Below, one piece after another: positions 1 through 64,000 of a stretch of 64,000 nucleotides of DNA. The stretch spans positions 124,001 to 188,000 of the forward strand of contig WLOQ01000001.1 in assembly GCA_009699245.1 (NCBI GenBank), written 5' to 3'. The position numbers and the translations under genes are program-made. The stretch is from Actinomycetota bacterium. GTDB taxonomy: Bacteria; Actinomycetota; Thermoleophilia; Solirubrobacterales; Solirubrobacteraceae. Within the stretch, counting starts at the first letter, position 1; every line of letters begins with the position of its first letter. The notes under the pieces are model-generated. The model was given only the letters and a program-made list of their open reading frames with translations. It was not told the DNA's origin and made no database searches.

Positions 1-825
1 CAGGTCGGCGATCGACCCGCGCTGCGCCGGATCGGGCAACACGGCGGCATCGAGCGCCTGCGTCAGCACGCGCGGAAGGTCCCGGCGCATCCGGGAAATG
101 GGTGGCAGGCGGGCGCCGACACGGCGCGCGGTACCCGCAGCACCGCCTGCGCGGACCGGGTTGATGCCGGTGAGCGCCTCGTAGAGCACGAGAGCTAGGG
201 CGTAGAGATCGGTGCGTCCATCGACCGCCAGTCCGTCGGCCTGCTCGGGCGACATGTAGGCGAGCGTGCCGACGACGTCGCCCGTGCGCGTCAATCCATC
301 GTCTCCGGCGAGGTGGGCGACGCCGAAGTCCGTGAGCTTCGCGATCGATGCCTCACCGGAGGGCTCGTCCGGAACGATGATGTTCGCGGGCTTCACGTCG
401 CGATGGACAACGCCGCGGGCATGCGCGTGCTCGAGCGCGTCACACAGCGCCGCGCCGATCCGCACGACATCGCGGTCGGACAGCGCGCCATCGGCGCAGA
501 GCTCCCCGAGTGTGCGGCCCTCGACGAACTCTGAGGCGAGATAGACGATCCCGTCGTCGCGCCCCGCCTCGTACAACGCGACGATTCCCGGATGACTCAG
601 GCGCGCCGCTGCGTGCGCCTCGCGCTCGGCCCGAGCCGCCGTGTCCTCGTCGTGGCAGGGGATCTGCTTGAGCGCGACCAGTCGGCCGAGCTCCGCGTCG
701 CGGGCGAGGTAGACGGTGCCGAAGGCGCCTGCGCCGAGCCGACGCTCGAGCTGATACCGGCCGAGCACGCGGTCTCCGCTGCGACGGGTGATCGTGATGC
801 TCGCGGTTGGGTCGACGGTCTGCAC
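1..825 (-). CDS. Serine/threonine protein kinase, C-terminally cut by the window edge
   Basis: Eukaryotic-type (Hanks) kinase that would phosphorylate Ser/Thr on target proteins. Read on the minus strand it has a glycine loop GAGAFGTV (about residues 31-38), an ALK with the ATP-binding lysine (about 53), the catalytic loop HRDVKPANI (about 141), DFG (about 169) and an activation segment ending in MSPEQ (about 190), so the catalytic core is complete and intact. The frame is still open at base 1, so any juxtamembrane, transmembrane or PASTA part lies outside the window. The start is taken as a GTG at 825, about 30 residues before the glycine loop; no convincing ribosome site decides it. It is divergent from the membrane protein at 960. 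Substrate unknown. Confidence 0.85.
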   Translation of the reverse strand, partial: MQTVDPTASITITRRSGDRVLGRYQLERRLGAGAFGTVYLARDAELGRLVALKQIPCHDEDTAARAEREAHAAARLSHPGIVALYEAGRDDGIVYLASEFVEGRTLGELCADGALSDRDVVRIGAALCDALEHAHARGVVHRDVKPANIIVPDEPSGEASIAKLTDFGVAHLAGDDGLTRTGDVVGTLAYMSPEQADGLAVDGRTDLYALALVLYEALTGINPVRAGGAAGTARRVGARLPPISRMRRDLPRVLTQALDAAVLPDPAQRGSIADL

Positions 826-959
826 CTCAACCCGCGCGTTCGACCCACGCCGGGCCGCTCCTGCCGTTGAGCCGCGGTGACGGCAAACTTGCAGGACGGG
901 AAGATCAGGCGTTGTGTGGTCATACTGCCCGTTCCCGCCACCGGCTGGGATCCTCCGCC

Positions 960-2093
960 ATGTCCTTCTTTGACGACGAGCCCACACGCGTGACGCCGCC
1001 CCGCCGGCGCCCCGCCACACCGCGCCAGCCCGCGGCGCCCGCCACCGGCGGCGCCCACCGGCCGCCCAACCGCCAGGCCGCCCGAACGCGCCAGGCGATG
1101 GCCATCGGCATCGGCATCGTCGTCCTGCTGATCGTGATCCTCGGCGCCCGCTCGTGTGCGAACAGTCGCACGGAGCGCGCGATGAAGGACTACGCCCGCG
1201 ACGCGGGCGCGATCATTACCGACTCGAACGACCAGGTGACGAAGCCGTTCTTCGACCTGCTCAGCAGCGGGGCCACAAGCGGCAACGACCTGCAGGTCCA
1301 GGTGAACCAAGTCCGGATCGCCGCCGAGGAGGACAGCAAGCGCGCAAGCAACCTCAGCGTCCCCGGGTCGATGACCGCGGCGCAGCGCAACCTCCTCCTC
1401 ACCCTCAACCTCCGCGCTCAGGCACTGACGCGCATCGCAGAGAAGCTCCCCACGGCCCAGGGCCGCGGACAGCAGGCAGAGCAAGCGGTCCAGGAGATCG
1501 CCGGCCAGATGCAGATGTTCCTCGCCTCAGACGTGATCTGGTCGCAGCGCGGCGCGCCGCTGATCGCCCAGACGCTGAACGACAAGGGCATCAACGGCCA
1601 GACGATCCCCGAGAGCCGGTCGCTCCCCGCGTACACGTGGCTCGCGCCGGCGACGATCGCCAAGGTGCTCGGCAGCACGAGCGGCGGCAGCGGCTCCACC
1701 ACCGCCGGCACCTGCCCCGCCGGAACCGCGTGCGGCCACGGCCTGCTCTCGACGACGATCGGCGATGTCACGCTGCAGCCCGACGGGGCGTCGAACCGCG
1801 TGCCGGCAACGGCGCCGCTGACGATCACGGTCAAGTTCCAGAACCAGGGCGACAACATCCAGACGAAGGTCGTCGTGACCGTCAAGCTCACGACGCCGGG
1901 CCAGGCTGCGATCACCGCGAAGAAGACGGTCAACGAGACGCAGCCCGGAGCGGAGTCCGAGGTGGCGATCCCGCTGCCCAAGGTGCCCGCATCCGGCAGC
2001 GCCGGGCAGCTCACGGTGTCGATCGCCCGCGTTCCGGGCGAGGAGAACACCGACAACAACTCCGCGCAGTACACGATCCTCTTCGCCGGCTGA
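960..2093 (+). CDS. Membrane-anchored protein with a C-terminal CARDB-like domain
   Basis: 377-residue protein of unknown function. The first 45 residues are Pro/Arg/Thr-rich and cytoplasmic-looking. One transmembrane segment follows (about 48-66, rich in Ile/Val/Leu), then an extracytoplasmic helical region (about 67-230), a Gly/Ser/Thr linker and a C-terminal beta-rich region (about 285-377) with the PLTITVKFQNQGD and ENTDNNSAQY patterns of CARDB/APHP-type adhesion-like domains. The ATG at 960 is preferred over an upstream in-frame ATG because the upstream residues are antisense to the kinase. It lies divergent to the kinase, which hints at, but does not prove, a kinase substrate relationship. 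The family assignment of the C-terminus is by pattern only. Confidence 0.75.
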   Translation: MSFFDDEPTRVTPPRRRPATPRQPAAPATGGAHRPPNRQAARTRQAMAIGIGIVVLLIVILGARSCANSRTERAMKDYARDAGAIITDSNDQVTKPFFDLLSSGATSGNDLQVQVNQVRIAAEEDSKRASNLSVPGSMTAAQRNLLLTLNLRAQALTRIAEKLPTAQGRGQQAEQAVQEIAGQMQMFLASDVIWSQRGAPLIAQTLNDKGINGQTIPESRSLPAYTWLAPATIAKVLGSTSGGSGSTTAGTCPAGTACGHGLLSTTIGDVTLQPDGASNRVPATAPLTITVKFQNQGDNIQTKVVVTVKLTTPGQAAITAKKTVNETQPGAESEVAIPLPKVPASGSAGQLTVSIARVPGEENTDNNSAQYTILFAG

Positions 2094-2133
2094 GCGCCGT
2101 CCTCGGCGCCGCCCACCGTATGCTCGGGCGACT

Positions 2134-2667
2134 GTGAATGAGCTGAGCCAGACGACCGGGATCGTCGCCGTCGCGGCAGCCGTCGTCGCGCTGCTCGCAC
2201 TGGTGCTCGCGCTGGTGCTGTGGCGGAGCGTGCGGCGTCTGCGCGCGGACCAGCGCGCCGTCCTCGGAGACGAGCGTCGCGACCTCGTCGCGCACGCTGC
2301 CGAGCTCGACCGCCAGTTCCGCGCGCTGCACGAGTGGGTCATCGATGTCGCGACGCGCATCCAGCGCCGCACCGACCGCGTCGAGACCCGCCTGAATCAG
2401 ACCCTCGCGCACACCGCGGTCGTGCGCTACGACGCCTACAACGAGATGACGGGACACCAGTCCGTCTCGATCGCACTGCTCGACGCGGAGCGGCGCGGGA
2501 TCGTCCTTTCGTCGATCCACCACCGCGACCAGGCGCGCCTCTACATCAAGCAGGTCGAGCACGGGCAGGGCAGCATTCCCTTGACTCCCGAGGAAGAGGA
2601 GGCCGTGCGCGCCGCCCTTGCGCGCGAGGTCCCCGACCGCGCGTTCGAAGCTGGGGAGCAGCCATGA
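2134..2667 (+). CDS. DUF4446 family membrane-anchored protein
   Basis: 177-residue protein with one N-terminal transmembrane segment (about 8-30), a charged coiled-coil stretch (about 31-90) and a conserved C-terminal part with VVRYDAYNEMTGHQSVSIALLD, the hallmark of DUF4446. The biochemical role of the family is unknown. The start is GTG 2134. A hexamer TATGCT at 2119-2124 ends 9 nt before it, so the mRNA is probably leaderless. Its stop overlaps the pheA start by 4 bp (ATGA), so the two genes are probably translationally coupled. Confidence 0.85.
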   Translation: MNELSQTTGIVAVAAAVVALLALVLALVLWRSVRRLRADQRAVLGDERRDLVAHAAELDRQFRALHEWVIDVATRIQRRTDRVETRLNQTLAHTAVVRYDAYNEMTGHQSVSIALLDAERRGIVLSSIHHRDQARLYIKQVEHGQGSIPLTPEEEEAVRAALAREVPDRAFEAGEQP

Positions 2668-3533
2668 GAATCGCGTTCCTCGGCCCCGAGGGAACCTTCA
2701 GCCAGGAGGCGCTGCGGACCTCCATCGCGCTCGCCGGCCCCGGCGCGGAGCAGGCGGAGCTCGTTCCGGTGGCGACCGTCCATGCCGTCGTCCAGGCCAT
2801 CGCATCCGGTGACGCCGACCGGGCCGTGGTCCCGATCGAGAACGCGCTCGAGGGCTCCGTGAACGAGGCGATCGACGCGCTCCTCCACGACGCCCCCGGC
2901 GTGCGGATCATCGGCGAGACGGTGCTCCCCGTGCGGCACTGCCTGATCGCCGCGCCGGGCGTCGCGCTCGACGAGGTCGCCGTCGTGCTCTCGCACCCGC
3001 AGGCGCTCGCGCAGTGCGCGCGCTGGCTGCGCGACGCGCTTCCGGCGGCGGCCCAGCGCGCCGCCAGCTCCACGGCCGAGGCCGTCCGCCTAGCCGTCGG
3101 CGCCACCGAGCCCACAGCGGCCCTCGGCACGCGACTCGCCGCAGACCTCTACGGCGGTGCGGTCCTCGTCGACGACCTCGGCGACACCGCGACGAACGCC
3201 ACCCGCTTCCTCTGGCTCGCCCCCGCGGGGGCCCCGGCCAGCGCGGGCGACGGGTCCCTGTGGAAGACGTCGGTGGTCTTCGGCGGCGACGGGGACGGGC
3301 GTCCCGGGTGGCTCGTGCGCTGCCTCTCGGAGTTCGCTTTCCGCGGCGTGAACCTCACGCGCATCGAGTCGCGCCCCGCCCGGCGGCGCCTTGGGCACTA
3401 CGTCTTCCTCGTCGACCTCGAGGGGCGCGCCGACGTCCCGGGCCCGGCGGCCGACGCGGTCGCCGCGCTCGACGATCACTGCAGCGAGGTGCGCGTCCTC
3501 GGCGCGTACCCCCGGGCTGCGCTGCCCGCGTAG
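2664..3533 (+). CDS. pheA: Prephenate dehydratase
   Basis: Monofunctional prephenate dehydratase (289 aa), converting prephenate to phenylpyruvate in phenylalanine synthesis. The catalytic part (about 1-180) shows FLGPEGTFSQEA at the N-terminus, VVPIENALEGSVN and the TNATRFLWL signature containing the catalytic Thr-Arg-Phe. A regulatory ACT domain follows (about 195-280) with GVNLTRIESRP, the usual phenylalanine-binding motif, so feedback inhibition by Phe is expected. No chorismate mutase domain is fused. It is coupled to the upstream DUF4446 gene by a 4-bp overlap and is followed 6 bp later by a strong hairpin terminator. Confidence 0.95.
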   Translation: MRIAFLGPEGTFSQEALRTSIALAGPGAEQAELVPVATVHAVVQAIASGDADRAVVPIENALEGSVNEAIDALLHDAPGVRIIGETVLPVRHCLIAAPGVALDEVAVVLSHPQALAQCARWLRDALPAAAQRAASSTAEAVRLAVGATEPTAALGTRLAADLYGGAVLVDDLGDTATNATRFLWLAPAGAPASAGDGSLWKTSVVFGGDGDGRPGWLVRCLSEFAFRGVNLTRIESRPARRRLGHYVFLVDLEGRADVPGPAADAVAALDDHCSEVRVLGAYPRAALPA

Positions 3534-3538
3534 AACGA

Positions 3539-3568
3539 CGATGGGCGCCACCGTGGTGGCGCCCATCG
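3539..3568. terminator. Strong inverted repeat, probable bidirectional terminator downstream of pheA
   Basis: Perfect 14-bp inverted repeat (arms 3539-3552 and 3555-3568) starting 6 bp after the pheA stop. It would end pheA transcription and also any minus-strand transcript from the pheA-gyrA gap. There is no long T-tract on either side, as is common in GC-rich actinobacteria. Confidence 0.7.
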
Positions 3569-3765
3569 CGTACAGCAGCTGGAACTGCTCGATCGCTCGT
3601 CCTGCGCCGGGGGGACTGGTTCCGGCTGAGGCGATCGACGGTGTCCCGGTCGGATTCCGCTAGGGAGTCCAGCCAACCGCGCTAGCGGCCGGTCACCTCC
3701 AGGGTCCCACAAGAACTGTCACTGGAACTGCAGATATGGACCACCTCCTTCCTCTGGTGAGGCGG
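3569..3765 (-). ncRNA. Candidate small RNA or tiny-ORF transcript between pheA and gyrA
   Basis: The gap between the two hairpins is not explained by either flanking gene. On the minus strand it shows, in order, an extended -10-like TGGTACATT (hexamer at 3766-3771), then AGGAAGGAGG, an almost perfect Shine-Dalgarno, then a 20-codon frame (3744-3682). A 7-bp stem follows (3682-3688 with 3657-3663, 18-nt loop), and the run ends in the 14-bp hairpin at 3539-3568. This promoter-to-terminator order suggests an independent short transcript of about 200-225 nt. I do not recognise the RNA family. It could instead be a conserved leader or a decayed gene. Confidence 0.35.
3682..3744 (-). CDS. Possible 20-residue peptide in the pheA-gyrA gap
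   Basis: Short minus-strand frame GTG to TAG encoding a 20-residue Ser/Cys-rich peptide (SSSDSS in the middle, cysteines at positions 5 and 12, ending LEVTGR). A very strong purine-rich ribosome site (AGGAAGGAGG) lies directly against the GTG. That is too close for normal initiation from that codon, so initiation might instead be at the ATC three codons in, 8 nt away, or at a different frame. Coding status rests only on the ribosome site and is uncertain. No family is recognised. Confidence 0.2.
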   Translation of the reverse strand: MVHICSSSDSSCGTLEVTGR

Positions 3766-3796
3766 AATGTACCAGCGGCCCGGACGGACAGGCGCA

Positions 3797-3822
3797 GGGT
3801 GGGCGCACCGTGGCGCCCACCC
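3797..3822 (-). terminator. Hairpin terminator after gyrA
   Basis: Perfect 10-bp inverted repeat (arms 3797-3806 and 3813-3822, 6-nt loop) immediately beyond the gyrA stop codon at 3825. Its core GGGCGC-ACCGTG-GCGCCC closely resembles the hairpin at 3539-3568 on the other side of the gap. No U-tract follows. Confidence 0.65.
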
Positions 3823-3824
3823 GC

Positions 3825-6395
<2,571 letters not shown>

Positions 6396-6405
6396 GCGGT
6401 CCTTC

Positions 6406-8835
<2,430 letters not shown>

Positions 8836-8838
8836 TCA

Positions 8839-8888
8839 GCTGACGTGAAAAACCCCGGTCCCGGACGTCAGCGAAGTCCGATCCGGGG
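8839..8888 (-). promoter_or_regulatory. gyrB leader with mutually exclusive hairpins (possible attenuator)
   Basis: In the transcript direction, CCCCGG (8888-8883) plus CGGAC (8880-8876) can pair with GTCCG (8866-8862) plus CCGGGG (8858-8853), directly followed by UUUUU (8852-8848). This is a classic intrinsic terminator that ends only about 20 nt before the gyrB start. An 8-nt segment GCTGACGT (8872-8865) lies in its loop and 3' arm and is perfectly complementary to ACGTCAGC (8846-8839) downstream of the U-tract. Pairing there would break the inner terminator stem. It could be a regulated attenuator, or simply the recF-dciA terminator packed against gyrB. Confidence 0.5.
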
Positions 8889-8908
8889 AACCGTGTTCAG
8901 TTGACAGA

Positions 8909-8914
8909 AGAATA
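8909..8914 (-). promoter_or_regulatory. Probable -10 element of the gyrB promoter
   Basis: On the minus strand TGCTATTCT is an extended -10 element (hexamer 8914-8909). Initiation about 7 nt downstream would give a leader of about 70 nt that includes the whole hairpin at 8839-8888. No good -35 box is visible. Confidence 0.4.
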
Positions 8915-8996
8915 GCAGGATGACCGCCGGAAACGGGGGTTTCGAAGGTTACGAAAATGCGCAATTTGCAGGGCAAACGGCGACAACCGACAGGTG

Positions 8997-9317
8997 TCAG
9001 CGCGACCTTCTCGACCAGCCCCGCGAGGGCACCGACTGACAACGCAGTGAGGTGATCCGTTCGTCGCCGAGCGCGGCGTTCACGCGATCGATGATCCCGG
9101 GGGCCAGGAGGTCCAACTCGTGGGCCCAGACCGCGCTCGTGCAGGTGACCGTGAGAACGCCCCCAACCTCACCCGTCGGGGTCGCCTCGGCTGCGATGCC
9201 CTCCCCCGCCGCGGCCGCCCAGATCACCTGAATCTCGTCCAGGGTGTTCGCCGGCCGCAGGCCGGCGACGAGATTGTTGACGGCCTCCGATGCCGGCCGC
9301 AGCCGCCGGTGCGTCAT
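8997..9317 (-). CDS. dciA: DUF721 / DciA family protein
   Basis: 106-residue DUF721 protein. The family member DciA is a loader or operator of the replicative helicase DnaB in bacteria without DnaC/DnaI, and the gene commonly sits behind recF in actinobacteria. Visible features are the helical N-terminus (AVNNLVAGL), a central IQVIWAAAAGEGIAAEA matching the family pattern around the conserved Trp, and a VTCTSAVWAHELDLLAPGII segment. The ATG overlaps the recF stop by 4 bp, so it belongs to dnaN-recF-dciA. The C-terminus is short and basic. Confidence 0.85.
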   Translation of the reverse strand: MTHRRLRPASEAVNNLVAGLRPANTLDEIQVIWAAAAGEGIAAEATPTGEVGGVLTVTCTSAVWAHELDLLAPGIIDRVNAALGDERITSLRCQSVPSRGWSRRSR

Positions 9318-10417
9318 CCCGCGAGCACCTCCTCGCGAACACTCCCGGCGAGGACCTCCAGGACGACGGTTCCCGGCGTTTCGGCGCCGGGAACATGCGC
9401 CAGGTCGGTCGTCGTGATGACGACCTGGCCAGCGTGTGCGACCCGCTCGACGAGCATCCGGCGACGGTCGGCATCGAGCTCGCTCATCACGTCATCGAGG
9501 AGGAGGAGCGGCGGGGCGCCCCGCTGGTCGGCGAGCGCCTCGCGCTCGCCGAGGATGAGCGCCAGCAGTGCGAGTCGCTGCTCACCCTGCGACCCATAGA
9601 CGCGGAGCTCTCGACCGTCACGAAGGAGGAGGAGCTCGTCGCGATGCGGGCCGTGGCCCGTGAAGCCGCGCTCGAGATCCGAGGCGAGCCGCTCTTCGAG
9701 TTCCTGGGCGAACTCCTCGATGGTCGTGGCCTCGCTGCGTGGGCGGTAGCGCAGTTCGAGCTCCCCAGTGAGTCCGAGACTCTGCGCCGCGTCGCGCACC
9801 GGTCCACAGATCAGATCGACGGCTCGGCGGCGGTCGTCACGCAGGTCCAGGGCGTACCGCGCGAGCTCCCGGTCCCACGTGGAGAGCGCGTCGGCGCCGC
9901 GGCCGGCGCGGACACGGGCGAGGAGGGCGTTGCGCTGCCCGAGCGCTCGGGAGTAGGCGCGGCGAGCGGCGCCGCGAGCGGGCCAGAGACCCGTGACGAG
10001 CTGGTCGAGATGCGCGCGTCGCAGCGCCGGGGCGCCCTTGATGAGCTCGAGCCGGTCAGGAAGGAACACCGCGACAAGTGGGCGACATGGAACGCTGCCG
10101 AACCGCTCGACCACGGCACCGTCGACCGTCACGCGCTTCACCTCCCCCGGTGCGACCCCGATGGCGATGTGATGCGCGCCATCGGACGCATCGACAGTGA
10201 GCTCCACCCTGGCGGCGCCGGCATCGAACCGCACAAGCTCACGGTCATTCGCTGTGCGACACGAGCGCGCCGTGCAGCTCAGATAGAGCGCCTCGAGCAG
10301 ATTCGTCTTGCCGGCACCGTTGGGACCGTGGATGACGGTTAGGCGCTCACCCAGGTTGACCTCCGCACGCTCGTAGCTGCGCACGTCGCGCAAGCTCAGG
10401 CGGCGGGCGACAACCAT
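9314..10417 (-). CDS. recF: DNA replication and repair protein RecF
   Basis: SMC-like ATPase (367 aa) that helps load RecA at gaps together with RecO/RecR. Walker A is GPNGAGKTN (about 31-39), the signature region is GSQGEQRLALLAL, and Walker B with the D-loop is LLLLDDVMSELD near the C-terminus. The N-terminal LRDVRSYERAEV is the usual RecF beginning. It starts on the last base of the dnaN stop (TGATG) and overlaps dciA by 4 bp, so the three genes are tightly coupled. Confidence 0.96.
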   Translation of the reverse strand: MVVARRLSLRDVRSYERAEVNLGERLTVIHGPNGAGKTNLLEALYLSCTARSCRTANDRELVRFDAGAARVELTVDASDGAHHIAIGVAPGEVKRVTVDGAVVERFGSVPCRPLVAVFLPDRLELIKGAPALRRAHLDQLVTGLWPARGAARRAYSRALGQRNALLARVRAGRGADALSTWDRELARYALDLRDDRRRAVDLICGPVRDAAQSLGLTGELELRYRPRSEATTIEEFAQELEERLASDLERGFTGHGPHRDELLLLRDGRELRVYGSQGEQRLALLALILGEREALADQRGAPPLLLLDDVMSELDADRRRMLVERVAHAGQVVITTTDLAHVPGAETPGTVVLEVLAGSVREEVLAG

Positions 10418-11523
10418 CAGACGTTCAGGCGGATCGGCATGATGAGGTAGAGGAACCCGCTGCCGTCGGCGCTCTCGATGAGGCCTGGGCGCAGCGGACT
10501 GATGAGCTTCAGGATGACCTGCGGGCTCCCGGCGCTCTGTAGGCCCGCCGTCAGGAACTCCGCGTTGAAGCCGATCTCGAAGGGCTCACCGGTAAATGGG
10601 ATCGGGAGGACGTCGCTTGCCTCACCGACGTCCGGGGTCTGCGCCGAGACGCGCAGTTCACCCGGCGTGAAGGACAGCCGCAGCGGCGCGTTCTTCTGGG
10701 CCATGAGGCTGATCCGCTCGACGACCTCGAGGATCTCCGTCGTCTCGACGGTGAGCTCGTGGTCGAACGCCTCGGGAATGAGCTGCGAATGGTTCGGGAA
10801 CTGACCATCGATGAGGCGCGAGGAGAGAACCACGTTGCCGATGTGGAAAATGACCTGATTGGCGGTGACACCGATCGTAATCGTCTCCGTCCCTGTCGTG
10901 ACGAGCCGACCGAGCTCCTCAAGCGCCCGTGCGGGCACGTTCGCCTCGAACCCGTTCGCGATCGCCGTCTCGAGCTGCGTCTGCTTGACGCTGAGTCGAT
11001 AGGAGTCGGTGGCGACCATCCGCAGCGACGGTCCGTCGACGGAGACGAGGACGCCCGTCAGGATCGGGCGCGTCTCGTCTCGCGATGCGGAGCGCGACAC
11101 GCGATTGATCGTCTCGGTGAAGGCCTGGGCCGGCATCGCGACCGTGTGCTCGCCGTCCGTCGACGGGAGCAGCGGGAAATCCTCCGCGCGGAGCGTGCGG
11201 ACCTGGAAGCGGGCGGTGCCGGAGACGATCTCGACGTCCTGGTGCTCCGGTCGTAGCTCGAGCTCGACGGCGGCCCCACCGAGGCGACGAACGATCTCAA
11301 GGAGGAGTCGGGCGGGAAGGACGACCTCACCCGGGCGCTCGACCTCAGCGGCGAGCGGCGTGCGCAGGCCTATCTCCATGTCGGTTGCGCGGAGCTCGAC
11401 ACCTTCGGGACCTGCGGAGATCTGGACCCCGGAGAGCGCCTGGATCGCGCTGCGTGTCGATGCGACACGCGCAACGGTCTGCAGGCGCTCCAGGAGATCG
11501 TTGTGCGTCGTGGTGATCTTCAC
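10417..11523 (-). CDS. dnaN: DNA polymerase III beta sliding clamp
   Basis: Beta clamp (368 aa), three repeated clamp folds. The dimeric ring holds polymerase III on DNA. The N-terminal KITTTHNDLLERL, the central DSYRLSVKQTQL and the C-terminal YLIMPIRLNV match the family, and the length is usual. The start is GTG 11523 with no leaderless hexamer at the usual distance. It lies 120 bp behind dnaA, in the usual dnaA-dnaN-recF order, and shares one base with recF. Confidence 0.97.
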   Translation of the reverse strand: MKITTTHNDLLERLQTVARVASTRSAIQALSGVQISAGPEGVELRATDMEIGLRTPLAAEVERPGEVVLPARLLLEIVRRLGGAAVELELRPEHQDVEIVSGTARFQVRTLRAEDFPLLPSTDGEHTVAMPAQAFTETINRVSRSASRDETRPILTGVLVSVDGPSLRMVATDSYRLSVKQTQLETAIANGFEANVPARALEELGRLVTTGTETITIGVTANQVIFHIGNVVLSSRLIDGQFPNHSQLIPEAFDHELTVETTEILEVVERISLMAQKNAPLRLSFTPGELRVSAQTPDVGEASDVLPIPFTGEPFEIGFNAEFLTAGLQSAGSPQVILKLISPLRPGLIESADGSGFLYLIMPIRLNV

Positions 11524-11643
11524 AGCCGGCTACCTCGAGTGACCATCGTCATAAGGGGTGTCAAAGGTGTCAGTCGCACGTGATGTTCCTGCTCTGACCG
11601 TAGATCGGGAACACAATGACGCCTGTCAAGTCTTTCGAGTCTG
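11524..11643. repeat. dnaA-dnaN spacer with four YTGACA repeats
   Basis: On the minus strand this 120-bp spacer contains ACTGACAGAC, CTTGACAGGC, ACTGACACCT and TTTGACACCC, four copies of a YTGACA motif in about 90 bp. Similar CTGACACCT and ACTGACA-type words recur around the end of dciA and the gyrB leader region (8989-9040). They are not classical DnaA boxes. They may be divergent DnaA sites, -35-like elements or an operator. Confidence 0.35.
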
Positions 11644-13032
11644 TCAGTCATCCCGGTCGCCACGCGCACGCCGCCCGCGAATCGACAGCTGTGCAGACAG
11701 GCTATTCACGAGTTCCGCCGCCTCCTGATCGGTGGCGATGCGCTCGGCGGTACGCCGCACGGCGTGGAGGACGGTGGTGTGCCCGCGCCCACCGAAGTGC
11801 TCGCCGATCACGGGGAGGCTCGCATTGGTGTGCTCGCGCGCGAGGTACATGGCCACGTGGCGCGGCCAGGAGATGCGACCAGCGCGCGAGGGGGAGAGCA
11901 GATCCTCGCGCGTGAGACCGAAGGCGTCACAGGTGAGACTCTGAACCTCCTCGATGCTGGGGCCCGTCACCGGACGCGAGCCGACGGTGCGCTGCGTCAT
12001 GCCGAGGTCGTCGAGGACCTCCTCAGCGAGAGCCGGCTCGAGCGGCCGTCCGGTGAGGGATGCGAAGGCCACGACCCGGACGAGTGCACCCTCGAGTCCA
12101 CGCAGATTGGCCGTCGCGCGATCCGCGATGACTTCGAGGACGCGCGGATCGCGGACGTCGAGCCCGTCGAGCTGGGCGCGCTTGCGCAGCGCCGCGATGC
12201 GCGTGGGCCGATCGGGAGGCCGAATGTCGGCGACGAGTCCGGCGGCGAACCGATCACGCAGACGCTCCTGCAGCCCATCAAGCTCGGACGGTGAGCGGTC
12301 GGTCGTGAGCACGATCTGCGCACCGCCGTCACGCAGAGCGTTGAACGTGTGGAAGAACTCCTCCTCGGTGCGCACCTTCGAGATGAGGAACTGGATGTCG
12401 TCGACGAGGAGGATGTCCACCTCGCGATGGCGCGCCTTGAACACCTCGATGCGCTTGCTGCGCAGCGCGGCGATGAACTCGTTCGCGAAGGCCTCCCCCG
12501 TGGTCACGCGCACGCGCATGCCGTTCTCGTGCCGTGTGAGGTAGTTCCCGATCGCGTGGAGTAGGTGTGTCTTGCCGACACCCGGGGGACCACAGAGGAG
12601 CAGTGGGTTGTAGGACGTTCCCGGGTTCTCCGCGACCGCGAGCGCCGCAGCGTGGGCGAAGCGATTCGCCGCGCCGATGACGAACTGATCGAAGACGTAC
12701 TTCGGGTTGAGACTCACCGGCGCCGGTTCGGTGACGAGCGGCGCTGTCACCGCGGTCGACGAGGAGCCGGCAGCGGCGCTCCCACTCGAGACGACGAGGC
12801 GCACGCATGTTCCAGGGCCGAGGATCGACTCGCACACTGCGTCGAGGATCCCACCGAAGCGATCGGCGACCCAGGCCTGGACGTCGACGGAGGCAGCAAG
12901 GGTGAGGACTCGGCCGTCGAACTCGATCGGCTCGAGCCCGGCGAGCCACATGTCGAAGAGCGAGTCTCCGACAGCCGCGTGGAGATCACGCGAGAGCGAG
13001 CGCCAGATGTCGTCGAGGTGGTGGTCGGTCAC
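11644..13032 (-). CDS. dnaA: Chromosomal replication initiator DnaA
   Basis: AAA+ initiator (462 aa) that binds the origin and opens it. Domain I is about residues 1-85, a low-complexity linker about 86-108, the AAA+ domain has Walker [10 protein letters not shown] (148-156) and Walker [11 protein letters not shown], and C-terminal domain IV contains [16 protein letters not shown], the DNA-binding signature. The start is GTG 13032. It is divergent from rpmH across a 234-bp gap, which is the usual origin context. Confidence 0.97.
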
Positions 13033-13266
13033 GGCAGGGGACGGCGGCTCCGGTGGAGCGGGCAGGCGAAACTGAAGAGGAGCGCGACACCGGGGTACCG
13101 CGCGGCGCGCACGCTAGCAGAGGCATGGGGGCCCGTCAGGTGCTCTGGAGGGAGAGCCCGCACCTCGCGAGAAATTCATACTGCGACGGGGGATGAGCGA
13201 GCCGTCGCAGCGCCTAGCACGTGGTCCGGCTATCATCACCGCCCTCGGACCGGACCGGAGTTTTCC
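13033..13266. other. dnaA-rpmH intergenic region, candidate replication origin
   Basis: The position between dnaA and rpmH, with replication genes diverging on both sides, is where oriC is often found. I found no close match to TTATCCACA-type DnaA boxes here or in the dnaA-dnaN spacer. What is present: a hairpin at 13138-13165 (AGGTGC/GCACCT), one short AT-rich patch (GAGAAATTCATAC, about 13169-13181), a perfect 9-bp dyad (13181-13210) and a TATCAT hexamer at about 13230-13236 that may be the rpmH -10. The origin call rests on gene order only. Confidence 0.4.
13181..13210. repeat. Perfect 9-bp dyad upstream of rpmH
   Basis: CTGCGACGG (13181-13189) is the inverted complement of CCGTCGCAG (13202-13210), separated by 12 bp. 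It may be a protein-binding dyad in the origin region or a transcript hairpin upstream of rpmH. Confidence 0.5.
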
Positions 13267-13401
13267 ATGAAGCGCACCTACCAGCCCAAGAAGCGCAAGC
13301 GCGCACGCACCCACGGCTTCCGCGAGCGGATGAGCACCCGCGCGGGTCGCGCCGTTCTGCGCCGTCGGCGCACCAAGGGTCGCAAGCGGCTGACCGTCTG
13401 A
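13267..13401 (+). CDS. rpmH: 50S ribosomal protein L34
   Basis: 44-residue L34 with the invariant start [11 protein letters not shown] and the GFRERM and GRAVLRRRR blocks. It is first in the rpmH-rnpA-yidD-yidC-khpB cluster found next to many bacterial origins. GGACCGGAG lies a few bases upstream as ribosome site. Confidence 0.98.
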
Positions 13402-13403
13402 CG

Positions 13404-13802
13404 GTGGAGGGCGAGGCTCGCCCCTCCCGGCGTCACCCGCGACGCGGTCGGCTCTCGCGCAGCGCCGAGTTCGAACGCGTCTATCGCCAGGGCCGGTCCT
13501 TCGGGAACCGCTGGCTCGTCCTGCATGCATTCCCGCGCGAACTCACCGAGGGTGAGCTCGCCGTTCCCCGGCTCGGCCTGAGCGTCTCGCGCAAGGTCGG
13601 CGGTGCCGTTGAGCGCAATCTCGTCAAGCGGCTCCTGCGTGAGGCGTTCACCGTCGAGGGCGGGCTCGTTCCCGCGAGCCTCGACCTCGTCGTCGTCGCG
13701 CGCCCCGAAGCTCGTGAGCTCGCGGAGAGAGAAGGACTCGACGGTATCCGCCGCGCCCTCGCCGAGCTCATCGAGCGCGTCGCGGAGCCCGCTGCACCAT
13801 GA
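13404..13802 (+). CDS. rnpA: Ribonuclease P protein component
   Basis: RnpA (132 aa from GTG 13404), the protein that helps the RNase P RNA process tRNA 5' ends. It shows FERVYRQGRSFGNRW, the LGLSVSRKVGGAVERN strand-loop and the RNR-type basic helix RNLVKRLLREAF. The GTG two bases after the rpmH stop is the most sensible start, because upstream residues overlap rpmH in another frame. It overlaps yidD by 4 bp. Confidence 0.93.
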   Translation: MEGEARPSRRHPRRGRLSRSAEFERVYRQGRSFGNRWLVLHAFPRELTEGELAVPRLGLSVSRKVGGAVERNLVKRLLREAFTVEGGLVPASLDLVVVARPEARELAEREGLDGIRRALAELIERVAEPAAP

Positions 13803-14050
13803 GCACGCTGCGCCGCGCCGCGACCGCGCCGATCGTGCTGTACCAATGGGTGATCTCGCCGGCGCTCCCGCGTCGCTGTAAGTACGAGCCGACCTGCTCC
13901 GCCTACGCTGCGCAGGCGATCCGCGAGTTCGGCATACTCCGCGGCCTGATCCTCGGTGGTTGGCGGGTGTTGCGTTGCAACCCCTGGAGCCACGGGGGCT
14001 TTGATCCGGTCGGCGGACAGCAGTTGTTCCGTCCCCGCACCACGAGCTGA
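13799..14050 (+). CDS. yidD: Membrane protein insertion efficiency factor YidD
   Basis: 83-residue YidD with the conserved YQWVISPALPRRCKYEPTCSAYA and NPWSHGGFDPV patterns. It is a small membrane-associated protein that assists YidC-dependent insertion. It overlaps rnpA by 4 bp and ends 3 bp before yidC. Confidence 0.95.
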   Translation: MSTLRRAATAPIVLYQWVISPALPRRCKYEPTCSAYAAQAIREFGILRGLILGGWRVLRCNPWSHGGFDPVGGQQLFRPRTTS

Positions 14051-14053
14051 GCT

Positions 14054-14989
14054 ATGCCTCTCATCACCGCGAACATCTTCCAGCCGATTATCGACGTGTT
14101 CGAACGGGTCCTCCTGTTCTTCCACGATTCCGTCGGCTTCGGGTGGGGCGCGTCGATCATCGCGATGACGATCGTCGTGCGCACGGTGATGTTGCCGCTG
14201 ACGATCAAGCAGTACCGCTCGATGCAGGGCCTCCAGCAGCTCCAGCCGCAGATCAAGGCCCTCCAGGCGAAGTACAAGGACGACCGTCAGCGCCTGAACC
14301 AGGAGATGATGAAGTTCTACCAGGAGAACAAGGTCAACCCGTTCGGGTCCTGCCTTCCCCTGGTGCTGCAGATGCCGGTCTTCATCTCGCTGTTCTACAT
14401 GCTGCGGAAGGACCTCAAGGTCGACATCTGCGGCCCCGAGTCGAAGATCCTCCTGACGGCGAAGGAGCTCGGCAAGAGCGTCTCGAACACCCCATGTGAG
14501 GCGGTGGACCCGGGCTCGGCCAAGTTCCTCTTCATTCCCGACCTCACCGCCGCCGCGACCGGGTCTGTCCTCGTCGCGCTGCTCGTGCTGTACGTCGGCT
14601 CGCAGCTGCTCTCGAGCATCCTCATGTCGGTCACGGCCGACAAGAACCAGCGCATCATCATGTTCGCACTGCCCTTCGTCTTCGTCTTCTTCATCAAGGG
14701 CTTCCCGGCCGGCCTGCTCGTCTACTGGATCACGACGAACACGTGGACCGTCGGCCAGCAGTACGTCATCCGCCGCAAGACCGGACAGCTGCCGGGCTGG
14801 CTCGGCGGCAGCGCCGATGGTCCCACACCGCTGACACCCGTGCCCGCGGGAGCCGCGGGGGTCACTGCGACGCCCGTGCGTGCGGACGCGAAGGCTGACG
14901 CGAAGGACAAGCCTGTGGCGGACGCCCCGGCGGTGTCGCCGCCGCGACCACCGCGCCAGAAGAAGAAGCGCTCAGGGAGACGCCGCTGA
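14054..14989 (+). CDS. yidC: Membrane protein insertase YidC
   Basis: YidC/Oxa1-type insertase (311 aa) that places proteins into the inner membrane with or without SecYEG. The first hydrophobic segment and a basic cytoplasmic loop are followed by KVNPFGSCLPLVLQMPVFISLFYML, and three further transmembrane segments lie at about 160-250, including GFPAGLLVYWITTNTW. The C-terminus is an Ala/Pro-rich stretch ending in a KKKRSGRRR basic tail, as in gram-positive YidC. It lacks the large proteobacterial periplasmic domain. The last base of the stop is the first base of the khpB start. Confidence 0.95.
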   Translation: MPLITANIFQPIIDVFERVLLFFHDSVGFGWGASIIAMTIVVRTVMLPLTIKQYRSMQGLQQLQPQIKALQAKYKDDRQRLNQEMMKFYQENKVNPFGSCLPLVLQMPVFISLFYMLRKDLKVDICGPESKILLTAKELGKSVSNTPCEAVDPGSAKFLFIPDLTAAATGSVLVALLVLYVGSQLLSSILMSVTADKNQRIIMFALPFVFVFFIKGFPAGLLVYWITTNTWTVGQQYVIRRKTGQLPGWLGGSADGPTPLTPVPAGAAGVTATPVRADAKADAKDKPVADAPAVSPPRPPRQKKKRSGRRR

Positions 14990-15453
14990 TGGCCGACGAA
15001 TCTGAGGGCGCCGAGATCGTCGGCGACCTGCTCGAGCGTGTTGTCGATGCGCTCGGCCTCGAGGGTGAGATCGAGATCTCCGAGGACGAGGAGACGATCA
15101 CCGGCACTGTGCACGGCGATGACCTCGGACTCCTGATCGGTCGACACGGCCAGACGATCGATGCGGTGCAGCACCTCGCCGGCCGTGCGGTGCTCCAGGG
15201 AACTGAGGACGACCGGCGCCGTGTCGTGATCGATGCGGCCGGCTACCGCGCGCGCCGCGTGGAGGCGCTCGAGCGTCTCGCTGATGACGCCGTCGAAGCA
15301 GCGCTCACAGGCGGGTCTCCTGTCCCGCTCGAGCCGATGAACGCTGCCGAACGGCGGATCGTCCACGAGTATCTGCGCGACCGCACCGAGGTCGAGACGT
15401 ACAGCGAGGGCGAAGAGCCCGATCGCTGTCTCGTCGTCGCCCCCGCCACCTGA
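14989..15453 (+). CDS. khpB: KH/R3H RNA-binding protein (Jag/KhpB family)
   Basis: 154-residue RNA-binding protein. The KH domain shows LLIGRHGQTIDAVQHL with the GxxG-type loop. The R3H domain shows RRVVIDAAGYRARRVE and PMNAAERRIVHEYLRD. The Jag N-terminal domain is reduced to a short acidic lead. The family binds RNA and affects cell division in gram-positives. Shares one base with yidC. Confidence 0.93.
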   Translation: MADESEGAEIVGDLLERVVDALGLEGEIEISEDEETITGTVHGDDLGLLIGRHGQTIDAVQHLAGRAVLQGTEDDRRRVVIDAAGYRARRVEALERLADDAVEAALTGGSPVPLEPMNAAERRIVHEYLRDRTEVETYSEGEEPDRCLVVAPAT

Positions 15454-15463
15454 CCGCGGGAAC

Positions 15464-15477
15464 GTTTCACGGGAAAC
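15464..15477. promoter_or_regulatory. parS-like site in the rsmG promoter
   Basis: GTTTCACGGGAAAC differs by a single base from the palindromic parS core GTTTCACGTGAAAC recognised by chromosomal ParB. It lies about 1.5 kb upstream of parB, directly upstream of the rsmG -10 hexamer TAGGCT (15482-15487). ParB bound here could both seed the segregation complex and affect rsmG-parAB transcription. It is the only good match I noticed in the window. Confidence 0.6.
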
Positions 15478-15481
15478 ACCC

Positions 15482-15487
15482 TAGGCT
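15482..15487 (+). promoter_or_regulatory. -10 hexamer for leaderless rsmG transcription
   Basis: TAGGCT ends 7 nt before the rsmG ATG, which puts the expected start of transcription at or next to the start codon. The parS-like palindrome lies just upstream. Confidence 0.45.
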
Positions 15488-15494
15488 TGCGCCG

Positions 15495-16193
15495 ATGCCC
15501 ACGGCTGAGCGGCTCGAGCACCTGGCGCAGCACTACAGCCTTCCCGGCGACGCTCCTGCGCGCCTGGCCCTGCTCCTCGACATGCTCGCCGCATCACCGC
15601 ACTCGCTGACATCCGTGCGGGATCCGGCCCAGGCTGTCGAGGTCCATGTCGCCGACTCCCTCACAGGGTTGTCCGTTTCTGAGGTCCGGGCGGCATCGTC
15701 CATTGCGGATCTCGGCTCTGGTGGCGGGTTCCCGGGCCTCGTCCTCGCGCTGGCCGTGCCTGCCGCACACGTGACGCTCGTCGAGAGCGTGGCCAAGAAG
15801 GCCGGGTTCCTTGAGGATGCCGCCGACGCGATGGAACTCGCCAATGTCACCGTCGTCTGCGCCCGCGCGGAGGCCTGGGCTGCGGGTCTTGGGGTGCATG
15901 ACATCGTCACCGCCCGGGCGCTCGCACCGCTCGGTGTCCTGCTCGAATACGCCGCGCCGCTTCTGCGCGAGGGCGGCACGCTCGTGGCCTGGAAGGGCCG
16001 GCGGGATGCGGAGGAGGAGGCCGTCGCCGTGCGCGCGGCGGCCGAGCTCGGGATGGCGGCGCCCGAGTGCCGCGAGACAGAGGGCTCTGGAGCTGCCGAG
16101 CGTCACCTCTGGGTGAGCGTCAAGGAGCGGCCGACACCGGATCGCTTCCCGCGGCGCGATGGTGTCGCGCGCAAGCGGCCGCTCGGCGCCTGA
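15495..16193 (+). CDS. rsmG: 16S rRNA (guanine-N7) methyltransferase RsmG
   Basis: RsmG/GidB (232 aa), which methylates N7 of the G527-type residue in 16S rRNA using SAM; loss gives low-level streptomycin resistance in other bacteria. The Rossmann motif is IADLGSGGGFPGL (about 71-83), followed by VESVAKKAGFLEDAA and the ARALAPLGVLLEYAAPLL region. The length is typical for actinobacteria. A TAGGCT hexamer 7 nt before the ATG supports a leaderless start. Confidence 0.95.
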   Translation: MPTAERLEHLAQHYSLPGDAPARLALLLDMLAASPHSLTSVRDPAQAVEVHVADSLTGLSVSEVRAASSIADLGSGGGFPGLVLALAVPAAHVTLVESVAKKAGFLEDAADAMELANVTVVCARAEAWAAGLGVHDIVTARALAPLGVLLEYAAPLLREGGTLVAWKGRRDAEEEAVAVRAAAELGMAAPECRETEGSGAAERHLWVSVKERPTPDRFPRRDGVARKRPLGA

Positions 16194-16207
16194 TCGAAAT
16201 CGATCGT

Positions 16208-16223
16208 CGTTCGGGACCGAACG
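16208..16223. repeat. CGTTCG-N4-CGAACG palindrome between rsmG and parA
   Basis: Inverted repeat CGTTCG-GGAC-CGAACG 15 bp after the rsmG stop. The same core with a different loop (CGTTCG-AAGC-CGAACG) recurs at 18018-18033 after parB and tRNA-Ile. It may be a weak terminator of rsmG or a regulator site ahead of parA. Confidence 0.45.
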
Positions 16224-16253
16224 ATGGCGCAGACCTCTGACCGCGTCGGGCAG

Positions 16254-16259
16254 TAGATT
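16254..16259 (+). promoter_or_regulatory. -10 hexamer for leaderless parA transcription
   Basis: TAGATT ends 9 nt before the parA ATG; initiation 6-9 nt downstream would start the mRNA at the start codon. Confidence 0.45.
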
Positions 16260-16268
16260 CAGTCCCTG

Positions 16269-17027
16269 ATGGGCACGATCTACGCGGTTGCGAACCAGAA
16301 GGGCGGCGTCGGGAAGACGACGACAGCGGTGAACGTCGCAGCCTGCATCGCTGAGGCGGGAATGCCGACGATTCTGGTCGATTTCGATCCACAGGCCAAT
16401 GCGACCGTGGGCCTCGGTGTATCGAAGACCACGCAGCCGAGCGTCTACGACGTCCTCGCCGGCCGCGTCACGGCTCACGACGCGCTGGTTCAGACGTCCA
16501 TCGCTGGCCTGCGGCTGCTCACCGCACACCCGGATCTCGCCGCCGCCAATGTCGAACTGCCGCGCGAACCGGGCTCGGAGACTCGCCTGCGCGACGCGCT
16601 CGAGCCCCTGCGCGATGAGGCGACCGCGATCATCCTCGACTGCCCGCCATCACTCGGTCCGCTGACGATCAACGCCCTGACGGCTGCCGATCGGGTCATC
16701 GTGCCCGTGCAGACCGAGTACTTCGCCCTCGAAGGGCTCGCAGGCCTGCTCGACACTCTCGCCCTCGTGCAGCGGGAGCTCAACCCCCGCCTCGCCGTCA
16801 CCGGCTTTCTGCTGACGATGCACGACGGGCGCACACGACTCGCCCGCGACGTCGAGGATGAGGTGCGCAAGCACTTCCCGGACCTCGTGTTCGACACGGT
16901 GATACCGCGCAACGTGCGGATCAGCGAGTCGCCGAGCTTCGGGCGCCCGGTCATCCATCACGATCCGCACTGCGCCGGTTCCGAGGCCTACTTCGAGCTT
17001 GCCCGGGAGGTGGCGGCCCGTGGCTGA
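16269..17027 (+). CDS. parA: Chromosome partitioning ATPase ParA
   Basis: ParA/Soj (252 aa), the ATP-dependent DNA-binding partner of ParB in origin segregation. The deviant Walker A is KGGVGKTTTAVN (about 10-21), with the signature lysine, and Walker B is IILDCPPSLG. The N-terminus is short, typical of chromosomal ParA rather than plasmid type Ia. It overlaps the parB start by 8 bp. Confidence 0.96.
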   Translation: MGTIYAVANQKGGVGKTTTAVNVAACIAEAGMPTILVDFDPQANATVGLGVSKTTQPSVYDVLAGRVTAHDALVQTSIAGLRLLTAHPDLAAANVELPREPGSETRLRDALEPLRDEATAIILDCPPSLGPLTINALTAADRVIVPVQTEYFALEGLAGLLDTLALVQRELNPRLAVTGFLLTMHDGRTRLARDVEDEVRKHFPDLVFDTVIPRNVRISESPSFGRPVIHHDPHCAGSEAYFELAREVAARG

Positions 17028-17889
17028 GCGTGGCATGGGCCGCGGCCTCGCCGCGATCCTCGAGGTTTCGTCGCAGGCTGGGGAACGCCCCGAGCTGCGT
17101 GAGATCGCGACCGATCTGATCGCCCCGAACCCGTCACAGCCGCGTCGGCACTTCGACGAGGACGCACTCGAGGCGCTCGCGGCGTCGGTCGGCGCGAGCG
17201 GCATCCTCCAGCCGGTGCTCGTACGCCCGCTCGCCGGTGGGCGCTACGAGCTCGTCGCCGGTGAGCGCCGTTGGCGCGCCGCCCAGCGGGCCGGCCTGAA
17301 GCTGATCCCCGCCGTCGTGGAGCAGCGGGATGATGCGAGGTCGCTCGAGGCCGCGATCGTCGAGAACATGGCGCGGGCGGACCTCAATCCGATCGAAGAG
17401 GCGCGCGCCGTCGCTGCCCTCGTCGAGGAGCTCGGCCTGACGCGCGAGGAGGTCGGCCGCCGCGTGGGCCGCAGCCGTGTCGCAGTGTCGAATCTCCTGC
17501 GCCTCCTCGACCTGCCGGACGAGGTCATCGCCCTGCTCGAGGACGGGCGCCTCTCTGAGGGCCATGGCCGTGCCGTACTGCTCGCCGAGGACCACGGGGA
17601 TCGGCGCCGCCTCGGCCGCGCCGCTGCGGACGGGGGCTGGTCGGTGCGCGTCACCGAGGACCGCGCCCGGACGGCCAATGCGGCCCCGGCGCGCAAGGCC
17701 GCAAAGCCGGCGCTGCACCCGGACCAGGAGTCCGCCTGCGCCGAGATCGCGCAGTCGTTGGGTGAGGCGCTCGGCCGCGAGGTCCGCGTGCGTCCGAAGG
17801 GGACGGCATACCGCGTTGAGCTCGTGATCGGTGACCTTGAGGATGCCGCTGCGCTCGCCGCCCGGATCCGGCGGCTCGGGGCAGACTGA
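17020..17889 (+). CDS. parB: Chromosome partitioning protein ParB
   Basis: ParB/Spo0J (289 aa from GTG 17020). It binds parS, spreads by CTP-dependent clamping and organises the origin. The CTP-binding region shows NPSQPRRHFDE, GILQPVLVRPL and GERRWRAAQRAGL, the HTH is LTREEVGRRVGRSRVAVSNLLRLL, and the C-terminal dimer region covers about 235-289. The chosen GTG overlaps the end of parA and places MGRGLAAILE at residues 6-15; an earlier ATG would add only parA-overlapping residues. Target site candidate at 15464-15477. Confidence 0.95.
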   Translation: MAERGMGRGLAAILEVSSQAGERPELREIATDLIAPNPSQPRRHFDEDALEALAASVGASGILQPVLVRPLAGGRYELVAGERRWRAAQRAGLKLIPAVVEQRDDARSLEAAIVENMARADLNPIEEARAVAALVEELGLTREEVGRRVGRSRVAVSNLLRLLDLPDEVIALLEDGRLSEGHGRAVLLAEDHGDRRRLGRAAADGGWSVRVTEDRARTANAAPARKAAKPALHPDQESACAEIAQSLGEALGREVRVRPKGTAYRVELVIGDLEDAAALAARIRRLGAD

Positions 17890-17932
17890 GCCGACGGCGA
17901 GCCACAGGGCCGCGCTACACTGCCGCGCTCGC

Positions 17933-18006
<74 letters not shown>

Positions 18007-18014
18007 TCGGACCC

Positions 18015-18036
18015 GATCGTTCGAAGCCGAACGATC
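18015..18036. terminator. Hairpin between tRNA-Ile and the convergent HD-GYP gene
   Basis: Perfect 9-bp inverted repeat GATCGTTCG-AAGC-CGAACGATC, 9 bp after the tRNA and 15 bp beyond the stop of the minus-strand HD-GYP gene. It suits a shared convergent terminator. The inner 6 bp equal those of the palindrome at 16208-16223. Confidence 0.55.
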
Positions 18037-18050
18037 CTGTGCCGTCCTGC

Positions 18051-18735
18051 TCAGGCGCCGCTGACGCGGCCGGCATCCTCGTCAACCAGCTCGAAGAGCG
18101 TGTCGAGTACGTCCGGATCGAAGTGCGATCCGCGCCCTTCACGCATCATCCGCAGCGCCTCGTCCTCACTGAAGGCGCCGCGATAGACGCGGTCGGCCGT
18201 GAGGGCGTCGAAGACGTCAGCGACAGCGGCGATCCGCCCGGGGAGCGGAATCCCGTCTCGGCTGAGGCCGTTGGGGTACCCGCTGCCGTCCCAGCGCTCG
18301 TGATGCGTCAGCGCGATCTCCGCGGCGAGCTCGAGCAGCTCGGACCCGGAACCGCTGAGAATGTCGTGACCGATGGTCGTGTGCCGCTCCATGACGGTGC
18401 GCTCGTCGGCCGTGAGCGGCCCCGGCTTCTCGAGGATCGAGTCGGAGATCCCGATCTTGCCGATGTCGTGCATGGCGGCTGCGAGGGGCAGAAAGGCCAG
18501 CTGGTCCTCCGGCACGCCGAGCCGTTCGGCGAGCCGTTCGGCGAGGATGCTCATCTGAATCACATGCAGTCCCGTCTCGGAGCTGCGCGAATCGAGGGCG
18601 ATCGAGAGGCGGCGGATCGTCTCCTCGTGGGCGATCCGCAGCTCGCCGTGGGCCTGCGCTTCGGCGATGCGCAGGCGCCGCTGCTCAAGCGCCTGCTCAA
18701 GCGCCTGGGGCAGCCGGGCGAGGCGGTCCTTGAGG
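18051..18735 (-). pseudogene. HD-GYP domain phosphodiesterase fragment lacking its N-terminus
   Basis: Minus-strand sequence for a complete HD-GYP domain, expected to hydrolyse cyclic di-GMP. It shows HDIGKIGISD, the HHERWDGSGYPNGL motif and RIAAVADVFDALTADRVYRG, all metal and catalytic residues intact, after a helical linker (ALEQALEQRRLRIAEAQ). Upstream of about 18735 the frame stays open but reads only antisense of a histidine kinase, and no start codon with a ribosome site lies near the domain. Sensor or receiver domains usual for this family are therefore missing. I treat it as truncated by a rearrangement. It could still be expressed from a non-standard start. Confidence 0.7.
18681..18704. 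repeat. 12-bp tandem repeat at the HD-GYP/kinase junction
   Basis: CTGCTCAAGCGC occurs twice in direct tandem where the two divergent gene fragments meet. It may mark the rearrangement point or just be the ALEQ-ALEQ codon duplication. Confidence 0.6.
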
Positions 18736-19172
18736 AGATCGTCATCGCCCCCGACCTGCCGATGTGTCTGGCCGACCCGCGTCTCCTGCGGATCGTCTTC
18801 CAGAACCTGCTCGCGAACGCGCTGAAGTTCACCCGCGGATGCCCGGAGCGTCGCATCGAGATCGACTGGGAGGCCGGGACTGCCGGCGAGGTGCGCTACC
18901 GGGTGCGCGACAACGGCGTGGGGTTCGACCCGAGCCAGGCTGAGCGGATCTTCGGGATGTTCCAGCGCCTCCACTCGGCCGACGACTTCGAAGGGACGGG
19001 GCTCGGCCTCGCGATCGTCGAGCGCGTCGTCCACCGCCACGGCGGGCGGGTCACGGCCGAGGCCACCGTCGGGGGCGGCGCGACCTTCGCCTTCTCTCTC
19101 GGCGCGGAGGACGCCCGGCATCGCCGCCGCCTGGTGGTGAGCACGGACGCGGGTCCGCCCGCCCACGCCTGA
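18731..19172 (+). pseudogene. Histidine kinase C-terminal fragment (HATPase domain only)
   Basis: Plus-strand sequence for the ATP-binding half of a sensor histidine kinase, close in style to phytochrome-type kinases. It shows N-box FQNLLANALKFT, G1 RDNGVGFDPSQAERIFGMFQRLH and G2 GTGLGLAIVERVVHRHGG. The dimerisation H-box and any sensor domain are absent. The open frame continues upstream to 18039 but is merely antisense to the HD-GYP domain. No plausible start exists at the domain boundary. Together with the HD-GYP fragment this looks like an inversion breakpoint or an assembly join. Confidence 0.7.
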
Positions 19173-19219
19173 CGGCGCGACGGGTGGGACCTCGTCGCAC
19201 GCGGGGTATCCTCCCCATC

Positions 19220-19711
19220 GTGCAGGAGATGGTCATCTACGGCGTGAGCTTCGACATGGTCGGCAAGCAGCCGATCGTGCTGCTGAAGACCGCTGAGGGC
19301 AATCGGTTCCTCCCGATCTGGATCGGTCACCCCGAGGCTGCCGCGATCCTCATGCGGCTCCAGGGGTCGGCGACCCCGCGCCCGATGACGCATGACCTGA
19401 TGACGGACATCCTCAGCGACCTCGAGGCGCGCTGCGTCCAGGTCGCCGTGACCGAGCTGCGCGACAACACCTTCTTCGCGACGATCACGATCGAGCTCGA
19501 CGGTCGCCGCATCGAGGTCGACTCGCGCCCGAGCGACGCGCTCGCGCTCGCCGTCCGTGCCGGCGCCCCGATCTTCGCGGCCGAAGAGGTCATCGCCGAG
19601 TCCGCGATCGAGTTCGAGCACGAGGTCGAGGACACCGAGGAGGTCGTCGACCGCTTCAAGGAGTTCCTCGACGACGTGGCGCCGGAGGATTTCGCCGGCA
19701 GCGATTCCTGA
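19220..19711 (+). CDS. DUF151 bifunctional nuclease-domain protein
   Basis: 163-residue BFN/DUF151 protein. The pattern VLLKTAEGNRFLPIWIGHPEAAAIL and SRPSDALALAVRAGAPIF is diagnostic. An actinobacterial-type acidic C-terminal tail follows (EVEDTEEVVDRF). Plant relatives have nuclease activity; the bacterial role is unclear. Start GTG 19220 is chosen because TATCCT (19207-19212) ends 7 nt before it, the leaderless spacing seen throughout the window; ATG 19229 is the alternative. Confidence 0.9.
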   Translation: MQEMVIYGVSFDMVGKQPIVLLKTAEGNRFLPIWIGHPEAAAILMRLQGSATPRPMTHDLMTDILSDLEARCVQVAVTELRDNTFFATITIELDGRRIEVDSRPSDALALAVRAGAPIFAAEEVIAESAIEFEHEVEDTEEVVDRFKEFLDDVAPEDFAGSDS

Positions 19712-20656
19712 TCAGCGCGAGCGCGGGTCGCGCGCGTCCGCGAGCATCCGGGTGATTAGATCGTCGAAGTCAAGCCCCGCCGCATCCGCCGCCTGGGGCA
19801 GCAGGCTCGTCTCGGTCATCCCGGGGATCGCGTTCGCCTCGAGCACCCAGAGCGCGCCGTCGGCGTCGAGCAGCAGGTCCACACGCGCGCAGCTCTGCAG
19901 CCCGAGCAGGTCGACCACTCGCAGCGCCAGCCGCTGGGCCTCCGCGGCGACACCGTGGTCGAGCCCGGCGGGGCAGACGAAGCGGGTGCGACCGATCGTG
20001 TACCGCGCCTCGAAGTCATAGAAGTCCTCAGCGGACGGGATCGCTTCGACGACGGGGAGCGCCTCGCCGCCGAGGATCGAGACGGCGAGCTCACGGCCGC
20101 GCACGAACCGCTCCACGAGCACGCGGTCGTCGTAGGAGAGCGCCGCGATCAGGGCGCCTGGGACCTCCTCGGGGGTCGCGGCGAACCGCACGCCGAGAGC
20201 GCTGCCGCCCCGCGCGGGCTTGACGACCACGGGGAAGTGCAGGCGGTCGCCGATCTGCGGGAGCGCGCCGGAGGCCCCGAGGTCCTTGAAGGTCGATTCC
20301 CCGAAGGCGAGGAAGTCGGGCGTCGGAATCCCGGCGTCCTGCATAAGGTGCTTGGCGAGCACCTTGTCGGACGACAGGGCGCAGGCTGCGGGTCGCGGGC
20401 CGGTGTAGGCGAGCCCGAGCGCCTCGAGGAGCTCCTGGACGGTGCCGTCCTCGCCGTCGCGGCCATGGAGCGCGACGAAGACGACCTCCGGGTCGGCGGC
20501 GCGCAGCCGGTCGACCAGGTCGGCGCCGACGTCGATCCCCGTCACGTCGTGTCCGGCGCGTGCGAGCGCATCCTCGACCCGTCCGCCGGAGACGAGCGAC
20601 ACCTGCCGCTCGAACGATCGCCCGCCCTTGAGGACGGCGATCCGGCGGCCGGTCAT
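19712..20656 (-). CDS. ddl: D-alanine--D-alanine ligase
   Basis: ATP-grasp ligase (314 aa) that joins two D-Ala for peptidoglycan precursors. It shows VLKGGRSFERQVSL (N-terminal), FVALHGRDGEDGTVQELLE, PVVVKPARGGSALGV (ATP-binding lysine) and WVLEANAIPGMTETSLLPQAA (metal and product site). The ATG at 20656 overlaps the stop of the aminotransferase gene by 4 bp. It converges with the DUF151 gene, ending 1 bp from its stop. Confidence 0.95.
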   Translation of the reverse strand: MTGRRIAVLKGGRSFERQVSLVSGGRVEDALARAGHDVTGIDVGADLVDRLRAADPEVVFVALHGRDGEDGTVQELLEALGLAYTGPRPAACALSSDKVLAKHLMQDAGIPTPDFLAFGESTFKDLGASGALPQIGDRLHFPVVVKPARGGSALGVRFAATPEEVPGALIAALSYDDRVLVERFVRGRELAVSILGGEALPVVEAIPSAEDFYDFEARYTIGRTRFVCPAGLDHGVAAEAQRLALRVVDLLGLQSCARVDLLLDADGALWVLEANAIPGMTETSLLPQAADAAGLDFDDLITRMLADARDPRSR

Positions 20657-22074
20657 CGTGCGTCCCGGCGGGCCGCGTCGTCGCGGCGGCGCGGCATCGC
20701 GAGGACGTCGGCGAGATCGGTCCGCGGTTCGGGTTCGCGCCTGCGCGTGTCGCGCGGACCACCGGTGAGCGCTTGGTAGAGGTCCACCTGCTCGCGCACG
20801 AGCGCGCCGATCCGCGCGATGCCCTCGCGGATCTCGTCCTCGGTGGAGCCGGAGAAGTTCAGGCGCATCGACGCGCCGCCGCGACCGTCCAGGTAGGCGC
20901 CGCGCCCCGGGACGAAGGCGACGTTGTGGGAGAGCGCGAGCGCGAGGAGGTCGGTCGTGTCGAGGAAGTCGGGCATGGTCGCCCAGACGAAGAGGCCGCC
21001 CTGTGGCCGCGTCCACGACGCGCCCTCGGGCATGTAGCGCTCGAGCGCCTCGAGCATGACGTCGCGCCGCCGCCGGTAGAGGCCGATGAGCTCGTCGACG
21101 TACGCCCGCCACCCGTCACCCTCGAAGTAGGCGCAGACGAAGAGCTGGGTGAACGAGGAGGGACAGAGCGTCGACTCCTGCGCTCCGAGGTTGAGCTTCT
21201 CGAGCACGGGCCGGGGCGCAACGGCCCAGCCGAGACGCACGCCCGGCGAGAGGATCTTCGAGAAGGTCCCCGCGTAGATGACGAAGTGCCCGCCATCGAG
21301 CTCGAAGAGCGTCGGCAGGGGCTCGCCCTCGAAGCGCAGCAGCCCGTACGGATCGTCCTCGAGCACGAGGATCTCGCGCTCGCGGGCGACTTCGACGAGC
21401 CGCTTGCGACGGGGAAGCGACAGCGTGACCCCGCCCGGGTTCTGGAACGTCGGGATCGTGTAGATGAACTTCGGCCGACGACCCTCGCGCTCGAGGCGGT
21501 CGAGCGTCTCCTCGAGCTCGTCGACGCGCATGCCCTCGTCGTCCATCGAGACCTGGACGACGTCGGCCTCGTAGGCGGTGAAGGCGGGCACCGCGCCGGG
21601 GTACGTGGGGCCCTCGGCGACGATCACATCGCCCGGGTCGATCAGCGCCTTGCAGACGAGATCGATGACCTGCTGGCCGCCCGTCGTGATGAGGATGTCG
21701 TCCGGGTCGGCGATCGCGCCGGAGGCCGCCATCACGCGCACCACGGTCTCGCGCGTCTGGAGCAGGCCGTTCGTGGGTCCGTACTGGAGGGCGCGCGCGG
21801 AGGACCCCGAGGCGACGCGCGCCATGACAGCCGCCATGGTCTCGGGCGGGAACGTGCTCGTGTCGGGCAGGCCGCCTGCGAGGGAGATGACCTCGGGCCG
21901 CTCAGTGATCGCCATGAGATCGCGCATGACGGACGACGTCATCACGCGTGTGCGCGAGGCGAAGAGCGCCGCATAGCGCTCGATCTCACGAGCAGCTGAG
22001 TTGGGACGGCGGGCGTCCATATGGGGAGGTTCGCCGCCGGCGCGGCGGTCCCTGTCCCGGTCCTCTACAGTCAT
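20653..22074 (-). CDS. PLP-dependent aminotransferase, class I/II (2-aminoadipate type)
   Basis: 473-residue fold-type I aminotransferase related to LysN/ARO8 and MocR catalytic domains. It shows ISLAGGLPDTSTFP, YGPTNGLLQTRE, YTIPTFQNPGG, the PLP lysine in YAGTFSKILSPGVRLGW and SMRLNFSGSTEDEIREGI. A basic/acidic tail of about 45 residues follows the domain. Start 22074 is favoured because TACCGT on the same strand (22089-22084) ends 9 nt before it; ATG 22020 is an alternative giving 455 aa. Substrate cannot be read from the sequence. It is coupled to ddl, so a role in supplying or recycling amino acids for the wall is possible but unproven. Confidence 0.85.
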   Translation of the reverse strand: MTVEDRDRDRRAGGEPPHMDARRPNSAAREIERYAALFASRTRVMTSSVMRDLMAITERPEVISLAGGLPDTSTFPPETMAAVMARVASGSSARALQYGPTNGLLQTRETVVRVMAASGAIADPDDILITTGGQQVIDLVCKALIDPGDVIVAEGPTYPGAVPAFTAYEADVVQVSMDDEGMRVDELEETLDRLEREGRRPKFIYTIPTFQNPGGVTLSLPRRKRLVEVAREREILVLEDDPYGLLRFEGEPLPTLFELDGGHFVIYAGTFSKILSPGVRLGWAVAPRPVLEKLNLGAQESTLCPSSFTQLFVCAYFEGDGWRAYVDELIGLYRRRRDVMLEALERYMPEGASWTRPQGGLFVWATMPDFLDTTDLLALALSHNVAFVPGRGAYLDGRGGASMRLNFSGSTEDEIREGIARIGALVREQVDLYQALTGGPRDTRRREPEPRTDLADVLAMPRRRDDAARRDAR

Positions 22075-22098
22075 CCCGCCTGAACGGTAGCTGACCGC

Positions 22099-22677
22099 GT
22101 GAAGCTCATCATCGACATTCTTCAGGGCCTCGGGCTTTCGCAGGCCGCGGGCATCCGGCCGTTTCTGCCGGCGCTGGTCGCCGGGGCCGCAGCGCGGGCC
22201 GATCTGCTGATCGACCTCGAGGGCACCGACTTCGCCTTCATGGAGCGCCCTTGGTGGCTCGCGCTCCTCGCCGTCGCCGGCATCCTGTCGCTGCTGATCC
22301 ATCGCATCATCGAAGGTTCGATCGCCCTGTCCGCCGCGCTCGCCGGGCTCTGCCTCGGCATGGGCGGGCTGCTCTTCTGCGCGCTCCTCTCCGACGACGG
22401 CTACACGTGGTGGCCCGGCATCCCCGCGGGCGTCGCCGGCGCCTGGCTCTCCCAGACGGCGGTGCGCGACATTCTCGGGCAGGCCGGTGCGCGGCTCGAC
22501 GAGCACGCCCGCGGCCATCTCCCGATCTTTGCTGAGGGCGTCGCAATCGTGCTCGCCGTGCTCTCGATCTTCGCTCCGCCCGTGGCACTCGTGTCCGCGG
22601 GGTTCTTCGCCTGGCGGGTCGTGATCGCCCGCCGGCGCGGCGCGGGCAAGCACGCAGGGCTGCGCATCCTGCGCTGA
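22099..22677 (+). CDS. DUF4126 family membrane protein
   Basis: 192-residue integral membrane protein with 4-5 hydrophobic segments. The N-terminal LSQAAGIRPFLPALVAG and the amphipathic centre are typical for DUF4126. Function unknown. Starts at GTG 22099, divergent from the aminotransferase, and ends 2 bp before the next gene. Confidence 0.8.
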   Translation: MKLIIDILQGLGLSQAAGIRPFLPALVAGAAARADLLIDLEGTDFAFMERPWWLALLAVAGILSLLIHRIIEGSIALSAALAGLCLGMGGLLFCALLSDDGYTWWPGIPAGVAGAWLSQTAVRDILGQAGARLDEHARGHLPIFAEGVAIVLAVLSIFAPPVALVSAGFFAWRVVIARRRGAGKHAGLRILR

Positions 22678-22679
22678 TC

Positions 22680-24350
22680 ATGCGCACGGCGGCACGGCTC
22701 CTCGCCCCGCTGCTGCTCGTGCTCGCGCTCGGGCCGGCGCTCCCGGCGAGTGCCGCGGCGGCGACGTCCCCGCAGACGGCAGCCGCTCCGCGTGCGCTGA
22801 CGGAGGCGCAGGCGACGCGGATCGGCCGCAGGACGCCCGCGGTCGAGGCTGCACTCGCCGCGGACAAGGGCGCGTACGTCACAAGTGAGCACCGCAACGG
22901 CCGCTGGCTGATCAAGGTCTGGAGCGGGAGCCGCCCCGTCCACCAGACGGTGGAGGTCATCATCGACCCGGCGACCGGCCGGGTCCTCGAGACCTGGACG
23001 GGGTTCCAGGCGGCGTGGTCCATGGCGCGCGGCTACCCCGGCGCGTTCGGGCACTCGATCAACGCCCCGTGGCTGTGGATCGGCCTGTGTCTGCTCTTCG
23101 TCCTGCCGTTCATCGACCCGCGCAGGCCGCTGCGGCTCCTGCACCTCGACCTCCTCGTGCTCGTCGGGTTCAGCGCCTCACTGGCCTTCTTCAACAATGG
23201 GAATCTCGGAATCTCGGTCCCGATCGTCGCGCCGCTGCTCGCCTATGTCGCCGTGCGCCTCGCAGTGATCGGCCTGCGCCGCAACCCGCCCGCGCCTTCG
23301 GGCCTGCCGCTGCTCGTCCCGTGGCGCTGGCTCGCGGCCGGCACGCTCTTCCTCATCGGGCTGCGCGTCGGCCTCAACATCGTCGATGGGAATGTGATCG
23401 ACGTCGGCTACTCGGGGGTCATCGGCGCCGACCGGCTGGCCCATGGTCGCGAGCTCTACGGCGCCTTTCCGGCCGACAACGATCACGGCGACACGTACGG
23501 TCCGCTGCTGTACCTCGCGTACGTGCCGTTCGAGCTCATCTGGCCGTGGCAGGGACGCTGGGACAGCCTGCCCGCCGCCCACGCCGCTGCCGCGGCGTTC
23601 GACCTGGCCTGCATCGGGCTGCTCTTCCAGCTCGGCCGCCGCCTGCGCGGGCCGGAGCTCGGGACCGTGCTGGCGTATGCCTGGTGCGCGTGGCCGTTCG
23701 CGATCTACGCGACGAACTCGGGCGTCAACGACGTTCTGCCCGCCGCGCTGATGCTCGCCGCGCTGCTCGCGGCGGCGCGCCCCGGACTGCGCGGCGCGTT
23801 CACCGTGGCCGCCGGCCTCGCGAAGTTCGCCGCGCTGCCGGTGCTGCCGCTGTTCGCCGCGCACGGCCTTGAGCCCGGGCGCCGATGGCGCCCACTCGGC
23901 GGGTTCATCCTCGGGGCCGGTGCGGTGACGGCCCTCGCGGCGCTCATCGCCTTCGCGCACACCGATCCGCGCACCGTCTGGGACCGCACGCTCGGGTTCC
24001 AGCTCGGGCGCGACGCACCCTTCTCGGTCTGGGGGTTCTACGGCGGCGGTTGGCGGATCGGGCAGGACGTCGTCCAGGCCGCAGTGATCTTCTTCGCCTG
24101 CGCCATCCCGTTCATCCCGCGACGCCGCGACGTGATCGGCCTCGCGGCGCTCGCAGGCGCGATCCTCGCCGGAGCCCAGCTCGCGACGACCTACTGGTTC
24201 TACACCTACCTGCTCTGGGTCTTCCCGCTGGCGCTGGTCGCGCTGCTCGCGGGGCCGGGAAGCGCGGGGCTCACGGGCCGGGCGTGGGGTGCAGCGGGAC
24301 GAGCACCTGCTCGATCGCATCCGCCCGCAGCGCCGTTGAGCACCGAATGA
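22680..24350 (+). CDS. Polytopic membrane protein: exported PepSY-like lead plus GT-C-like transferase
   Basis: 556 residues. A signal peptide (1-26, ending ASAAAA) is followed by a small exported region (about 40-110) with VIIDPATGRVLETWTG, a PepSY-like pattern. About ten transmembrane segments follow (130-540). The first large extracytoplasmic loop after the DRLAHGRELYG segment has DNDHGDTYGPLLYLAYVPFE, resembling polyprenol-phosphate-dependent mannosyltransferases (GT87/DUF2029). Such enzymes add sugars outside the membrane. Both domain calls are by pattern. Its last 80 bp overlap antisense with the end of the next gene. Confidence 0.7.
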   Translation: MRTAARLLAPLLLVLALGPALPASAAAATSPQTAAAPRALTEAQATRIGRRTPAVEAALAADKGAYVTSEHRNGRWLIKVWSGSRPVHQTVEVIIDPATGRVLETWTGFQAAWSMARGYPGAFGHSINAPWLWIGLCLLFVLPFIDPRRPLRLLHLDLLVLVGFSASLAFFNNGNLGISVPIVAPLLAYVAVRLAVIGLRRNPPAPSGLPLLVPWRWLAAGTLFLIGLRVGLNIVDGNVIDVGYSGVIGADRLAHGRELYGAFPADNDHGDTYGPLLYLAYVPFELIWPWQGRWDSLPAAHAAAAAFDLACIGLLFQLGRRLRGPELGTVLAYAWCAWPFAIYATNSGVNDVLPAALMLAALLAAARPGLRGAFTVAAGLAKFAALPVLPLFAAHGLEPGRRWRPLGGFILGAGAVTALAALIAFAHTDPRTVWDRTLGFQLGRDAPFSVWGFYGGGWRIGQDVVQAAVIFFACAIPFIPRRRDVIGLAALAGAILAGAQLATTYWFYTYLLWVFPLALVALLAGPGSAGLTGRAWGAAGRAPARSHPPAAPLSTE

Positions 24351-25089
24351 CGACGCCGTTGAGCCACGGGTCCTCGTCAGCGGTGTCGAAGCGCACGTGC
24401 ATCTGCGAGACGAGCGACTCGATCGCCTGCTCCTTCTTCACGCCGATCACGCCGCCGCGCGCGCCGGTCATCCCCACGTCCGTGATGTAGGCGGTCCCGC
24501 CCGGGAGGACGCGGCCATCGGCGGTCGGGACGTGCGTATGCGTCCCGACGACGGCGGTCACCTGTCCGTCGAGGTGCCAGCCGAGCGCGATCTTCTCACT
24601 CGTGGCTTCGGCGTGCATGTCGACGAGGATGTGGTCGCAGCCGGCGCGGCGCAGCTCGGCCACGGCCGAATCGGCGGCCGAGAAGGCGGGATGGCCCGCG
24701 CGCAGGAAGACGTTGCCGGAGAGGTTGACGACGCCGAGTTTGATCCCGTCACGTTCGACGACGCAGGTGCCATGCCCCGGCTGCGAGCGCAGGTAATTCG
24801 CCGGGCGCACGATCCGGTCCTGCATGTCCAGGTACCGGAAGATCTCGGGACGGTGGTAGGCGTGGTTGCCGAGGGTGATGGCGTCGACGCCGGCGGCGAG
24901 GAGCTCGTCAGCGATCTTCGGCGTGATCCCGAGCCCGCCGGCGACGTTCTCGCCGTTGACGACGACGAAGGTCGTGGCGTGACGCTCGCGCAGCCCGTCC
25001 AGGAGCCTGAGGAGCGTGTGTCTCCCGGCGCTGCCGACGAGGTCGCCGACGAAGAGAATCGAGGCGGGCGCCGCCGCGGGTTGCGTCAC
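24271..25089 (-). CDS. YmdB-family metallophosphoesterase
   Basis: 272-residue calcineurin-like phosphoesterase of the TIGR00282/YmdB family; B. subtilis YmdB hydrolyses 2',3'-cyclic nucleotides. It shows the metal ligands in [45 protein letters not shown] and [30 protein letters not shown]. The start GTG 25089 places VTQPAA just before the first strand; an extension to 25179 is Arg/Gly-rich and unlikely. It converges with the GT-C-like gene with an 80-bp overlap. Confidence 0.9.
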
Positions 25090-25160
25090 CGCGCCATCCT
25101 CGCAGGGCGGGCGCACGCCGTGCCCGCCGGACCGCCCTCGCCCCCTACCATGGGCGGTCC

Positions 25161-26138
25161 ATGGCCTTCCCCGTGACACGGCCGCGGCGCCTGCGGCGGA
25201 CCGCAGCGCTGCGCGACCTCGTGCGCGAGACCACGCTCGCCCCGGGCGACCTCGTCCTCCCGCTGTTCGTCGAAGCGGGCCTCACGGCCGCTGCGCCGGT
25301 CGCCTCGATGCCGGGCGTCTCGCGGTTGCCCCTCGACGCGCTCGACGCCGAGGCGCGGGAACTCGAGGAGCTCGGCATCCCGGCCGTGCTGCTGTTCGGG
25401 ATCCCGCAGGCGAAGGACGCGAGCGGAAGTGGCGCCTGGGCCGACGATGGCGTGGTGCAGGAGGCGACCCGCCGGCTCAAGGCGGCACACCCCGAGCTCC
25501 TCGTCATCACCGACCTCTGCCTCTGCGAGTACACGAGCCACGGCCACTGCGGTCTCCTCGACGAGCATGGGGCCGTGCGCAACGACGCAACGCTCGACCT
25601 GCTCGCCCGTACGGCGGTCAGCCAGGCGCGCGCGGGCGCCGACATCATCGCCCCGAGCGACATGATGGACGGCCGGGTCGGTGCGATCCGCGCTGCCCTC
25701 GACGGTGACGGCCGCGAGGAGACGCCGATCCTCTCGTACAGCGCGAAGTTCGCCAGCGCCTTCTACGGCCCGTTCCGCGACGCCGCCGGCTCCGCACCGG
25801 CCGCCGGCGATCGGCGCGGCTACCAGGTGGATGCAGCCAACGCGCGTGAGGCGGTCCGCGAGACGCTCCTCGACATCGAGGAAGGCGCCGACATGGTGAT
25901 GGTCAAGCCTGCGCTCGCGTACCTCGACGTCATTCGGCGCATCCGCGAGGCCACGGACCTGCCGCTCGCCGCCTACAACGTGAGCGGTGAGTATGCGATG
26001 GTGAAGGCGGCCGCCCACGCCGGGTGGCTCGATGAGCAGGCCACCGTCCTTGAGACGTTGACCGCCATCCGCCGCGCCGGCGCCGACATCGTGATCAGCT
26101 ACCACGCGAAGGACGCCGCCCGATGGCTTCAGACGTGA
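25161..26138 (+). CDS. hemB: Delta-aminolevulinic acid dehydratase (porphobilinogen synthase)
   Basis: HemB (325 aa) condenses two 5-aminolevulinate into porphobilinogen. The cysteine-rich zinc site [14 protein letters not shown], the Schiff-base lysines in [17 protein letters not shown] and [12 protein letters not shown], and the [13 protein letters not shown] motif are intact. TACCAT at 25146-25151 ends 9 nt before the ATG (leaderless). First gene of the hem operon; it overlaps the next by 16 bp. Confidence 0.97.
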
Positions 26139-27211
26139 CCGCCACACCCAAGCTCCGCAGCCGCAATGACGGCGCGGCCGTTCCGCTCTCGGAGACGGAC
26201 CGCAAGCTGCTGAACCTCATGCAGGGATCCTTCCCGCTCGTGCCGCGGCCGTACGCCGCCGTCGCCGCGCAGGCTGGGCTCCCCGAGGAGCAGGTCCTCG
26301 CCGACGTGCAGCGACTGCTCGCCGATCGCATCATCCGCCAGGTCACGCCGATCTACGACACGCGGGCGCTCGGCTACGGGTCGATGCTCGTCGCGGCGAA
26401 GGTCGATCCGCAGCACCCCTGGGGTCCGGCGAAGATCATCAACTCTCACCCGGGGGTCTCCCACAACTATTTGCGCAACCACGAGTTCAACATGTGGTTC
26501 ACGATCGCCGTGGAGGAGGACTCGCGCCTCGGCCTTCAGGGGACGCTCGACCTGCTGCAGGAGCTCACGGAGGCCGAGTCGATCCGCCAGCTCCCGACGC
26601 TCCAGCTCTTCAAGATCCGGATGGAGCTTGACGTCGAGGGCGACACCGCCTCGCTTTCTACGCCGGGCGTCGTGGAGGCTCCCGCTGAGCTCGAGCGCCA
26701 GGAGTACGACGACTTCGACCGGGCCGTGATCCGCGCCACGCAGGGCGACCTGCCGGTCATCTCCGAGCCGTGGGCGCCCGCTGCGGCGAAGCTCGGCGTG
26801 AGCGTCGAGGAGCTGCTCGCGCATCTCGGACAGATGCAGGAGCGCGGGCTGCTGCGCCGCGTCGCCGCGATCCTGTTCCATCGCCGCGCGGGATTCAGCG
26901 CGAACGGCATGGGCGTTTGGCAGGTGCCCGAGGACCGCATCGCCGAGATCGGACCGCGGATGGCGTCGTTCCGCGGCATCTCGCACTGCTATCAGCGGCC
27001 GACCTACAAGGACTGGCCGTACCAGATCTTCACCATGGCTCACGGCCGCTCCAAGGAGGAGTGCGACGCGATCCTCGACGCGATCGCCGCGGAGTTCCCG
27101 GACATCCAGTCCCGCGCGACGCTCTACTCGAGCACCGAGTTCAAGAAGATCCGCCTGCAGTACTTCACCGACGAGTTCCGCGCCTGGGAGCGCGAACACG
27201 GCGGCGCCTGA
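26123..27211 (+). CDS. Siroheme decarboxylase-like tandem AsnC-type protein
   Basis: 362 residues made of two related halves, each a winged helix plus AsnC-like alpha/beta domain. The first half carries [20 protein letters not shown] and the second [20 protein letters not shown]. These match the AhbA/AhbB siroheme decarboxylases, which are usually two separate proteins of the alternative heme pathway. Lying between hemB and hemL it clearly belongs to tetrapyrrole metabolism. It could be the decarboxylase in a single chain or a heme-sensing regulator of the AsnC family. It overlaps hemB by 16 bp and ends 11 bp before hemL. Confidence 0.75.
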
Positions 27212-27222
27212 CCCTCCCTCCC

Positions 27223-28502
<1,280 letters not shown>

Positions 28503-28506
<4 letters not shown>

Positions 28507-29060
28507 GCGAGCCGATGACCGTCGCGGCGGCGACACGCGTCGCGGATGCCCTGCGGGCCGAGGGCGGTCTGCTCGCCGACGCCCTGCTCGACACGCCGCA
28601 GATCCCCGCGGACGACCCCCAGTTCGGCCGCCGCGCCGCCGCGGGCCCGCGCTCGGCCCAGGACCCCGCGACCGTCGCCGCCGTGATCGAGGCCGTGCAC
28701 GAAGGACACCTGCTGCACCACGGGCGCTCCCGGCTCCTGGACACCGCTGACCGCGATCTGGCGCTCCTCGCCGGCGACCGGCTCTACGCGCTCGGCCTCG
28801 ACTGGCTCGCCGCGACCGGCGACATGGAGGCCGTGCGCGAGCTCGCCGACCTGATCGGCCTCTGCGCGCGTGCGCAGGCCGAGCAGCACCCGCAGCTCGC
28901 GGCTGCAGCCTGGGAGGCCGCGGTCGCTGCGATCGGCTGGGGAAGCACCGTGCAGTTGGCCGACGCGAAGGCCGCGATCGCCTCCGATGCGCCCGGAGCG
29001 GTGGCCGATCTCGCCGGCGAGGCACGCCGGATCACGTCCGACGGGACGTCCCCGGACTGA
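28503..29060 (+). CDS. Helical protein with weak prenyl-synthase-like pattern
   Basis: 185-residue Ala-rich helical protein with no certain family. The central VHEGHLLHHGRSRLLDTADRDLALLAGDRLYALGLDWLA pattern recalls the LLAGDxLxxxA helix of trans-prenyltransferases and the non-catalytic HepT-type subunit, but the DDxxD metal motifs are absent, so it is not itself a synthase. Coupled to hemL by a 4-bp overlap and followed by the menaquinol-oxidising complex and a polyprenyl synthase gene (32123). A partner-subunit role is a guess. Confidence 0.6.
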
Positions 29061-29165
29061 CCGCACGCCGCGCCGGGGGGGATCGTGCGTAGAATCCCCG
29101 CCCGGTAAGGTTCCCGTGCCGTATGTGGCGGTGCCGCCCCGTCCGAACTCGGAGTCCCAGCACTC

Positions 29166-29837
29166 GTGGCCGATCGCACGCCCCCCAAGAGCAAGTACAC
29201 AGCAGACCGCAATATCCCCGGAGCCTTCGAGGGGGAGACGGTCACGCGCCGGCGCTTCATGACCGGCAGCGCGCACACCGTCGGCGCCGTCGCCGCGGGC
29301 GCCTTCGCCCTGCCGGCGCTCGGCTTCGCCCTCGGGCCGGTCTTCGAGGAGAAGCGTCAGCCGTGGCAGGCGGTCGGCGCCGAGACGGAGTTCGCTGGCG
29401 ACACGTATGTCCCGCGCACGATCACGATCGACGCGACGGTCGGCGACTCCGGCAAGTCGACGGTGTACCTGCGCAAGTACAACTCGGCGGTCGACAGCGA
29501 GCCGCGCGACGACTACAACAACTACATCGCCATCTCGACCGCGTGCATGCATCTCGGCTGTCCGGTCCACTTCGTGACCTCGGCCCAGCGCTTCATCTGC
29601 CCGTGTCACGGCGGTGTCTACGACTTCGTCGGCAAGGTCACCGGCGGTCCGCCGGTGCGCCCGCTCGACCGCTTCTACACCCGCGTTGAGGGCGGCCAGG
29701 TCTTCGTCGGCCCGCGCTTCTCGGTCAACAGCGAGCTCAAGCGGTTCTCGCCGCGCGACCCGGGCGAGCCGCTCGATGGCGTCGGGCAGTTCCTCTACCC
29801 GTCGCGTCCCACGATGCGCAAGCTCCCGAACACCTAA
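29166..29837 (+). CDS. qcrA: Menaquinol:cytochrome c reductase Rieske iron-sulfur subunit
   Basis: 223 residues. A twin-arginine-like TRRRFMTG precedes one transmembrane anchor (about 36-58). The Rieske domain carries the 2Fe-2S ligands CMHLGC and CPCHGGVYD. It accepts electrons from menaquinol and passes them to the c-type heme. The start is GTG 29166. TAGAAT at about 29090 and TAAGGT at about 29105 are possible -10 elements, giving a leader of some 50-65 nt, unlike most genes here. First gene of qcrABC; the adjacent tatAC genes could supply its export route. Confidence 0.95.
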   Translation: MADRTPPKSKYTADRNIPGAFEGETVTRRRFMTGSAHTVGAVAAGAFALPALGFALGPVFEEKRQPWQAVGAETEFAGDTYVPRTITIDATVGDSGKSTVYLRKYNSAVDSEPRDDYNNYIAISTACMHLGCPVHFVTSAQRFICPCHGGVYDFVGKVTGGPPVRPLDRFYTRVEGGQVFVGPRFSVNSELKRFSPRDPGEPLDGVGQFLYPSRPTMRKLPNT

Positions 29838-29839
29838 TC

Positions 29840-30652
29840 ATGGCCAAGCTCAAGCTTCCGGTCCCGCCCGTCCCGCCCCAGCTGAAGCCGCTCCCCAAGC
29901 GGCCGGGCAAGGTGTACGGCCCGCAGACCCCCATCGAGCACGCCGGTGAGGCCGCCGCCACCGCGGTCGGCTGGATCGACGAGCGCACCTCGCTCTCCGG
30001 CGGTGCCCGCTGGATGATGTTCCGTAAGGTCCCCAAGGGGACCAACTGGTTCTACACGCTCGGGTCGGCGACGATGTTCTCGTTCCTCTCGCAGGCCGTG
30101 ACCGGCGTCTTTCTGGCGATGTACTACGTCCCGTCCTCGACGCGCGCGTACGAGTCGATCCGGACCATCAACAACGACGTCTTCCTCGGCGAGTTTGTGC
30201 ACGGCATGCACAAGTGGGGCTCGTCGATGATGGTCATTCTCATCTTCCTGCACATGGGCCGCACGTTCTTCTTCGGGGCGTACAAGTACCCCCGCGAGCT
30301 GAACTGGGTCATCGGCGTCGCGCTGCTGATCCTCACGATGACCATGTCGTTCACCGGCTACCTGCTGCCGTTCGACCAGCGCTCCTACTGGGCGTCGATC
30401 GTCGGCGTGAACATCAACGGCACCGGCCCGCTCGTCGGCCCGTACCTCTCCGACTTCCTGCGCGCCGGCCCGAACTTCGGGGCGACGACGTTGTCGCGCT
30501 TCTACGCGATCCACATGCTGCTCGTCCCAGGCGCGATCGCCGCGCTGATGGGCTTCCACCTGTTCCTCGTCGCGCGACTCGGTACGACCGCGCCTCCGTG
30601 GGTGCGCGCGAAGTCCTCCGAGCAGCTGCGTGAGGAGAAGGTGTCCTCATGA
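29840..30652 (+). CDS. qcrB: Cytochrome b (N-terminal, b6-type) subunit
   Basis: 270-residue cytochrome b subunit with four main transmembrane helices and the heme-ligand histidines in FVHGMHKWGSS and FYAIHMLLVPG. This corresponds to the b6-like half of cytochrome b; the other half is on the next gene, as in Bacillus. It overlaps the next gene by 4 bp. Confidence 0.94.
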   Translation: MAKLKLPVPPVPPQLKPLPKRPGKVYGPQTPIEHAGEAAATAVGWIDERTSLSGGARWMMFRKVPKGTNWFYTLGSATMFSFLSQAVTGVFLAMYYVPSSTRAYESIRTINNDVFLGEFVHGMHKWGSSMMVILIFLHMGRTFFFGAYKYPRELNWVIGVALLILTMTMSFTGYLLPFDQRSYWASIVGVNINGTGPLVGPYLSDFLRAGPNFGATTLSRFYAIHMLLVPGAIAALMGFHLFLVARLGTTAPPWVRAKSSEQLREEKVSS

Positions 30653-31392
30653 ACAAGCAGCAGAAGGAGCAGTACCTCCGCGAGTATGGCCAGCTGAAGT
30701 CCCAGGGCAAGCCGTTCTTCCCGTACGCCGTTGCCAAGGACGGCGCGATGGCGGTCCTCGTGATGGCGATCATCATCACGATGTCGATCGTCCTCGGCGC
30801 CGAGCTCGGCCCGAAGGCCGACGCGACGACGACGACCTACACGCCCCGCCCGGAGTGGTACTTCTTCTTCCTCTTCGAGTTGCTCCGGGTCATCAAGCCG
30901 CCGGCCCTCGTGCCGCTGGCCACGATCGGCATTCCGACGATCTGCATGATCCTGCTGTTCCTGCTGCCGTTCTACGACCGCAACCCGGAGCGCCGCCCCG
31001 AGCGGCGTCCGATCGCGACGACGGCGGGCATCCTCACCATCGCGGCGATGGGCTTCCTGACCTACCTCGGCGCCTCCGCCGGGCCGCCGAGCGAGATCGA
31101 CGTCCCGGTGCCGGCCAACGTCTCCGCGCAGGGACAGATGGCCGTGGCCAACTTCAAGGCCGGGCAGGCCGTCGTCGCCCAGTCCGGTTGCGGCGGCTGT
31201 CATAAGTTCGGGGAGAACGGCAATGACGGCCCCGGCCCGGAGCTGACGGAGATCGGCCGCCGCCTGCCGGCTGCCGCGATCGCCCGCACGCTCGTGAACC
31301 CGACGGCGCCGATGCCGTCGTATCAGGGCCTGCAGAAGTCGAACCCGAAGCAGTTCGACGAGATGGTCTACTTCCTCTCGTCCCTGAAGTAG
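30649..31392 (+). CDS. qcrC: Cytochrome b C-terminal half fused to cytochrome c
   Basis: 247 residues. The N-terminal part is subunit-IV-like, with about three transmembrane helices and the Qo-site motif PEWYFFFLFELLR. The C-terminal part is a monoheme cytochrome c domain (about 160-247) with CGGCHKF for heme attachment and a MPSYQGL methionine ligand. This is the Bacillus QcrC design, not the diheme QcrC plus long QcrB typical of Mycobacterium and Streptomyces. Confidence 0.93.
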   Translation: MNKQQKEQYLREYGQLKSQGKPFFPYAVAKDGAMAVLVMAIIITMSIVLGAELGPKADATTTTYTPRPEWYFFFLFELLRVIKPPALVPLATIGIPTICMILLFLLPFYDRNPERRPERRPIATTAGILTIAAMGFLTYLGASAGPPSEIDVPVPANVSAQGQMAVANFKAGQAVVAQSGCGGCHKFGENGNDGPGPELTEIGRRLPAAAIARTLVNPTAPMPSYQGLQKSNPKQFDEMVYFLSSLK

Positions 31393-31394
31393 GG

Positions 31395-32126
31395 ATGCGC
31401 ATGAGCGGCGGCCCGGACGACCGGGAGCGCGGGACGCTCGAGGAGCCTCAGGTCCGGGCGATGTTCGACCGGATCTCTGGGGTCTATGACCGGATGAACT
31501 CGGTCATGACCGCCGGCCTGCACCACCACTGGCGTCGCCGCGCTGCGGACATCGCGCAGGTCCGCGCGGGGGACAGCGTTCTCGACGTCGCGACCGGCAC
31601 CGGCGATCTCGCCATAGAGCTCGCACGCCGCGTGGGTCCTTCGGGCTCGGTCATCGGGTCGGACTTCTCCGAGGAGATGCTCTCCCACGCGCGGGTCAAG
31701 GACCCGGCGCTCACGTGGGAGTGGGCCAACGCGCTCGAACTGCCCTACGAGTCCGACCGCTTCGACGCGGTCACCGTCGGATTCGGCGCGCGCAACTTCT
31801 CCGACCTCGATCGGGGCCTCACCGAGATGGTTCGCGTCGCGCGGCCCGGGGGTCGCGTCGTGATCCTGGAGATCACCACGCCGACGCGCCCGCCGCTCTC
31901 GACCTTCTACGGCACCTGGTTCGATCGCATCGTGCCGCTCATCGGTCGTGTCGCCGGTGACAGCGACGCCTACACCTACCTTCCAGCATCGGTGAAGCGC
32001 TTCCCCGGGGCGCCGCAGCTCGCGCAGCGGCTCGATGAGGCGGGGCTTGTGGATGTCAGCTACCTGCTGACGGCGGGCGGCATCATCGCCATCCACAGCG
32101 GTCGCAAGCCGGACATCACGGGGTGA
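31395..32126 (+). CDS. menG: Demethylmenaquinone methyltransferase
   Basis: MenG/UbiE SAM-dependent methyltransferase (243 aa) for the last step of menaquinone synthesis. It shows FDRISGVYDRMNSVMTAG, the SAM motif VLDVATGTGDLA and the FGARNFSD and TFYGTWFDRIVPLIG patterns. It starts 2 bp after qcrC and overlaps the next gene by 4 bp, so quinone synthesis and its oxidising complex are co-transcribed. Confidence 0.94.
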   Translation: MRMSGGPDDRERGTLEEPQVRAMFDRISGVYDRMNSVMTAGLHHHWRRRAADIAQVRAGDSVLDVATGTGDLAIELARRVGPSGSVIGSDFSEEMLSHARVKDPALTWEWANALELPYESDRFDAVTVGFGARNFSDLDRGLTEMVRVARPGGRVVILEITTPTRPPLSTFYGTWFDRIVPLIGRVAGDSDAYTYLPASVKRFPGAPQLAQRLDEAGLVDVSYLLTAGGIIAIHSGRKPDITG

Positions 32127-33115
32127 CCGGGGCCGGGTCGAACCCGGACACGGCGCAGCTCCTCCAGGCCGGGGGGGCCCACATCCCGTCGGCGCTCGCG
32201 GCCGTCGAACAGCTCCTCGCTGAGGCCGGCCTCGGAAGTGGCGCCATCCTCGAGGGGCATGCCCGGGCCACGATCTCCGCGGGCGGCAAGCGACTGCGTC
32301 CGCTGCTGGTCCTGCTCGTCGCAGGCCGCCCTGATCGCGAGGCGACCGCGCGACGCCTCGAGCGGGCGGCTGCGGCGGTCGAGCTGATCCACAGTGCGAC
32401 GCTCGTCCACGACGACGTGCTCGACGGCGCCGTGCTGCGTCGCGGGCAGCCGACCGTCGTCGCGCGCGGCGGGCGCGAGATGGCCACCGCGGCGGGGGAC
32501 CTCCTCTTCGCGCGCGCCTTCGCGCTCCTCGCCGAGGACTCCGATCCGGCGCCGGTCCGCACGCTCAGTGAGGCGTGCTCCGGGCTCGCCCTCGGTGAGC
32601 TGCTCCAGCGCGCCGATGCCTGGGACCCGACCGTGACCCTCGAGCGCTATCTCCTGCGCTGCGAACTCAAGACGGCGCGCCTCTTCGAGGCGGCGTGTCG
32701 CCTCGGCTCTGGGGGCGCCGGCGACGTCGACCTCACCGGGTTCGGGCGGGACATCGGCCTCGCCTTCCAGGTCCTCGACGACGTCCTCGACGTCTCCGGG
32801 CCGGCCGAGCGCACCGGCAAGCAGCCGGGGACGGATCTGCTCGACGGCACGATCACGCTGCCCTTCATCCTCGCCCGCGAGCGTGACGCGCAGCTCGCGC
32901 AGCTCGATCCCCGGGAGATCACCACCGCGGCCCAGGCCCAGGAGGTCTGCGAGCGCATCGCCGCGACCGGGGCCCTCGACGCCGCGCGCGAGCGGGCCCT
33001 CGGGTTCGTCCACCGCGCGCAGCAGCTGCTGGGCGCCCGCGCCGAGCAGCTCGGCGCCGAGCGCCACGACGCGCTGGCGCTCGTGGCCGACGGCGTCGTG
33101 CGCCGCTACAGCTAG
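32123..33115 (+). CDS. Polyprenyl diphosphate synthase (menaquinone side chain)
   Basis: 330-residue trans-prenyltransferase that elongates the isoprenoid tail, here probably for menaquinone. The first Asp motif is LVHDDVLDGAVLRRGQP and the second is FQVLDDVLDVSG, each with the metal-binding aspartates; GGKRLRPLL near the N-terminus is the IPP-binding part. Chain length cannot be read safely. The start is GTG 32123, coupled to menG. Confidence 0.92.
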   Translation: MTGAGSNPDTAQLLQAGGAHIPSALAAVEQLLAEAGLGSGAILEGHARATISAGGKRLRPLLVLLVAGRPDREATARRLERAAAAVELIHSATLVHDDVLDGAVLRRGQPTVVARGGREMATAAGDLLFARAFALLAEDSDPAPVRTLSEACSGLALGELLQRADAWDPTVTLERYLLRCELKTARLFEAACRLGSGGAGDVDLTGFGRDIGLAFQVLDDVLDVSGPAERTGKQPGTDLLDGTITLPFILARERDAQLAQLDPREITTAAQAQEVCERIAATGALDAARERALGFVHRAQQLLGARAEQLGAERHDALALVADGVVRRYS

Positions 33116-33117
33116 CC

Positions 33118-33558
33118 CTAGAAGTCCTCGGGGACCAGGAGCCCGGTCTCGAGCGCCACGCTCAACGATCGCACCTCATCCTCGATACCCAGCTGCACGA
33201 TGTCGTGCAGCTGGCGAGCGAGGGCGGCAGCCGCCTGCTCGAGTGCGAGGTCGTACCGATCGACGACGGCATCCTCGACCACGACGGTACCCCGGGCCTC
33301 GCAGTTCGGGCAGCGGAGCTCAAGACGCCAGTGGCGCGGCCCCTCCTCCTCCCACTCGACCGGCTGCACGAGCGTGCTCCCGCATGCTGCGCAGTGCGCC
33401 AGATCCGCCGCAGCGCAGGCGATCTCGGCGTCGCGCGCGGAGGATGGGGCGCCCGGAGCCTCGCGGCCCTCGCCCAGATGGACGATCTCGATGGCACGGC
33501 CATCACGGAGCACGAGGTACTCGATCGAGGCGGGGTGGGTGTCGTTGTCGGGGGTCAT
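33118..33558 (-). CDS. Hypothetical zinc-ribbon protein
   Basis: 146-residue protein with an N-terminal beta part (SIEYLVLRDGRAIEIVHLGEG), a zinc-ribbon (CAACGS and CPNCEARG, four cysteines) at about 55-90 and a helical C-terminus. No known function. It converges with the polyprenyl synthase gene, with stops 2 bp apart. Confidence 0.75.
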   Translation of the reverse strand: MTPDNDTHPASIEYLVLRDGRAIEIVHLGEGREAPGAPSSARDAEIACAAADLAHCAACGSTLVQPVEWEEEGPRHWRLELRCPNCEARGTVVVEDAVVDRYDLALEQAAAALARQLHDIVQLGIEDEVRSLSVALETGLLVPEDF

Positions 33559-33662
33559 GATCGTTTGGGGAGGGCGACGACCATTCCATCGGCCGATGCG
33601 CCCGGCGACTTGAACACGAGCGACGGGAAACAGGTGCGCTGGGCCGCTGTACCCTCTGCGGC

Positions 33663-33923
33663 ATGCCTATCGGCGTGCCAGAGCTGCTGATCATCCTTGC
33701 GATCCTCCTGCTGCTCTTCGGGGCCAAGCGCCTCCCGAACCTGGGCCGGCAGCTCGGCGGCGGGATGCGGGAGTTCAAGGACTCGGTCACCCGCAGGGTC
33801 GATCGGGACGATGACGAGCCCGAGGAGCGCCCGGCGCTCGCCGCGGCGACGCAGAGCACGGCGCCCGCGAGCTCCACGGCAGACCAGGAGCCGGCTGTGG
33901 GCGAGCGCCCCGCCGACTCCTGA
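33663..33923 (+). CDS. tatA: Sec-independent translocase protein TatA
   Basis: 86-residue TatA. One transmembrane helix (about 6-20), the FGAKRLPNLGRQLGGGMREFK hinge and amphipathic helix, and a charged tail. No separate TatB is nearby, so it may be a bifunctional TatA as in other gram-positives. TACCCT at 33650-33655 ends 7 nt before the ATG (leaderless). tatC follows after 18 bp. Confidence 0.95.
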   Translation: MPIGVPELLIILAILLLLFGAKRLPNLGRQLGGGMREFKDSVTRRVDRDDDEPEERPALAAATQSTAPASSTADQEPAVGERPADS

Positions 33924-33941
33924 CCGGGGAACCACCTGGGG

Positions 33942-35033
33942 ATGGGCGTGCTGCGGCCGCTCGGTCACGAGGACCGGGTCAGCATCTTCGATCACCTCGA
34001 TGAGCTGCGCAGTCGGCTGATCTGGTGCGTCGCCGCGTTCGTCATCGCGTTCGCCTTCACCTACTGGCAGAACACCGCGGTCCTGGACATCGTCAACCGG
34101 CCGCTCGAGCAGGCGCAGCACCACGGCAAGGGCGGCGACGCGCTCGAACAGGCGGCGCGCCACGACCGCGCGGTCGGGATCGCGCTCGGCTCGCTCGCCC
34201 CCGCGCTGCGCGAGACCAGCGACGCGCTCGGGCAGCTCGCCGATGAGCCGGGTGTGTCCGCCGCCGCGCGCGAGCGGGCATCCGGGGCCCAGCGCAGTCT
34301 TGATCAGGCCGCGCGCCGTGCCGCGCTGGCAGCGGCCACCACCCCGAAGGACACGACGCGGCGCCCGGTCACGCTCGGCGTCGCGGAACCGTTCGTCGCC
34401 ACCTTCACCGTCGCGGCCTACGCGGCGCTGCTGCTCACGCTCCCGTTCCTGCTCTGGCAGCTCTACGCCTTCCTGTTGCCCGCCTTCGATCGACGCGAGC
34501 GACGGGTCGTCATCCCGCTCATGGCGCTCGTCCCCGTGCTGTTCGCCGCCGGTGTGCTCTTCGGCTACTACGCAGCGCTGCCACGGGCCGTCAACTTCCT
34601 CCAGAACTTCAACGACGACCAGTTCGACATTCTGCTTCAGGCGCGCGACTACTACCGCTTCGTGGTTGTTTTCCTCGCACTGATGGGACTCGTCTTCCAA
34701 GTGCCCGTCGGCGTCCTCGCCCTCACCCGCACGGGCCTGGTCACGGCACGCTCGCTCTGGCAGCGCCAGGGCTACGTGATCCTCGCGATCTCCGTCGTCG
34801 CTGCCGTGATCACGCCGACCCCGGACCCGTTCACCATGCTGCTGACGATGGCGCCGCTCGTGCTCCTCTATGAGCTGAGCATCGGGCTCGCCTGGATCTT
34901 CCAACCGCGCGACGGCGGGATGAGCGGGCGCTGGAAGGACGGATGGGACGACGATCGGGACGACGATCCGGGCGATCAGGGGCCTGACGTCCCGACGCCG
35001 GGCGCCGGGGGCCCGCCCGCCCTCGTATCCTGA
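33942..35033 (+). CDS. tatC: Sec-independent translocase protein TatC with enlarged first periplasmic loop
   Basis: TatC (363 aa), which binds twin-arginine signal peptides. The cytoplasmic N-terminus HLDELRSRLIW and six transmembrane helices are present, with AEPFVATFTVAAYAALLL starting TM2 and ITPTPDPFTMLLTMAPLVLLYE near the end. Between TM1 and the LGVAEPF motif there is an Ala/Arg/Gln-rich helical stretch of about 75 extra residues (about 60-135), and a long Asp/Gly/Pro-rich C-terminal tail. Usual TatC is about 240-330 aa. Confidence 0.93.
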   Translation: MGVLRPLGHEDRVSIFDHLDELRSRLIWCVAAFVIAFAFTYWQNTAVLDIVNRPLEQAQHHGKGGDALEQAARHDRAVGIALGSLAPALRETSDALGQLADEPGVSAAARERASGAQRSLDQAARRAALAAATTPKDTTRRPVTLGVAEPFVATFTVAAYAALLLTLPFLLWQLYAFLLPAFDRRERRVVIPLMALVPVLFAAGVLFGYYAALPRAVNFLQNFNDDQFDILLQARDYYRFVVVFLALMGLVFQVPVGVLALTRTGLVTARSLWQRQGYVILAISVVAAVITPTPDPFTMLLTMAPLVLLYELSIGLAWIFQPRDGGMSGRWKDGWDDDRDDDPGDQGPDVPTPGAGGPPALVS

Positions 35034-35037
35034 CGCC

Positions 35038-35748
35038 ATGCTCTTCGACCTGCGCGGCCGTGGACGTCGCCGAACCGTCCAGGTGATCTACGCCTCCCTC
35101 GCCATTCTCATGGGCGGCGGCCTGGTCTTCTTCGGCATCGGTGGAGCCACCAACGGTGGACTCTTCGACGCCATCAGCGGCAGCGGCGGCAACGGGAACG
35201 TCTCGGACATCTACCAGAAGCGCATCACGCGCTATCAGGCGCAGACGGCCGCGAACCCGAAGGATGCCGCCGCCTGGGCGGCGCTCGCCAAGGCGCAGGT
35301 CCAGGAGGCATCGATCACGGGGTACGACCAGACGACCGGGACGTACACCGCGGCCGGAAAGCGCGAGCTCGCCCGTGCGGCGACGTCGTGGGAGACGTAC
35401 CTCGCGCTGAAGCCCGCCAAGCCGGACGGCGACCTCGCGAACCTCATGGTGGCGGCGTACCGCGACGGCCTCGTGGAGCCGGCAAAGGCCGCACGGGCCC
35501 TTGAGGTCGTCATCAGCGCGAAGGGTGCGACCTCGGCGCTCTACGCCCAGCTCTCGCTGCTCGCATACCTCGCGGGCAACACGCGTCAGAGCACGCTCGC
35601 GGAGCAGCGTGCCGTCGATCTCGCCCCCAAGGACCGCAAGAAGCTCGTCGAGGCCCAGATCGCCGCGCAGCGCGCATCCATAGATCAGCAGCGCGCCGAG
35701 GCGCAGCAGCAGAGCGGCAGCGGCGCGGCGGGTGTTCCCGGCGGGTGA
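35038..35748 (+). CDS. Membrane-anchored TPR-like protein
   Basis: 236-residue protein with one N-terminal transmembrane segment (about 16-38), a Gly/Ser/Asn linker and helical repeats resembling TPRs (AANPKDAAAWAALAKAQVQ; SLLAYLAGNTRQSTLAEQRAVDLAP), ending in a Gln/Ala-rich helix. It probably acts as an extracytoplasmic scaffold; the partner is unknown. TATCCT at 35026-35031 ends 6 nt before the ATG. It follows tatC closely. Confidence 0.75.
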   Translation: MLFDLRGRGRRRTVQVIYASLAILMGGGLVFFGIGGATNGGLFDAISGSGGNGNVSDIYQKRITRYQAQTAANPKDAAAWAALAKAQVQEASITGYDQTTGTYTAAGKRELARAATSWETYLALKPAKPDGDLANLMVAAYRDGLVEPAKAARALEVVISAKGATSALYAQLSLLAYLAGNTRQSTLAEQRAVDLAPKDRKKLVEAQIAAQRASIDQQRAEAQQQSGSGAAGVPGG

Positions 35749-35825
35749 TCGCAGGTCGCCGTAGGCCCCGCGCGCGCTACCATCCAGCCTCCTTCGGCGC
35801 GCGTCCTGCGCCTGCCGACGGCCCC

Positions 35826-35898
35826 GCCCCTGTAGCTCAATTGGCAGAGCAGCGGACTCTTAATCCGAAGGTTGAAGGTTCGATTCCTTCCGGGGGCA
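35826..35898 (+). tRNA. tRNA-Lys (CTT)
   Basis: Cloverleaf of 73 nt: acceptor arms GCCCCTG/CGGGGGC with discriminator A, D-arm AGCTCAATTGGCAGAGC, anticodon loop CTCTTAA (CTT) and T-arm GGTTCGATTCC. CCA is not encoded. TACCAT at 35778-35783 may be the -10, 43 bp upstream. Confidence 0.95.
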
Positions 35899-35920
35899 TG
35901 CGGTGGGGGACGCGCAGCCC

Positions 35921-36850
35921 GTGAGCAAACCCGGCGCGCCATGGGCCCACGAGCTGCCCCGTACCAAGGGTGAGCTCCTCAGTCGCCTCCAGGCTGTGCC
36001 GCTGCTCCATCGCCTTGTGCCCCGCCGTGTGGCCGTCGCGCTCGCGCTGTTGCGCGGTACGATCGAGTGGTGGCTCCTGCCGCGCCGCAGGCGCTGGGCG
36101 CTCGCGGGCGCCCGGGACGTCGCCCCTGACGGCAGCTCGGTGCGGGACGTGCGCCGCCTGTCACGAGCGCAGCTGCGCGAACGTTGCGTGCAGACCGAGC
36201 TCAGCTGGCGCCCGTGGGATGCGGCCCGGATGCCCATCGAGGGCCTCGATCGGCTGCTCGCGACGCGGGCGCAGGGCGGGGTTCTGGTGGCCCTCCTGCA
36301 CGTCGGCCCCATGTACAGCCTCTTTCACGCACTCGCGGCGCAGGGTGTGCGAGCGTCGATCGTCACCGCGGCCAGGCCGGGCGAGGAGCGGTTCACTGGG
36401 TCCGCCGGCCACTGGATGCGCACACAGCTCGAGCTGCTGGAGGCCGCCGGGCATCGGCTCGTACCGCGGGGTGACGCCTATGCGCAGGTGGCCGAGCTCC
36501 TGCGCGAGGGCGAGGTCTGCTGCTTGGCCTGGGACGTCCCTGGGCCGCAGGCCGTCGAGCTTCTGGGGAGGCCCGCCGCCGTCCGGACCGGCATCGCGCG
36601 GCTTGCGCTGGAGACGGGCGCGCCGATCCTGCCGGCCTTCACCGTGCGGGACGGCCTGCGTCAGCACGCCGTGATCGAGGCGCCCGTCGCCGGCGTGATC
36701 GCAGGCGGAGAGGCGGAGCTGACCGTGGAGCTCGCCGCCCGCATGAACGCCATTCTCGCCGCGCACCGCGCGCAGATCCAGATACGCCGCCAGCTCTCGA
36801 TCTTCAGCGCGGCCGCCGCTCCGCCGCCTCTGACAGGATCCACGCGGTGA
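35921..36850 (+). CDS. Lysophospholipid-type acyltransferase (LpxL-like family)
   Basis: About 309 residues, related to the LPLAT superfamily. It contains the catalytic pattern VALLHVGPMYSLFHALAAQG (His, with Gly-Pro in place of the common HxxxD spacing) and LAWDVPGPQAVELLGRPAAVRTGIARLALETGAPILPAF, the strand-loop region typical of LpxL/HtrB-like enzymes. It may acylate a glycolipid. GTG 35921 is preferred to GTG 35903, which is only 5 bp from the end of tRNA-Lys. It overlaps wecB by 4 bp. Confidence 0.7.
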   Translation: MSKPGAPWAHELPRTKGELLSRLQAVPLLHRLVPRRVAVALALLRGTIEWWLLPRRRRWALAGARDVAPDGSSVRDVRRLSRAQLRERCVQTELSWRPWDAARMPIEGLDRLLATRAQGGVLVALLHVGPMYSLFHALAAQGVRASIVTAARPGEERFTGSAGHWMRTQLELLEAAGHRLVPRGDAYAQVAELLREGEVCCLAWDVPGPQAVELLGRPAAVRTGIARLALETGAPILPAFTVRDGLRQHAVIEAPVAGVIAGGEAELTVELAARMNAILAAHRAQIQIRRQLSIFSAAAAPPPLTGSTR

Positions 36851-37914
36851 AGGTCCTCACCGTCATCGGGAACCGCCCCCAGTTCGTCAAGGCCGCTGCG
36901 GTCTCGCGTCTCCTGCGCGAGCGCCACGAGGAGATCCTCGTGCACACGGGCCAGCACTACGACGACGAGCTGTCGACGATCTTCGTCGAGGAGCTCGGCA
37001 TCCCGCGCCCGGAGCGCGAGTTCGGCATCGGTGGCGGCTCGAACACCGAGCAGACCTCGCGCATGCTCGCCGCCCTCGTCCCGGTGATCGAGGCGGACCG
37101 GCCTGACGCCGTGCTCGTCTACGGCGACACGAACTCGACGCTCGCCGGGGGGCTCGCTGCGGCGCAGGCGCGGATCCCTGTGGCGCATGTCGAGGCCGGG
37201 ATGCGCTCCTTCGATCGCGCCATGCCCGAGGAGCTCAACCGCGTCCTCACCGATCACCTCTCCGACCTGCTGCTCTGCCCGTCGCCCACGGCCGTGGAGA
37301 ATCTGCGCCGAGAGGCGGTCGCCGGTCGCGTCGAGCTCGTCGGCGATGTGATGGTCGACATCGCGCAGCTGATCCGCCCGCGCGCCCTCGCTGACGACGG
37401 CCCGCTGCGCGAGCTCGGCGTCGAGCCCGGCGCCTACGTGCTCGCGACGGCGCACCGGGCGGGCAACGTCGACGATCCGGACCGCCTGGCGGCGCTCGTG
37501 GCGCTCCTGACGGCCGTCCCGGGCCCCGTCGTCCTCCCGGTCCATCCGCGCACCCGGGCGCGGCTTGAGGCGGCAGGCCTCATCGCGCAGCTCGCGGCCG
37601 CGGGCGTGCGCCTGTGCCCGCCGCTCGGCTACGTCGCGTTCGCGGCGCTGCTGTCGCGCGCACGTGCGGTGCTCACGGACTCGGGCGGGGTGCAGAAGGA
37701 GGCGTACCTCGCCGGGATCCCCTGCGTGACGATGCGCGACACCACCGAGTGGGTCGAGACCGTCGAGAGCGGCTGGAACGTCCTCGTGGACCTCGACAGC
37801 GCGGCGGCGCTCGTCGCGCTCGACCGCGTGATGCCCGCCGAGCGCCCCGAGCTCTACGGCGACGGCCGTGCCGGGGAGCGCGTCGTGGCCGCCCTGGGAG
37901 CGCTCGCGGGCTGA
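36847..37914 (+). CDS. wecB: UDP-N-acetylglucosamine 2-epimerase (non-hydrolysing)
   Basis: 355-residue WecB/MnaA enzyme interconverting UDP-GlcNAc and UDP-ManNAc. It shows GNRPQFVKAAAVSR, TGQHYDDELS, VYGDTNSTLAG, HVEAGMRSFDRAMPEELNR and LTDSGGVQKEAYLAGIPCVTMRDTTEW, all conserved active-site segments. GTG start, coupled to the acyltransferase gene by 4 bp. Confidence 0.95.
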   Translation: MKVLTVIGNRPQFVKAAAVSRLLRERHEEILVHTGQHYDDELSTIFVEELGIPRPEREFGIGGGSNTEQTSRMLAALVPVIEADRPDAVLVYGDTNSTLAGGLAAAQARIPVAHVEAGMRSFDRAMPEELNRVLTDHLSDLLLCPSPTAVENLRREAVAGRVELVGDVMVDIAQLIRPRALADDGPLRELGVEPGAYVLATAHRAGNVDDPDRLAALVALLTAVPGPVVLPVHPRTRARLEAAGLIAQLAAAGVRLCPPLGYVAFAALLSRARAVLTDSGGVQKEAYLAGIPCVTMRDTTEWVETVESGWNVLVDLDSAAALVALDRVMPAERPELYGDGRAGERVVAALGALAG

Positions 37915-37917
37915 GGC

Positions 37918-39180
37918 TCAGCGGCCGAGCGCGAGCACGGTCACGCCGGCGGCGCGCAGCGCGCCGGCATCGAGAATGCCGCGGCCGTCGAGCACCGTCG
38001 CTGCGCCGCCGATCGCTGCGTGGTCGAGTGCCGCATACTCGGCGTGATCGGCCTGGACGACCGCCGCGTCGACCGGCGCACCGTCCCAGGGCGTGAAGCC
38101 CAGGGCGCGCAGCTCGTCGTCCGCGTAGAGCGGATCGGACGCAAGCGGCTCGGCGCCGCGGCGCTCGAGCTCGTCGCGCACGCCGAAGGCGCCGCTGAAG
38201 GCCGTCTCCTTCACGCCGCCGCGGTACGCGACGCCGAGGATCAGCACGCGCCGTCCGCGCAGGTCGCCGGCGTGTGCCGCGAGCCGTTCGACCGCGTAGG
38301 CGGGCATCGCGTCGTTCACGGCGCGCGCGGCGGCCGGGAGCCGTGCTGCGGGGTCGCCTGCGAGATAGAAGCGGGGATAGACAGGGATGCAGTGTCCGCC
38401 GACGGCGATTCCCGGCCGATGGATGTGGCTGAACGGCTGGCTGTTGGCGGCGTCGATCACCTGCTCGACGTCGACGCCGACCGTGTCGGCGAAGCGCGCG
38501 AGCTCGTTCGCGAATCCGATGTTGATGTCGCGGTAGGTCGTCTCGGCGAGCTTCACCAGTTCGGCGGCTTCCGCCGACCCCAGGCCGCGGACCTCCGCAT
38601 CGAGGAACGACCCGTACAGCTCGATGCCGCGCTGTTCCCCTGAGGCGCTCAGGCCCCCGACGAGCTTCGGGTAGGTCGCGAGGTCGGCGAAGACGCGCCC
38701 GCTGAAGACGCGCTCGGGGCTGAAGACGGTGAAGAAGTCCTGCTCAGCGGTGAGGCCACTGGCGGCGGCGAGCGCCGGGGCGATCCGCCCGCGCGTGGTC
38801 CCCACGGGGAGGGTCGTCTCGACACTGACCGTCGTCCCGGCGCGCAGGCCGCGACCGATGTCGGCGAGCACGGCGTCGAGGATCGCCCAGTCGATCTGGG
38901 CATCAGCGTCCACCATCAGCGGCGGGACGGCGATGACGAGATCGGGGGCCTCCGCGACCGCGGCCGCGGTGTCGGTCTGCGCGCGCAGCCGCCCCGCGGC
39001 GACCGCGGCGGCGAGGCGCTCATCGAGACCCGGCTCCCCGGGGAAGGGCGAACGGCCGGCATTCACCTCGGCGACGACGTGCGCGCTGATGTCGCAGCCG
39101 ACGACATCGTGGCCGGCGTGCGCGAGCTGGGCGGCGACCGGCAGCCCGATCTTGCCGAGCGCGACGACGACCGCGCGCAT
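37918..39180 (-). CDS. wecC: UDP-N-acetyl-D-mannosamine-type nucleotide-sugar dehydrogenase
   Basis: 420-residue UDP-sugar 6-dehydrogenase. The NAD-binding N-terminus is AVVVALGKIGLPVAAQLAHAGHDVVG, the lysine-containing ELVKLAETTYRDINIGFANELA helix and the catalytic cysteine loop GGHCIPVYP are present, and a C-terminal substrate domain follows. It would oxidise UDP-ManNAc from WecB, or UDP-GlcNAc, to the uronic acid. The exact substrate is inference from the neighbour. Its start shares one base with the stop of the next gene upstream. Confidence 0.85.
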   Translation of the reverse strand: MRAVVVALGKIGLPVAAQLAHAGHDVVGCDISAHVVAEVNAGRSPFPGEPGLDERLAAAVAAGRLRAQTDTAAAVAEAPDLVIAVPPLMVDADAQIDWAILDAVLADIGRGLRAGTTVSVETTLPVGTTRGRIAPALAAASGLTAEQDFFTVFSPERVFSGRVFADLATYPKLVGGLSASGEQRGIELYGSFLDAEVRGLGSAEAAELVKLAETTYRDINIGFANELARFADTVGVDVEQVIDAANSQPFSHIHRPGIAVGGHCIPVYPRFYLAGDPAARLPAAARAVNDAMPAYAVERLAAHAGDLRGRRVLILGVAYRGGVKETAFSGAFGVRDELERRGAEPLASDPLYADDELRALGFTPWDGAPVDAAVVQADHAEYAALDHAAIGGAATVLDGRGILDAGALRAAGVTVLALGR

Positions 39181-40214
39181 CAGGCGGCGAGCGGGTCGAG
39201 CCTGGGGGACACGGAGCGGCCGCCGGCGGCGCTCTCAAGGACGGCTTCGGCGCAGATGACGGTCTCCAGGCCCTCCTGGAGCGTGACGACCGCCGGGTCA
39301 GGGTGCCCGGCGAGCAGGTCGAGGAAGCCTTCGTGCTCGACGAGCAGGGGCTCGCGGCGGGCGAGCGCGTAGCGGGTCGCATCGCCCTCGCTCACCCCGC
39401 GCAGGCTCCGGGTCGCATCCCACTCGGAGGCGACGTCGCCGTTCTCGTAGAAGGTGAGGTCCGCGGTGAGCGTGTCGGCGACGAGCATCCCGAGCTCGCC
39501 GAGGACACGGGTGCGACGCACCTTCGCGGGCGAGAGCCAGTCGACGATGATGTTGAAGCTCACGGCGCTCTCGAGGCTGCCGGTGACGAGCACGAGATCC
39601 TCGTGGTCGCGGCCCATGCGGTGCTGCGTCTGGGCGGCGAGCTGCGCGATCGGCGCGCCGCCGATCCAGCGGACGAGATCGAGGTCGTGCGTCGCGAGAT
39701 CCTTGACGACACCCACGTCGCGGATGCGGTTGGGGAAGGGGCCGACACGCTCGGTCGCGATGAGGAAGACCTCACCGAGCTGTCCAGCGCGCACGCGGCG
39801 GCGCAGCTCGACGAGCGCGGGGTTGCAGCGCTCGACGTGGCCGACCGCACCGTGGACGCCGGCGCGCTCGCAGGCGGCGACGATCTCGCGCGCCTCCGCT
39901 GCGGTCGATGCGAGGGGCTTCTCGATCAGTAGGTGGACGCCGGCCTCGGCGAGCTCGCGCGCCCCGGAGAGGTGCTCCTCGGTCGGGAGCGCGAGGATCG
40001 CGAAGTCCGGGACGCCCGCGGCGAGGAGCTCGGCGGTCGAGGTGAAGACCCGGTCTGCGTCGCGCACCGCACCGTGCTGGTCGCCGGCGGGGTCGACCGC
40101 GCCTGCAAAGCCGACACCCGGGGTGTCCTGCAGCAGGCGCGCATGGTGGCGGCCCATCATTCCGAGGCCGATGACGGCCCCGCGAAAGACCGGGCGGGAC
40201 AAAGGCGCGGGCAC
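39180..40214 (-). CDS. Gfo/Idh/MocA oxidoreductase (WlbA-like)
   Basis: 344-residue NAD-dependent sugar oxidoreductase. The Rossmann N-terminus is [16 protein letters not shown], the [11 protein letters not shown] motif has the catalytic-type lysine, and [17 protein letters not shown] carries the conserved His. Such enzymes oxidise C3 of UDP-GlcNAcA/ManNAcA. The start is GTG 40214, with TACCCT on the same strand (40228-40223) ending 8 nt before it. It is divergent from the acetyltransferase, sharing one -10 site. Confidence 0.8.
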
Positions 40215-40221
40215 GGCGCAT

Positions 40222-40228
40222 TAGGGTA
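40222..40228. promoter_or_regulatory. Shared divergent -10 element (TAGGGTA / TACCCTA)
   Basis: The heptamer TAGGGTA gives TAGGGT on the plus strand, 7 nt before the ATG at 40235, and TACCCT on the minus strand, 8 nt before the GTG at 40214. Both divergent genes would start leaderless from overlapping -10 boxes, so only one polymerase could bind at a time. Confidence 0.5.
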
Positions 40229-40234
40229 TCCGCC

Positions 40235-42963
<2,729 letters not shown>

Positions 42964-42967
<4 letters not shown>

Positions 42968-44352
42968 GCGGCCTCCTGGGCGATGTTCATGAAGCGCGGG
43001 TACTCGTGCTGGAAGGAGAGCTTCACGGTCCCGAGCGCGCCGTTGCGGTGCTTGGCGATGATGATCTCGCTGACCCCGGGCTCCTCGGAGTCCTCGTGGT
43101 TGTAGTACTCGTCGCGGTAGATGAACATGACGACGTCGGCGTCCTGCTCGATCTGGCCCGATTCACGCAGGTCGGAGAGCATCGGTCGCTTGTCGGTGCG
43201 GGACTCGACACCACGGGAGAGCTGGGAGAGCGCGATCACGGGCACCTCGAGCTCGCGCGCGAGGATCTTCAGCCCACGGCTCATCTCGCCGACCTGCTGG
43301 ACGCGGTTGTCGTAGCGCGAGTCGGCGCGCATGAGCTGGAGGTAGTCGACGATGATCAGCCCGAGGCCGCCCTCGTCGTGGAAGCTCTGGTGGAGCCGTC
43401 GCGCCTTGGCGCGGATGTCGAGCATGCTGATGTCCGACGAGTCGTCGACGAAGAGGTTCGAGCGGTCGTAGAAGTTCGCGGCGTCGAGGACGCGCTTCCA
43501 GAGCTCGCCCTTGACCTTGCCCTTGCGCAGGTCGTCGCCCTTGATCCGCGCCTGCGAGGCGACGAACCGCTGGGCGAGCTCGCCCTCGGACATCTCGAGC
43601 GAGAACAGGGCGACGGGCCGCGGGCGCTGGCGGCTCAGCGCGACGTTCTCAGCGATGTTCGTGACGAGCGCCGACTTGCCCATCGAGGGGCGTGCGGCGA
43701 GGATGATGAGGTTGCCGGGCTGGAACCCACCGGTGATCCGGTCGAGGTCGTTGAACCCGGAGGAGACACCGGTGATCGACGTCCCGCTGCGGCCCAGCTC
43801 CTCCCAGCGCCTGATCTCGCGGCCGAGGATCTCGCGGACGGGGACGAAGTCCTTGCCGTCGCCGCCCATGCGGATGTCGAGGATGGCCCGCTCGGCCTCC
43901 TCGACGATGTCCTCCGGCTCGCCCTCACGCGCGAAGACGCTCGCCTGGATGCGGTAGCTCGCGTCGAGCAGTCGGCGCAGGTGCGCGAGCTCCCTGACGA
44001 TCTGCGCGTAGCGGCGCAGGTTGGAGATCGCGGGGACGGCGGTGACGAGCGAGGAGACCTCATCCGCGCCGCCGGCCTGCTCGAGCAGGCCCTGCGACTT
44101 GAGCTCCTCGGTGACGCTCAGGACGTCCATCTCGATCCCGCCGGCGAACAGGTCGGCCATCACCTGGAAGACGATGCGGTGGCGCGAGCGATAGAAGTCC
44201 TCGGCCCTGAGCTCCTCCTCCACGACGAACGTGTAGTGGGCGCGCTCCGACATGAGGATCGCGCCGAGGACGGCCTGCTCGGCCTCAATCGAGTGCGGCG
44301 GCGTCGTGCCTGCGGGGGGCGGACCTGCAGGCTGTGACGGCACGTTGGTCAT
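42964..44352 (-). CDS. dnaB: Replicative DNA helicase
   Basis: DnaB (462 aa), the hexameric fork helicase. The N-terminal domain (SIEAEQAVLGAILM) is joined by a linker to the RecA-like domain with GNLIILAARPSMGKSALVTN (Walker A), ALFSLEMSEGELAQR, IIVDYLQLMRA (Walker B) and the C-terminal SDLRESGQIEQDADVVMFIYR. No intein interrupts it, unlike some mycobacterial dnaB. TAGCTT on the minus strand (44367-44362) ends 9 nt before the ATG. Confidence 0.97.
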
Positions 44353-44423
44353 CGAAGGGCGAAGCTAGCAACGGACGCCGTCGCCACGCACGTCCGATTG
44401 CCGCAAATGCGGACAGAATTGAA

Positions 44424-44446
44424 GCGGCCCGCATGATGCGGGCCGC
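44424..44446 (-). terminator. Intrinsic terminator after rplI
   Basis: GCGGCCCGCAT-G-ATGCGGGCCGC is a perfect 11-bp inverted repeat in the rplI-dnaB gap. On the minus strand it is followed by TTCAATTCT. It would end the rpsF-ssb-rpsR-rplI transcript and leave dnaB to its own leaderless promoter. Confidence 0.8.
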
Positions 44447-44477
44447 GGTCGTGCTGATCGTGCGCGGTGCGGTGCGG

Positions 44478-44927
44478 CTACTGCGCGACGACCATCGTCT
44501 TCACGGTGGCGGCGACGCCGCCCTCGAGCTCGAGCTCGACCATGAAGGTGCCCGTCTGCTTGATCGGCTCGTCGAGCTTGATCTTGCGACGGTCGAGGTC
44601 GACGCCACGGGCCTCCTTGATGGCCTCGGCGACATCGGCGTTCGTGACGGAGCCGAAGAGGCGCCCGTCGTCGCCGGCCTGGCGGGAGATCGTCAGCGTC
44701 GTGTTCCCCAGCAGCTCGGCGAGTTCGGCGGAGTGGACCGCGATCTGCGCCTTGGCGGCGGCCTGCGATGCGACGGCCTGCTCAGCGACGGCGAGCGACG
44801 ACTTGGTCGCGGGCTGCGCGAGCTTGCGCGGAACGAGGTAGTTGCGCAGGTAGCCCTTGGAGACGGCGACGACCGACCCCTTGGAGCCGACGCCGGCGAC
44901 GTCCTGGAGGAGCACGGCGTCAGGCAT
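44478..44927 (-). CDS. rplI: 50S ribosomal protein L9
   Basis: 149-residue L9. The N-terminal fold shows VLLQDVAGVGSKGSVVAVSKGYLRNYLVPRKLA, then the long helix and C-terminal GRLFGSVTNADVAEAI. Start shares one base with the rpsR stop. Confidence 0.97.
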   Translation of the reverse strand: MPDAVLLQDVAGVGSKGSVVAVSKGYLRNYLVPRKLAQPATKSSLAVAEQAVASQAAAKAQIAVHSAELAELLGNTTLTISRQAGDDGRLFGSVTNADVAEAIKEARGVDLDRRKIKLDEPIKQTGTFMVELELEGGVAATVKTMVVAQ

Positions 44928-45253
44928 CAGTCGCGGTCCCGGTCACGACGGCCACGGCCACCGACGCCCTCGTTGGTGGGCTCTGCGGCGTACGGCAGGA
45001 GTGCGAGCTCGCGAGCGCGCTTGACCGCGTTGGCGACCTGGCTCTGATGACGACGGCAGAGCGCGGTGATGCGACGCCCACGGATCTTGCCGCGCTCGGA
45101 GGTGAAGCGCCCGAGCGTCGTCACGTCCTTGTAGTCGACGTGCTCGATCTTGTCCTTGCAGAACAGGCAGGGCTTGCGCCGACCGCTGCCGGGGCCACCC
45201 TTCTTCGTATCCCGCCGACGGGAAGTCGGCTTCTTTGCGCGTGCCTTTGCCAC
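44927..45253 (-). CDS. rpsR: 30S ribosomal protein S18 (zinc-binding type)
   Basis: 108-residue S18, longer than the usual 75-90 because of a basic N-terminal lead and a charged Arg/Asp-rich tail. It shows CLFCKDK and LCRRHQSQV (C+ zinc form), [23 protein letters not shown] and the ARELALLPY end typical of S18. Confidence 0.95.
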
Positions 45254-45276
45254 GAAATCCTCGGTTCGTCCTACGG

Positions 45277-45312
45277 GTGAGAAACGCGCACCGAGTGGTG
45301 CGCGGATCTCAC
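45277..45312 (-). promoter_or_regulatory. Long hairpin in the ssb-rpsR gap
   Basis: Two-part stem: GTGAGA (45277-45282) with TCTCAC (45307-45312), and CGCGCACC (45285-45292) with GGTGCGCG (45297-45304), GAGT loop. In the transcript the inner stem is followed by UUUCUC. It lies 24 nt before the rpsR start, so it may act as a partial terminator or a leader structure for the S18-L9 genes. Confidence 0.5.
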
Positions 45313-45350
45313 AGTGTAGACGCCTTGCGCCTCAGGGGCGCCCCGAGGGC

Positions 45351-45818
45351 CTAGAACGGGATGTCGTCGTCGGAGATCGAGCCGCCGCCGGAGGACTGGC
45401 CGCCGAAGTCGCTCGTGTCTGCCGGCACGTCGGATGACGGTGCGAAGCCCTGTCCGCCACCGCCGCCACCGGTGGACTCGTCGCGACCGCCGAGGAACTG
45501 CACGCTGTCGGCCACGATGTCGACCGCCTGGCGCTTGCCGCCCTCGGGCGTCTCCCACTCGCGCCACTCAAGGCGCCCGTCGATCGCGACCGGACGGCCC
45601 TTGGCGAGGTAGCGGGCGCAGTTCTCGCCCTGCGCGCCCCAGACCGTGACGTCGAAGTAGTTGGGCTTGTCGACCCACTCGCCGGAGGCGTCCTTGCGCC
45701 GCGTGTTGCAGGCGATCCGCAGCTTGCAGACGGACGAGCCGCTCGGCAGGGAGCGCAGCTCGGGATCGGAGGTGAGGTTCCCGGTGATGATCACGCGGTT
45801 GATGTTCGAAGCCGCCAT
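45351..45818 (-). CDS. ssb: Single-stranded DNA-binding protein
   Basis: 155-residue SSB. OB fold about 1-110 with NINRVIITGNLTSDPELR and FDVTVWGAQGENCARYLAKGRPVAIDGRLEWREWE, then a Gly/Ser-rich linker and the acidic tip DDDIPF that binds partner proteins. AAAGGAG lies 11 nt before the ATG as a strong ribosome site, one of few in the window. It is in the standard rpsF-ssb-rpsR order. Confidence 0.97.
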   Translation of the reverse strand: MAASNINRVIITGNLTSDPELRSLPSGSSVCKLRIACNTRRKDASGEWVDKPNYFDVTVWGAQGENCARYLAKGRPVAIDGRLEWREWETPEGGKRQAVDIVADSVQFLGGRDESTGGGGGGQGFAPSSDVPADTSDFGGQSSGGGSISDDDIPF

Positions 45819-45972
45819 GGGCGGGACTCCTTTCGGGGGCGAACGATGTCGCCTCGGGACGGTCGGAAGACGGTCGAGCGAGTCTAGACCGGCCTCCGGC
45901 GGTGTCCGCCGAGGGGTGGGTGCTGCGTGCGCGTTCTGCGTCAGAGGTGCCGCAGAGCGGCGGGCCGTCTGC

Positions 45973-46365
45973 TCAGTCCTGGTCCGACGCGTCGTCCGCG
46001 TCGTGTGCCGGGGCGGCCTCGGCCGCTGCGGCGGTTACTGCCTGGCGCAGGTCCGGGGCGGCGGGCGTCCCGGGGCGGACCTTGATGATCCGGAAGCGGC
46101 GCACACCATCGGTGATGCGCAGCGTGCGGTTCAGGTGCTCGAGCAGCTCGTTCGGGCCCGTGAACTGCAGGAGGTCGTACTCCGCCTCGCCCTCGTCCGC
46201 GATCTCGTACGAGAGCGTCCGGCGGCCGTAGGCCTGGTCGCCCACAAGGGTGCCCTGGGACTCGATCGCCGAGCGGACATCCGTACGGATCTTCGTGCGC
46301 ACGTCCTCGTCCGTCTTGGAATCGAGGAGGAGCATCAGGTCATAGGTCGGTGCGGGTGCGGCCAT
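45973..46365 (-). CDS. rpsF: 30S ribosomal protein S6
   Basis: 130-residue S6: YDLMLLLDSKTDEDVR, GRRTLSYEIADEGEAEYDLLQFTGPNELLEHLNRTLRITDGVRRFRIIKV, then an Ala/Asp-rich acidic tail, as in many actinobacteria. TACCGT on the minus strand (46381-46376) ends 10 nt before the ATG. Confidence 0.96.
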   Translation of the reverse strand: MAAPAPTYDLMLLLDSKTDEDVRTKIRTDVRSAIESQGTLVGDQAYGRRTLSYEIADEGEAEYDLLQFTGPNELLEHLNRTLRITDGVRRFRIIKVRPGTPAAPDLRQAVTAAAAEAAPAHDADDASDQD

Positions 46366-46421
46366 ACGGTGCCTGACGGTAGCAGGGGGGACACATCCCG
46401 GTCGCGCGCCTACGGCCGGGT

Positions 46422-46805
46422 GTGGACCGCCTCTCTCTCCCGCCGCGCTCGCATCGCCTGCGCTCCAAGGTGCTCATCCGGATCGGCCTCGCCTGCCTCG
46501 TGCCGGTGCTCGTCGTGTCCTGGCCGCGCTTGCGACCAGCGGCGCCCGCGGTTCCCGACCCCCGTCCGCGGCCGGTGCTCTCCTCGCCGGCCGCGGACGG
46601 ACGCTCGGCACGCGCCGTGCGGCCCGCGCAAGCGGTGAGCCCGGTTCCTCCGGCCACGCGCCCGCGGCCGCAGCGCCCGCGCAGGGCCGCGGCTGTGCGC
46701 GCCGCGCCCGCGCGGCGGCCCGTCCAAGCCCGAGCCCTCCCCCCGTCGCCGCCTGCACCTGCGGGCGATCCGGGGACCGCCGTGCGCGAGCTCGGCTGGC
46801 CCTAG
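46422..46805 (+). CDS. Small membrane protein with Pro/Arg/Ala-rich tail
   Basis: 127-residue putative protein: basic N-terminus, one hydrophobic segment (about 19-33, LIRIGLACLVPVLVVSW) and a low-complexity extracytoplasmic tail full of Pro, Ala and Arg. No family or motif. The composition could equally come from open frames in GC-rich DNA; the transmembrane segment and its place in an otherwise empty gap between divergent genes are the only support. Confidence 0.4.
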   Translation: MDRLSLPPRSHRLRSKVLIRIGLACLVPVLVVSWPRLRPAAPAVPDPRPRPVLSSPAADGRSARAVRPAQAVSPVPPATRPRPQRPRRAAAVRAAPARRPVQARALPPSPPAPAGDPGTAVRELGWP

Positions 46806-48268
46806 TCGCCGCGGCTGCCCTCAGCCTTCGCGCGGATGTCGTCGAGCTGATCGTCGATCCAGTCGCCCGGCGTGCGCGCCGTGATGATGCTCCGCAGGCC
46901 GGCTGCGCGCCGCTCGCGCTCGTCCTGGGGCATGGTCAGGGCTGCGTGGATCGAGTCGGCGAGCTCCTGGATGTCGAACGGGTTGACGCTGAGCGCGAAC
47001 TCGCCCAGCTCCTCGTGGGCGCCGGTGTTCTCCGAGAGGATCGAGACCCCCGAGCGCCGGTTGACGATCGGGCCCTCTTTGGCGACGAGGTTCATCCCGT
47101 CGAACATCGCGTTGACGAGCAGCACGTCGTAACTGCGGTAGGAGGCCATCGCCTCCTCGAGGTCGTCACGGAGCTTGAGGTGGATCGGCATCCAGTCGGG
47201 GGTGCCGTGCCGGTGGTTGACGACGGCGACCAGCGCCTCGATCCGTTCGAGGTACTCCGCGTACTCGGGGACGTCGGTGCGCGACGGCATCAGCTGCGCG
47301 ACGAAGGTCACGCGCTCGCGGAACTCGGGGTGCTGCTCAAGGAAGAGGTCGAACGCGGTGAACCCGCGCAGCACGTTCTTCGAGAGGTCGGCGCGGTCGA
47401 CGCGCAGGATGAGGAACTCGCGCCGGCGCCGCTCGACCTCCTCCTCGAACTCGAGGGTGCGCGCCGACTGCGAGATCGCCACGGTCGCGTCCGCGTCGAT
47501 CGGGAGCGGGTAGCTGCGCACCCACACCTCGCGGCCGTCGTGATGGACGATGCCACGGGTGAAGTCGACCTCGAGGTCGAGCAGGTCGCGGCAGCACTGG
47601 AGGAAGTTCAGCCGGTACGCCTGGGTGTGGAACCCGATGATGTCGTTGGCCAGCAGCCCGTGGTAGAGCTCGTTGCGGATGTGGCGCGGCAGCACGCGCC
47701 ACGAGTCCGACTGGGTCCACGGGATGTGGACGAAGTGGTGGAGGAAGACGTCGGGCCGCGCGCGGCGCACGAGCGCGGGCAGCGTGTAGAGGTGGTAGTC
47801 GTGGACCATCACCACGGGGGCCGCGCCGCCCTCGATCTCCTCGATGACCGCCTGCGCGAGGTCCTCGTTCACGACGTTGTAGCCGTACTCGAAGGCCTCG
47901 ATTTCATGGCGCCGCACGTCCGGCGCGTTCGACAGGTCCCAGAGGTAGTGCTGGATGAACCACAGCATCGGGTTGGCGAAGACGCTGTAGAAGCGCTCGT
48001 ACGCGAGCGCGTCGCTCTCGACGAGGCGCACGAGGTACTCGCCGCCGGTCGGCCCGCGGACGGGGAACGGTCGATCCCCGGCCTCGCGGGAGCGCTCGGC
48101 GTCGGCCGGCGTCATCGCGCTCGCGACCCACACGGCCGAGCGGTGCGCCAGGAGGCCGGTCAGCGCGGTGACGAGCCCGCCGGTGCCGCGGCGCACCGTG
48201 CCGTCCTCCTCGAACGTGACAGGGCCGCGGTTCGAGACGAGGACGAAGGGGGCGTCCGCGTCTGCCAT
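46802..48268 (-). CDS. Trehalose-6-phosphate synthase family glycosyltransferase (GT20)
   Basis: 488-residue GT20 enzyme, expected to join a glucosyl donor to glucose-6-phosphate. It shows VLVSNRGPVTFEEDG, YSVFANPMLWFIQHYLWD, VMVHDYHLYTLPAL, FLHHFVHIPW, DIIGFHTQAYRLNFLQCC and DGMNLVAKEGPIVN, near-complete OtsA active-site signatures. No phosphatase (otsB) is nearby. It is 8 bp behind treT. Donor and acceptor cannot be fixed by sight; a related glucosylglycerol or similar role is possible. Confidence 0.88.
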   Translation of the reverse strand: MADADAPFVLVSNRGPVTFEEDGTVRRGTGGLVTALTGLLAHRSAVWVASAMTPADAERSREAGDRPFPVRGPTGGEYLVRLVESDALAYERFYSVFANPMLWFIQHYLWDLSNAPDVRRHEIEAFEYGYNVVNEDLAQAVIEEIEGGAAPVVMVHDYHLYTLPALVRRARPDVFLHHFVHIPWTQSDSWRVLPRHIRNELYHGLLANDIIGFHTQAYRLNFLQCCRDLLDLEVDFTRGIVHHDGREVWVRSYPLPIDADATVAISQSARTLEFEEEVERRRREFLILRVDRADLSKNVLRGFTAFDLFLEQHPEFRERVTFVAQLMPSRTDVPEYAEYLERIEALVAVVNHRHGTPDWMPIHLKLRDDLEEAMASYRSYDVLLVNAMFDGMNLVAKEGPIVNRRSGVSILSENTGAHEELGEFALSVNPFDIQELADSIHAALTMPQDERERRAAGLRSIITARTPGDWIDDQLDDIRAKAEGSRGD

Positions 48269-48275
48269 TGGTGGA

Positions 48276-49514
48276 TCAGGCCTCGTCGGCCATCATGCTG
48301 AACACGCGCAGATAATCGCGCAGATACCGCGGGGAGAGGAAGCGCTTGCGCACATCCTCCTTGCCGCGGCGTGCAAGCTCGCGTGCGAGCAGCGGGTCCT
48401 CGAGCAGTTCGATGCAGCGCTGCGCGCACTCCTCGGGACTTGAGACGAGGAACCCGCTGACACCATCGGTGATCTGCAGCGGGATCCCGCCGACGTCGCC
48501 GCCGATGAAGGGCTTGGCCTTCCAGAGCGCCTCGGTGACCGTGAGCCCGAACCCCTCGCGGGTGGACTTCTGGATCACGACGTCGGCGTGCGACTGGAAG
48601 GCGTTGACCTCGATCGCGCCGACGCCGTTGAAGTTGTTGAGGATCTTGATGTCGTCGTCGCCGGCGGCGTGGCTGAGTGTCGCGTTGTAGAAGTCCCAGC
48701 CCTCGGGGTCGTCGCTCGCCATCGAGCCGACCAGCGCGAGCTGGACGTCCGGGAAGCGCTCCTTGACGATCCGGTAGGCGTCGATGACGCCGTTCGGGTC
48801 CTTCCACGGGTCAAAGCGCGAGACCTGCAGCAGCAGCGGGCGGTCGACGTCGACGCCGAACTGCTGGCAGACGTAGGCGGCGTCATCGGGCGAGAGCGCC
48901 ATGTTCTTCGGCGCCAGCGGGTCGATGGCCGGGGGCACGATGTGGACGTTGCCGCCCATGCCCTCCGGCACGTAGTTCTGGAGGTGGAAGACCGAGTGCG
49001 GGTACTGGGCGATGTACGGGAGCAGCCGCTCGATCGTGGCCGGGTTCGGCGTCGAGAGGTCGATGTGACAGCGCCAGAGCCAGCCGCGCGCCTTCTCAGC
49101 GGCGAGGTGGTAGAGCGCCGCCGGCTGCGGGTCGTGCACGAAGCAGATGTCGAGGTCGCCCTGCAGCTGCTGCGCGTTGAGCTCGTTGTAGCCGAGCCAG
49201 ACGGCCCACTCGTCCTCGCTGAGGTCGTGCGGATCGCCCTGCAGAGCGTTGTGCATGCGCTTCGTGGTGTGGAAGAACTCGTCCTGGCCGTAGATGACCT
49301 GCCAGTCGGCCTCAAGACCGACGTCGCGCATCAGCGGCACCAGCGTGTAGAGCAGCTCGCTGACCCCGCCGCCGAAGGCCGTCGCGGAGAGATGCGAGAC
49401 GCGCATGCCCTTGAGGGGCTCGGCGAGCGCGTGGATCTCCTCGACCACGTCCTTGCCGACGAGATGCGTGTAATCGGCGAGTGACTTGTGCGCGACGGGT
49501 ACGTGCTGGAGCAC
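48276..49514 (-). CDS. treT: Trehalose synthase TreT-type glycosyltransferase (GT4)
   Basis: 412-residue GT4 enzyme matching TreT, which makes trehalose from NDP-glucose and free glucose. It shows HLSATAFGGGVSELLYTLVPLM, FVHDPQPAALY, CHIDLSTPN, LLLQVSRFDPWKDPNGVIDAYR and the nucleotide-sugar site STREGFGLTVTEALWKAKPFIGG. Start GTG 49514 follows TAGCCT (49526-49521) by 6 nt. It is the first gene of an operon with the GT20 enzyme. Confidence 0.9.
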   Translation of the reverse strand: MLQHVPVAHKSLADYTHLVGKDVVEEIHALAEPLKGMRVSHLSATAFGGGVSELLYTLVPLMRDVGLEADWQVIYGQDEFFHTTKRMHNALQGDPHDLSEDEWAVWLGYNELNAQQLQGDLDICFVHDPQPAALYHLAAEKARGWLWRCHIDLSTPNPATIERLLPYIAQYPHSVFHLQNYVPEGMGGNVHIVPPAIDPLAPKNMALSPDDAAYVCQQFGVDVDRPLLLQVSRFDPWKDPNGVIDAYRIVKERFPDVQLALVGSMASDDPEGWDFYNATLSHAAGDDDIKILNNFNGVGAIEVNAFQSHADVVIQKSTREGFGLTVTEALWKAKPFIGGDVGGIPLQITDGVSGFLVSSPEECAQRCIELLEDPLLARELARRGKEDVRKRFLSPRYLRDYLRVFSMMADEA

Positions 49515-49523
49515 GACTCCAGG

Positions 49524-50990
49524 CTAGCGGCCGATCGGCGCGGTCTCTGTGGCGGACCCGGGCAGTGGACGACCGGGTGCGGCGCGCGGCAGGTCGAGCG
49601 TGAAGGTCGTGCGCCCGGGCACGCTCGTCGCGGTCAGCGTGCCGCCCATGCGCTCGGCGAGCTCACGCGCGATGGCGAGGCCGAGGCCCGCTCCGCGGCG
49701 GCCGTCGGAGGTGTAGAACGGCTCGAAGACGCGGCCGAGCTCTGCGCGCGGAATTCCGGGGCCGGTGTCGGTGACCGTGACGCGTGCGCGGCCGGATGCA
49801 GCCTCGGTGGCGACGGCGATGCCCGTGCCCGGGTCGGTGTGCGCGAGCGCGTTGTCGACCATCACGCGCACGATCTGGCGCGCGCGCTCCTCGTCGCACT
49901 GCGCCTCGACCGGGTCGTCGCCGAGAGCCAGCTCGAGGGCCGATCCGTGCTCGGCGAGGGCGGGCACGAACTCGTCGGCGACCGTCTGTGCCAGGGCCCG
50001 CAGGTCCGGCTCCTCGCGCCGCAGTTCGATCGCGCCGGCGTCGATGCGTGAGAGGTCGAGGAGGTCGGTCGTGAGCTTGCGCAGGCGGTCCACCTGATCG
50101 TGGAGCTGCGCCATGAAGCGCTCGCGCGTCTCGTCGTCGAGGTCCTCATCCTCGAGCAGTTCGAGGAAGCCGCCGAGTGAGAAGATCGGGGTGCGCAGCT
50201 CGTGCGAGGCGGTCGCGATGAACCGGCGCCGCGCCGTGTCGAGCTCGGCGAGCTGGCGTTGCATGTCCTTCAGGGCAGCCGCGAGGCGCCCGAGCTCGTC
50301 GTTGCCGTCGACGCGGAAGCGCGCGCTGAAATCGCCGCTCGCCACGCGGCGGGCGACGTCCTCGAGCCGCGCGACCCGCCGCCCGAAGGAGCGCGCGACG
50401 ACGTACCCCGCGAGCACTGCGGCGAGCAGCGCGAGCAGCCCCGCGATGAGAATGCGCGTGCGGACGAGCGAGACGTTCGCGCGCACGTCTTCGAGCGGAG
50501 CGGTGTAGACGAGGACGGATCCGAGGACGCGGCGGTCCGTCTGACGGTCCGTGAAGTACAAGGGCAGGGCGGCCTCGACGACGCGCCCATCGGCGACGGA
50601 CTCGGTGGCGGTCGCGCGGCGGCCGCTCTCGATCGCCTGCATCGCCGCGGGGAACTCGAGCGCCTGGATGTCGACGCTCGCGTTGGAGTCCGACTTCACG
50701 AACCGCTCGATCGTGCCCGCGCTGCGCCTGATCCCGAGCAGCGTGACGCGCGCCCCCGCCTGGTCTGCGGCCTGCCGCACGCGCTGGTCGAGGATGGCGA
50801 CCGGGAGGCTCGCGTCGATCGCCTCGCGCACCGGGGCGGAGAGGCGCTGGGCCGCGGCCTCCAGGCGCCGCGCGCGGTCGTCCACGAGGCTCGACTCGAG
50901 GTTCGGCACGACGCCGACGTAGACGACCGCCATCGCTCCGAGCGTGATCAGCAGGAAGAGCAGCGCGAGGCGATTGGCGAGGGACTGCAT
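49524..50990 (-). CDS. Sensor histidine kinase
   Basis: 488-residue membrane kinase: TM1 about 7-27, an extracytoplasmic sensor region about 28-175, TM2 about 180-199, HAMP about 200-252, HisKA with the phospho-acceptor His263 in ATASHELRTPIF, and HATPase with VMVDNALAHTDPG, VTDTGPGIP and GAGLGLAIARELAERMGG. Start ATG 50990 lies 7 bp after the regulator stop. The signal is unknown. Confidence 0.93.
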   Translation of the reverse strand: MQSLANRLALLFLLITLGAMAVVYVGVVPNLESSLVDDRARRLEAAAQRLSAPVREAIDASLPVAILDQRVRQAADQAGARVTLLGIRRSAGTIERFVKSDSNASVDIQALEFPAAMQAIESGRRATATESVADGRVVEAALPLYFTDRQTDRRVLGSVLVYTAPLEDVRANVSLVRTRILIAGLLALLAAVLAGYVVARSFGRRVARLEDVARRVASGDFSARFRVDGNDELGRLAAALKDMQRQLAELDTARRRFIATASHELRTPIFSLGGFLELLEDEDLDDETRERFMAQLHDQVDRLRKLTTDLLDLSRIDAGAIELRREEPDLRALAQTVADEFVPALAEHGSALELALGDDPVEAQCDEERARQIVRVMVDNALAHTDPGTGIAVATEAASGRARVTVTDTGPGIPRAELGRVFEPFYTSDGRRGAGLGLAIARELAERMGGTLTATSVPGRTTFTLDLPRAAPGRPLPGSATETAPIGR

Positions 50991-50997
50991 GCGCCGC

Positions 50998-51705
50998 TCA
51001 GTCGTCCGCGTCGCGGAAGCGATAGCCGACGCCGCGCACCGTGAAGAGGTACTCCGGCTCGCGCGGGTCGCGCTCGAGCTTCTCGCGCAGGTGCCGGATG
51101 TGGACGTCGACGGTGCGCGGATCGCGATAGGAACTGTCACCCCAGACGCGGGTGAGGAGCTGCTCGCGCGTCCAGACGCGGCCGGGGGCGGAGGCGAGGC
51201 CGACGAGCAGTTCGAACTCGACAAAGGTCAGCGCGACGTCGTCGCCGCGGATGCGGATGCTGCGGCGCGCCGGGTCGATGCGCAGATCGAGGACCTCGAC
51301 CGGGGCGTCCTCCTCGCCCGCGGCGACCGTCATCGAGGCGCGCCGCAGGGCGGCCTTGACCCGGCTGCGGAACTCGCGCACGGAGAAGGGCTTGGTGATG
51401 TAGTCGTCCGCGCCGAGCTCGAGCCCGACGACCTTGTCGACCTCCTCGGTCTTGGCGGTCAGCATGATGATCGGCACCGTGCTGCGGGCGCGCAGGCGCC
51501 GGCAGACCTCGAGCCCGTCGAGGCGCGGCATCATCACGTCGAGCACGACGAGGTCGAAGGTCTGCTCGCCGAACATGCGGATCGCCGCCTCCCCGCCGGA
51601 CGCGGTGACGACCTCGTAGCCGTCCTTGCGCAACGGGTAGGAGAGGAGGGTGCGGATCGACTCCTCGTCGTCGACCAGCAAGATGCGGTGTGGCCGCTCG
51701 GCCAT
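50998..51705 (-). CDS. OmpR-family response regulator
   Basis: 235-residue regulator. Receiver with acidic VDDEE, phospho-acceptor Asp56 in LVVLDVMMP and lysine in DDYITKPFS. The C-terminal winged helix shows VWGDSSYRDPRTVDVHIRHLREKLE. TAGGCT (51717-51712) ends 6 nt before the ATG (leaderless). It is transcribed with its kinase. Confidence 0.95.
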   Translation of the reverse strand: MAERPHRILLVDDEESIRTLLSYPLRKDGYEVVTASGGEAAIRMFGEQTFDLVVLDVMMPRLDGLEVCRRLRARSTVPIIMLTAKTEEVDKVVGLELGADDYITKPFSVREFRSRVKAALRRASMTVAAGEEDAPVEVLDLRIDPARRSIRIRGDDVALTFVEFELLVGLASAPGRVWTREQLLTRVWGDSSYRDPRTVDVHIRHLREKLERDPREPEYLFTVRGVGYRFRDADD

Positions 51706-51766
51706 GACGCCAGCCTAGGCGCTCACGGCCCGCGCCGGCGCCGAATGACTAGGCTCGCCTCGCCCG

Positions 51767-53527
51767 ATGCTTGACCTGCGGATCTACCGCGCGGCACTGC
51801 TGCCGGTGCTGCTCGCGCTCATTGTCGTCGCGTTCTCGCTGGAAGACCGGCCTGAACCGCTGCGCACGGCCATCCCGGCTGAGGCCTTCGACGGCGCTCG
51901 CGCCCTGCGCGTGGCCGAGGCGCTCCAGCGCACCTTCCCGCAGCGGCGCACCGGGTCGGCGCAGGATGCCCGACTCGCAACCATCATCGAGGGGCAGCTG
52001 CGGCTCGCGATGCCGGGCGTCCCCGTCGTGCGCTCCGCGGCGGAGGCGCACACGATCGACGGCGACCGCCGACTCGTGACGGTGCGCGCGCAGGTCCCGG
52101 GCAGCTCCTCGGCCGCGCCGCTCGTCGTCGTCGCCGCGCGTGACACCGAGGGCCGCGGTGGCGTGGCCCAGCTCACCGGGACCGCCGCCATGATCGAGCT
52201 CGCCCGGATCGTCGCGGCCGCCCGGCCGCGCCGCAGCGTGATCTTCGCGTCGGTGAGCGGGAGCACCGGCGGACAGGGCGGGATGCGCGCGCTCCTCGCC
52301 GCCGTGCCGCGACCGCTCGACGCGGTCATCGAACTCGGGGACATGGGTGGCCCCGTGGCGGATCGACCGCTGGTCGTTCCCTGGTCGTCGACATCGGGGA
52401 CGGCCCCGCAGCGGCTCCAGCGGACGGTCGCGCTCGCATTGCGCCGCGAGGCGCGGATCACGAGCCCGACGCCGCGCGCCACGAGTCAGATCGCACGGAT
52501 GGCGTGGCCCGTCACGCTCGCCGGCCAGGGCGTCGCGCTCGCGGACGGCGTCCCGGCCGTGCGCGTCTCGGCCACGGGGGAGCTCCCGCCGTCGCCGACG
52601 GCCCCGGTCGCGGCGGAGCGGGTCGAGCGCTTCGGCCGCACGATTCTGCGCTCGCTGACGGCCCTCCAGGAGGGGCCGCGCATCAGCGGCGTGCCGGCCC
52701 GCCAGGTGATCTTCCAGAAGCGAGTCATCCCCAGCTGGGCGCTGCGTCTGCTCGCCTTCGCGTTGCTCCTCCCGGCGCTCCTCACGGCACTCGATGCGCT
52801 GGCGCGCCTGCGCCGCCGCGGCGGCGACATCCTCCCGTGGCTCGCCTGGACGCTGAGCTTCGCCGCGCCGCTCGCGCTCGCCGTCCTCTTCGCTCGCGTC
52901 CTCGGCCTCGTCGGAGTGGTGCCCGCGACGGCGCCCCCCCCGCTGCCGAGTGCGGCACCGCTCGACGGTGCGGCCTGGGCCGCGCTCGCGTGCACCGCGG
53001 TCGTCCTCGCGCTCGGATTCCTCGTGCTGCGCCCGCTGCTCGGTCGTCGCCTCGTGCGCACGCAGCCGCCGCAGGCGGCCGGAGCCGCGCTCGCCCCGGC
53101 GATCATCGCCTGCCTCGGGGGGCTGCTGGCGTGCGTCCTCAACCCGAGCGCCGCGCTGCTGCTCGTGCTCCCCGCCAACCTCTGGCTCATCCGCGCCGCA
53201 GGCGGCCGCCGCCCCGGTCCGCGGCTCGGGGTCCTCGTCGTGCTTGTGAGCCTCGTTCCCGCGCTGCTCGTCGCGATCTCACTCGCCGCCCAGCTGACGC
53301 TCGGGCCGGGGGACTTCGCGTGGTTCGGATTCCTCGTGCTCGCGGGTGGGCAGGGCGGGATCCTCGCGTCGCTCGGATGGTCGGTGATCGGCGGCGCCGC
53401 GATCGCCGCGGCGGTCGTCGCGTGGCGCGCGACGGGCCCCAAGGACCGCGCGATCACCGTGCGCGGCCCGGCGAGCTACGCGGGCCCCGGGTCGCTCGGC
53501 GGCACCGATTCGGCCATGCGGCGCTGA
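51767..53527 (+). CDS. M28 peptidase-like membrane protein, probably inactive
   Basis: 586 residues. One N-terminal anchor (about 8-26), an extracytoplasmic M28-like alpha/beta domain (about 45-300) and about eight transmembrane helices (about 325-560). The architecture resembles Ermp1/GPAA1-type proteins. Within the domain the strand APLVVVAARDTEG falls where active M28 enzymes have an HxD zinc motif, and RSVIFASVSGSTGGQGGMRALLA lacks the usual EExGLxGS glutamates. Catalysis is therefore unlikely. TAGGCT at 51750-51755 lies 11 nt before the ATG. Confidence 0.7.
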   Translation: MLDLRIYRAALLPVLLALIVVAFSLEDRPEPLRTAIPAEAFDGARALRVAEALQRTFPQRRTGSAQDARLATIIEGQLRLAMPGVPVVRSAAEAHTIDGDRRLVTVRAQVPGSSSAAPLVVVAARDTEGRGGVAQLTGTAAMIELARIVAAARPRRSVIFASVSGSTGGQGGMRALLAAVPRPLDAVIELGDMGGPVADRPLVVPWSSTSGTAPQRLQRTVALALRREARITSPTPRATSQIARMAWPVTLAGQGVALADGVPAVRVSATGELPPSPTAPVAAERVERFGRTILRSLTALQEGPRISGVPARQVIFQKRVIPSWALRLLAFALLLPALLTALDALARLRRRGGDILPWLAWTLSFAAPLALAVLFARVLGLVGVVPATAPPPLPSAAPLDGAAWAALACTAVVLALGFLVLRPLLGRRLVRTQPPQAAGAALAPAIIACLGGLLACVLNPSAALLLVLPANLWLIRAAGGRRPGPRLGVLVVLVSLVPALLVAISLAAQLTLGPGDFAWFGFLVLAGGQGGILASLGWSVIGGAAIAAAVVAWRATGPKDRAITVRGPASYAGPGSLGGTDSAMRR

Positions 53528-53598
53528 GGATCCGCGCGCACGCCGGGGCGCGGCGCTCAGGCTCGGGGCGCCTGTGGCCGAAAACCCATCCAAGGACA

Positions 53599-53616
53599 GC
53601 GGACCGTGTGGTCCGC
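53599..53616 (+). terminator. Hairpin between the M28-like gene and the FlgM-like ORF
   Basis: GCGGACC-GTGT-GGTCCGC, a perfect 7-bp stem ending 8 bp before the small ORF at 53625. It may terminate the M28-like gene or mask the ribosome site of the next ORF. No T-tract. Confidence 0.4.
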
Positions 53617-53624
53617 GACCAGCG

Positions 53625-53831
53625 ATGACGCCCACTCCGCACAGCAACCCCGCGATCGACGACCTGAAGTCGTCCGTCGCGGCCGGGGCCTACGTCGTCG
53701 ATCCGGTGCTCGTGGCCGACGCGCTCCTGCGCCGCCTCGCGCTGCGCGAGGATGCGGCGGGCTCGCTGCGCCTCAGTCCAGACGGTGCTCGTAGCCCGCG
53801 AGCTCCAGCACCACGCCGTCCGGGCTGCTGA
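53625..53831 (+). CDS. Possible FlgM-like anti-sigma-28 factor
   Basis: 68-residue frame. Residues 9-35 ([28 protein letters not shown]) match the C-terminal sigma-28-binding region of FlgM. The normal N-terminal disordered half is only about 8 residues, and no flagellar gene is in the window. The last 20 codons overlap thiL antisense by 59 bp and look non-functional. It may be a real short anti-sigma factor or a remnant. Confidence 0.4.
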
Positions 53832-54717
53832 AGCGCACGCCCGCCGGCCCGGCGAGCACGCGGCCCACAGCCGTCATGCCGTCCGGGATGGCGACGTCGC
53901 CAGGAAGGCAGGCGCACAACTCGAAGTCCTCGCCGCCCGTCGCCGCGAGCTCGGCCGCGTCACGCCCGAGCTGCGCCGCCACGTCCGTGAGGCCGGCCGC
54001 GAGCGGGAGCGTCGCGAGCGCGATGTCGATCTGCACGCCGCTGCGCTGGGCGATGTGCCGCACATCGGTCGCGAGGCCATCTGAGAGGTCGATCAGCGCG
54101 CGGGCTCCGAGATGCGCGAGCAGGCGTCCCTCGTCGAGACGGGGCTCCGGGCGCAGGTGCGCGTCGATCAGCGCCTGTGGTCCCTCGGCGCGGCCCTCGA
54201 GGATCGCGAGGCCCGCGGTCGAGCCGCCGAGCGGGCCGGAGACGACGACCACGTCGCCGGGGGCGGCGCCGTCACGGCCGACGAGGTCGCCCTCATCGTC
54301 GGCCCAGCCGACGACCGTGACGCTGATGGTCAGCGCGGGAGCGCGGACGAGATCGCCGCCGGCGATCGTCACACCGGTGCGCTCGGCCAGCGCCTCGAAG
54401 GCGCGCGCCATGTCGAGGACGTCCTCCTCGCTGACGTGCGGCGGGACCCCGAGCGCGATGTAGGCCTCGCCGGGGTCGGCGGCCATCGCCGCGATGTCCG
54501 AGAGGGCGGCGGCGAGTGCGCGGTGCGCGACGGCTGCGGGCGTGACGCGCGGTGGGTCGAGCCGGAAGTGCACGCCTTCCACCATCGTGTCGACGCTCGT
54601 CACGCTGATCGGACGGGCGCGGACGACGGCGGCGTCATCTCCGACCCAGCGCAGGATCCGCGCCGAGCGCGGTGCCATGAGTCGCTCGAAGGCATCGATG
54701 AGCGACAGCTCGCTCAT
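53773..54717 (-). CDS. thiL: Thiamine-monophosphate kinase
   Basis: ThiL (314 aa) phosphorylates thiamine monophosphate to the diphosphate. It shows [60 protein letters not shown] and [11 protein letters not shown], the metal and nucleotide sites. The start is ATG 54717, 7 bp behind infA. A longer upstream reading frame would run into infA. Confidence 0.94.
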
Positions 54718-54724
54718 CGGGGGA

Positions 54725-54943
54725 TCAGCGGTGGCGGTAGACGATCCGGGCGCGGTCGAGGTCGTACGGCGAGAGCTCGCAGCGCACGCGGTCACCGGGA
54801 AGGATGCGGATGCGGTACCGGCGCATCTTGCCGGCGACGTGCCCGAGCACGTTATGGCCGTTGTCGAGCTGCACGCGGAACATCGCGTTGGGAAGGGCCT
54901 CGACGACCTCTCCCTCGAATTCGACCTTTTCTTCCTTCGCCAT
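54725..54943 (-). CDS. infA: Translation initiation factor IF-1
   Basis: 72-residue S1-like OB-fold factor: [52 protein letters not shown] on the minus strand (54958-54953) ends 9 nt before the ATG. It is not in the usual S10-spc-alpha ribosomal block but between the PBP gene and thiL, so a second, standard infA elsewhere is possible. Confidence 0.95.
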
Positions 54944-54972
54944 GAGGTGCCGACGGTAGCAGGAGGAGTCGA

Positions 54973-57189
54973 TCAGCCCGGGCTGGCGCCGCCCGTGCCG
55001 GTGCCGGTGCCGGTGCCCGGGTCCGGCGTCGTGCCCGTCCCCGTCCCCGGGTCGGGCGTCGTCGGCGCGTCCTGCGGCGGCGACTCGTACTGGTTGTCCG
55101 GGAATTTGTTCTTCGCCGCCTCCCGCTTCTTCTTCGCGGCCTCCTTCTTCTTCTTCTCCTCGGCCTTCTTCTTCGCCTCTTCGTCGAGCGGGTCGACGGC
55201 CGGAGTCGGCGGGTTCGCCGAGTAGAAGAGCGCGACGTCCTGGCTGATGAACGGCTCGGTCGGGTTGGGGAAGGGGTCGCACGGGCGCGACTCCATGGCG
55301 TAGGCCATCACGTCGTGCCAGATGAGCGCCGGAGCCATGCCGCCGAACATCGTGCCGTAGCCGGGGACGGCGGTCATCGAGGTCGTGGCGTCCGGGTAGC
55401 CGACCCAGACGACGGTGTTGAGCGAGGTGGTGAAGCCGTCGAACCAGGCGTCGGTGAAGCTGCTGGTCGTGCCGGTCTTCCCGGCCGCCGGGCACCCGAG
55501 CTGGGCGCGGGTGCCGGTTCCGCCCTGGACGTTCGCCTCCATCGTGAGCACCGCCTCGTGCGTCTGGCCGTCGGTGAAGACCTTCACGCGCTTGGGCTTG
55601 CCGATCGCCGTGTCCGTGCGCCCGCCGGGGAAGACGATGTGGTCGATGGCGATCGGCTTGACGCGCCAGCCGCCGTTGTTGACCGTGGCGTAGGCGCGGA
55701 CCATCTCGAGCGGCGAGACGCCGTGGGTGAGGCCGCCGAGGCCCTCGGCGGGGTACGCGTCGAGCTTGCTCGTGATCCCCATGTCGTAGGCCGTCTGGCG
55801 GACCGCCTCGGGCGTGACGTCGAGGTCGAGCTGCTGGAAGACGGTGTTGTCGGAGCGCACGAGCGAGTCGAAGATCGTCGACGTCCCGGCGTACGCATGG
55901 TCGTCGGTCACGACCTTGATCTGCGTGCCGGTCTTCTGGTCGAAGAAGTCGAGCGGCTGCGACTCGTAGGTCGTGGTCTTGATGTTCACGCCCTGACGCA
56001 GCGCGGCCATCATCACCATGACCTTGAAGGTCGACCCCGGCTGGCGTCGGCCCTGGGCCGCGAGGTTGAACTTCGAGGCCTCGTAGTCGCCGGAGGACGC
56101 CATCGCCTTGATCTGGCCGGTCTGCGGATCCATCGTCACGACGGCGGCCGACGGGTCACCCGGGTTCGGGAGCCGCTCCTTGATCGCCTCGAGCGCGCGG
56201 TCCTGGAGCTTGATGTCGAGCGTCGTGTAGACGCGCATCCCGCCGCGCTGGGCGCGCGCGAGGCCGTAGCGCGCGATGAGCTCCTCCTTCACGAAGTCGA
56301 AGAAGTAGCTCTCACGGCGCTTCGCATAGAAGGTGCTGCGGCGCACGCCCAGCGGCGCCTCCTTCGCGGCCGCCGCCTGGGCGCGGGTGATGTACCCCTC
56401 CGCGGCCATGGTGTCGAGGACCTCGCCGCGCCGGCGTGTGGCGCGCTCCGGGTCGAGCAGCGGGTTGTAGAGCGACGGCGCCTGGGGGAGCCCGGCGAGC
56501 AGCGCCGCCTCGGGCAGGGTGAGGCGCGAGGCGGGCTTGCCGAAGAACATGCGTGCGGCGGCCTGAACGCCGACGGCCGTCTGCCCGCCGACCGTGCCGT
56601 AGGGCACGTTGTTGAGGTACTGGGTGAGGATCCAGCGCTTGCCCTCCGCCCCCGGGTGCTTGTCCTCGAGCTCGGAGGCGAGCTTCGCCTCGCGGATCTT
56701 GCGCTTGTACCCGCTGACGCCGGAGCGCTCGGAGTCCTCGGTGTAGAGGTTGCGCACGAGCTGCATCGTCAGGGTCGAGCCGCCCTGGACGGTGCCGCCG
56801 CTGGAGACGTTCTTCAGCGCGGCGCGCACCACGCCCTCGAGGTCGACGCCGCCGTGCTTGTAGAAGCGCTTGTCCTCGATCGCGACGGTCGCATCGCGCA
56901 TGACCTGCGGCATGTCCGCCGCGAGGATCGGCGAGCGCAGCGTGTCTCCCTGGATGTACCCGAGGCGCGTCGTGCCGTCGGCGGCGTAGACGACGGAGGT
57001 GGAATCCTGCGGGATCGGCGACAGGTCGGAGATGTCAGGGCCGGATGCCGCGACCGTGACGACCCAGCCGATCGCGCCGACGAGCGCGATGACGACGACC
57101 GCTGCCAGAAGCGCGAAGAGCCCCGCGACCACGCGCACAGGACCCCCTTGACTGCGGCGGCGGCGGATCTGGCGTGCGCGGCGGGACAT
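54973..57189 (-). CDS. Class A penicillin-binding protein
   Basis: 738-residue bifunctional wall synthase. One transmembrane anchor (about 17-46). The GT51 glycosyltransferase domain shows [10 protein letters not shown] (catalytic Glu105) and [14 protein letters not shown]. The transpeptidase has SxxK GSTFK (Ser386), SDN and KTGTT. After about residue 670 comes a Lys/Glu-rich helix ([18 protein letters not shown]) and a tail of PDPGTGTGT repeats, probably extended in the wall. ATG 57189 is chosen over an upstream extension because [11 protein letters not shown] is the usual basic N-terminus; TAGACT at about 57258 would give a leader of about 60 nt. Confidence 0.94.
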
Positions 57190-57265
57190 CTCTCCGTGGT
57201 TCTGGCCCCAGGCCGGTGGTCCTGCCGGATCCGTCCGGCGACCGCCATGTGGGGACCGGGCGAGT

Positions 57266-58048
57266 CTACCCCGGGATGTCGCCGCGCACGCCGGTCTCGC
57301 GCAGCCGGGCGAGCACGCTCGCGCGCAGGGCGCTCTCGGCCTGCGGCCGCGCGTTTGCGGCGGCGAGGGCGCCCGTGGCGACCAGGCGGATGCCCTCGAA
57401 CGTGACCTCGGCGACGGTGACCTCACGCACATCGGGCGATGCGGTGAGCGCCGCGAGCGCCGCGGTCACGTCCGCGCCGGGCGCGAGCCACACGGAGGCC
57501 GAGGGGACGATGCGGTCGCTCTCGATCGAGTCGTTGCGCACGGGGGTCGTCGTGATCAGGCTGTTGGGCAGGATCACGCGCCCCTGGTCGGCGGTGCGCA
57601 GCCAGGTGGTGGTGAGCGTCACGTCCTCGACGGTCCCGCGGATGTTGCCGATCTCGACGACATCGCCGACGCGCAGCGGCTGGGTGACGGCCATCGAGAC
57701 GCCGGAGACCGCGTTGGCCAGCGAGTCGCGCGCGGAGAAGCCGACGATGGCGCTGAGGACTGCGCCGGATGCGATCGCCGCGCTTGCGATCCGGTCGAAC
57801 GACTCGAACTGCAGCAGGGCGATGAAGACGCCGGTGAGGACGATCACCGCGATGAAGAGCCGCTGCAGGAAGCGCAGGCGCGTGTGCCCGGCGGCGTCGA
57901 GGCCCCGGCGGCTCTCGCTCAGGCGTCGCTCGGTGATGCGCAGCACGCGAGCGACGAGCACCGCGGCGACGAGCGCGATGAGCATCGTCGCGGCGGCGCC
58001 GGAGACCGAGGCGAGCGAGGTCGCCGGATGCGCGAGGATCTCGATCAT
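57266..58048 (-). CDS. Small-conductance mechanosensitive channel (MscS family)
   Basis: 260-residue MscS-like channel: three transmembrane helices (about 12-35, 60-80, 88-115), the pore helix Ala/Gly pattern AIASGAVLSAIVGFSARDSLANAVSG, then the beta domain VGDVVEIGNIRGTVEDVTLTTTWLRTADQGRVILPNSLI. Opens under membrane tension. TAGCGT (58062-58057) ends 8 nt before the ATG. Confidence 0.92.
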   Translation of the reverse strand: MIEILAHPATSLASVSGAAATMLIALVAAVLVARVLRITERRLSESRRGLDAAGHTRLRFLQRLFIAVIVLTGVFIALLQFESFDRIASAAIASGAVLSAIVGFSARDSLANAVSGVSMAVTQPLRVGDVVEIGNIRGTVEDVTLTTTWLRTADQGRVILPNSLITTTPVRNDSIESDRIVPSASVWLAPGADVTAALAALTASPDVREVTVAEVTFEGIRLVATGALAAANARPQAESALRASVLARLRETGVRGDIPG

Positions 58049-58072
58049 GACCCTGGACGCTAGACCCCGCGC

Positions 58073-58765
58073 GTGACGGCTCCCCGCGCGATCCTCCTCG
58101 ACGCGCTCGGGACGCTGCTCGAACTCGACGACCCGGTCGGAGGCCTGCAGCGCGAGCTGGCGGCGCGCGGGGCCCCGGTGGACGAGGCCGCCGCACGCGG
58201 CGCCCTGGGCGCCGAGATGGCGTACTACCGGGCGCACTGCGACCGCGCCGCCGACGTTCCGGCGCTGGAGGAGCTGCGCGACCGCTGCGCCGACGTGCTG
58301 CGCCGGGCACTGCCCCCACCGGCCGCGGAGCTCGGGCACGGTGAGGTGCGCGCCGCGCTCCTGGCGGCGCTGCGCTTCCGGCCGTTCCCCGAGGTGCCGG
58401 CCGTGCTGGGCGCGCTGCGCGACGCGGGCAGCCGCCTCGTGATCGTCAGCAACTGGGACGTCTCACTCCACGGGGTGCTGCGCGACACCGGCCTTGAGTC
58501 GCGCGTCGACGCCGTCGTCACCTCCGCGCAGTGCGGTGTCGCCAAGCCCGGCCCGGCGATCTTCCGCATCGCGCTCGAGCGCGCCGGCGGGGTCGCACCG
58601 CAGGCGGCGCTCCACGTCGGCGACGACCCGCGCACCGACATCGCCGGCGCCGTCGCCGCCGGGATTCCCGCGGTGCTCGTCGACCGCGACGGGAGCCGGG
58701 AGGCCCCCGCGCAGGCTACGCGCGTGATCAGCACACTGGCCGGCCTCCTGCCCTCGTCCCGCTAA
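58073..58765 (+). CDS. HAD-superfamily hydrolase
   Basis: 230-residue HAD subfamily IA hydrolase. Motif I is LLDALGTLLEL (nucleophile Asp), motif II VIVSNWD, motif III lysine in GVAKPGPAIF and motif IV LHVGDDPRTD. Usual cap region about 15-80. The substrate is unknown. The start is GTG 58073, divergent from mscS. Confidence 0.88.
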   Translation: MTAPRAILLDALGTLLELDDPVGGLQRELAARGAPVDEAAARGALGAEMAYYRAHCDRAADVPALEELRDRCADVLRRALPPPAAELGHGEVRAALLAALRFRPFPEVPAVLGALRDAGSRLVIVSNWDVSLHGVLRDTGLESRVDAVVTSAQCGVAKPGPAIFRIALERAGGVAPQAALHVGDDPRTDIAGAVAAGIPAVLVDRDGSREAPAQATRVISTLAGLLPSSR

Positions 58766-58776
58766 CGTCCCGCCCG

Positions 58777-59649
58777 ATGTCGTCGGCACCGTCGTCTGAT
58801 CTCGCGGAGCACCCGGAGCTGCCGACCGGCGTCGAGCCCACGCCGGTCGCGCCGCGCTGGCCGGCGTGGCGCGGACCGCTCGCGCTCGTCACCGCGCTGG
58901 CCGCCTCGATCTTCGCCGGCATCATCGTCGCGGTCGCCGCCGTCGCGGGTGGCGTGGACATCAGCCCGGTTCCGCCGGGCGTCAATCTCATCTCGACGTT
59001 CCTGCAGGACCTCTGCTTCATCGGCGCGGCGCTGTACATCGCCAAGGGCATCGCACCGCCACGGCTCTGGCAGTTCGGCCTGCGCCCCACGCGCGTCATG
59101 CCGGCGATCGGTTGGGGCGCTGTCACCTGGGTCGGGTTTCTCGTGCTCACGCTGCTCTGGACGCTCCTCATGGAGCACGTCTTCGGGATCACTGAGCAGC
59201 GGCAGGAGATCCTCGACGACCTGGGCGTGAGCGACGGGTCGGTCCTCCTCGTCGCAACCGCCGTGCTCGTCTGCGTCATGGCGCCGATCGCCGAGGAGTT
59301 CCTCTTCCGCGGGTTCGTCTTCACCGCCCTGCGCTCGTGGCGCGGCATCTGGCCCGCCGCGGTCATCACCGGACTCATCTTCGGCCTCGTCCACGTGCTC
59401 TCGTCCCCGGCCGCGTTCATCGTGCCGCTCGCGGTCTTCGGGTTCGGGCTCTGTCTCCTCTACGTGCGCACGAAGTCGCTCTACCCGTGCATGGCCGTGC
59501 ACGCCGTGAACAACTCGGTCGCCTTCGGGGTCTCGGAGAGCTGGTCCGCACCGGCGGTCTTCGGCCTCGTCGCGGCGGCGCTCACCGTGCTCGGACTGAT
59601 CCTCGCGGTCGCCCGTCGGTACTCGGCGCCGGCTCCGTTGACCGCCTGA
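58777..59649 (+). CDS. CPBP-family intramembrane metalloprotease
   Basis: 290-residue polytopic protein of the CAAX-protease/bacteriocin-processing family. It has the three signatures: EEFLFRGFVF, FGLVHVL and MAVHAVNNS, spread over membrane helices. The acidic Pro-rich N-terminus is cytoplasmic. TAACGT at 58763-58768 ends 8 nt before the ATG. Substrate unknown. Confidence 0.9.
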   Translation: MSSAPSSDLAEHPELPTGVEPTPVAPRWPAWRGPLALVTALAASIFAGIIVAVAAVAGGVDISPVPPGVNLISTFLQDLCFIGAALYIAKGIAPPRLWQFGLRPTRVMPAIGWGAVTWVGFLVLTLLWTLLMEHVFGITEQRQEILDDLGVSDGSVLLVATAVLVCVMAPIAEEFLFRGFVFTALRSWRGIWPAAVITGLIFGLVHVLSSPAAFIVPLAVFGFGLCLLYVRTKSLYPCMAVHAVNNSVAFGVSESWSAPAVFGLVAAALTVLGLILAVARRYSAPAPLTA

Positions 59650-59690
59650 GACCGGCGCAGCGGCCCGCCGATCCCCCGTAAGCTGGAGAG

Positions 59691-60653
59691 ATGGGCCGTC
59701 GCGCCGTCCTGATCGCCGTTCTCGGGCTCTGCGGCCTGCCCGCGGCGGCCTCCGCGCGGCCGCCCGTGCGCCCGGTGCTGCCGCCGACGCAGGCGTCGAT
59801 CGACCTGCGACTCGAGGGTGTCGCGGCCGGCGGGGTCCTCGCGCGCACCCGCTGGGTCGTGCGCGGCACCGTGACGCCATACGTCCCCGGACAGACGGTG
59901 ACGGTGCGCCTGCGCCGCAGCGGGCACAAGCTCCTGATCAAGCGTCTGTCCATCGAGCGCAGCGGGACGACGGGCACGTTCGCCCTCGAGTACCGCACGA
60001 GCGTCGCGGGCCGGATCGTCGTCAGTGCGAGCCACCGTGCGACGCCGGAGATGGCGACCGCGATCGCCGCCGTGCGCCGGGTCGATGTGCTGCCGCGGTA
60101 CGCCGTCCTGGGGACGCGCGGCCCCGCCGTGCGCCTCCTGCGCACCCGACTCGCGCGCCGCGGGTATGTCGTCAACAGCAGCGACCGCTTCGACCTGCGC
60201 ATGGCCCGCGCCGTCACCGCCTTTCGCAAGCTCACCGGCATGCCCCGCACGGCGGTCGCGGACGAGCGGGTGTTCCGTCGCCTGGCGCGCGGCGAGGGTG
60301 GCTTCCGCGTGCGCTACCCCTCGCATGGGCGCCACGTCGAGGGCGATCTCACCCATCAGGTCCTCGCACTCATCGACGTCGGCCGCGCCGCGCGCCTCTA
60401 TCCGATGAGCTCCGGGGCGCCGGCGACGCCGACGATCCTCGGGAACTTCAGCGTGTACGCGAAGACCCCGGGGACCAACCAGAAGGGCATGATCTACTCG
60501 AGCTACTTCATCCGCGGATTCGCGGTCCACGGCTACATCGATGTCCCGGTGTACCCGGCGAGCCACGGCTGCCTGCGGGTCCCGCCGGAGGAGGCGATCT
60601 CGATCTACGCCTGGATCCGGATCGGCACGCGGGTCGACACGTACTACCGCTGA
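59691..60653 (+). CDS. L,D-transpeptidase with N-terminal peptidoglycan-binding-like domain
   Basis: 320-residue exported enzyme that crosslinks peptidoglycan stems 3-3 or attaches proteins. Signal peptide about 1-22. A beta-rich region is followed by a PGB-like repeat (GTRGPAVRLLRTRLARRGYVV) and the YkuD domain with HGYIDVPVYPASHGCLRV, containing the conserved His and the SHGC catalytic Cys. TAAGCT at 59679-59684 ends 6 nt before the ATG; GGAGAG is also there as a ribosome site. Confidence 0.92.
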   Translation: MGRRAVLIAVLGLCGLPAAASARPPVRPVLPPTQASIDLRLEGVAAGGVLARTRWVVRGTVTPYVPGQTVTVRLRRSGHKLLIKRLSIERSGTTGTFALEYRTSVAGRIVVSASHRATPEMATAIAAVRRVDVLPRYAVLGTRGPAVRLLRTRLARRGYVVNSSDRFDLRMARAVTAFRKLTGMPRTAVADERVFRRLARGEGGFRVRYPSHGRHVEGDLTHQVLALIDVGRAARLYPMSSGAPATPTILGNFSVYAKTPGTNQKGMIYSSYFIRGFAVHGYIDVPVYPASHGCLRVPPEEAISIYAWIRIGTRVDTYYR

Positions 60654-60689
60654 TCGCGGCCCCCGGCCCGCCGACTAGCATCGCCCGCC

Positions 60690-61238
60690 ATGACCGACCG
60701 CGACGTCCTCATCGCGCAGCTGCGCGAGCACGCTCTGATTCTCGGTGAGGTGACGCTCACGAGCGGCGCCGTCGCCCAGTACTACGTCGACGCCAAGCGC
60801 GCGATCCTCCTGCCCGCGGGCTTCCGGGCGCTCGGCAACCTCGTCGCCGCGCAGTCCGCCGCGTGGGGCGCCACGGCCGTCGGCGGGATGACGATGGGCG
60901 CGGACCCGGTCGCCTGCGCGGCGCTTGCGGCCGGCGCGGACGTGAAGGCGTTCTTCGTGCGCAAGGAGGCCAAGCAGCACGGGCTCGCGCGGCGCGTCGA
61001 AGGGCCGCTGCTCACGGGGCAGGACCGCTGCGTCATCGTCGAGGACGTCGTGACGAGCGGTGGCTCGACGCTGCGTGCGATCGAGGCACTGCAGGAGGAG
61101 GGGCGCACGATCGTCGGCGTCATCTCCGTCCTCGACCGCCTCGCCGGCGGCGGCGCGAAGATCGAGGCCGCGGCAGGCGCGCCGTACGTCGCACTCGCGA
61201 CGATCGACGACGTCCATCCGGAGCGCCCCGACCGCTGA
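60690..61238 (+). CDS. pyrE: Orotate phosphoribosyltransferase
   Basis: 182-residue PyrE forming OMP from orotate and PRPP. It shows FTSGAVA-type LTSGAVAQYYVDAKRA, GGMTMGADPVACA and the PRPP motif CVIVEDVVTSGGSTLRAIE. TAGCAT at 60676-60681 ends 8 nt before the ATG (leaderless). Not linked here to other pyr genes. Confidence 0.94.
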   Translation: MTDRDVLIAQLREHALILGEVTLTSGAVAQYYVDAKRAILLPAGFRALGNLVAAQSAAWGATAVGGMTMGADPVACAALAAGADVKAFFVRKEAKQHGLARRVEGPLLTGQDRCVIVEDVVTSGGSTLRAIEALQEEGRTIVGVISVLDRLAGGGAKIEAAAGAPYVALATIDDVHPERPDR

Positions 61239-61255
61239 GCGCGTGGGTCGGGCGA

Positions 61256-61329
61256 TGCCCCGACCTGGATTCGAACCAGGGGCCTGCTCCTTAGGAGGGA
61301 GCCGCTCTATCCGACTGAGCTATCGGGGC
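61256..61329 (-). tRNA. tRNA-Arg (CCT)
   Basis: Minus-strand cloverleaf of 74 nt: acceptor arms GCCCCGA/TCGGGGC with discriminator A, D-arm AGCTCAGTCGGATAGAGC, anticodon loop CTCCTAA (CCT) and T-arm GGTTCGAATCC. CCA is not encoded. TACCCT on the minus strand (61351-61346) is a likely -10. Confidence 0.95.
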
Positions 61330-61367
61330 CGGTCCTGCGCCCTGGAGGGTACGCCCGGCCGCAGCGC

Positions 61368-61997
61368 TCAGGCGTCGTCGCTCGTGTCCTCGGCGTAGAG
61401 CGACTCCCGCGCGAGGCGGGTGCCGCTGCGGTCCCAGAGGTGGACCTCAAGGGTGTCGCCGCGGTAGTCGTCGGGTGCCAGGAGCGTGAAGCGCCCGCTG
61501 CGCAGCTCGCACTGGTCGACGCAGAGGTCGGCGAGCTCCGCGGTGACGAGTGCGCCGCCCGCGAGCAGCGGCCGACCCCAGACCAGGGTCATGGCGGCCG
61601 TCGCGCCCGTCTCCCCGCGCCACGAACCGACGACCTCGTCGCAGAGGTCGATGGACCAGTCCGGGTTGGCCTCGGCGGTCTCGCTCGTCGCGTCGGCGGT
61701 CGCGTGGAACCCGGTCGGCTGCCCGTCCTCGTCGAGCGTGTAGCTCACGTACCCGAAGACCTCAAGGCCGCTCTCCGTCGATGCGGTGGCGGGGAGGAAC
61801 GTGCGGCCGTGCCACGTGCGGTCGGGGTGCCAGAGCAGCTCGCCGACCTCGCCGAGCCGCTCGACCTCGCCGAGGTCGATGTGCAGACAGGCCGCGAGGA
61901 ACTCGCCCTGGAGACGCTCGGCCCACCGCCCCGAGGGGACCGCGTCCTGCGACGGTTCGGCGGCGAAGCGCGGGACGAGGCGGGGCTCCGGAGGCAT
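61368..61997 (-). CDS. Hypothetical protein
   Basis: 209-residue soluble protein of mixed alpha/beta character with paired cysteines in CVDQCELR and a lone one in DLCDEVV. No recognised family. It reads as a genuine gene: codon use resembles neighbours, it fills the gap between tRNA-Arg and dtd, and the antisense frame is Arg-rich. No signal peptide or membrane segment. Confidence 0.65.
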   Translation of the reverse strand: MPPEPRLVPRFAAEPSQDAVPSGRWAERLQGEFLAACLHIDLGEVERLGEVGELLWHPDRTWHGRTFLPATASTESGLEVFGYVSYTLDEDGQPTGFHATADATSETAEANPDWSIDLCDEVVGSWRGETGATAAMTLVWGRPLLAGGALVTAELADLCVDQCELRSGRFTLLAPDDYRGDTLEVHLWDRSGTRLARESLYAEDTSDDA

Positions 61998-62017
61998 GGC
62001 CCGCAGAGTAGTCGCCG

Positions 62018-62437
62018 TCAGGGGAATTCGAGCAGCACGGTGACCGGCCCGTCGTTCACGAGCTCGACCTCCATGTGCGCCCCGAAGATCCCGCGCTGCG
62101 CGCCGAGACGCTCGCAGACGCGCTCGTAGAGCGGTTCGGCGACCTGCGGATCGGCGGCGTCCACGAAGCTCGGACGGTTGCCGCGGCGCGTGTCGCCGTA
62201 GAGCGTGAACTGGCTGATGCAGAGGACCTCGCGGTCCCCGAGGGCGTCGTTCATCCGCCCATCCTCATCTTCGAAGATCCGCAGCGCGGCGACCTTGTCC
62301 GCGAGCCGGTCGGCGGCGGCCTCATCGTCGCCGTGACCGACCCCGAGCAGGACGAGGAGGCCGGGTCCGGTCGCCCCCACGACGTGGCCGTCGACCCGGA
62401 CCTCGGCACGGGAGACCCGCTGGACCAGGGCGCGCAT
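62018..62437 (-). CDS. dtd: D-aminoacyl-tRNA deacylase
   Basis: 139-residue Dtd that removes D-amino acids mischarged on tRNA. It shows [17 protein letters not shown], the [17 protein letters not shown] active site and the Gly-cisPro motif [16 protein letters not shown] on the minus strand (62450-62445) ends 7 nt before the ATG (leaderless). Confidence 0.96.
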
Positions 62438-62447
62438 CGCGGGCAGG

Positions 62448-63383
62448 CTACAGGCCGCCGAGGGCCGCGACGGCGACCGCCGCCGCGAGGACCACCGCTG
62501 TGGTCCACGCGACCGCACCGGCGACGATCCGCAGCTCGAGCCCATAGATGTGCGCGATCGCGAGCGCCGAGATCCCCGATGGCATCGCGGCCTGGACGAG
62601 GAAGGCGTCGGGCACGCCGCTCACGAGCAGCGCGAGCCCGATCATCACGGCCGGGGCGGCGACGAGCCGGATGAGGAGGGCCGCGGTGATCGGCGCGGTG
62701 AGTCGCGGCGGGAAGACGCGCGCCCCGCCCTCCTGCTCCTGCATGAGAAAGACGCCGAGCGCAAAGAACCCGATCGGGGCGAGGCCGATCGCGCCGGCCT
62801 TCGCGCCCTGATAGACCCAGTCCGGGCTCCAGGAATGCGGTGCGACGAGCGCGAGCGCGAACGCGACGAGCGGTGGGTTGCGCAGCAGGAACGCTCGCAG
62901 GCGCTCGCGGACGGTGGTGCCCGCGCGCCGGCCGAAGGCCGCGCCGATCCCGAAGCCGATGAGGACGAAGGCCGGTGCGCTGACGGCGACGTCGTACGTC
63001 AGCGCCTCGCCGGTCGCCTGCGGGTGGCTGTCGCCCATCAGCGCCGTGATCAGCGGCACCCCGAGATACCCGGTGTTCGCGAGCGCCGCCGCGAGCATCA
63101 GCGCACCGGTCGCGGGCCGCGGGAGGCGCAAGAGGCGGGCGCCGACGAGGTAGGCGAGCAGGACGGCGACGAGGCGCTCGGCCCAGCCGAACGCGATGCC
63201 CGCGCCGACCCCGCCCGTCAGGTGGACGTGGGTCACGGTGAAGAACGTGACGACCGGCAGGATGATGTAGACCGCGCCCTGGATGAGCAACTGGGCCATG
63301 CGCAGCGCCGCCGCGGGGTGCCGACGCTCCGCCGCGATCCCGGCGGCCACGGACCCCAGCACGACGACGAGGACGAGCAGCAT
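62448..63383 (-). CDS. AEC-family transporter
   Basis: 311-residue polytopic protein of the auxin-efflux-carrier family with about ten transmembrane helices. [17 protein letters not shown] and [16 protein letters not shown] are the two discontinuous motif regions of the family. Substrate unknown, often organic acids. It lies 10 bp upstream of dtd on the same strand. Confidence 0.85.
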
Positions 63384-63392
63384 CGCGGCAGA

Positions 63393-64000
63393 TCAGGCGT
63401 CGCGCAGCTCGCGGGCAGCGCGTTCGGGCGCGACCGCGTTGAGCTCGATACCGGTGCCGAGCTCCAGGCCCGCCGGGGTTCCGAACCGCGGGCGGATGTC
63501 GATGTGCCAGCAGAAGTGGTCGCTCCCCTGCGGGGCGGTGCGCACCCAGAGATTGAACGGCGGGAGCACGCCGTCGAAGTGCCGGCGCAGGCGGTCGAGG
63601 GCGGCGCGGAGCATCGCGGCGGCGGTCGGCTGGCCCTCGTCCTCCCAGCGCATCGCCGGGCGCCGCGGCGCGATCAGCAGCTGGTAGGGCGCACCCGACG
63701 CGAACGGCGTCAGCAGCACGGTGTCGTCGTCGACGTCCACGAGGCGCTGGTCGAGTCGCACCTCCTGCTGGACGAGGTCGCCGAGCAGGCTCGCGCCCCC
63801 GGTCGTGACGGCGTGCGCGCCGCAGCGCTCGCGCTCGCGCGCGATCAGGGCGGGCACGAAGGGCAGCGCGGCGAGCTGCGCGTGCGTGTGCGGCTGCGAG
63901 GCGCCGGCCTCGCGTCCGTCGTTCACGAAGAGGTGCGCGTACGCCGTGCCGTGCCGCCGGTGGTGCCGGATCCGGCGCTGCCACATCGCCATGGCGTGCT
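63393..64000 (-). CDS. Galactose-1-phosphate uridylyltransferase-like protein (N-terminus cut by the window edge)
   Basis: The frame is open to base 64000; at least 200 residues are visible and the true start lies beyond. The first visible GASQPHTHAQLAALP resembles the GalT/HIT nucleotidyl site (HxHxQ), and the C-terminal half shows LPPFNLWVRTAPQG and the metal-ligand-like FCWHIDIRPRF. It would transfer UMP/AMP between a nucleotide-sugar and a sugar phosphate. The stop lies 9 bp before the AEC gene. Confidence 0.8.
   Translation of the reverse strand, partial: HAMAMWQRRIRHHRRHGTAYAHLFVNDGREAGASQPHTHAQLAALPFVPALIARERERCGAHAVTTGGASLLGDLVQQEVRLDQRLVDVDDDTVLLTPFASGAPYQLLIAPRRPAMRWEDEGQPTAAAMLRAALDRLRRHFDGVLPPFNLWVRTAPQGSDHFCWHIDIRPRFGTPAGLELGTGIELNAVAPERAARELRDA

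What the first reader, a model, noticed from the sequence alone, without database searches (positions are those of the whole stretch)
3539..3775. Candidate small RNA or leader-peptide gene tucked between pheA and gyrA
Seen: on the minus strand an extended -10-like element (3766-3771), a near-perfect Shine-Dalgarno AGGAAGGAGG, a 20-codon Ser/Cys-rich frame, a 7-bp stem with 18-nt loop, and a 14-bp hairpin at the far end. The flanking hairpins (3539-3568, 3797-3822) share a near-identical core. A ribosome site this strong is rare in the window, yet no normal gene follows it. The opposite strand reads TGGACCACCTCCTT, like the 16S rRNA anti-Shine-Dalgarno end. It could be a ribosome-binding regulatory RNA, a micro-peptide gene or a leader.
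Basis: partly seen in the sequence, partly recalled or inferred. Interest (0 to 1): 0.6.

Follow-up and report, generated by a model that had tools for sequence, protein, structure and literature searches.

The report
Ribosome-grabbing small RNA beside gyrA
Between two housekeeping genes lies a small RNA, conserved across the Actinomycetota and related to an uncharacterised mycobacterial and streptomycete RNA, that carries a near-complete match to the ribosome's 16S rRNA tail and a tiny reading frame that nearly always lacks an AUG start, so it is probably a regulator that works by being bound, and weakly translated, by ribosomes.

Summary
The minus strand (about 3762-3539) encodes a stand-alone small RNA found in 51 of 61 relatives (Solirubrobacterales, Thermoleophilia). 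It is a distant homologue of the orphan Rfam family Ms_IGR-5 (RF02471): a covariance model built only from Solirubrobacterales recovers all 28 Ms_IGR-5 loci tested. RF02471 alone scores it below cut-off (21.4 against 45 bits). It is not Ms1, which I first assumed and then rejected. Two features, not described in the papers I could search, define it. (1) A 16-nt element, AGAAAGGAGGUG(G/A)UCC, pairs with the whole 16S tail. In 93 sequences it varies only where G-U wobble is tolerated (99.8% of cells paired). (2) A micro-ORF of 12-18 codons is conserved across the phylum. Its stop is fixed but drifts UAG/UGA/UAA and is never UGG. A cognate or near-cognate start lies 6-13 nt after the Shine-Dalgarno site in 183/183 RNAs; AUG is rare. 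Published Ribo-seq reports ribosome footprints on mycobacterial Ms_IGR-5. Best reading: a ribosome-engaged regulatory micro-mRNA. What it regulates is unknown.

The parts
3539..3762 (-). predicted small RNA, about 220 nt, homologue of Ms_IGR-5 (RF02471)
   Evidence: R1 match 3758-3604, E 9e-30 genome-wide; RF02471 match 3758-3584, 21.4 bits; ends inferred from promoter and terminator
3766..3774 (-). extended -10 promoter-like element TGGTACATT
   Evidence: TG-N-T(A/T)...T conserved 7-14 nt upstream of the RNA in relatives
3738..3753 (-). 16-nt element complementary to the 16S rRNA 3' tail (extended Shine-Dalgarno)
   Evidence: wobble-only variation in 93 sequences; unique in the genome
3682..3735 (-). 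conserved micro-ORF with inferred AUC start and UAG stop; encodes (M)CSSSDSSCGTLEVTGR
   Evidence: frame, start and stop conserved in 183 RNAs
3754..3757 (-). P1 5' strand CCAG
   Evidence: covariation CG/AU/GC/UA in A3
3699..3702 (-). P1 3' strand CUGG
3703..3708 (-). GGGACC: pairs with GGUCC 3738-3742 (P2) or with the P5 loop (candidate pseudoknot)
3689..3697 (-). P3 5' strand GGUGACCGG
3640..3649 (-). P3 3' strand CCGGGACACC
3682..3688 (-).
3657..3663 (-). P4 3' strand CUAGCGG
3606..3626 (-). P5 hairpin with loop GUCC (3616-3613)
   Evidence: all five pairs covary
3539..3568 (-). 14-bp hairpin, predicted terminator of the RNA
   Evidence: similar hairpins at the same place in many relatives
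3797..3822 (-). hairpin just after the gyrA stop, upstream of the RNA promoter, probable gyrA terminator
   Evidence: function inferred
3825..6395 (-). gyrA, upstream neighbour
   Evidence: gyrA beside the RNA in many relatives
2664..3533 (+). pheA (prephenate dehydratase), convergent neighbour
   Evidence: name from its sequence

Best explanation
A stand-alone structured small RNA, distant homologue of Ms_IGR-5, that works by engaging ribosomes. Shown by comparative sequence: its 5' element is complementary to the entire 16S rRNA tail and is held under pairing constraint; it carries a micro-ORF of 12-18 codons whose frame, weak start and stop are conserved, the stop lying inside helix P4; helices P1, P3, P4 and P5 covary. 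Inferred: the long Shine-Dalgarno helix captures 30S subunits, the poor start codon makes commitment to 70S slow and sensitive to initiation conditions (IF3, initiator tRNA), and translation to the stop would unfold P3/P4, so the RNA occupies and reports free initiation capacity. The act of translation seems to matter more than the exact peptide. Its downstream effect is unknown.
For: Homology: R1, from Solirubrobacterales only, hits all 28 Ms_IGR-5 loci tested and the same place as RF02471 in 44 genomes. Structure: A2 95.7% paired, 10 of 30 pairs with double changes; A3 93.8% paired, 21 of 30, covariation 0.352 against 0.119 shuffled. 16S element: 8 of 8 positions facing C or A invariant, 7 of 8 facing U or G vary, almost only to wobble-compatible bases (Fisher p 0.0014, or 0.0022 for the 11 bulge positions). 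ORF: 183/183 stops in frame (148 TAG, 27 TGA, 8 TAA, no TGG), open to the SD in 182/183 against 59 and 39 in the other frames, start present in 183/183 against 36 and 23, 0 in-frame stops in the loop against 9.9 expected. AUG only 19/183. Ribosome footprints on Ms_IGR-5 in M. abscessus and M. smegmatis (PMC4974804). In S. aureus, extended SDs accompany weak non-AUG starts, and bS21 would block them in E. coli (PMC13009471); no bS21 gene was found in 21 relatives.
Against: No expression or ribosome data for this lineage; the genome is a MAG without its own 16S gene. PMC4974804 itself warns that non-coding RNAs can co-sediment with ribosomes. Third codon positions are not the most variable. Sequences are related, so shuffles and Fisher tests overstate independence. 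Single-sequence folding is unremarkable. No target is known.
Confidence: 0.6

Rival explanations
1. A micro-protein gene: the RNA is simply the mRNA of a functional 12-18 residue peptide, with a strong Shine-Dalgarno site compensating for a weak start.
For: Conserved frame, start and stop; residue similarity in frame 0 (z 18.6) exceeds the other frames (11.7 and 0.6); Ser codons AGT and TCT interchange at codon 2.
Against: Residues shared most widely (GTLEVxGR) lie in RNA helices; the loop-encoded part is poorly conserved between classes; third positions not more variable; a large structured 3' domain follows the stop and is conserved.
Confidence: 0.2
2. A pure 16S-tail decoy: the RNA masks the anti-Shine-Dalgarno sequence of 30S subunits and favours leaderless mRNAs; translation is incidental.
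For: Complementarity spans the whole tail, beyond a normal SD.
Against: Conserved start, frame and stop are unexplained.
Confidence: 0.12
3. Ms1 or 6S-like RNA that binds RNA polymerase.
For: Actinobacterial, hairpin with an internal bulge, no 6S hit in this genome.
Against: Ms_IGR-5 and Ms1 are separate loci: in S. lividans Ms_IGR-5 is 0.8 Mb from 6C RNA (PMC8079986) whereas Ms1 lies one gene from 6C (PMC6582537); M. smegmatis IGR-5 (ncMSMEG15794c) and Ms1 are listed separately (PMC10454040); flanking ORFs scanned at one mycobacteria-like and one Streptomyces-like locus are not HAD hydrolases.
Confidence: 0.03
4. A leader or attenuator of a neighbouring gene.
For: A short ORF ending inside a helix resembles leader-peptide attenuators.
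Against: Convergent to pheA, own terminator; other contexts differ.
Confidence: 0.03
5. Chance features of an intergenic spacer.
For: Folding z-score -0.45.
Against: Conservation across the phylum.
Confidence: 0.01

Closest known systems
Ms_IGR-5 sRNA (Rfam RF02471; IGR-5 / ncMSMEG15794c in M. smegmatis, SLIV_16488 in S. lividans)
   Same: Homologous along the modelled length: same 5' element, helices, micro-ORF position
   Different: Window copy below the Rfam cut-off; different gene neighbourhood (gyrA/pheA); the micro-ORF and 16S complementarity were not mentioned in the papers found
CC2171 (RF01867), Caulobacter sRNA
   Same: Family consensus starts with GAAAGGAGGUGAUCCAGUG, the same 16S-tail complement with a GUG 7 nt later
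   Different: Rest of the model does not align; 21.9 against a cut-off of 75 bits
Extended SD with non-AUG start (S. aureus infC, cvfC1, ccpN; PMC13009471)
   Same: Long SD-aSD helix combined with a weak start codon
   Different: Those drive ordinary protein genes; here a micro-ORF inside a structured small RNA
Ms1 RNA
   Same: Stand-alone structured actinobacterial small RNA
   Different: Different locus and neighbours; RNAP binding untested here

Membership tests
Ms_IGR-5 (RF02471) | score above the curated Rfam cut-off | tested here: not met
   21.4 against 45 bits; best same-family relative 37.8. So I claim homology, not membership as Rfam now draws it
Ms_IGR-5 (RF02471) | reciprocal recognition by an independent model | tested here: met
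   R1 finds 28/28 loci; same place in 44 genomes
Ms_IGR-5 (RF02471) | expression as a small RNA | not testable with these tools
   known for M. smegmatis and Streptomyces, not for this lineage
Ms1 | HAD hydrolase neighbourhood | tested here: not met
   window neighbours gyrA and pheA; scanned flanking ORFs of L053 and L059 are not HAD
Ms1 | binding to RNA polymerase core | not testable with these tools
   needs pull-down
6S RNA (RF00013) | match to the family model | tested here: not met
   no match in the genome up to E 10
CC2171 (RF01867) | score above cut-off and aligned structure | tested here: not met
   21.9 against 75 bits; mostly unaligned
leader peptide / attenuator | co-directional regulated gene directly downstream | tested here: not met
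   pheA is convergent; a terminator intervenes

The most novel reading that the evidence does not exclude
A phylum-wide regulator in which a small RNA parks 30S subunits through a helix with the whole 16S tail and uses a deliberately weak start codon to sense initiation status, coupling micro-ORF translation to refolding of its 3' pseudoknot domain.
Probability: 0.35. Interest if true: 0.87.

Novelty: new variant of a known kind. Interest (0 to 1): 0.72.

Why it matters
Ms_IGR-5 is expressed in mycobacteria and Streptomyces but has no function in the papers found. Defining its ends, fold, 16S complementarity and micro-ORF across several classes turns an orphan RNA into a testable hypothesis about control of translation initiation in a phylum that includes tuberculosis bacteria and antibiotic producers, and shows that a non-coding RNA family may be weakly coding.

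Tried and rejected
I first took RF02471 for Ms1 from memory; its neighbours and papers showed otherwise and the claim was withdrawn. 6S RNA: no match. Chance explanation: rejected by conservation. Internal pairing of the SD element with the P5 loop: read by eye, the loop U varies without a matching change, so dropped. P2 as a required helix: its outer pair breaks in 18 of 92 sequences, while the competing pseudoknot covaries at its outer pair, so both are kept as alternatives. The 16S gene of this genome could not be read; an exact 16S end GGATCACCTCCTTTCT was confirmed in 86 of 198 genomes of the phylum, including two of the same family. One mixed family scan failed on a wrong frame.

Full report
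Where it is. The window holds dnaA, dnaN, recF, gyrB and gyrA on the minus strand and pheA on the plus strand (genes named from their sequences). The spacer between the convergent pheA (ends 3533) and gyrA (ends 3825) is 3534-3824.

The observation. Within one sequence it is unremarkable: the fold of 3766-3569 is no better than shuffles (z -0.45). The 16S-tail-like site is the only one in the window with at most 3 mismatches, 0.43 expected; its core occurs once in 1.95 Mb. Comparison changes the picture: blastn finds the region in many relatives, and a covariance model finds it in 51 of 61, 35 of 39 among near-complete genomes, once per genome with one exception.

Identity. Rfam at lax threshold aligns RF02471 Ms_IGR-5 end to end at 21.4 bits (cut-off 45) and CC2171 at 21.9 bits (cut-off 75). 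I aligned 38 Solirubrobacterales sequences (A2), named five helices, and found 95.7% of cells paired and 10 pairs with double changes, none of 500 shuffles reaching this. The model R1 was searched against 28 loci brought in by RF02471 from other families and orders: all 28 were found at the same place. Searched independently over 198 genomes of the phylum, R1 and RF02471 agree on the place in 44 genomes (counted by eye from the two tables). The window RNA is therefore a distant homologue of Ms_IGR-5. I had first equated Ms_IGR-5 with Ms1, from memory, and that was wrong: flanking ORFs scanned at a mycobacteria-like locus match an aminotransferase and a nitrobindin, and at a Streptomyces-like locus a 2OG-Fe oxygenase and an abhydrolase, not a HAD hydrolase; in S. 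lividans Ms_IGR-5 lies 0.8 Mb from 6C RNA (PMC8079986) while Ms1 lies one gene from 6C (PMC6582537); M. smegmatis IGR-5 and Ms1 are separate transcripts (PMC10454040).

Structure. On 93 matches from the phylum (A3) 93.8% of cells pair, 21 of 30 pairs have double changes, covariation 0.352 against 0.119 in shuffles and at most 0.044 when slid (the alignment was fitted to the model). P1 switches CG, AU, GC and UA. P2 (GGUCC/GGACC) is nearly invariant and its outer pair breaks in 18 sequences. The same GGACN can pair with the P5 loop NGUCC: 93.3% paired, outer pair with 16 double-changed sequences. I treat this pseudoknot as a candidate and P2 as its alternative; both compete with 16S pairing.

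The 16S element. Positions 6-21 of the model read AGAAAGGAGGUGGUCC, the complement of the 16S tail GGAUCACCUCCUUUCU with one G-U. In A3, whose loci came from blastn, RF02471 or R1 and not from a pattern on this element, every position facing C or A is invariant (8 of 8), and positions facing U or G vary (7 of 8), almost only A to G or C to U; 1484 of 1487 cells can pair. Fisher p 0.0014; for the eleven bulge positions alone 0.0022. Related sequences make these p values optimistic. The exact 16S end was found in 86 of 198 genomes, including G024 and G033 of the same family and several genomes with strong RF02471 hits.

The micro-ORF. Counting codons from the invariant GAGGUG, the fourth codon is a stop in 180 of 184 distinct RNAs on a first pass and, after choosing the right match where a locus gave two, in 183, the remaining one having a one-codon insertion before its UAG. 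Stops are UAG 148, UGA 27, UAA 8; UGG, which the P4 helix would tolerate, never occurs. The frame is open back to the SD in 182 of 183, against 59 and 39 in the other frames. A cognate or near-cognate start lies 6-13 nt after GGAGG in 183 of 183, against 36 and 23: UUG 72, CUG 47, AUC 23, AUG 19, GUG 9, ACG 9, AUU 3, AUA 1. In the variable loop no in-frame stop is seen where 9.9 are expected. Examples: LSDSSCGTLEVTGR (Solirubrobacterales), MCDSRTREVAAG (Streptomyces-like), LIASRTCEVAAR (mycobacteria-like). In the window the frame starts at AUC 3735 and ends at UAG 3684-3682. Residue similarity is highest in frame 0 but third positions are not more variable, so start, frame and stop seem better conserved than the peptide.

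Gene unit. A TGN-T(A/T)...T element sits 7-14 nt upstream in relatives; a GC-rich hairpin resembling 3539-3568 follows in many of them. gyrA is next to the RNA in many Solirubrobacterales loci, usually in the same direction, and pheA close by; in the window's own genus gyrA can be convergent (L010, L011, L013-L015).

Function. PMC4974804 lists MS_IGR-5 among sRNAs with significant ribosome reads in M. abscessus and M. smegmatis, with a warning about co-sedimentation. PMC13009471 shows in S. aureus that extended SD helices accompany weak non-AUG starts, that such starts gave about 10% (up to 30%) of AUG expression, and that bS21 would hinder the extended helix in E. coli. No bS21 gene was found in 21 relatives while 6 of 14 control genomes ring. 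Together this favours a ribosome-engaged RNA that is translated weakly. What follows from engagement is inference: 30S parking and sensing of initiation, a peptide, or anti-SD masking.

Limits. Comparative evidence only; MAG sequences; no transcript data for this lineage; the literature tool holds open-licence papers only, so an earlier report of these features cannot be excluded.

Noticed in passing
Rfam RF01867 consensus as printed: The Caulobacter sRNA CC2171 begins with GAAAGGAGGUGAUCCAGUG: the same 16S-tail complement followed by a GUG at SD-like spacing, although the rest does not align. Possibly an independent RNA of the same type in Alphaproteobacteria.
   Followed up: no
G043 (L041 region, C1:347492-347747) and L094 (3149-3399): Two adjacent matches to the RNA model, suggesting a tandem duplication in these two genomes.
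   Followed up: no
L010, L011, L013-L015: In the window's own genus gyrA can lie convergent to the RNA, whereas in most Solirubrobacterales loci it is co-directional, so the cassette appears to have been inverted.
   Followed up: partly
own genome G000: A 99.4% complete assembly has no 16S rRNA match, a common MAG artefact.
   Followed up: no
L110, L087: Records titled Chlamydiae and Acidobacteriota bacterium carry RNA copies (L110 also gyrA and pheA) most like those of Actinomycetota; the titles are probably wrong.
   Followed up: no

Follow-up and report, generated by a model that had tools for sequence, protein, structure and literature searches.

Organization of the gyrB locus

The window, the whole stretch of 64,000 nucleotides that was analysed, belongs to a genome of 1.95 Mb that is 99.4% complete and consists of 19 contigs. 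According to the list of open reading frames, the genes dnaA, dnaN, recF, dciA, gyrB and gyrA follow one another on the minus strand. The identities of gyrB and dciA were confirmed by profile searches, and the other gene names were assigned by eye. The gene for DNA gyrase subunit B, gyrB, occupies positions 6406-8829 (NF011501, 1062 bits with a cut-off of 796; TIGR01059, 967 bits with a cut-off of 882), and its best named match is a Gaiella sp. record with 55% identity. dciA lies upstream of it at 8997-9317, also on the minus strand (PF05258, E = 5.7e-16). The interval between the dciA stop codon (8997) and the gyrB ATG (8829) contains an extended -10 element, a hairpin, a T5 tract and a weak Shine-Dalgarno sequence.

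The extended -10 element of the gyrB promoter, TGcTATTCT, is situated on the minus strand at 8917-8909 (TGc at 8917-8915 and TATTCT at 8914-8909), upstream of the hairpin, as an earlier note on this DNA had described. Transcription is predicted to start 6-8 nt downstream of it, at 8902-8901. The minus-strand hairpin spans 8888-8853 and has an outer stem, 8888-8883/8858-8853, in which CCCCGG pairs with CCGGGG, and an inner stem, 8881-8876/8866-8861. The T5 tract (U5 in the RNA) is located right behind the stem at 8852-8848 and is separated by 18 nt from the ATG at 8829; both the hairpin and the UUUUU ahead of gyrB, reported in the same note, can be read directly from the sequence. The weak Shine-Dalgarno sequence on this strand, TGAGG at 8838-8834, corresponds to CGGAGG in the alignment consensus.

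Taken alone, the hairpin is marginal, having an energy of -22 kcal/mol and a z-score of -1.99, with 10 of 200 shuffled sequences folding as well. Being only moderately unusual by itself, it requires the relatives for a decision. Folded together with the beginning of gyrB, the leader shows no advantage over shuffled sequences (z = 0.20), and a generic scanner of the window did not list the leader hairpin. A search of the window with Rfam 15 returned only three tRNAs at the gathering score, leaving the leader without a family; near it there is one sub-threshold match of 13.4 bits (gathering score 49, E = 0.87).

Leaders of related genomes

Of 61 genomes, this one and 60 relatives, 54 have a match to the gyrB N-terminus, as do 130 of 146 genomes of the family, this one included. 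A total of 144 leaders were read, 127 from the family and 17 from other families of the order, leaving out three of 130 places in the family (G072, G074 and G119; truncated or at a contig edge) and six of 23 at the order level. The pattern TGNTANNNT precedes the start codon by 72-104 nt in 115 of the 127 family leaders, where about 3% would be expected by chance with equal bases; its letters are conserved by construction, because the pattern served for leader selection. The alignment A1 comprises 115 leaders, including four from genus g42 that have no hairpin. The 29 excluded leaders are the 17 from other families and 12 family leaders without the -10 pattern in range. Most rows of A1 show the -10 element, about 20 nt, a GCCCCGG...CCGGGGC hairpin, a pyrimidine-rich tail, ACGTnA, CGGAGG and the start codon. 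When applied to this sequence-only alignment RNAalifold predicted only four pairs, the signal being spoiled by one-base shifts.

Alignment A1 and a hand-specified structure of 7+5 bp were the basis of a covariance model, R1. It gave 122 matches in 119 of the 146 family genomes, 116 of which have exactly one match (the 115 leaders of A1 being the training set), and it later matched six of the 12 family leaders excluded from A1. Five of the 25 family genera have no match. Three genomes have a second match, situated elsewhere in G019 and G125 and antisense at its own site in G100. Extra leader copies in the family genomes are thus limited to two partial ones, in G019:C178 (E = 0.0075) and G125:C52 (E = 0.02), and the antisense match. 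Weak partial matches away from gyrB, covering the hairpin, the tail and part of the Shine-Dalgarno sequence, are seen at G019:C178:1324-1377, G125:C52:803-856 and G323:C137:26583-26639.

Because most of the family sites had trained R1, the other families are its real test. Among 299 genomes of the class scanned with the model, 15 genomes of the order outside the family have a match at E ≤ 0.1, 12 of them at E ≤ 0.01. In all 15 the best match is positioned shortly before gyrB, about 160 nt or less from the protein match; ten of these sites were checked directly and five were placed from the coordinates of the gyrB search, and the match in G060 is partial. Two more genomes of the class have weak partial matches (E = 0.069 and 0.084); in G247 the match lies away from gyrB. 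No match was found at 80 gyrB loci of diverse bacteria, used as a negative control, nor in the two genomes that carry leaders L032 and L035. By eye, several order-level leaders, for example L009, L014 and L225, have no clear hairpin. The leader hairpin is not universal in the order.

Pairing and covariation in the hairpin

Structural alignment of the R1 matches at 100 loci gave the alignment A2, with 99 leaders (97 from the family and two from family f2; L222 was missed). The significance of the hairpin rests on this comparison: the mean z-score over the 99 aligned leaders is -3.09, and the stems covary. The outer helix is paired in 97.5% of the cells of A2, with five of its seven pairs changed on both sides, and the inner helix is paired in 58.5% (99 leaders). 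When the partners are slid by one to three columns, pairing falls from 81% to 32-53%. The covariation score is 0.216 against 0.143 in shuffles, none of 500 being as high, and four of five covariation measures exceed all 500 shuffles; these counts are biased in favour of the structure, since A2 was fitted to it and consists of related rows. The fifth measure, the number of further pair types, is not above its control (27 against 24.8, with 98 of 500 shuffles as high). The earlier note had proposed to examine two pairings for covariation; the hairpin bears this out by its outer pairing and compensatory changes, and the alternate pairing discussed below does not.

In leaders L145, L147, L152, L180 and L198 of genus g9, a small inverted repeat resembling CTGCGT...ACGCAG was noticed by eye at or near the ribosome-binding AGGA, 3' of the hairpin.

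Promoter and upstream box

The distance from the TG of the extended -10 element to the stem is 26-31 nt in all 99 aligned leaders. Further upstream, the relatives have a promoter box, TTTGCAGGNATTT, which is present with at most one mismatch in 57 of 143 leaders (1, 0 and 0 in controls). A degenerate copy, TTGCGCATTT, was read by eye on the minus strand of the window at 8964-8955, about -58 from the predicted start. The pattern search with TTTGCAGGNATTT did not recover this copy, the best match in this genome having five mismatches and lying elsewhere. Among the 98 leaders that have both the box, at three mismatches or fewer, and a -10 element, the spacing from box to TG is 34-37 nt in 87, 46 nt in five, 23-25 nt in five and 118 nt in one. 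In ten leaders the box is displaced by roughly one turn of the helix, which suggests that a protein may be bound near -58.

In the genomes of relatives the box is a multi-copy sequence: 13 genomes contain 73 matches, compared with 12 for a backward control. It is above the control in 12 of the 13 (G315 excepted), and the gyrB site is among the matches in eight. Several of 20 sites that were fetched are near tRNA 3' ends or within terminator-like repeats. L330 and L332, about 11 kb apart on one contig, have the same TTTGCAGGNATTT box beside a complete and a truncated copy of a tRNA gene, as seen by eye, an arrangement that resembles the borders of an integrated element.

Tail of the hairpin

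The leader has both parts of an intrinsic terminator, a GC-rich stem-loop and a U-run 3' of the stem, the latter being absent from several related genera. A run of four or more T (T4+) is present in all 11 leaders of the same genus and in nine of ten leaders of g4, g8 and g20. Over the 99 aligned leaders there are at least four T within eight nucleotides in 45 and a T4+ run in 20. The leaders of g41 (20 leaders), g39 (seven), g6, g11 and g40 have neither, and the hairpin is retained there. At least four T in eight are found in all ten order-level leaders matched by R1. The 8-nt tail contains 41% T, compared with 24-25% in the adjacent 8-nt stretches; its position 2 is T in 95% of leaders, and positions 3-5 are T or C in 80-92%. 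Between the T-tract and the Shine-Dalgarno sequence there is a conserved ACGTnA, which termination does not explain. The pattern ACGTMANCGGAGG, covering tail and Shine-Dalgarno sequence, occurs 20 times in ten of 11 genomes, five times at gyrB, and so does not mark the module.

This genome has few T4+ runs: both strands of the window and of 381,844 bases beyond it (445,844 bases in all) contain 80. A hairpin of -10 kcal/mol or better precedes 37 of them, and by energy the gyrB leader ranks fifth in this set. Such runs are frequent in the AT-richer congener G004 (48 in 40,000 bases), which makes the run less telling there. A scan of 244 kb of this genome, with gene calls made by our own script, gave seven hairpins with a T-rich tail outside called genes, among which the leader alone has at least four consecutive T at the stem end. 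A looser scan of the same 244 kb showed no enrichment, with 76 hits against 90-106 in five shuffles. The rarity of T4+ runs and this lack of enrichment indicate that canonical terminators seem to be little used at gene ends in this genome. The strongest hairpins at convergent gene ends gave no usable set of terminators with which the tail could be compared.

The 18 nt between the T-tract and the ATG contain no TANNNT, so transcripts begun at the conserved -10 element must cross the hairpin. The absence of the T-tract where the hairpin is kept suggests a role that may not need a canonical terminator. The scatter of T content would fit either erosion of the U-tract of an ancestral terminator in part of the lineages or an additional role of the hairpin. 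The main rival to a partial terminator is a hairpin that does not terminate, that is, a structured 5' UTR element acting beside or after transcription, in mRNA stability, pausing or the spacing of the ribosome site, with the U5 incidental and termination negligible. We regard this as possible, but rather doubtful. The hairpin does outlast the T-tract, as all 27 aligned leaders of g41 and g39 have fewer than four T in eight, and many of the stems in these two genera are lengthened to 9-10 bp. The tail motif ACGTnA is conserved and the distance to the start codon is fixed, the outer 3' arm ending 20-24 nt before it in 93 of 115 leaders. However, about 14 unpaired nucleotides are predicted before the stem, which would protect the 5' end poorly, and the Shine-Dalgarno sequence lies outside the hairpin in most fold models. 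The constancy of the T-run within the genus, despite the rarity of such runs in the genome, also speaks against an incidental U5.

Beyond the order, four of 19 class-level gyrB leaders (L348, L352, L355 and L356) carry, between gyrB and a -10-like element, a hairpin of unrelated sequence with a T-run behind it. These hairpins, which were found post hoc, have energies of -8.6 to -10.8 kcal/mol, with 0-2 of 40 shuffles as good; the hairpins in the remaining leaders of the 19 are absent or less convincing. The four leaders may be taken as a hint in support of a terminator near gyrB.

Two other features were noticed in distant leaders. A box, TTTGCAGG, occurs close before the gyrB start and 3' of a -10-like sequence in L352, L355, L356 and L032; in the first three it is within a small hairpin followed by a T-run. 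Family f9 (L342-L347, L349, L351, L353 and L354) has a different, long gyrB leader with a conserved sequence resembling GGAGGTCGGAGGTTGAAGGAGCGCAGCCCTG; most of these leaders have a T-rich block, and their consensus fold is weak.

RNA hairpin or DNA operator

The outer arms, GCCCCGG and CCGGGGC, have nearly identical letters in most rows, as would be expected if the inverted repeat were a protein-bound operator acting at the DNA level rather than an RNA hairpin. This is very improbable in view of how the pairing is kept. Changes in the outer helix preserve a standard pair by substitution on one side in 33 cells and on both sides in 19, against 17 unpaired cells. The variable interiors also pair better than shuffled ones: with the outer arms fixed and the interior shuffled, the real interiors have a mean z-score of -1.24, 89% of them being below zero (Wilcoxon p = 1e-15, uncorrected for relatedness). 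The effect is weak in genus g14 (mean z = -0.28). This genus has a shorter hairpin, in which the same 3' arm has another 5' arm as its partner, implying that what has been kept is a strong hairpin ending at a fixed place.

Association with gyrB

When all reading frames are tested, 132 of 144 loci have a DciA-like frame upstream of gyrB and in the same orientation (the longest upstream frame alone identifies DciA in only 90 of 144). This arrangement would allow the hairpin to be simply the terminator of the dnaN-recF-dciA unit, the plain alternative named in the earlier note. The gap between dciA and gyrB varies from 114 to 359 nt, however, while the hairpin stays fixed relative to the -10 element and gyrB, and the conserved -10 element is upstream of the hairpin. 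Moreover, the box, -10 element, hairpin and tail are all present where the upstream neighbour is divergent, namely a transketolase gene (PF00456) in L205, L210 and L211 and a gene for a DUF6444 protein in L187. Because the hairpin holds its position when dciA moves or the neighbour is divergent, this reading fails and is to be regarded as highly improbable. The stretch 8917-8830 is gyrB's own promoter-leader module. The comparison of leaders establishes this module, its conservation and covariation, its association with gyrB and its independence of dciA.

Complementarity between the hairpin and its tail

A segment just downstream of the T-tract, ACGTCAGC at 8846-8839 on the minus strand, is an exact complement of GCTGACGT at 8872-8865 within the hairpin, and ACGTCA within it is the conserved tail motif. 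Only 1% of shuffles have a complement as long. The complementarity, correctly described in the earlier note, had been taken there as the basis of attenuation through a competing pairing. The same eight pairs recur only in the nearest sister, L003, with identical letters, so that two of the 11 leaders of the genus have the pairing, and in the other nine the longest complement between interior and tail is 3-5 nt. Leader L005, from another genus, has an 8-bp complement in a different register. In the register found here, three of the 115 rows of A1, this one included, keep seven or eight of the eight pairs. The longest complement has a mean length of 4.06 nt in the 99 leaders and of 4.04 nt in shuffled tails; the alternate pairing put forward in the note does not rise above chance and is no conserved antiterminator pairing. 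The order of synthesis implies that the 3' half would be transcribed after the T-tract, too late for an antiterminator. With a downstream half made after the decision point and a pairing missing from nine of 11 leaders of its own genus, attenuation switched by 8872-8865/8846-8839 is scarcely credible despite the matches in this sequence, L003 and L005, and it is refuted by the note's own criterion, loss of the pairing in relatives.

Proposed mechanism

The reading that we favour, with about even confidence, is that in this genome the hairpin is a promoter-proximal partial intrinsic terminator for gyrBA, dependent on factors or on rate and operating without an alternative fold. RNA polymerase would start at the extended -10 element, near 8902, and produce about 14 nt of unpaired RNA followed by the GC-rich hairpin and the U5. 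Part of the polymerases would stop at about +55, releasing an RNA of about 55 nt, and the rest would continue into gyrB and gyrA. The fraction reading through would be set by the polymerase or by factors, such as elongation rate, NusA/NusG or template topology, and by no RNA switch. Gyrase output may thus be throttled just after the onset of transcription.

The leader of this genome, from 8902 to 8830, contains no ATG, GTG or TTG before the gyrB ATG and hence no reading frame for a leader peptide. There is no conserved sensor domain before the hairpin, as only about 14 nt of RNA precede the stem and the interior is variable. The lack of a start codon, together with the lack of a conserved second fold among those tested, makes it unlikely that the leader is switched by refolding of its RNA or by a leader peptide. 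Sensing of supercoiling or of polymerase speed by the gyrB leader is speculation.

The attenuator of E. coli ampC is an intrinsic terminator that is promoter-proximal and has no alternative fold. The gyrB leader resembles attenuators of this type in having a promoter, a short leader, a GC-rich hairpin with a U-run and then the Shine-Dalgarno sequence of the gene; it differs in that the target is gyrBA and in that the U-run is missing from some relatives. Text searches of the open-licence literature by title and start of abstract gave no paper whose subject could be recognised as a terminator in the gyrB leader.

Partial termination by hairpins lacking a U-tract is reported for mycobacteria in excerpts of one study, where the M. 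bovis polymerase is said to need at least an imperfect U-tract in vitro (PMC5335608), so that the U-less form is disputed. The GC-rich hairpins of g41 and g39, which have no U-trail, resemble the I-shaped U-less terminators of mycobacteria as these excerpts present them, while the genome analysed here differs from them in having a U5 (PMC5335608). Supercoiling-sensitive gyr promoters are described, again in excerpts, for Mycobacterium (PMC3436766) and Streptomyces (PMC5055605). These offer a comparison for topology-linked control of the gyrBA operon, but the excerpts place the control at promoter activity and clearance (PMC3436766, PMC5055605), unlike the control proposed here for the leader. 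The word "terminator" is absent from the main text of the Streptomyces paper (PMC5055605).

Cells cannot do without gyrase, and its expression has to be matched to DNA topology. A conserved hairpin locked to the gyrB promoter across families of the order makes early termination a further layer of this control that can be tested. That the hairpin persists while the U-tract comes and goes is relevant to the dispute over U-less terminators in GC-rich bacteria. It is conceivable, if unlikely, that the helically phased box, the extended -10 element and a leader terminator without an alternative fold act together throughout the order as a topology-linked rheostat of gyrase. If so, relaxation of the DNA would change both initiation and the fraction of polymerases passing the hairpin, and the homeostatic control of gyrase would extend to a step of early termination.
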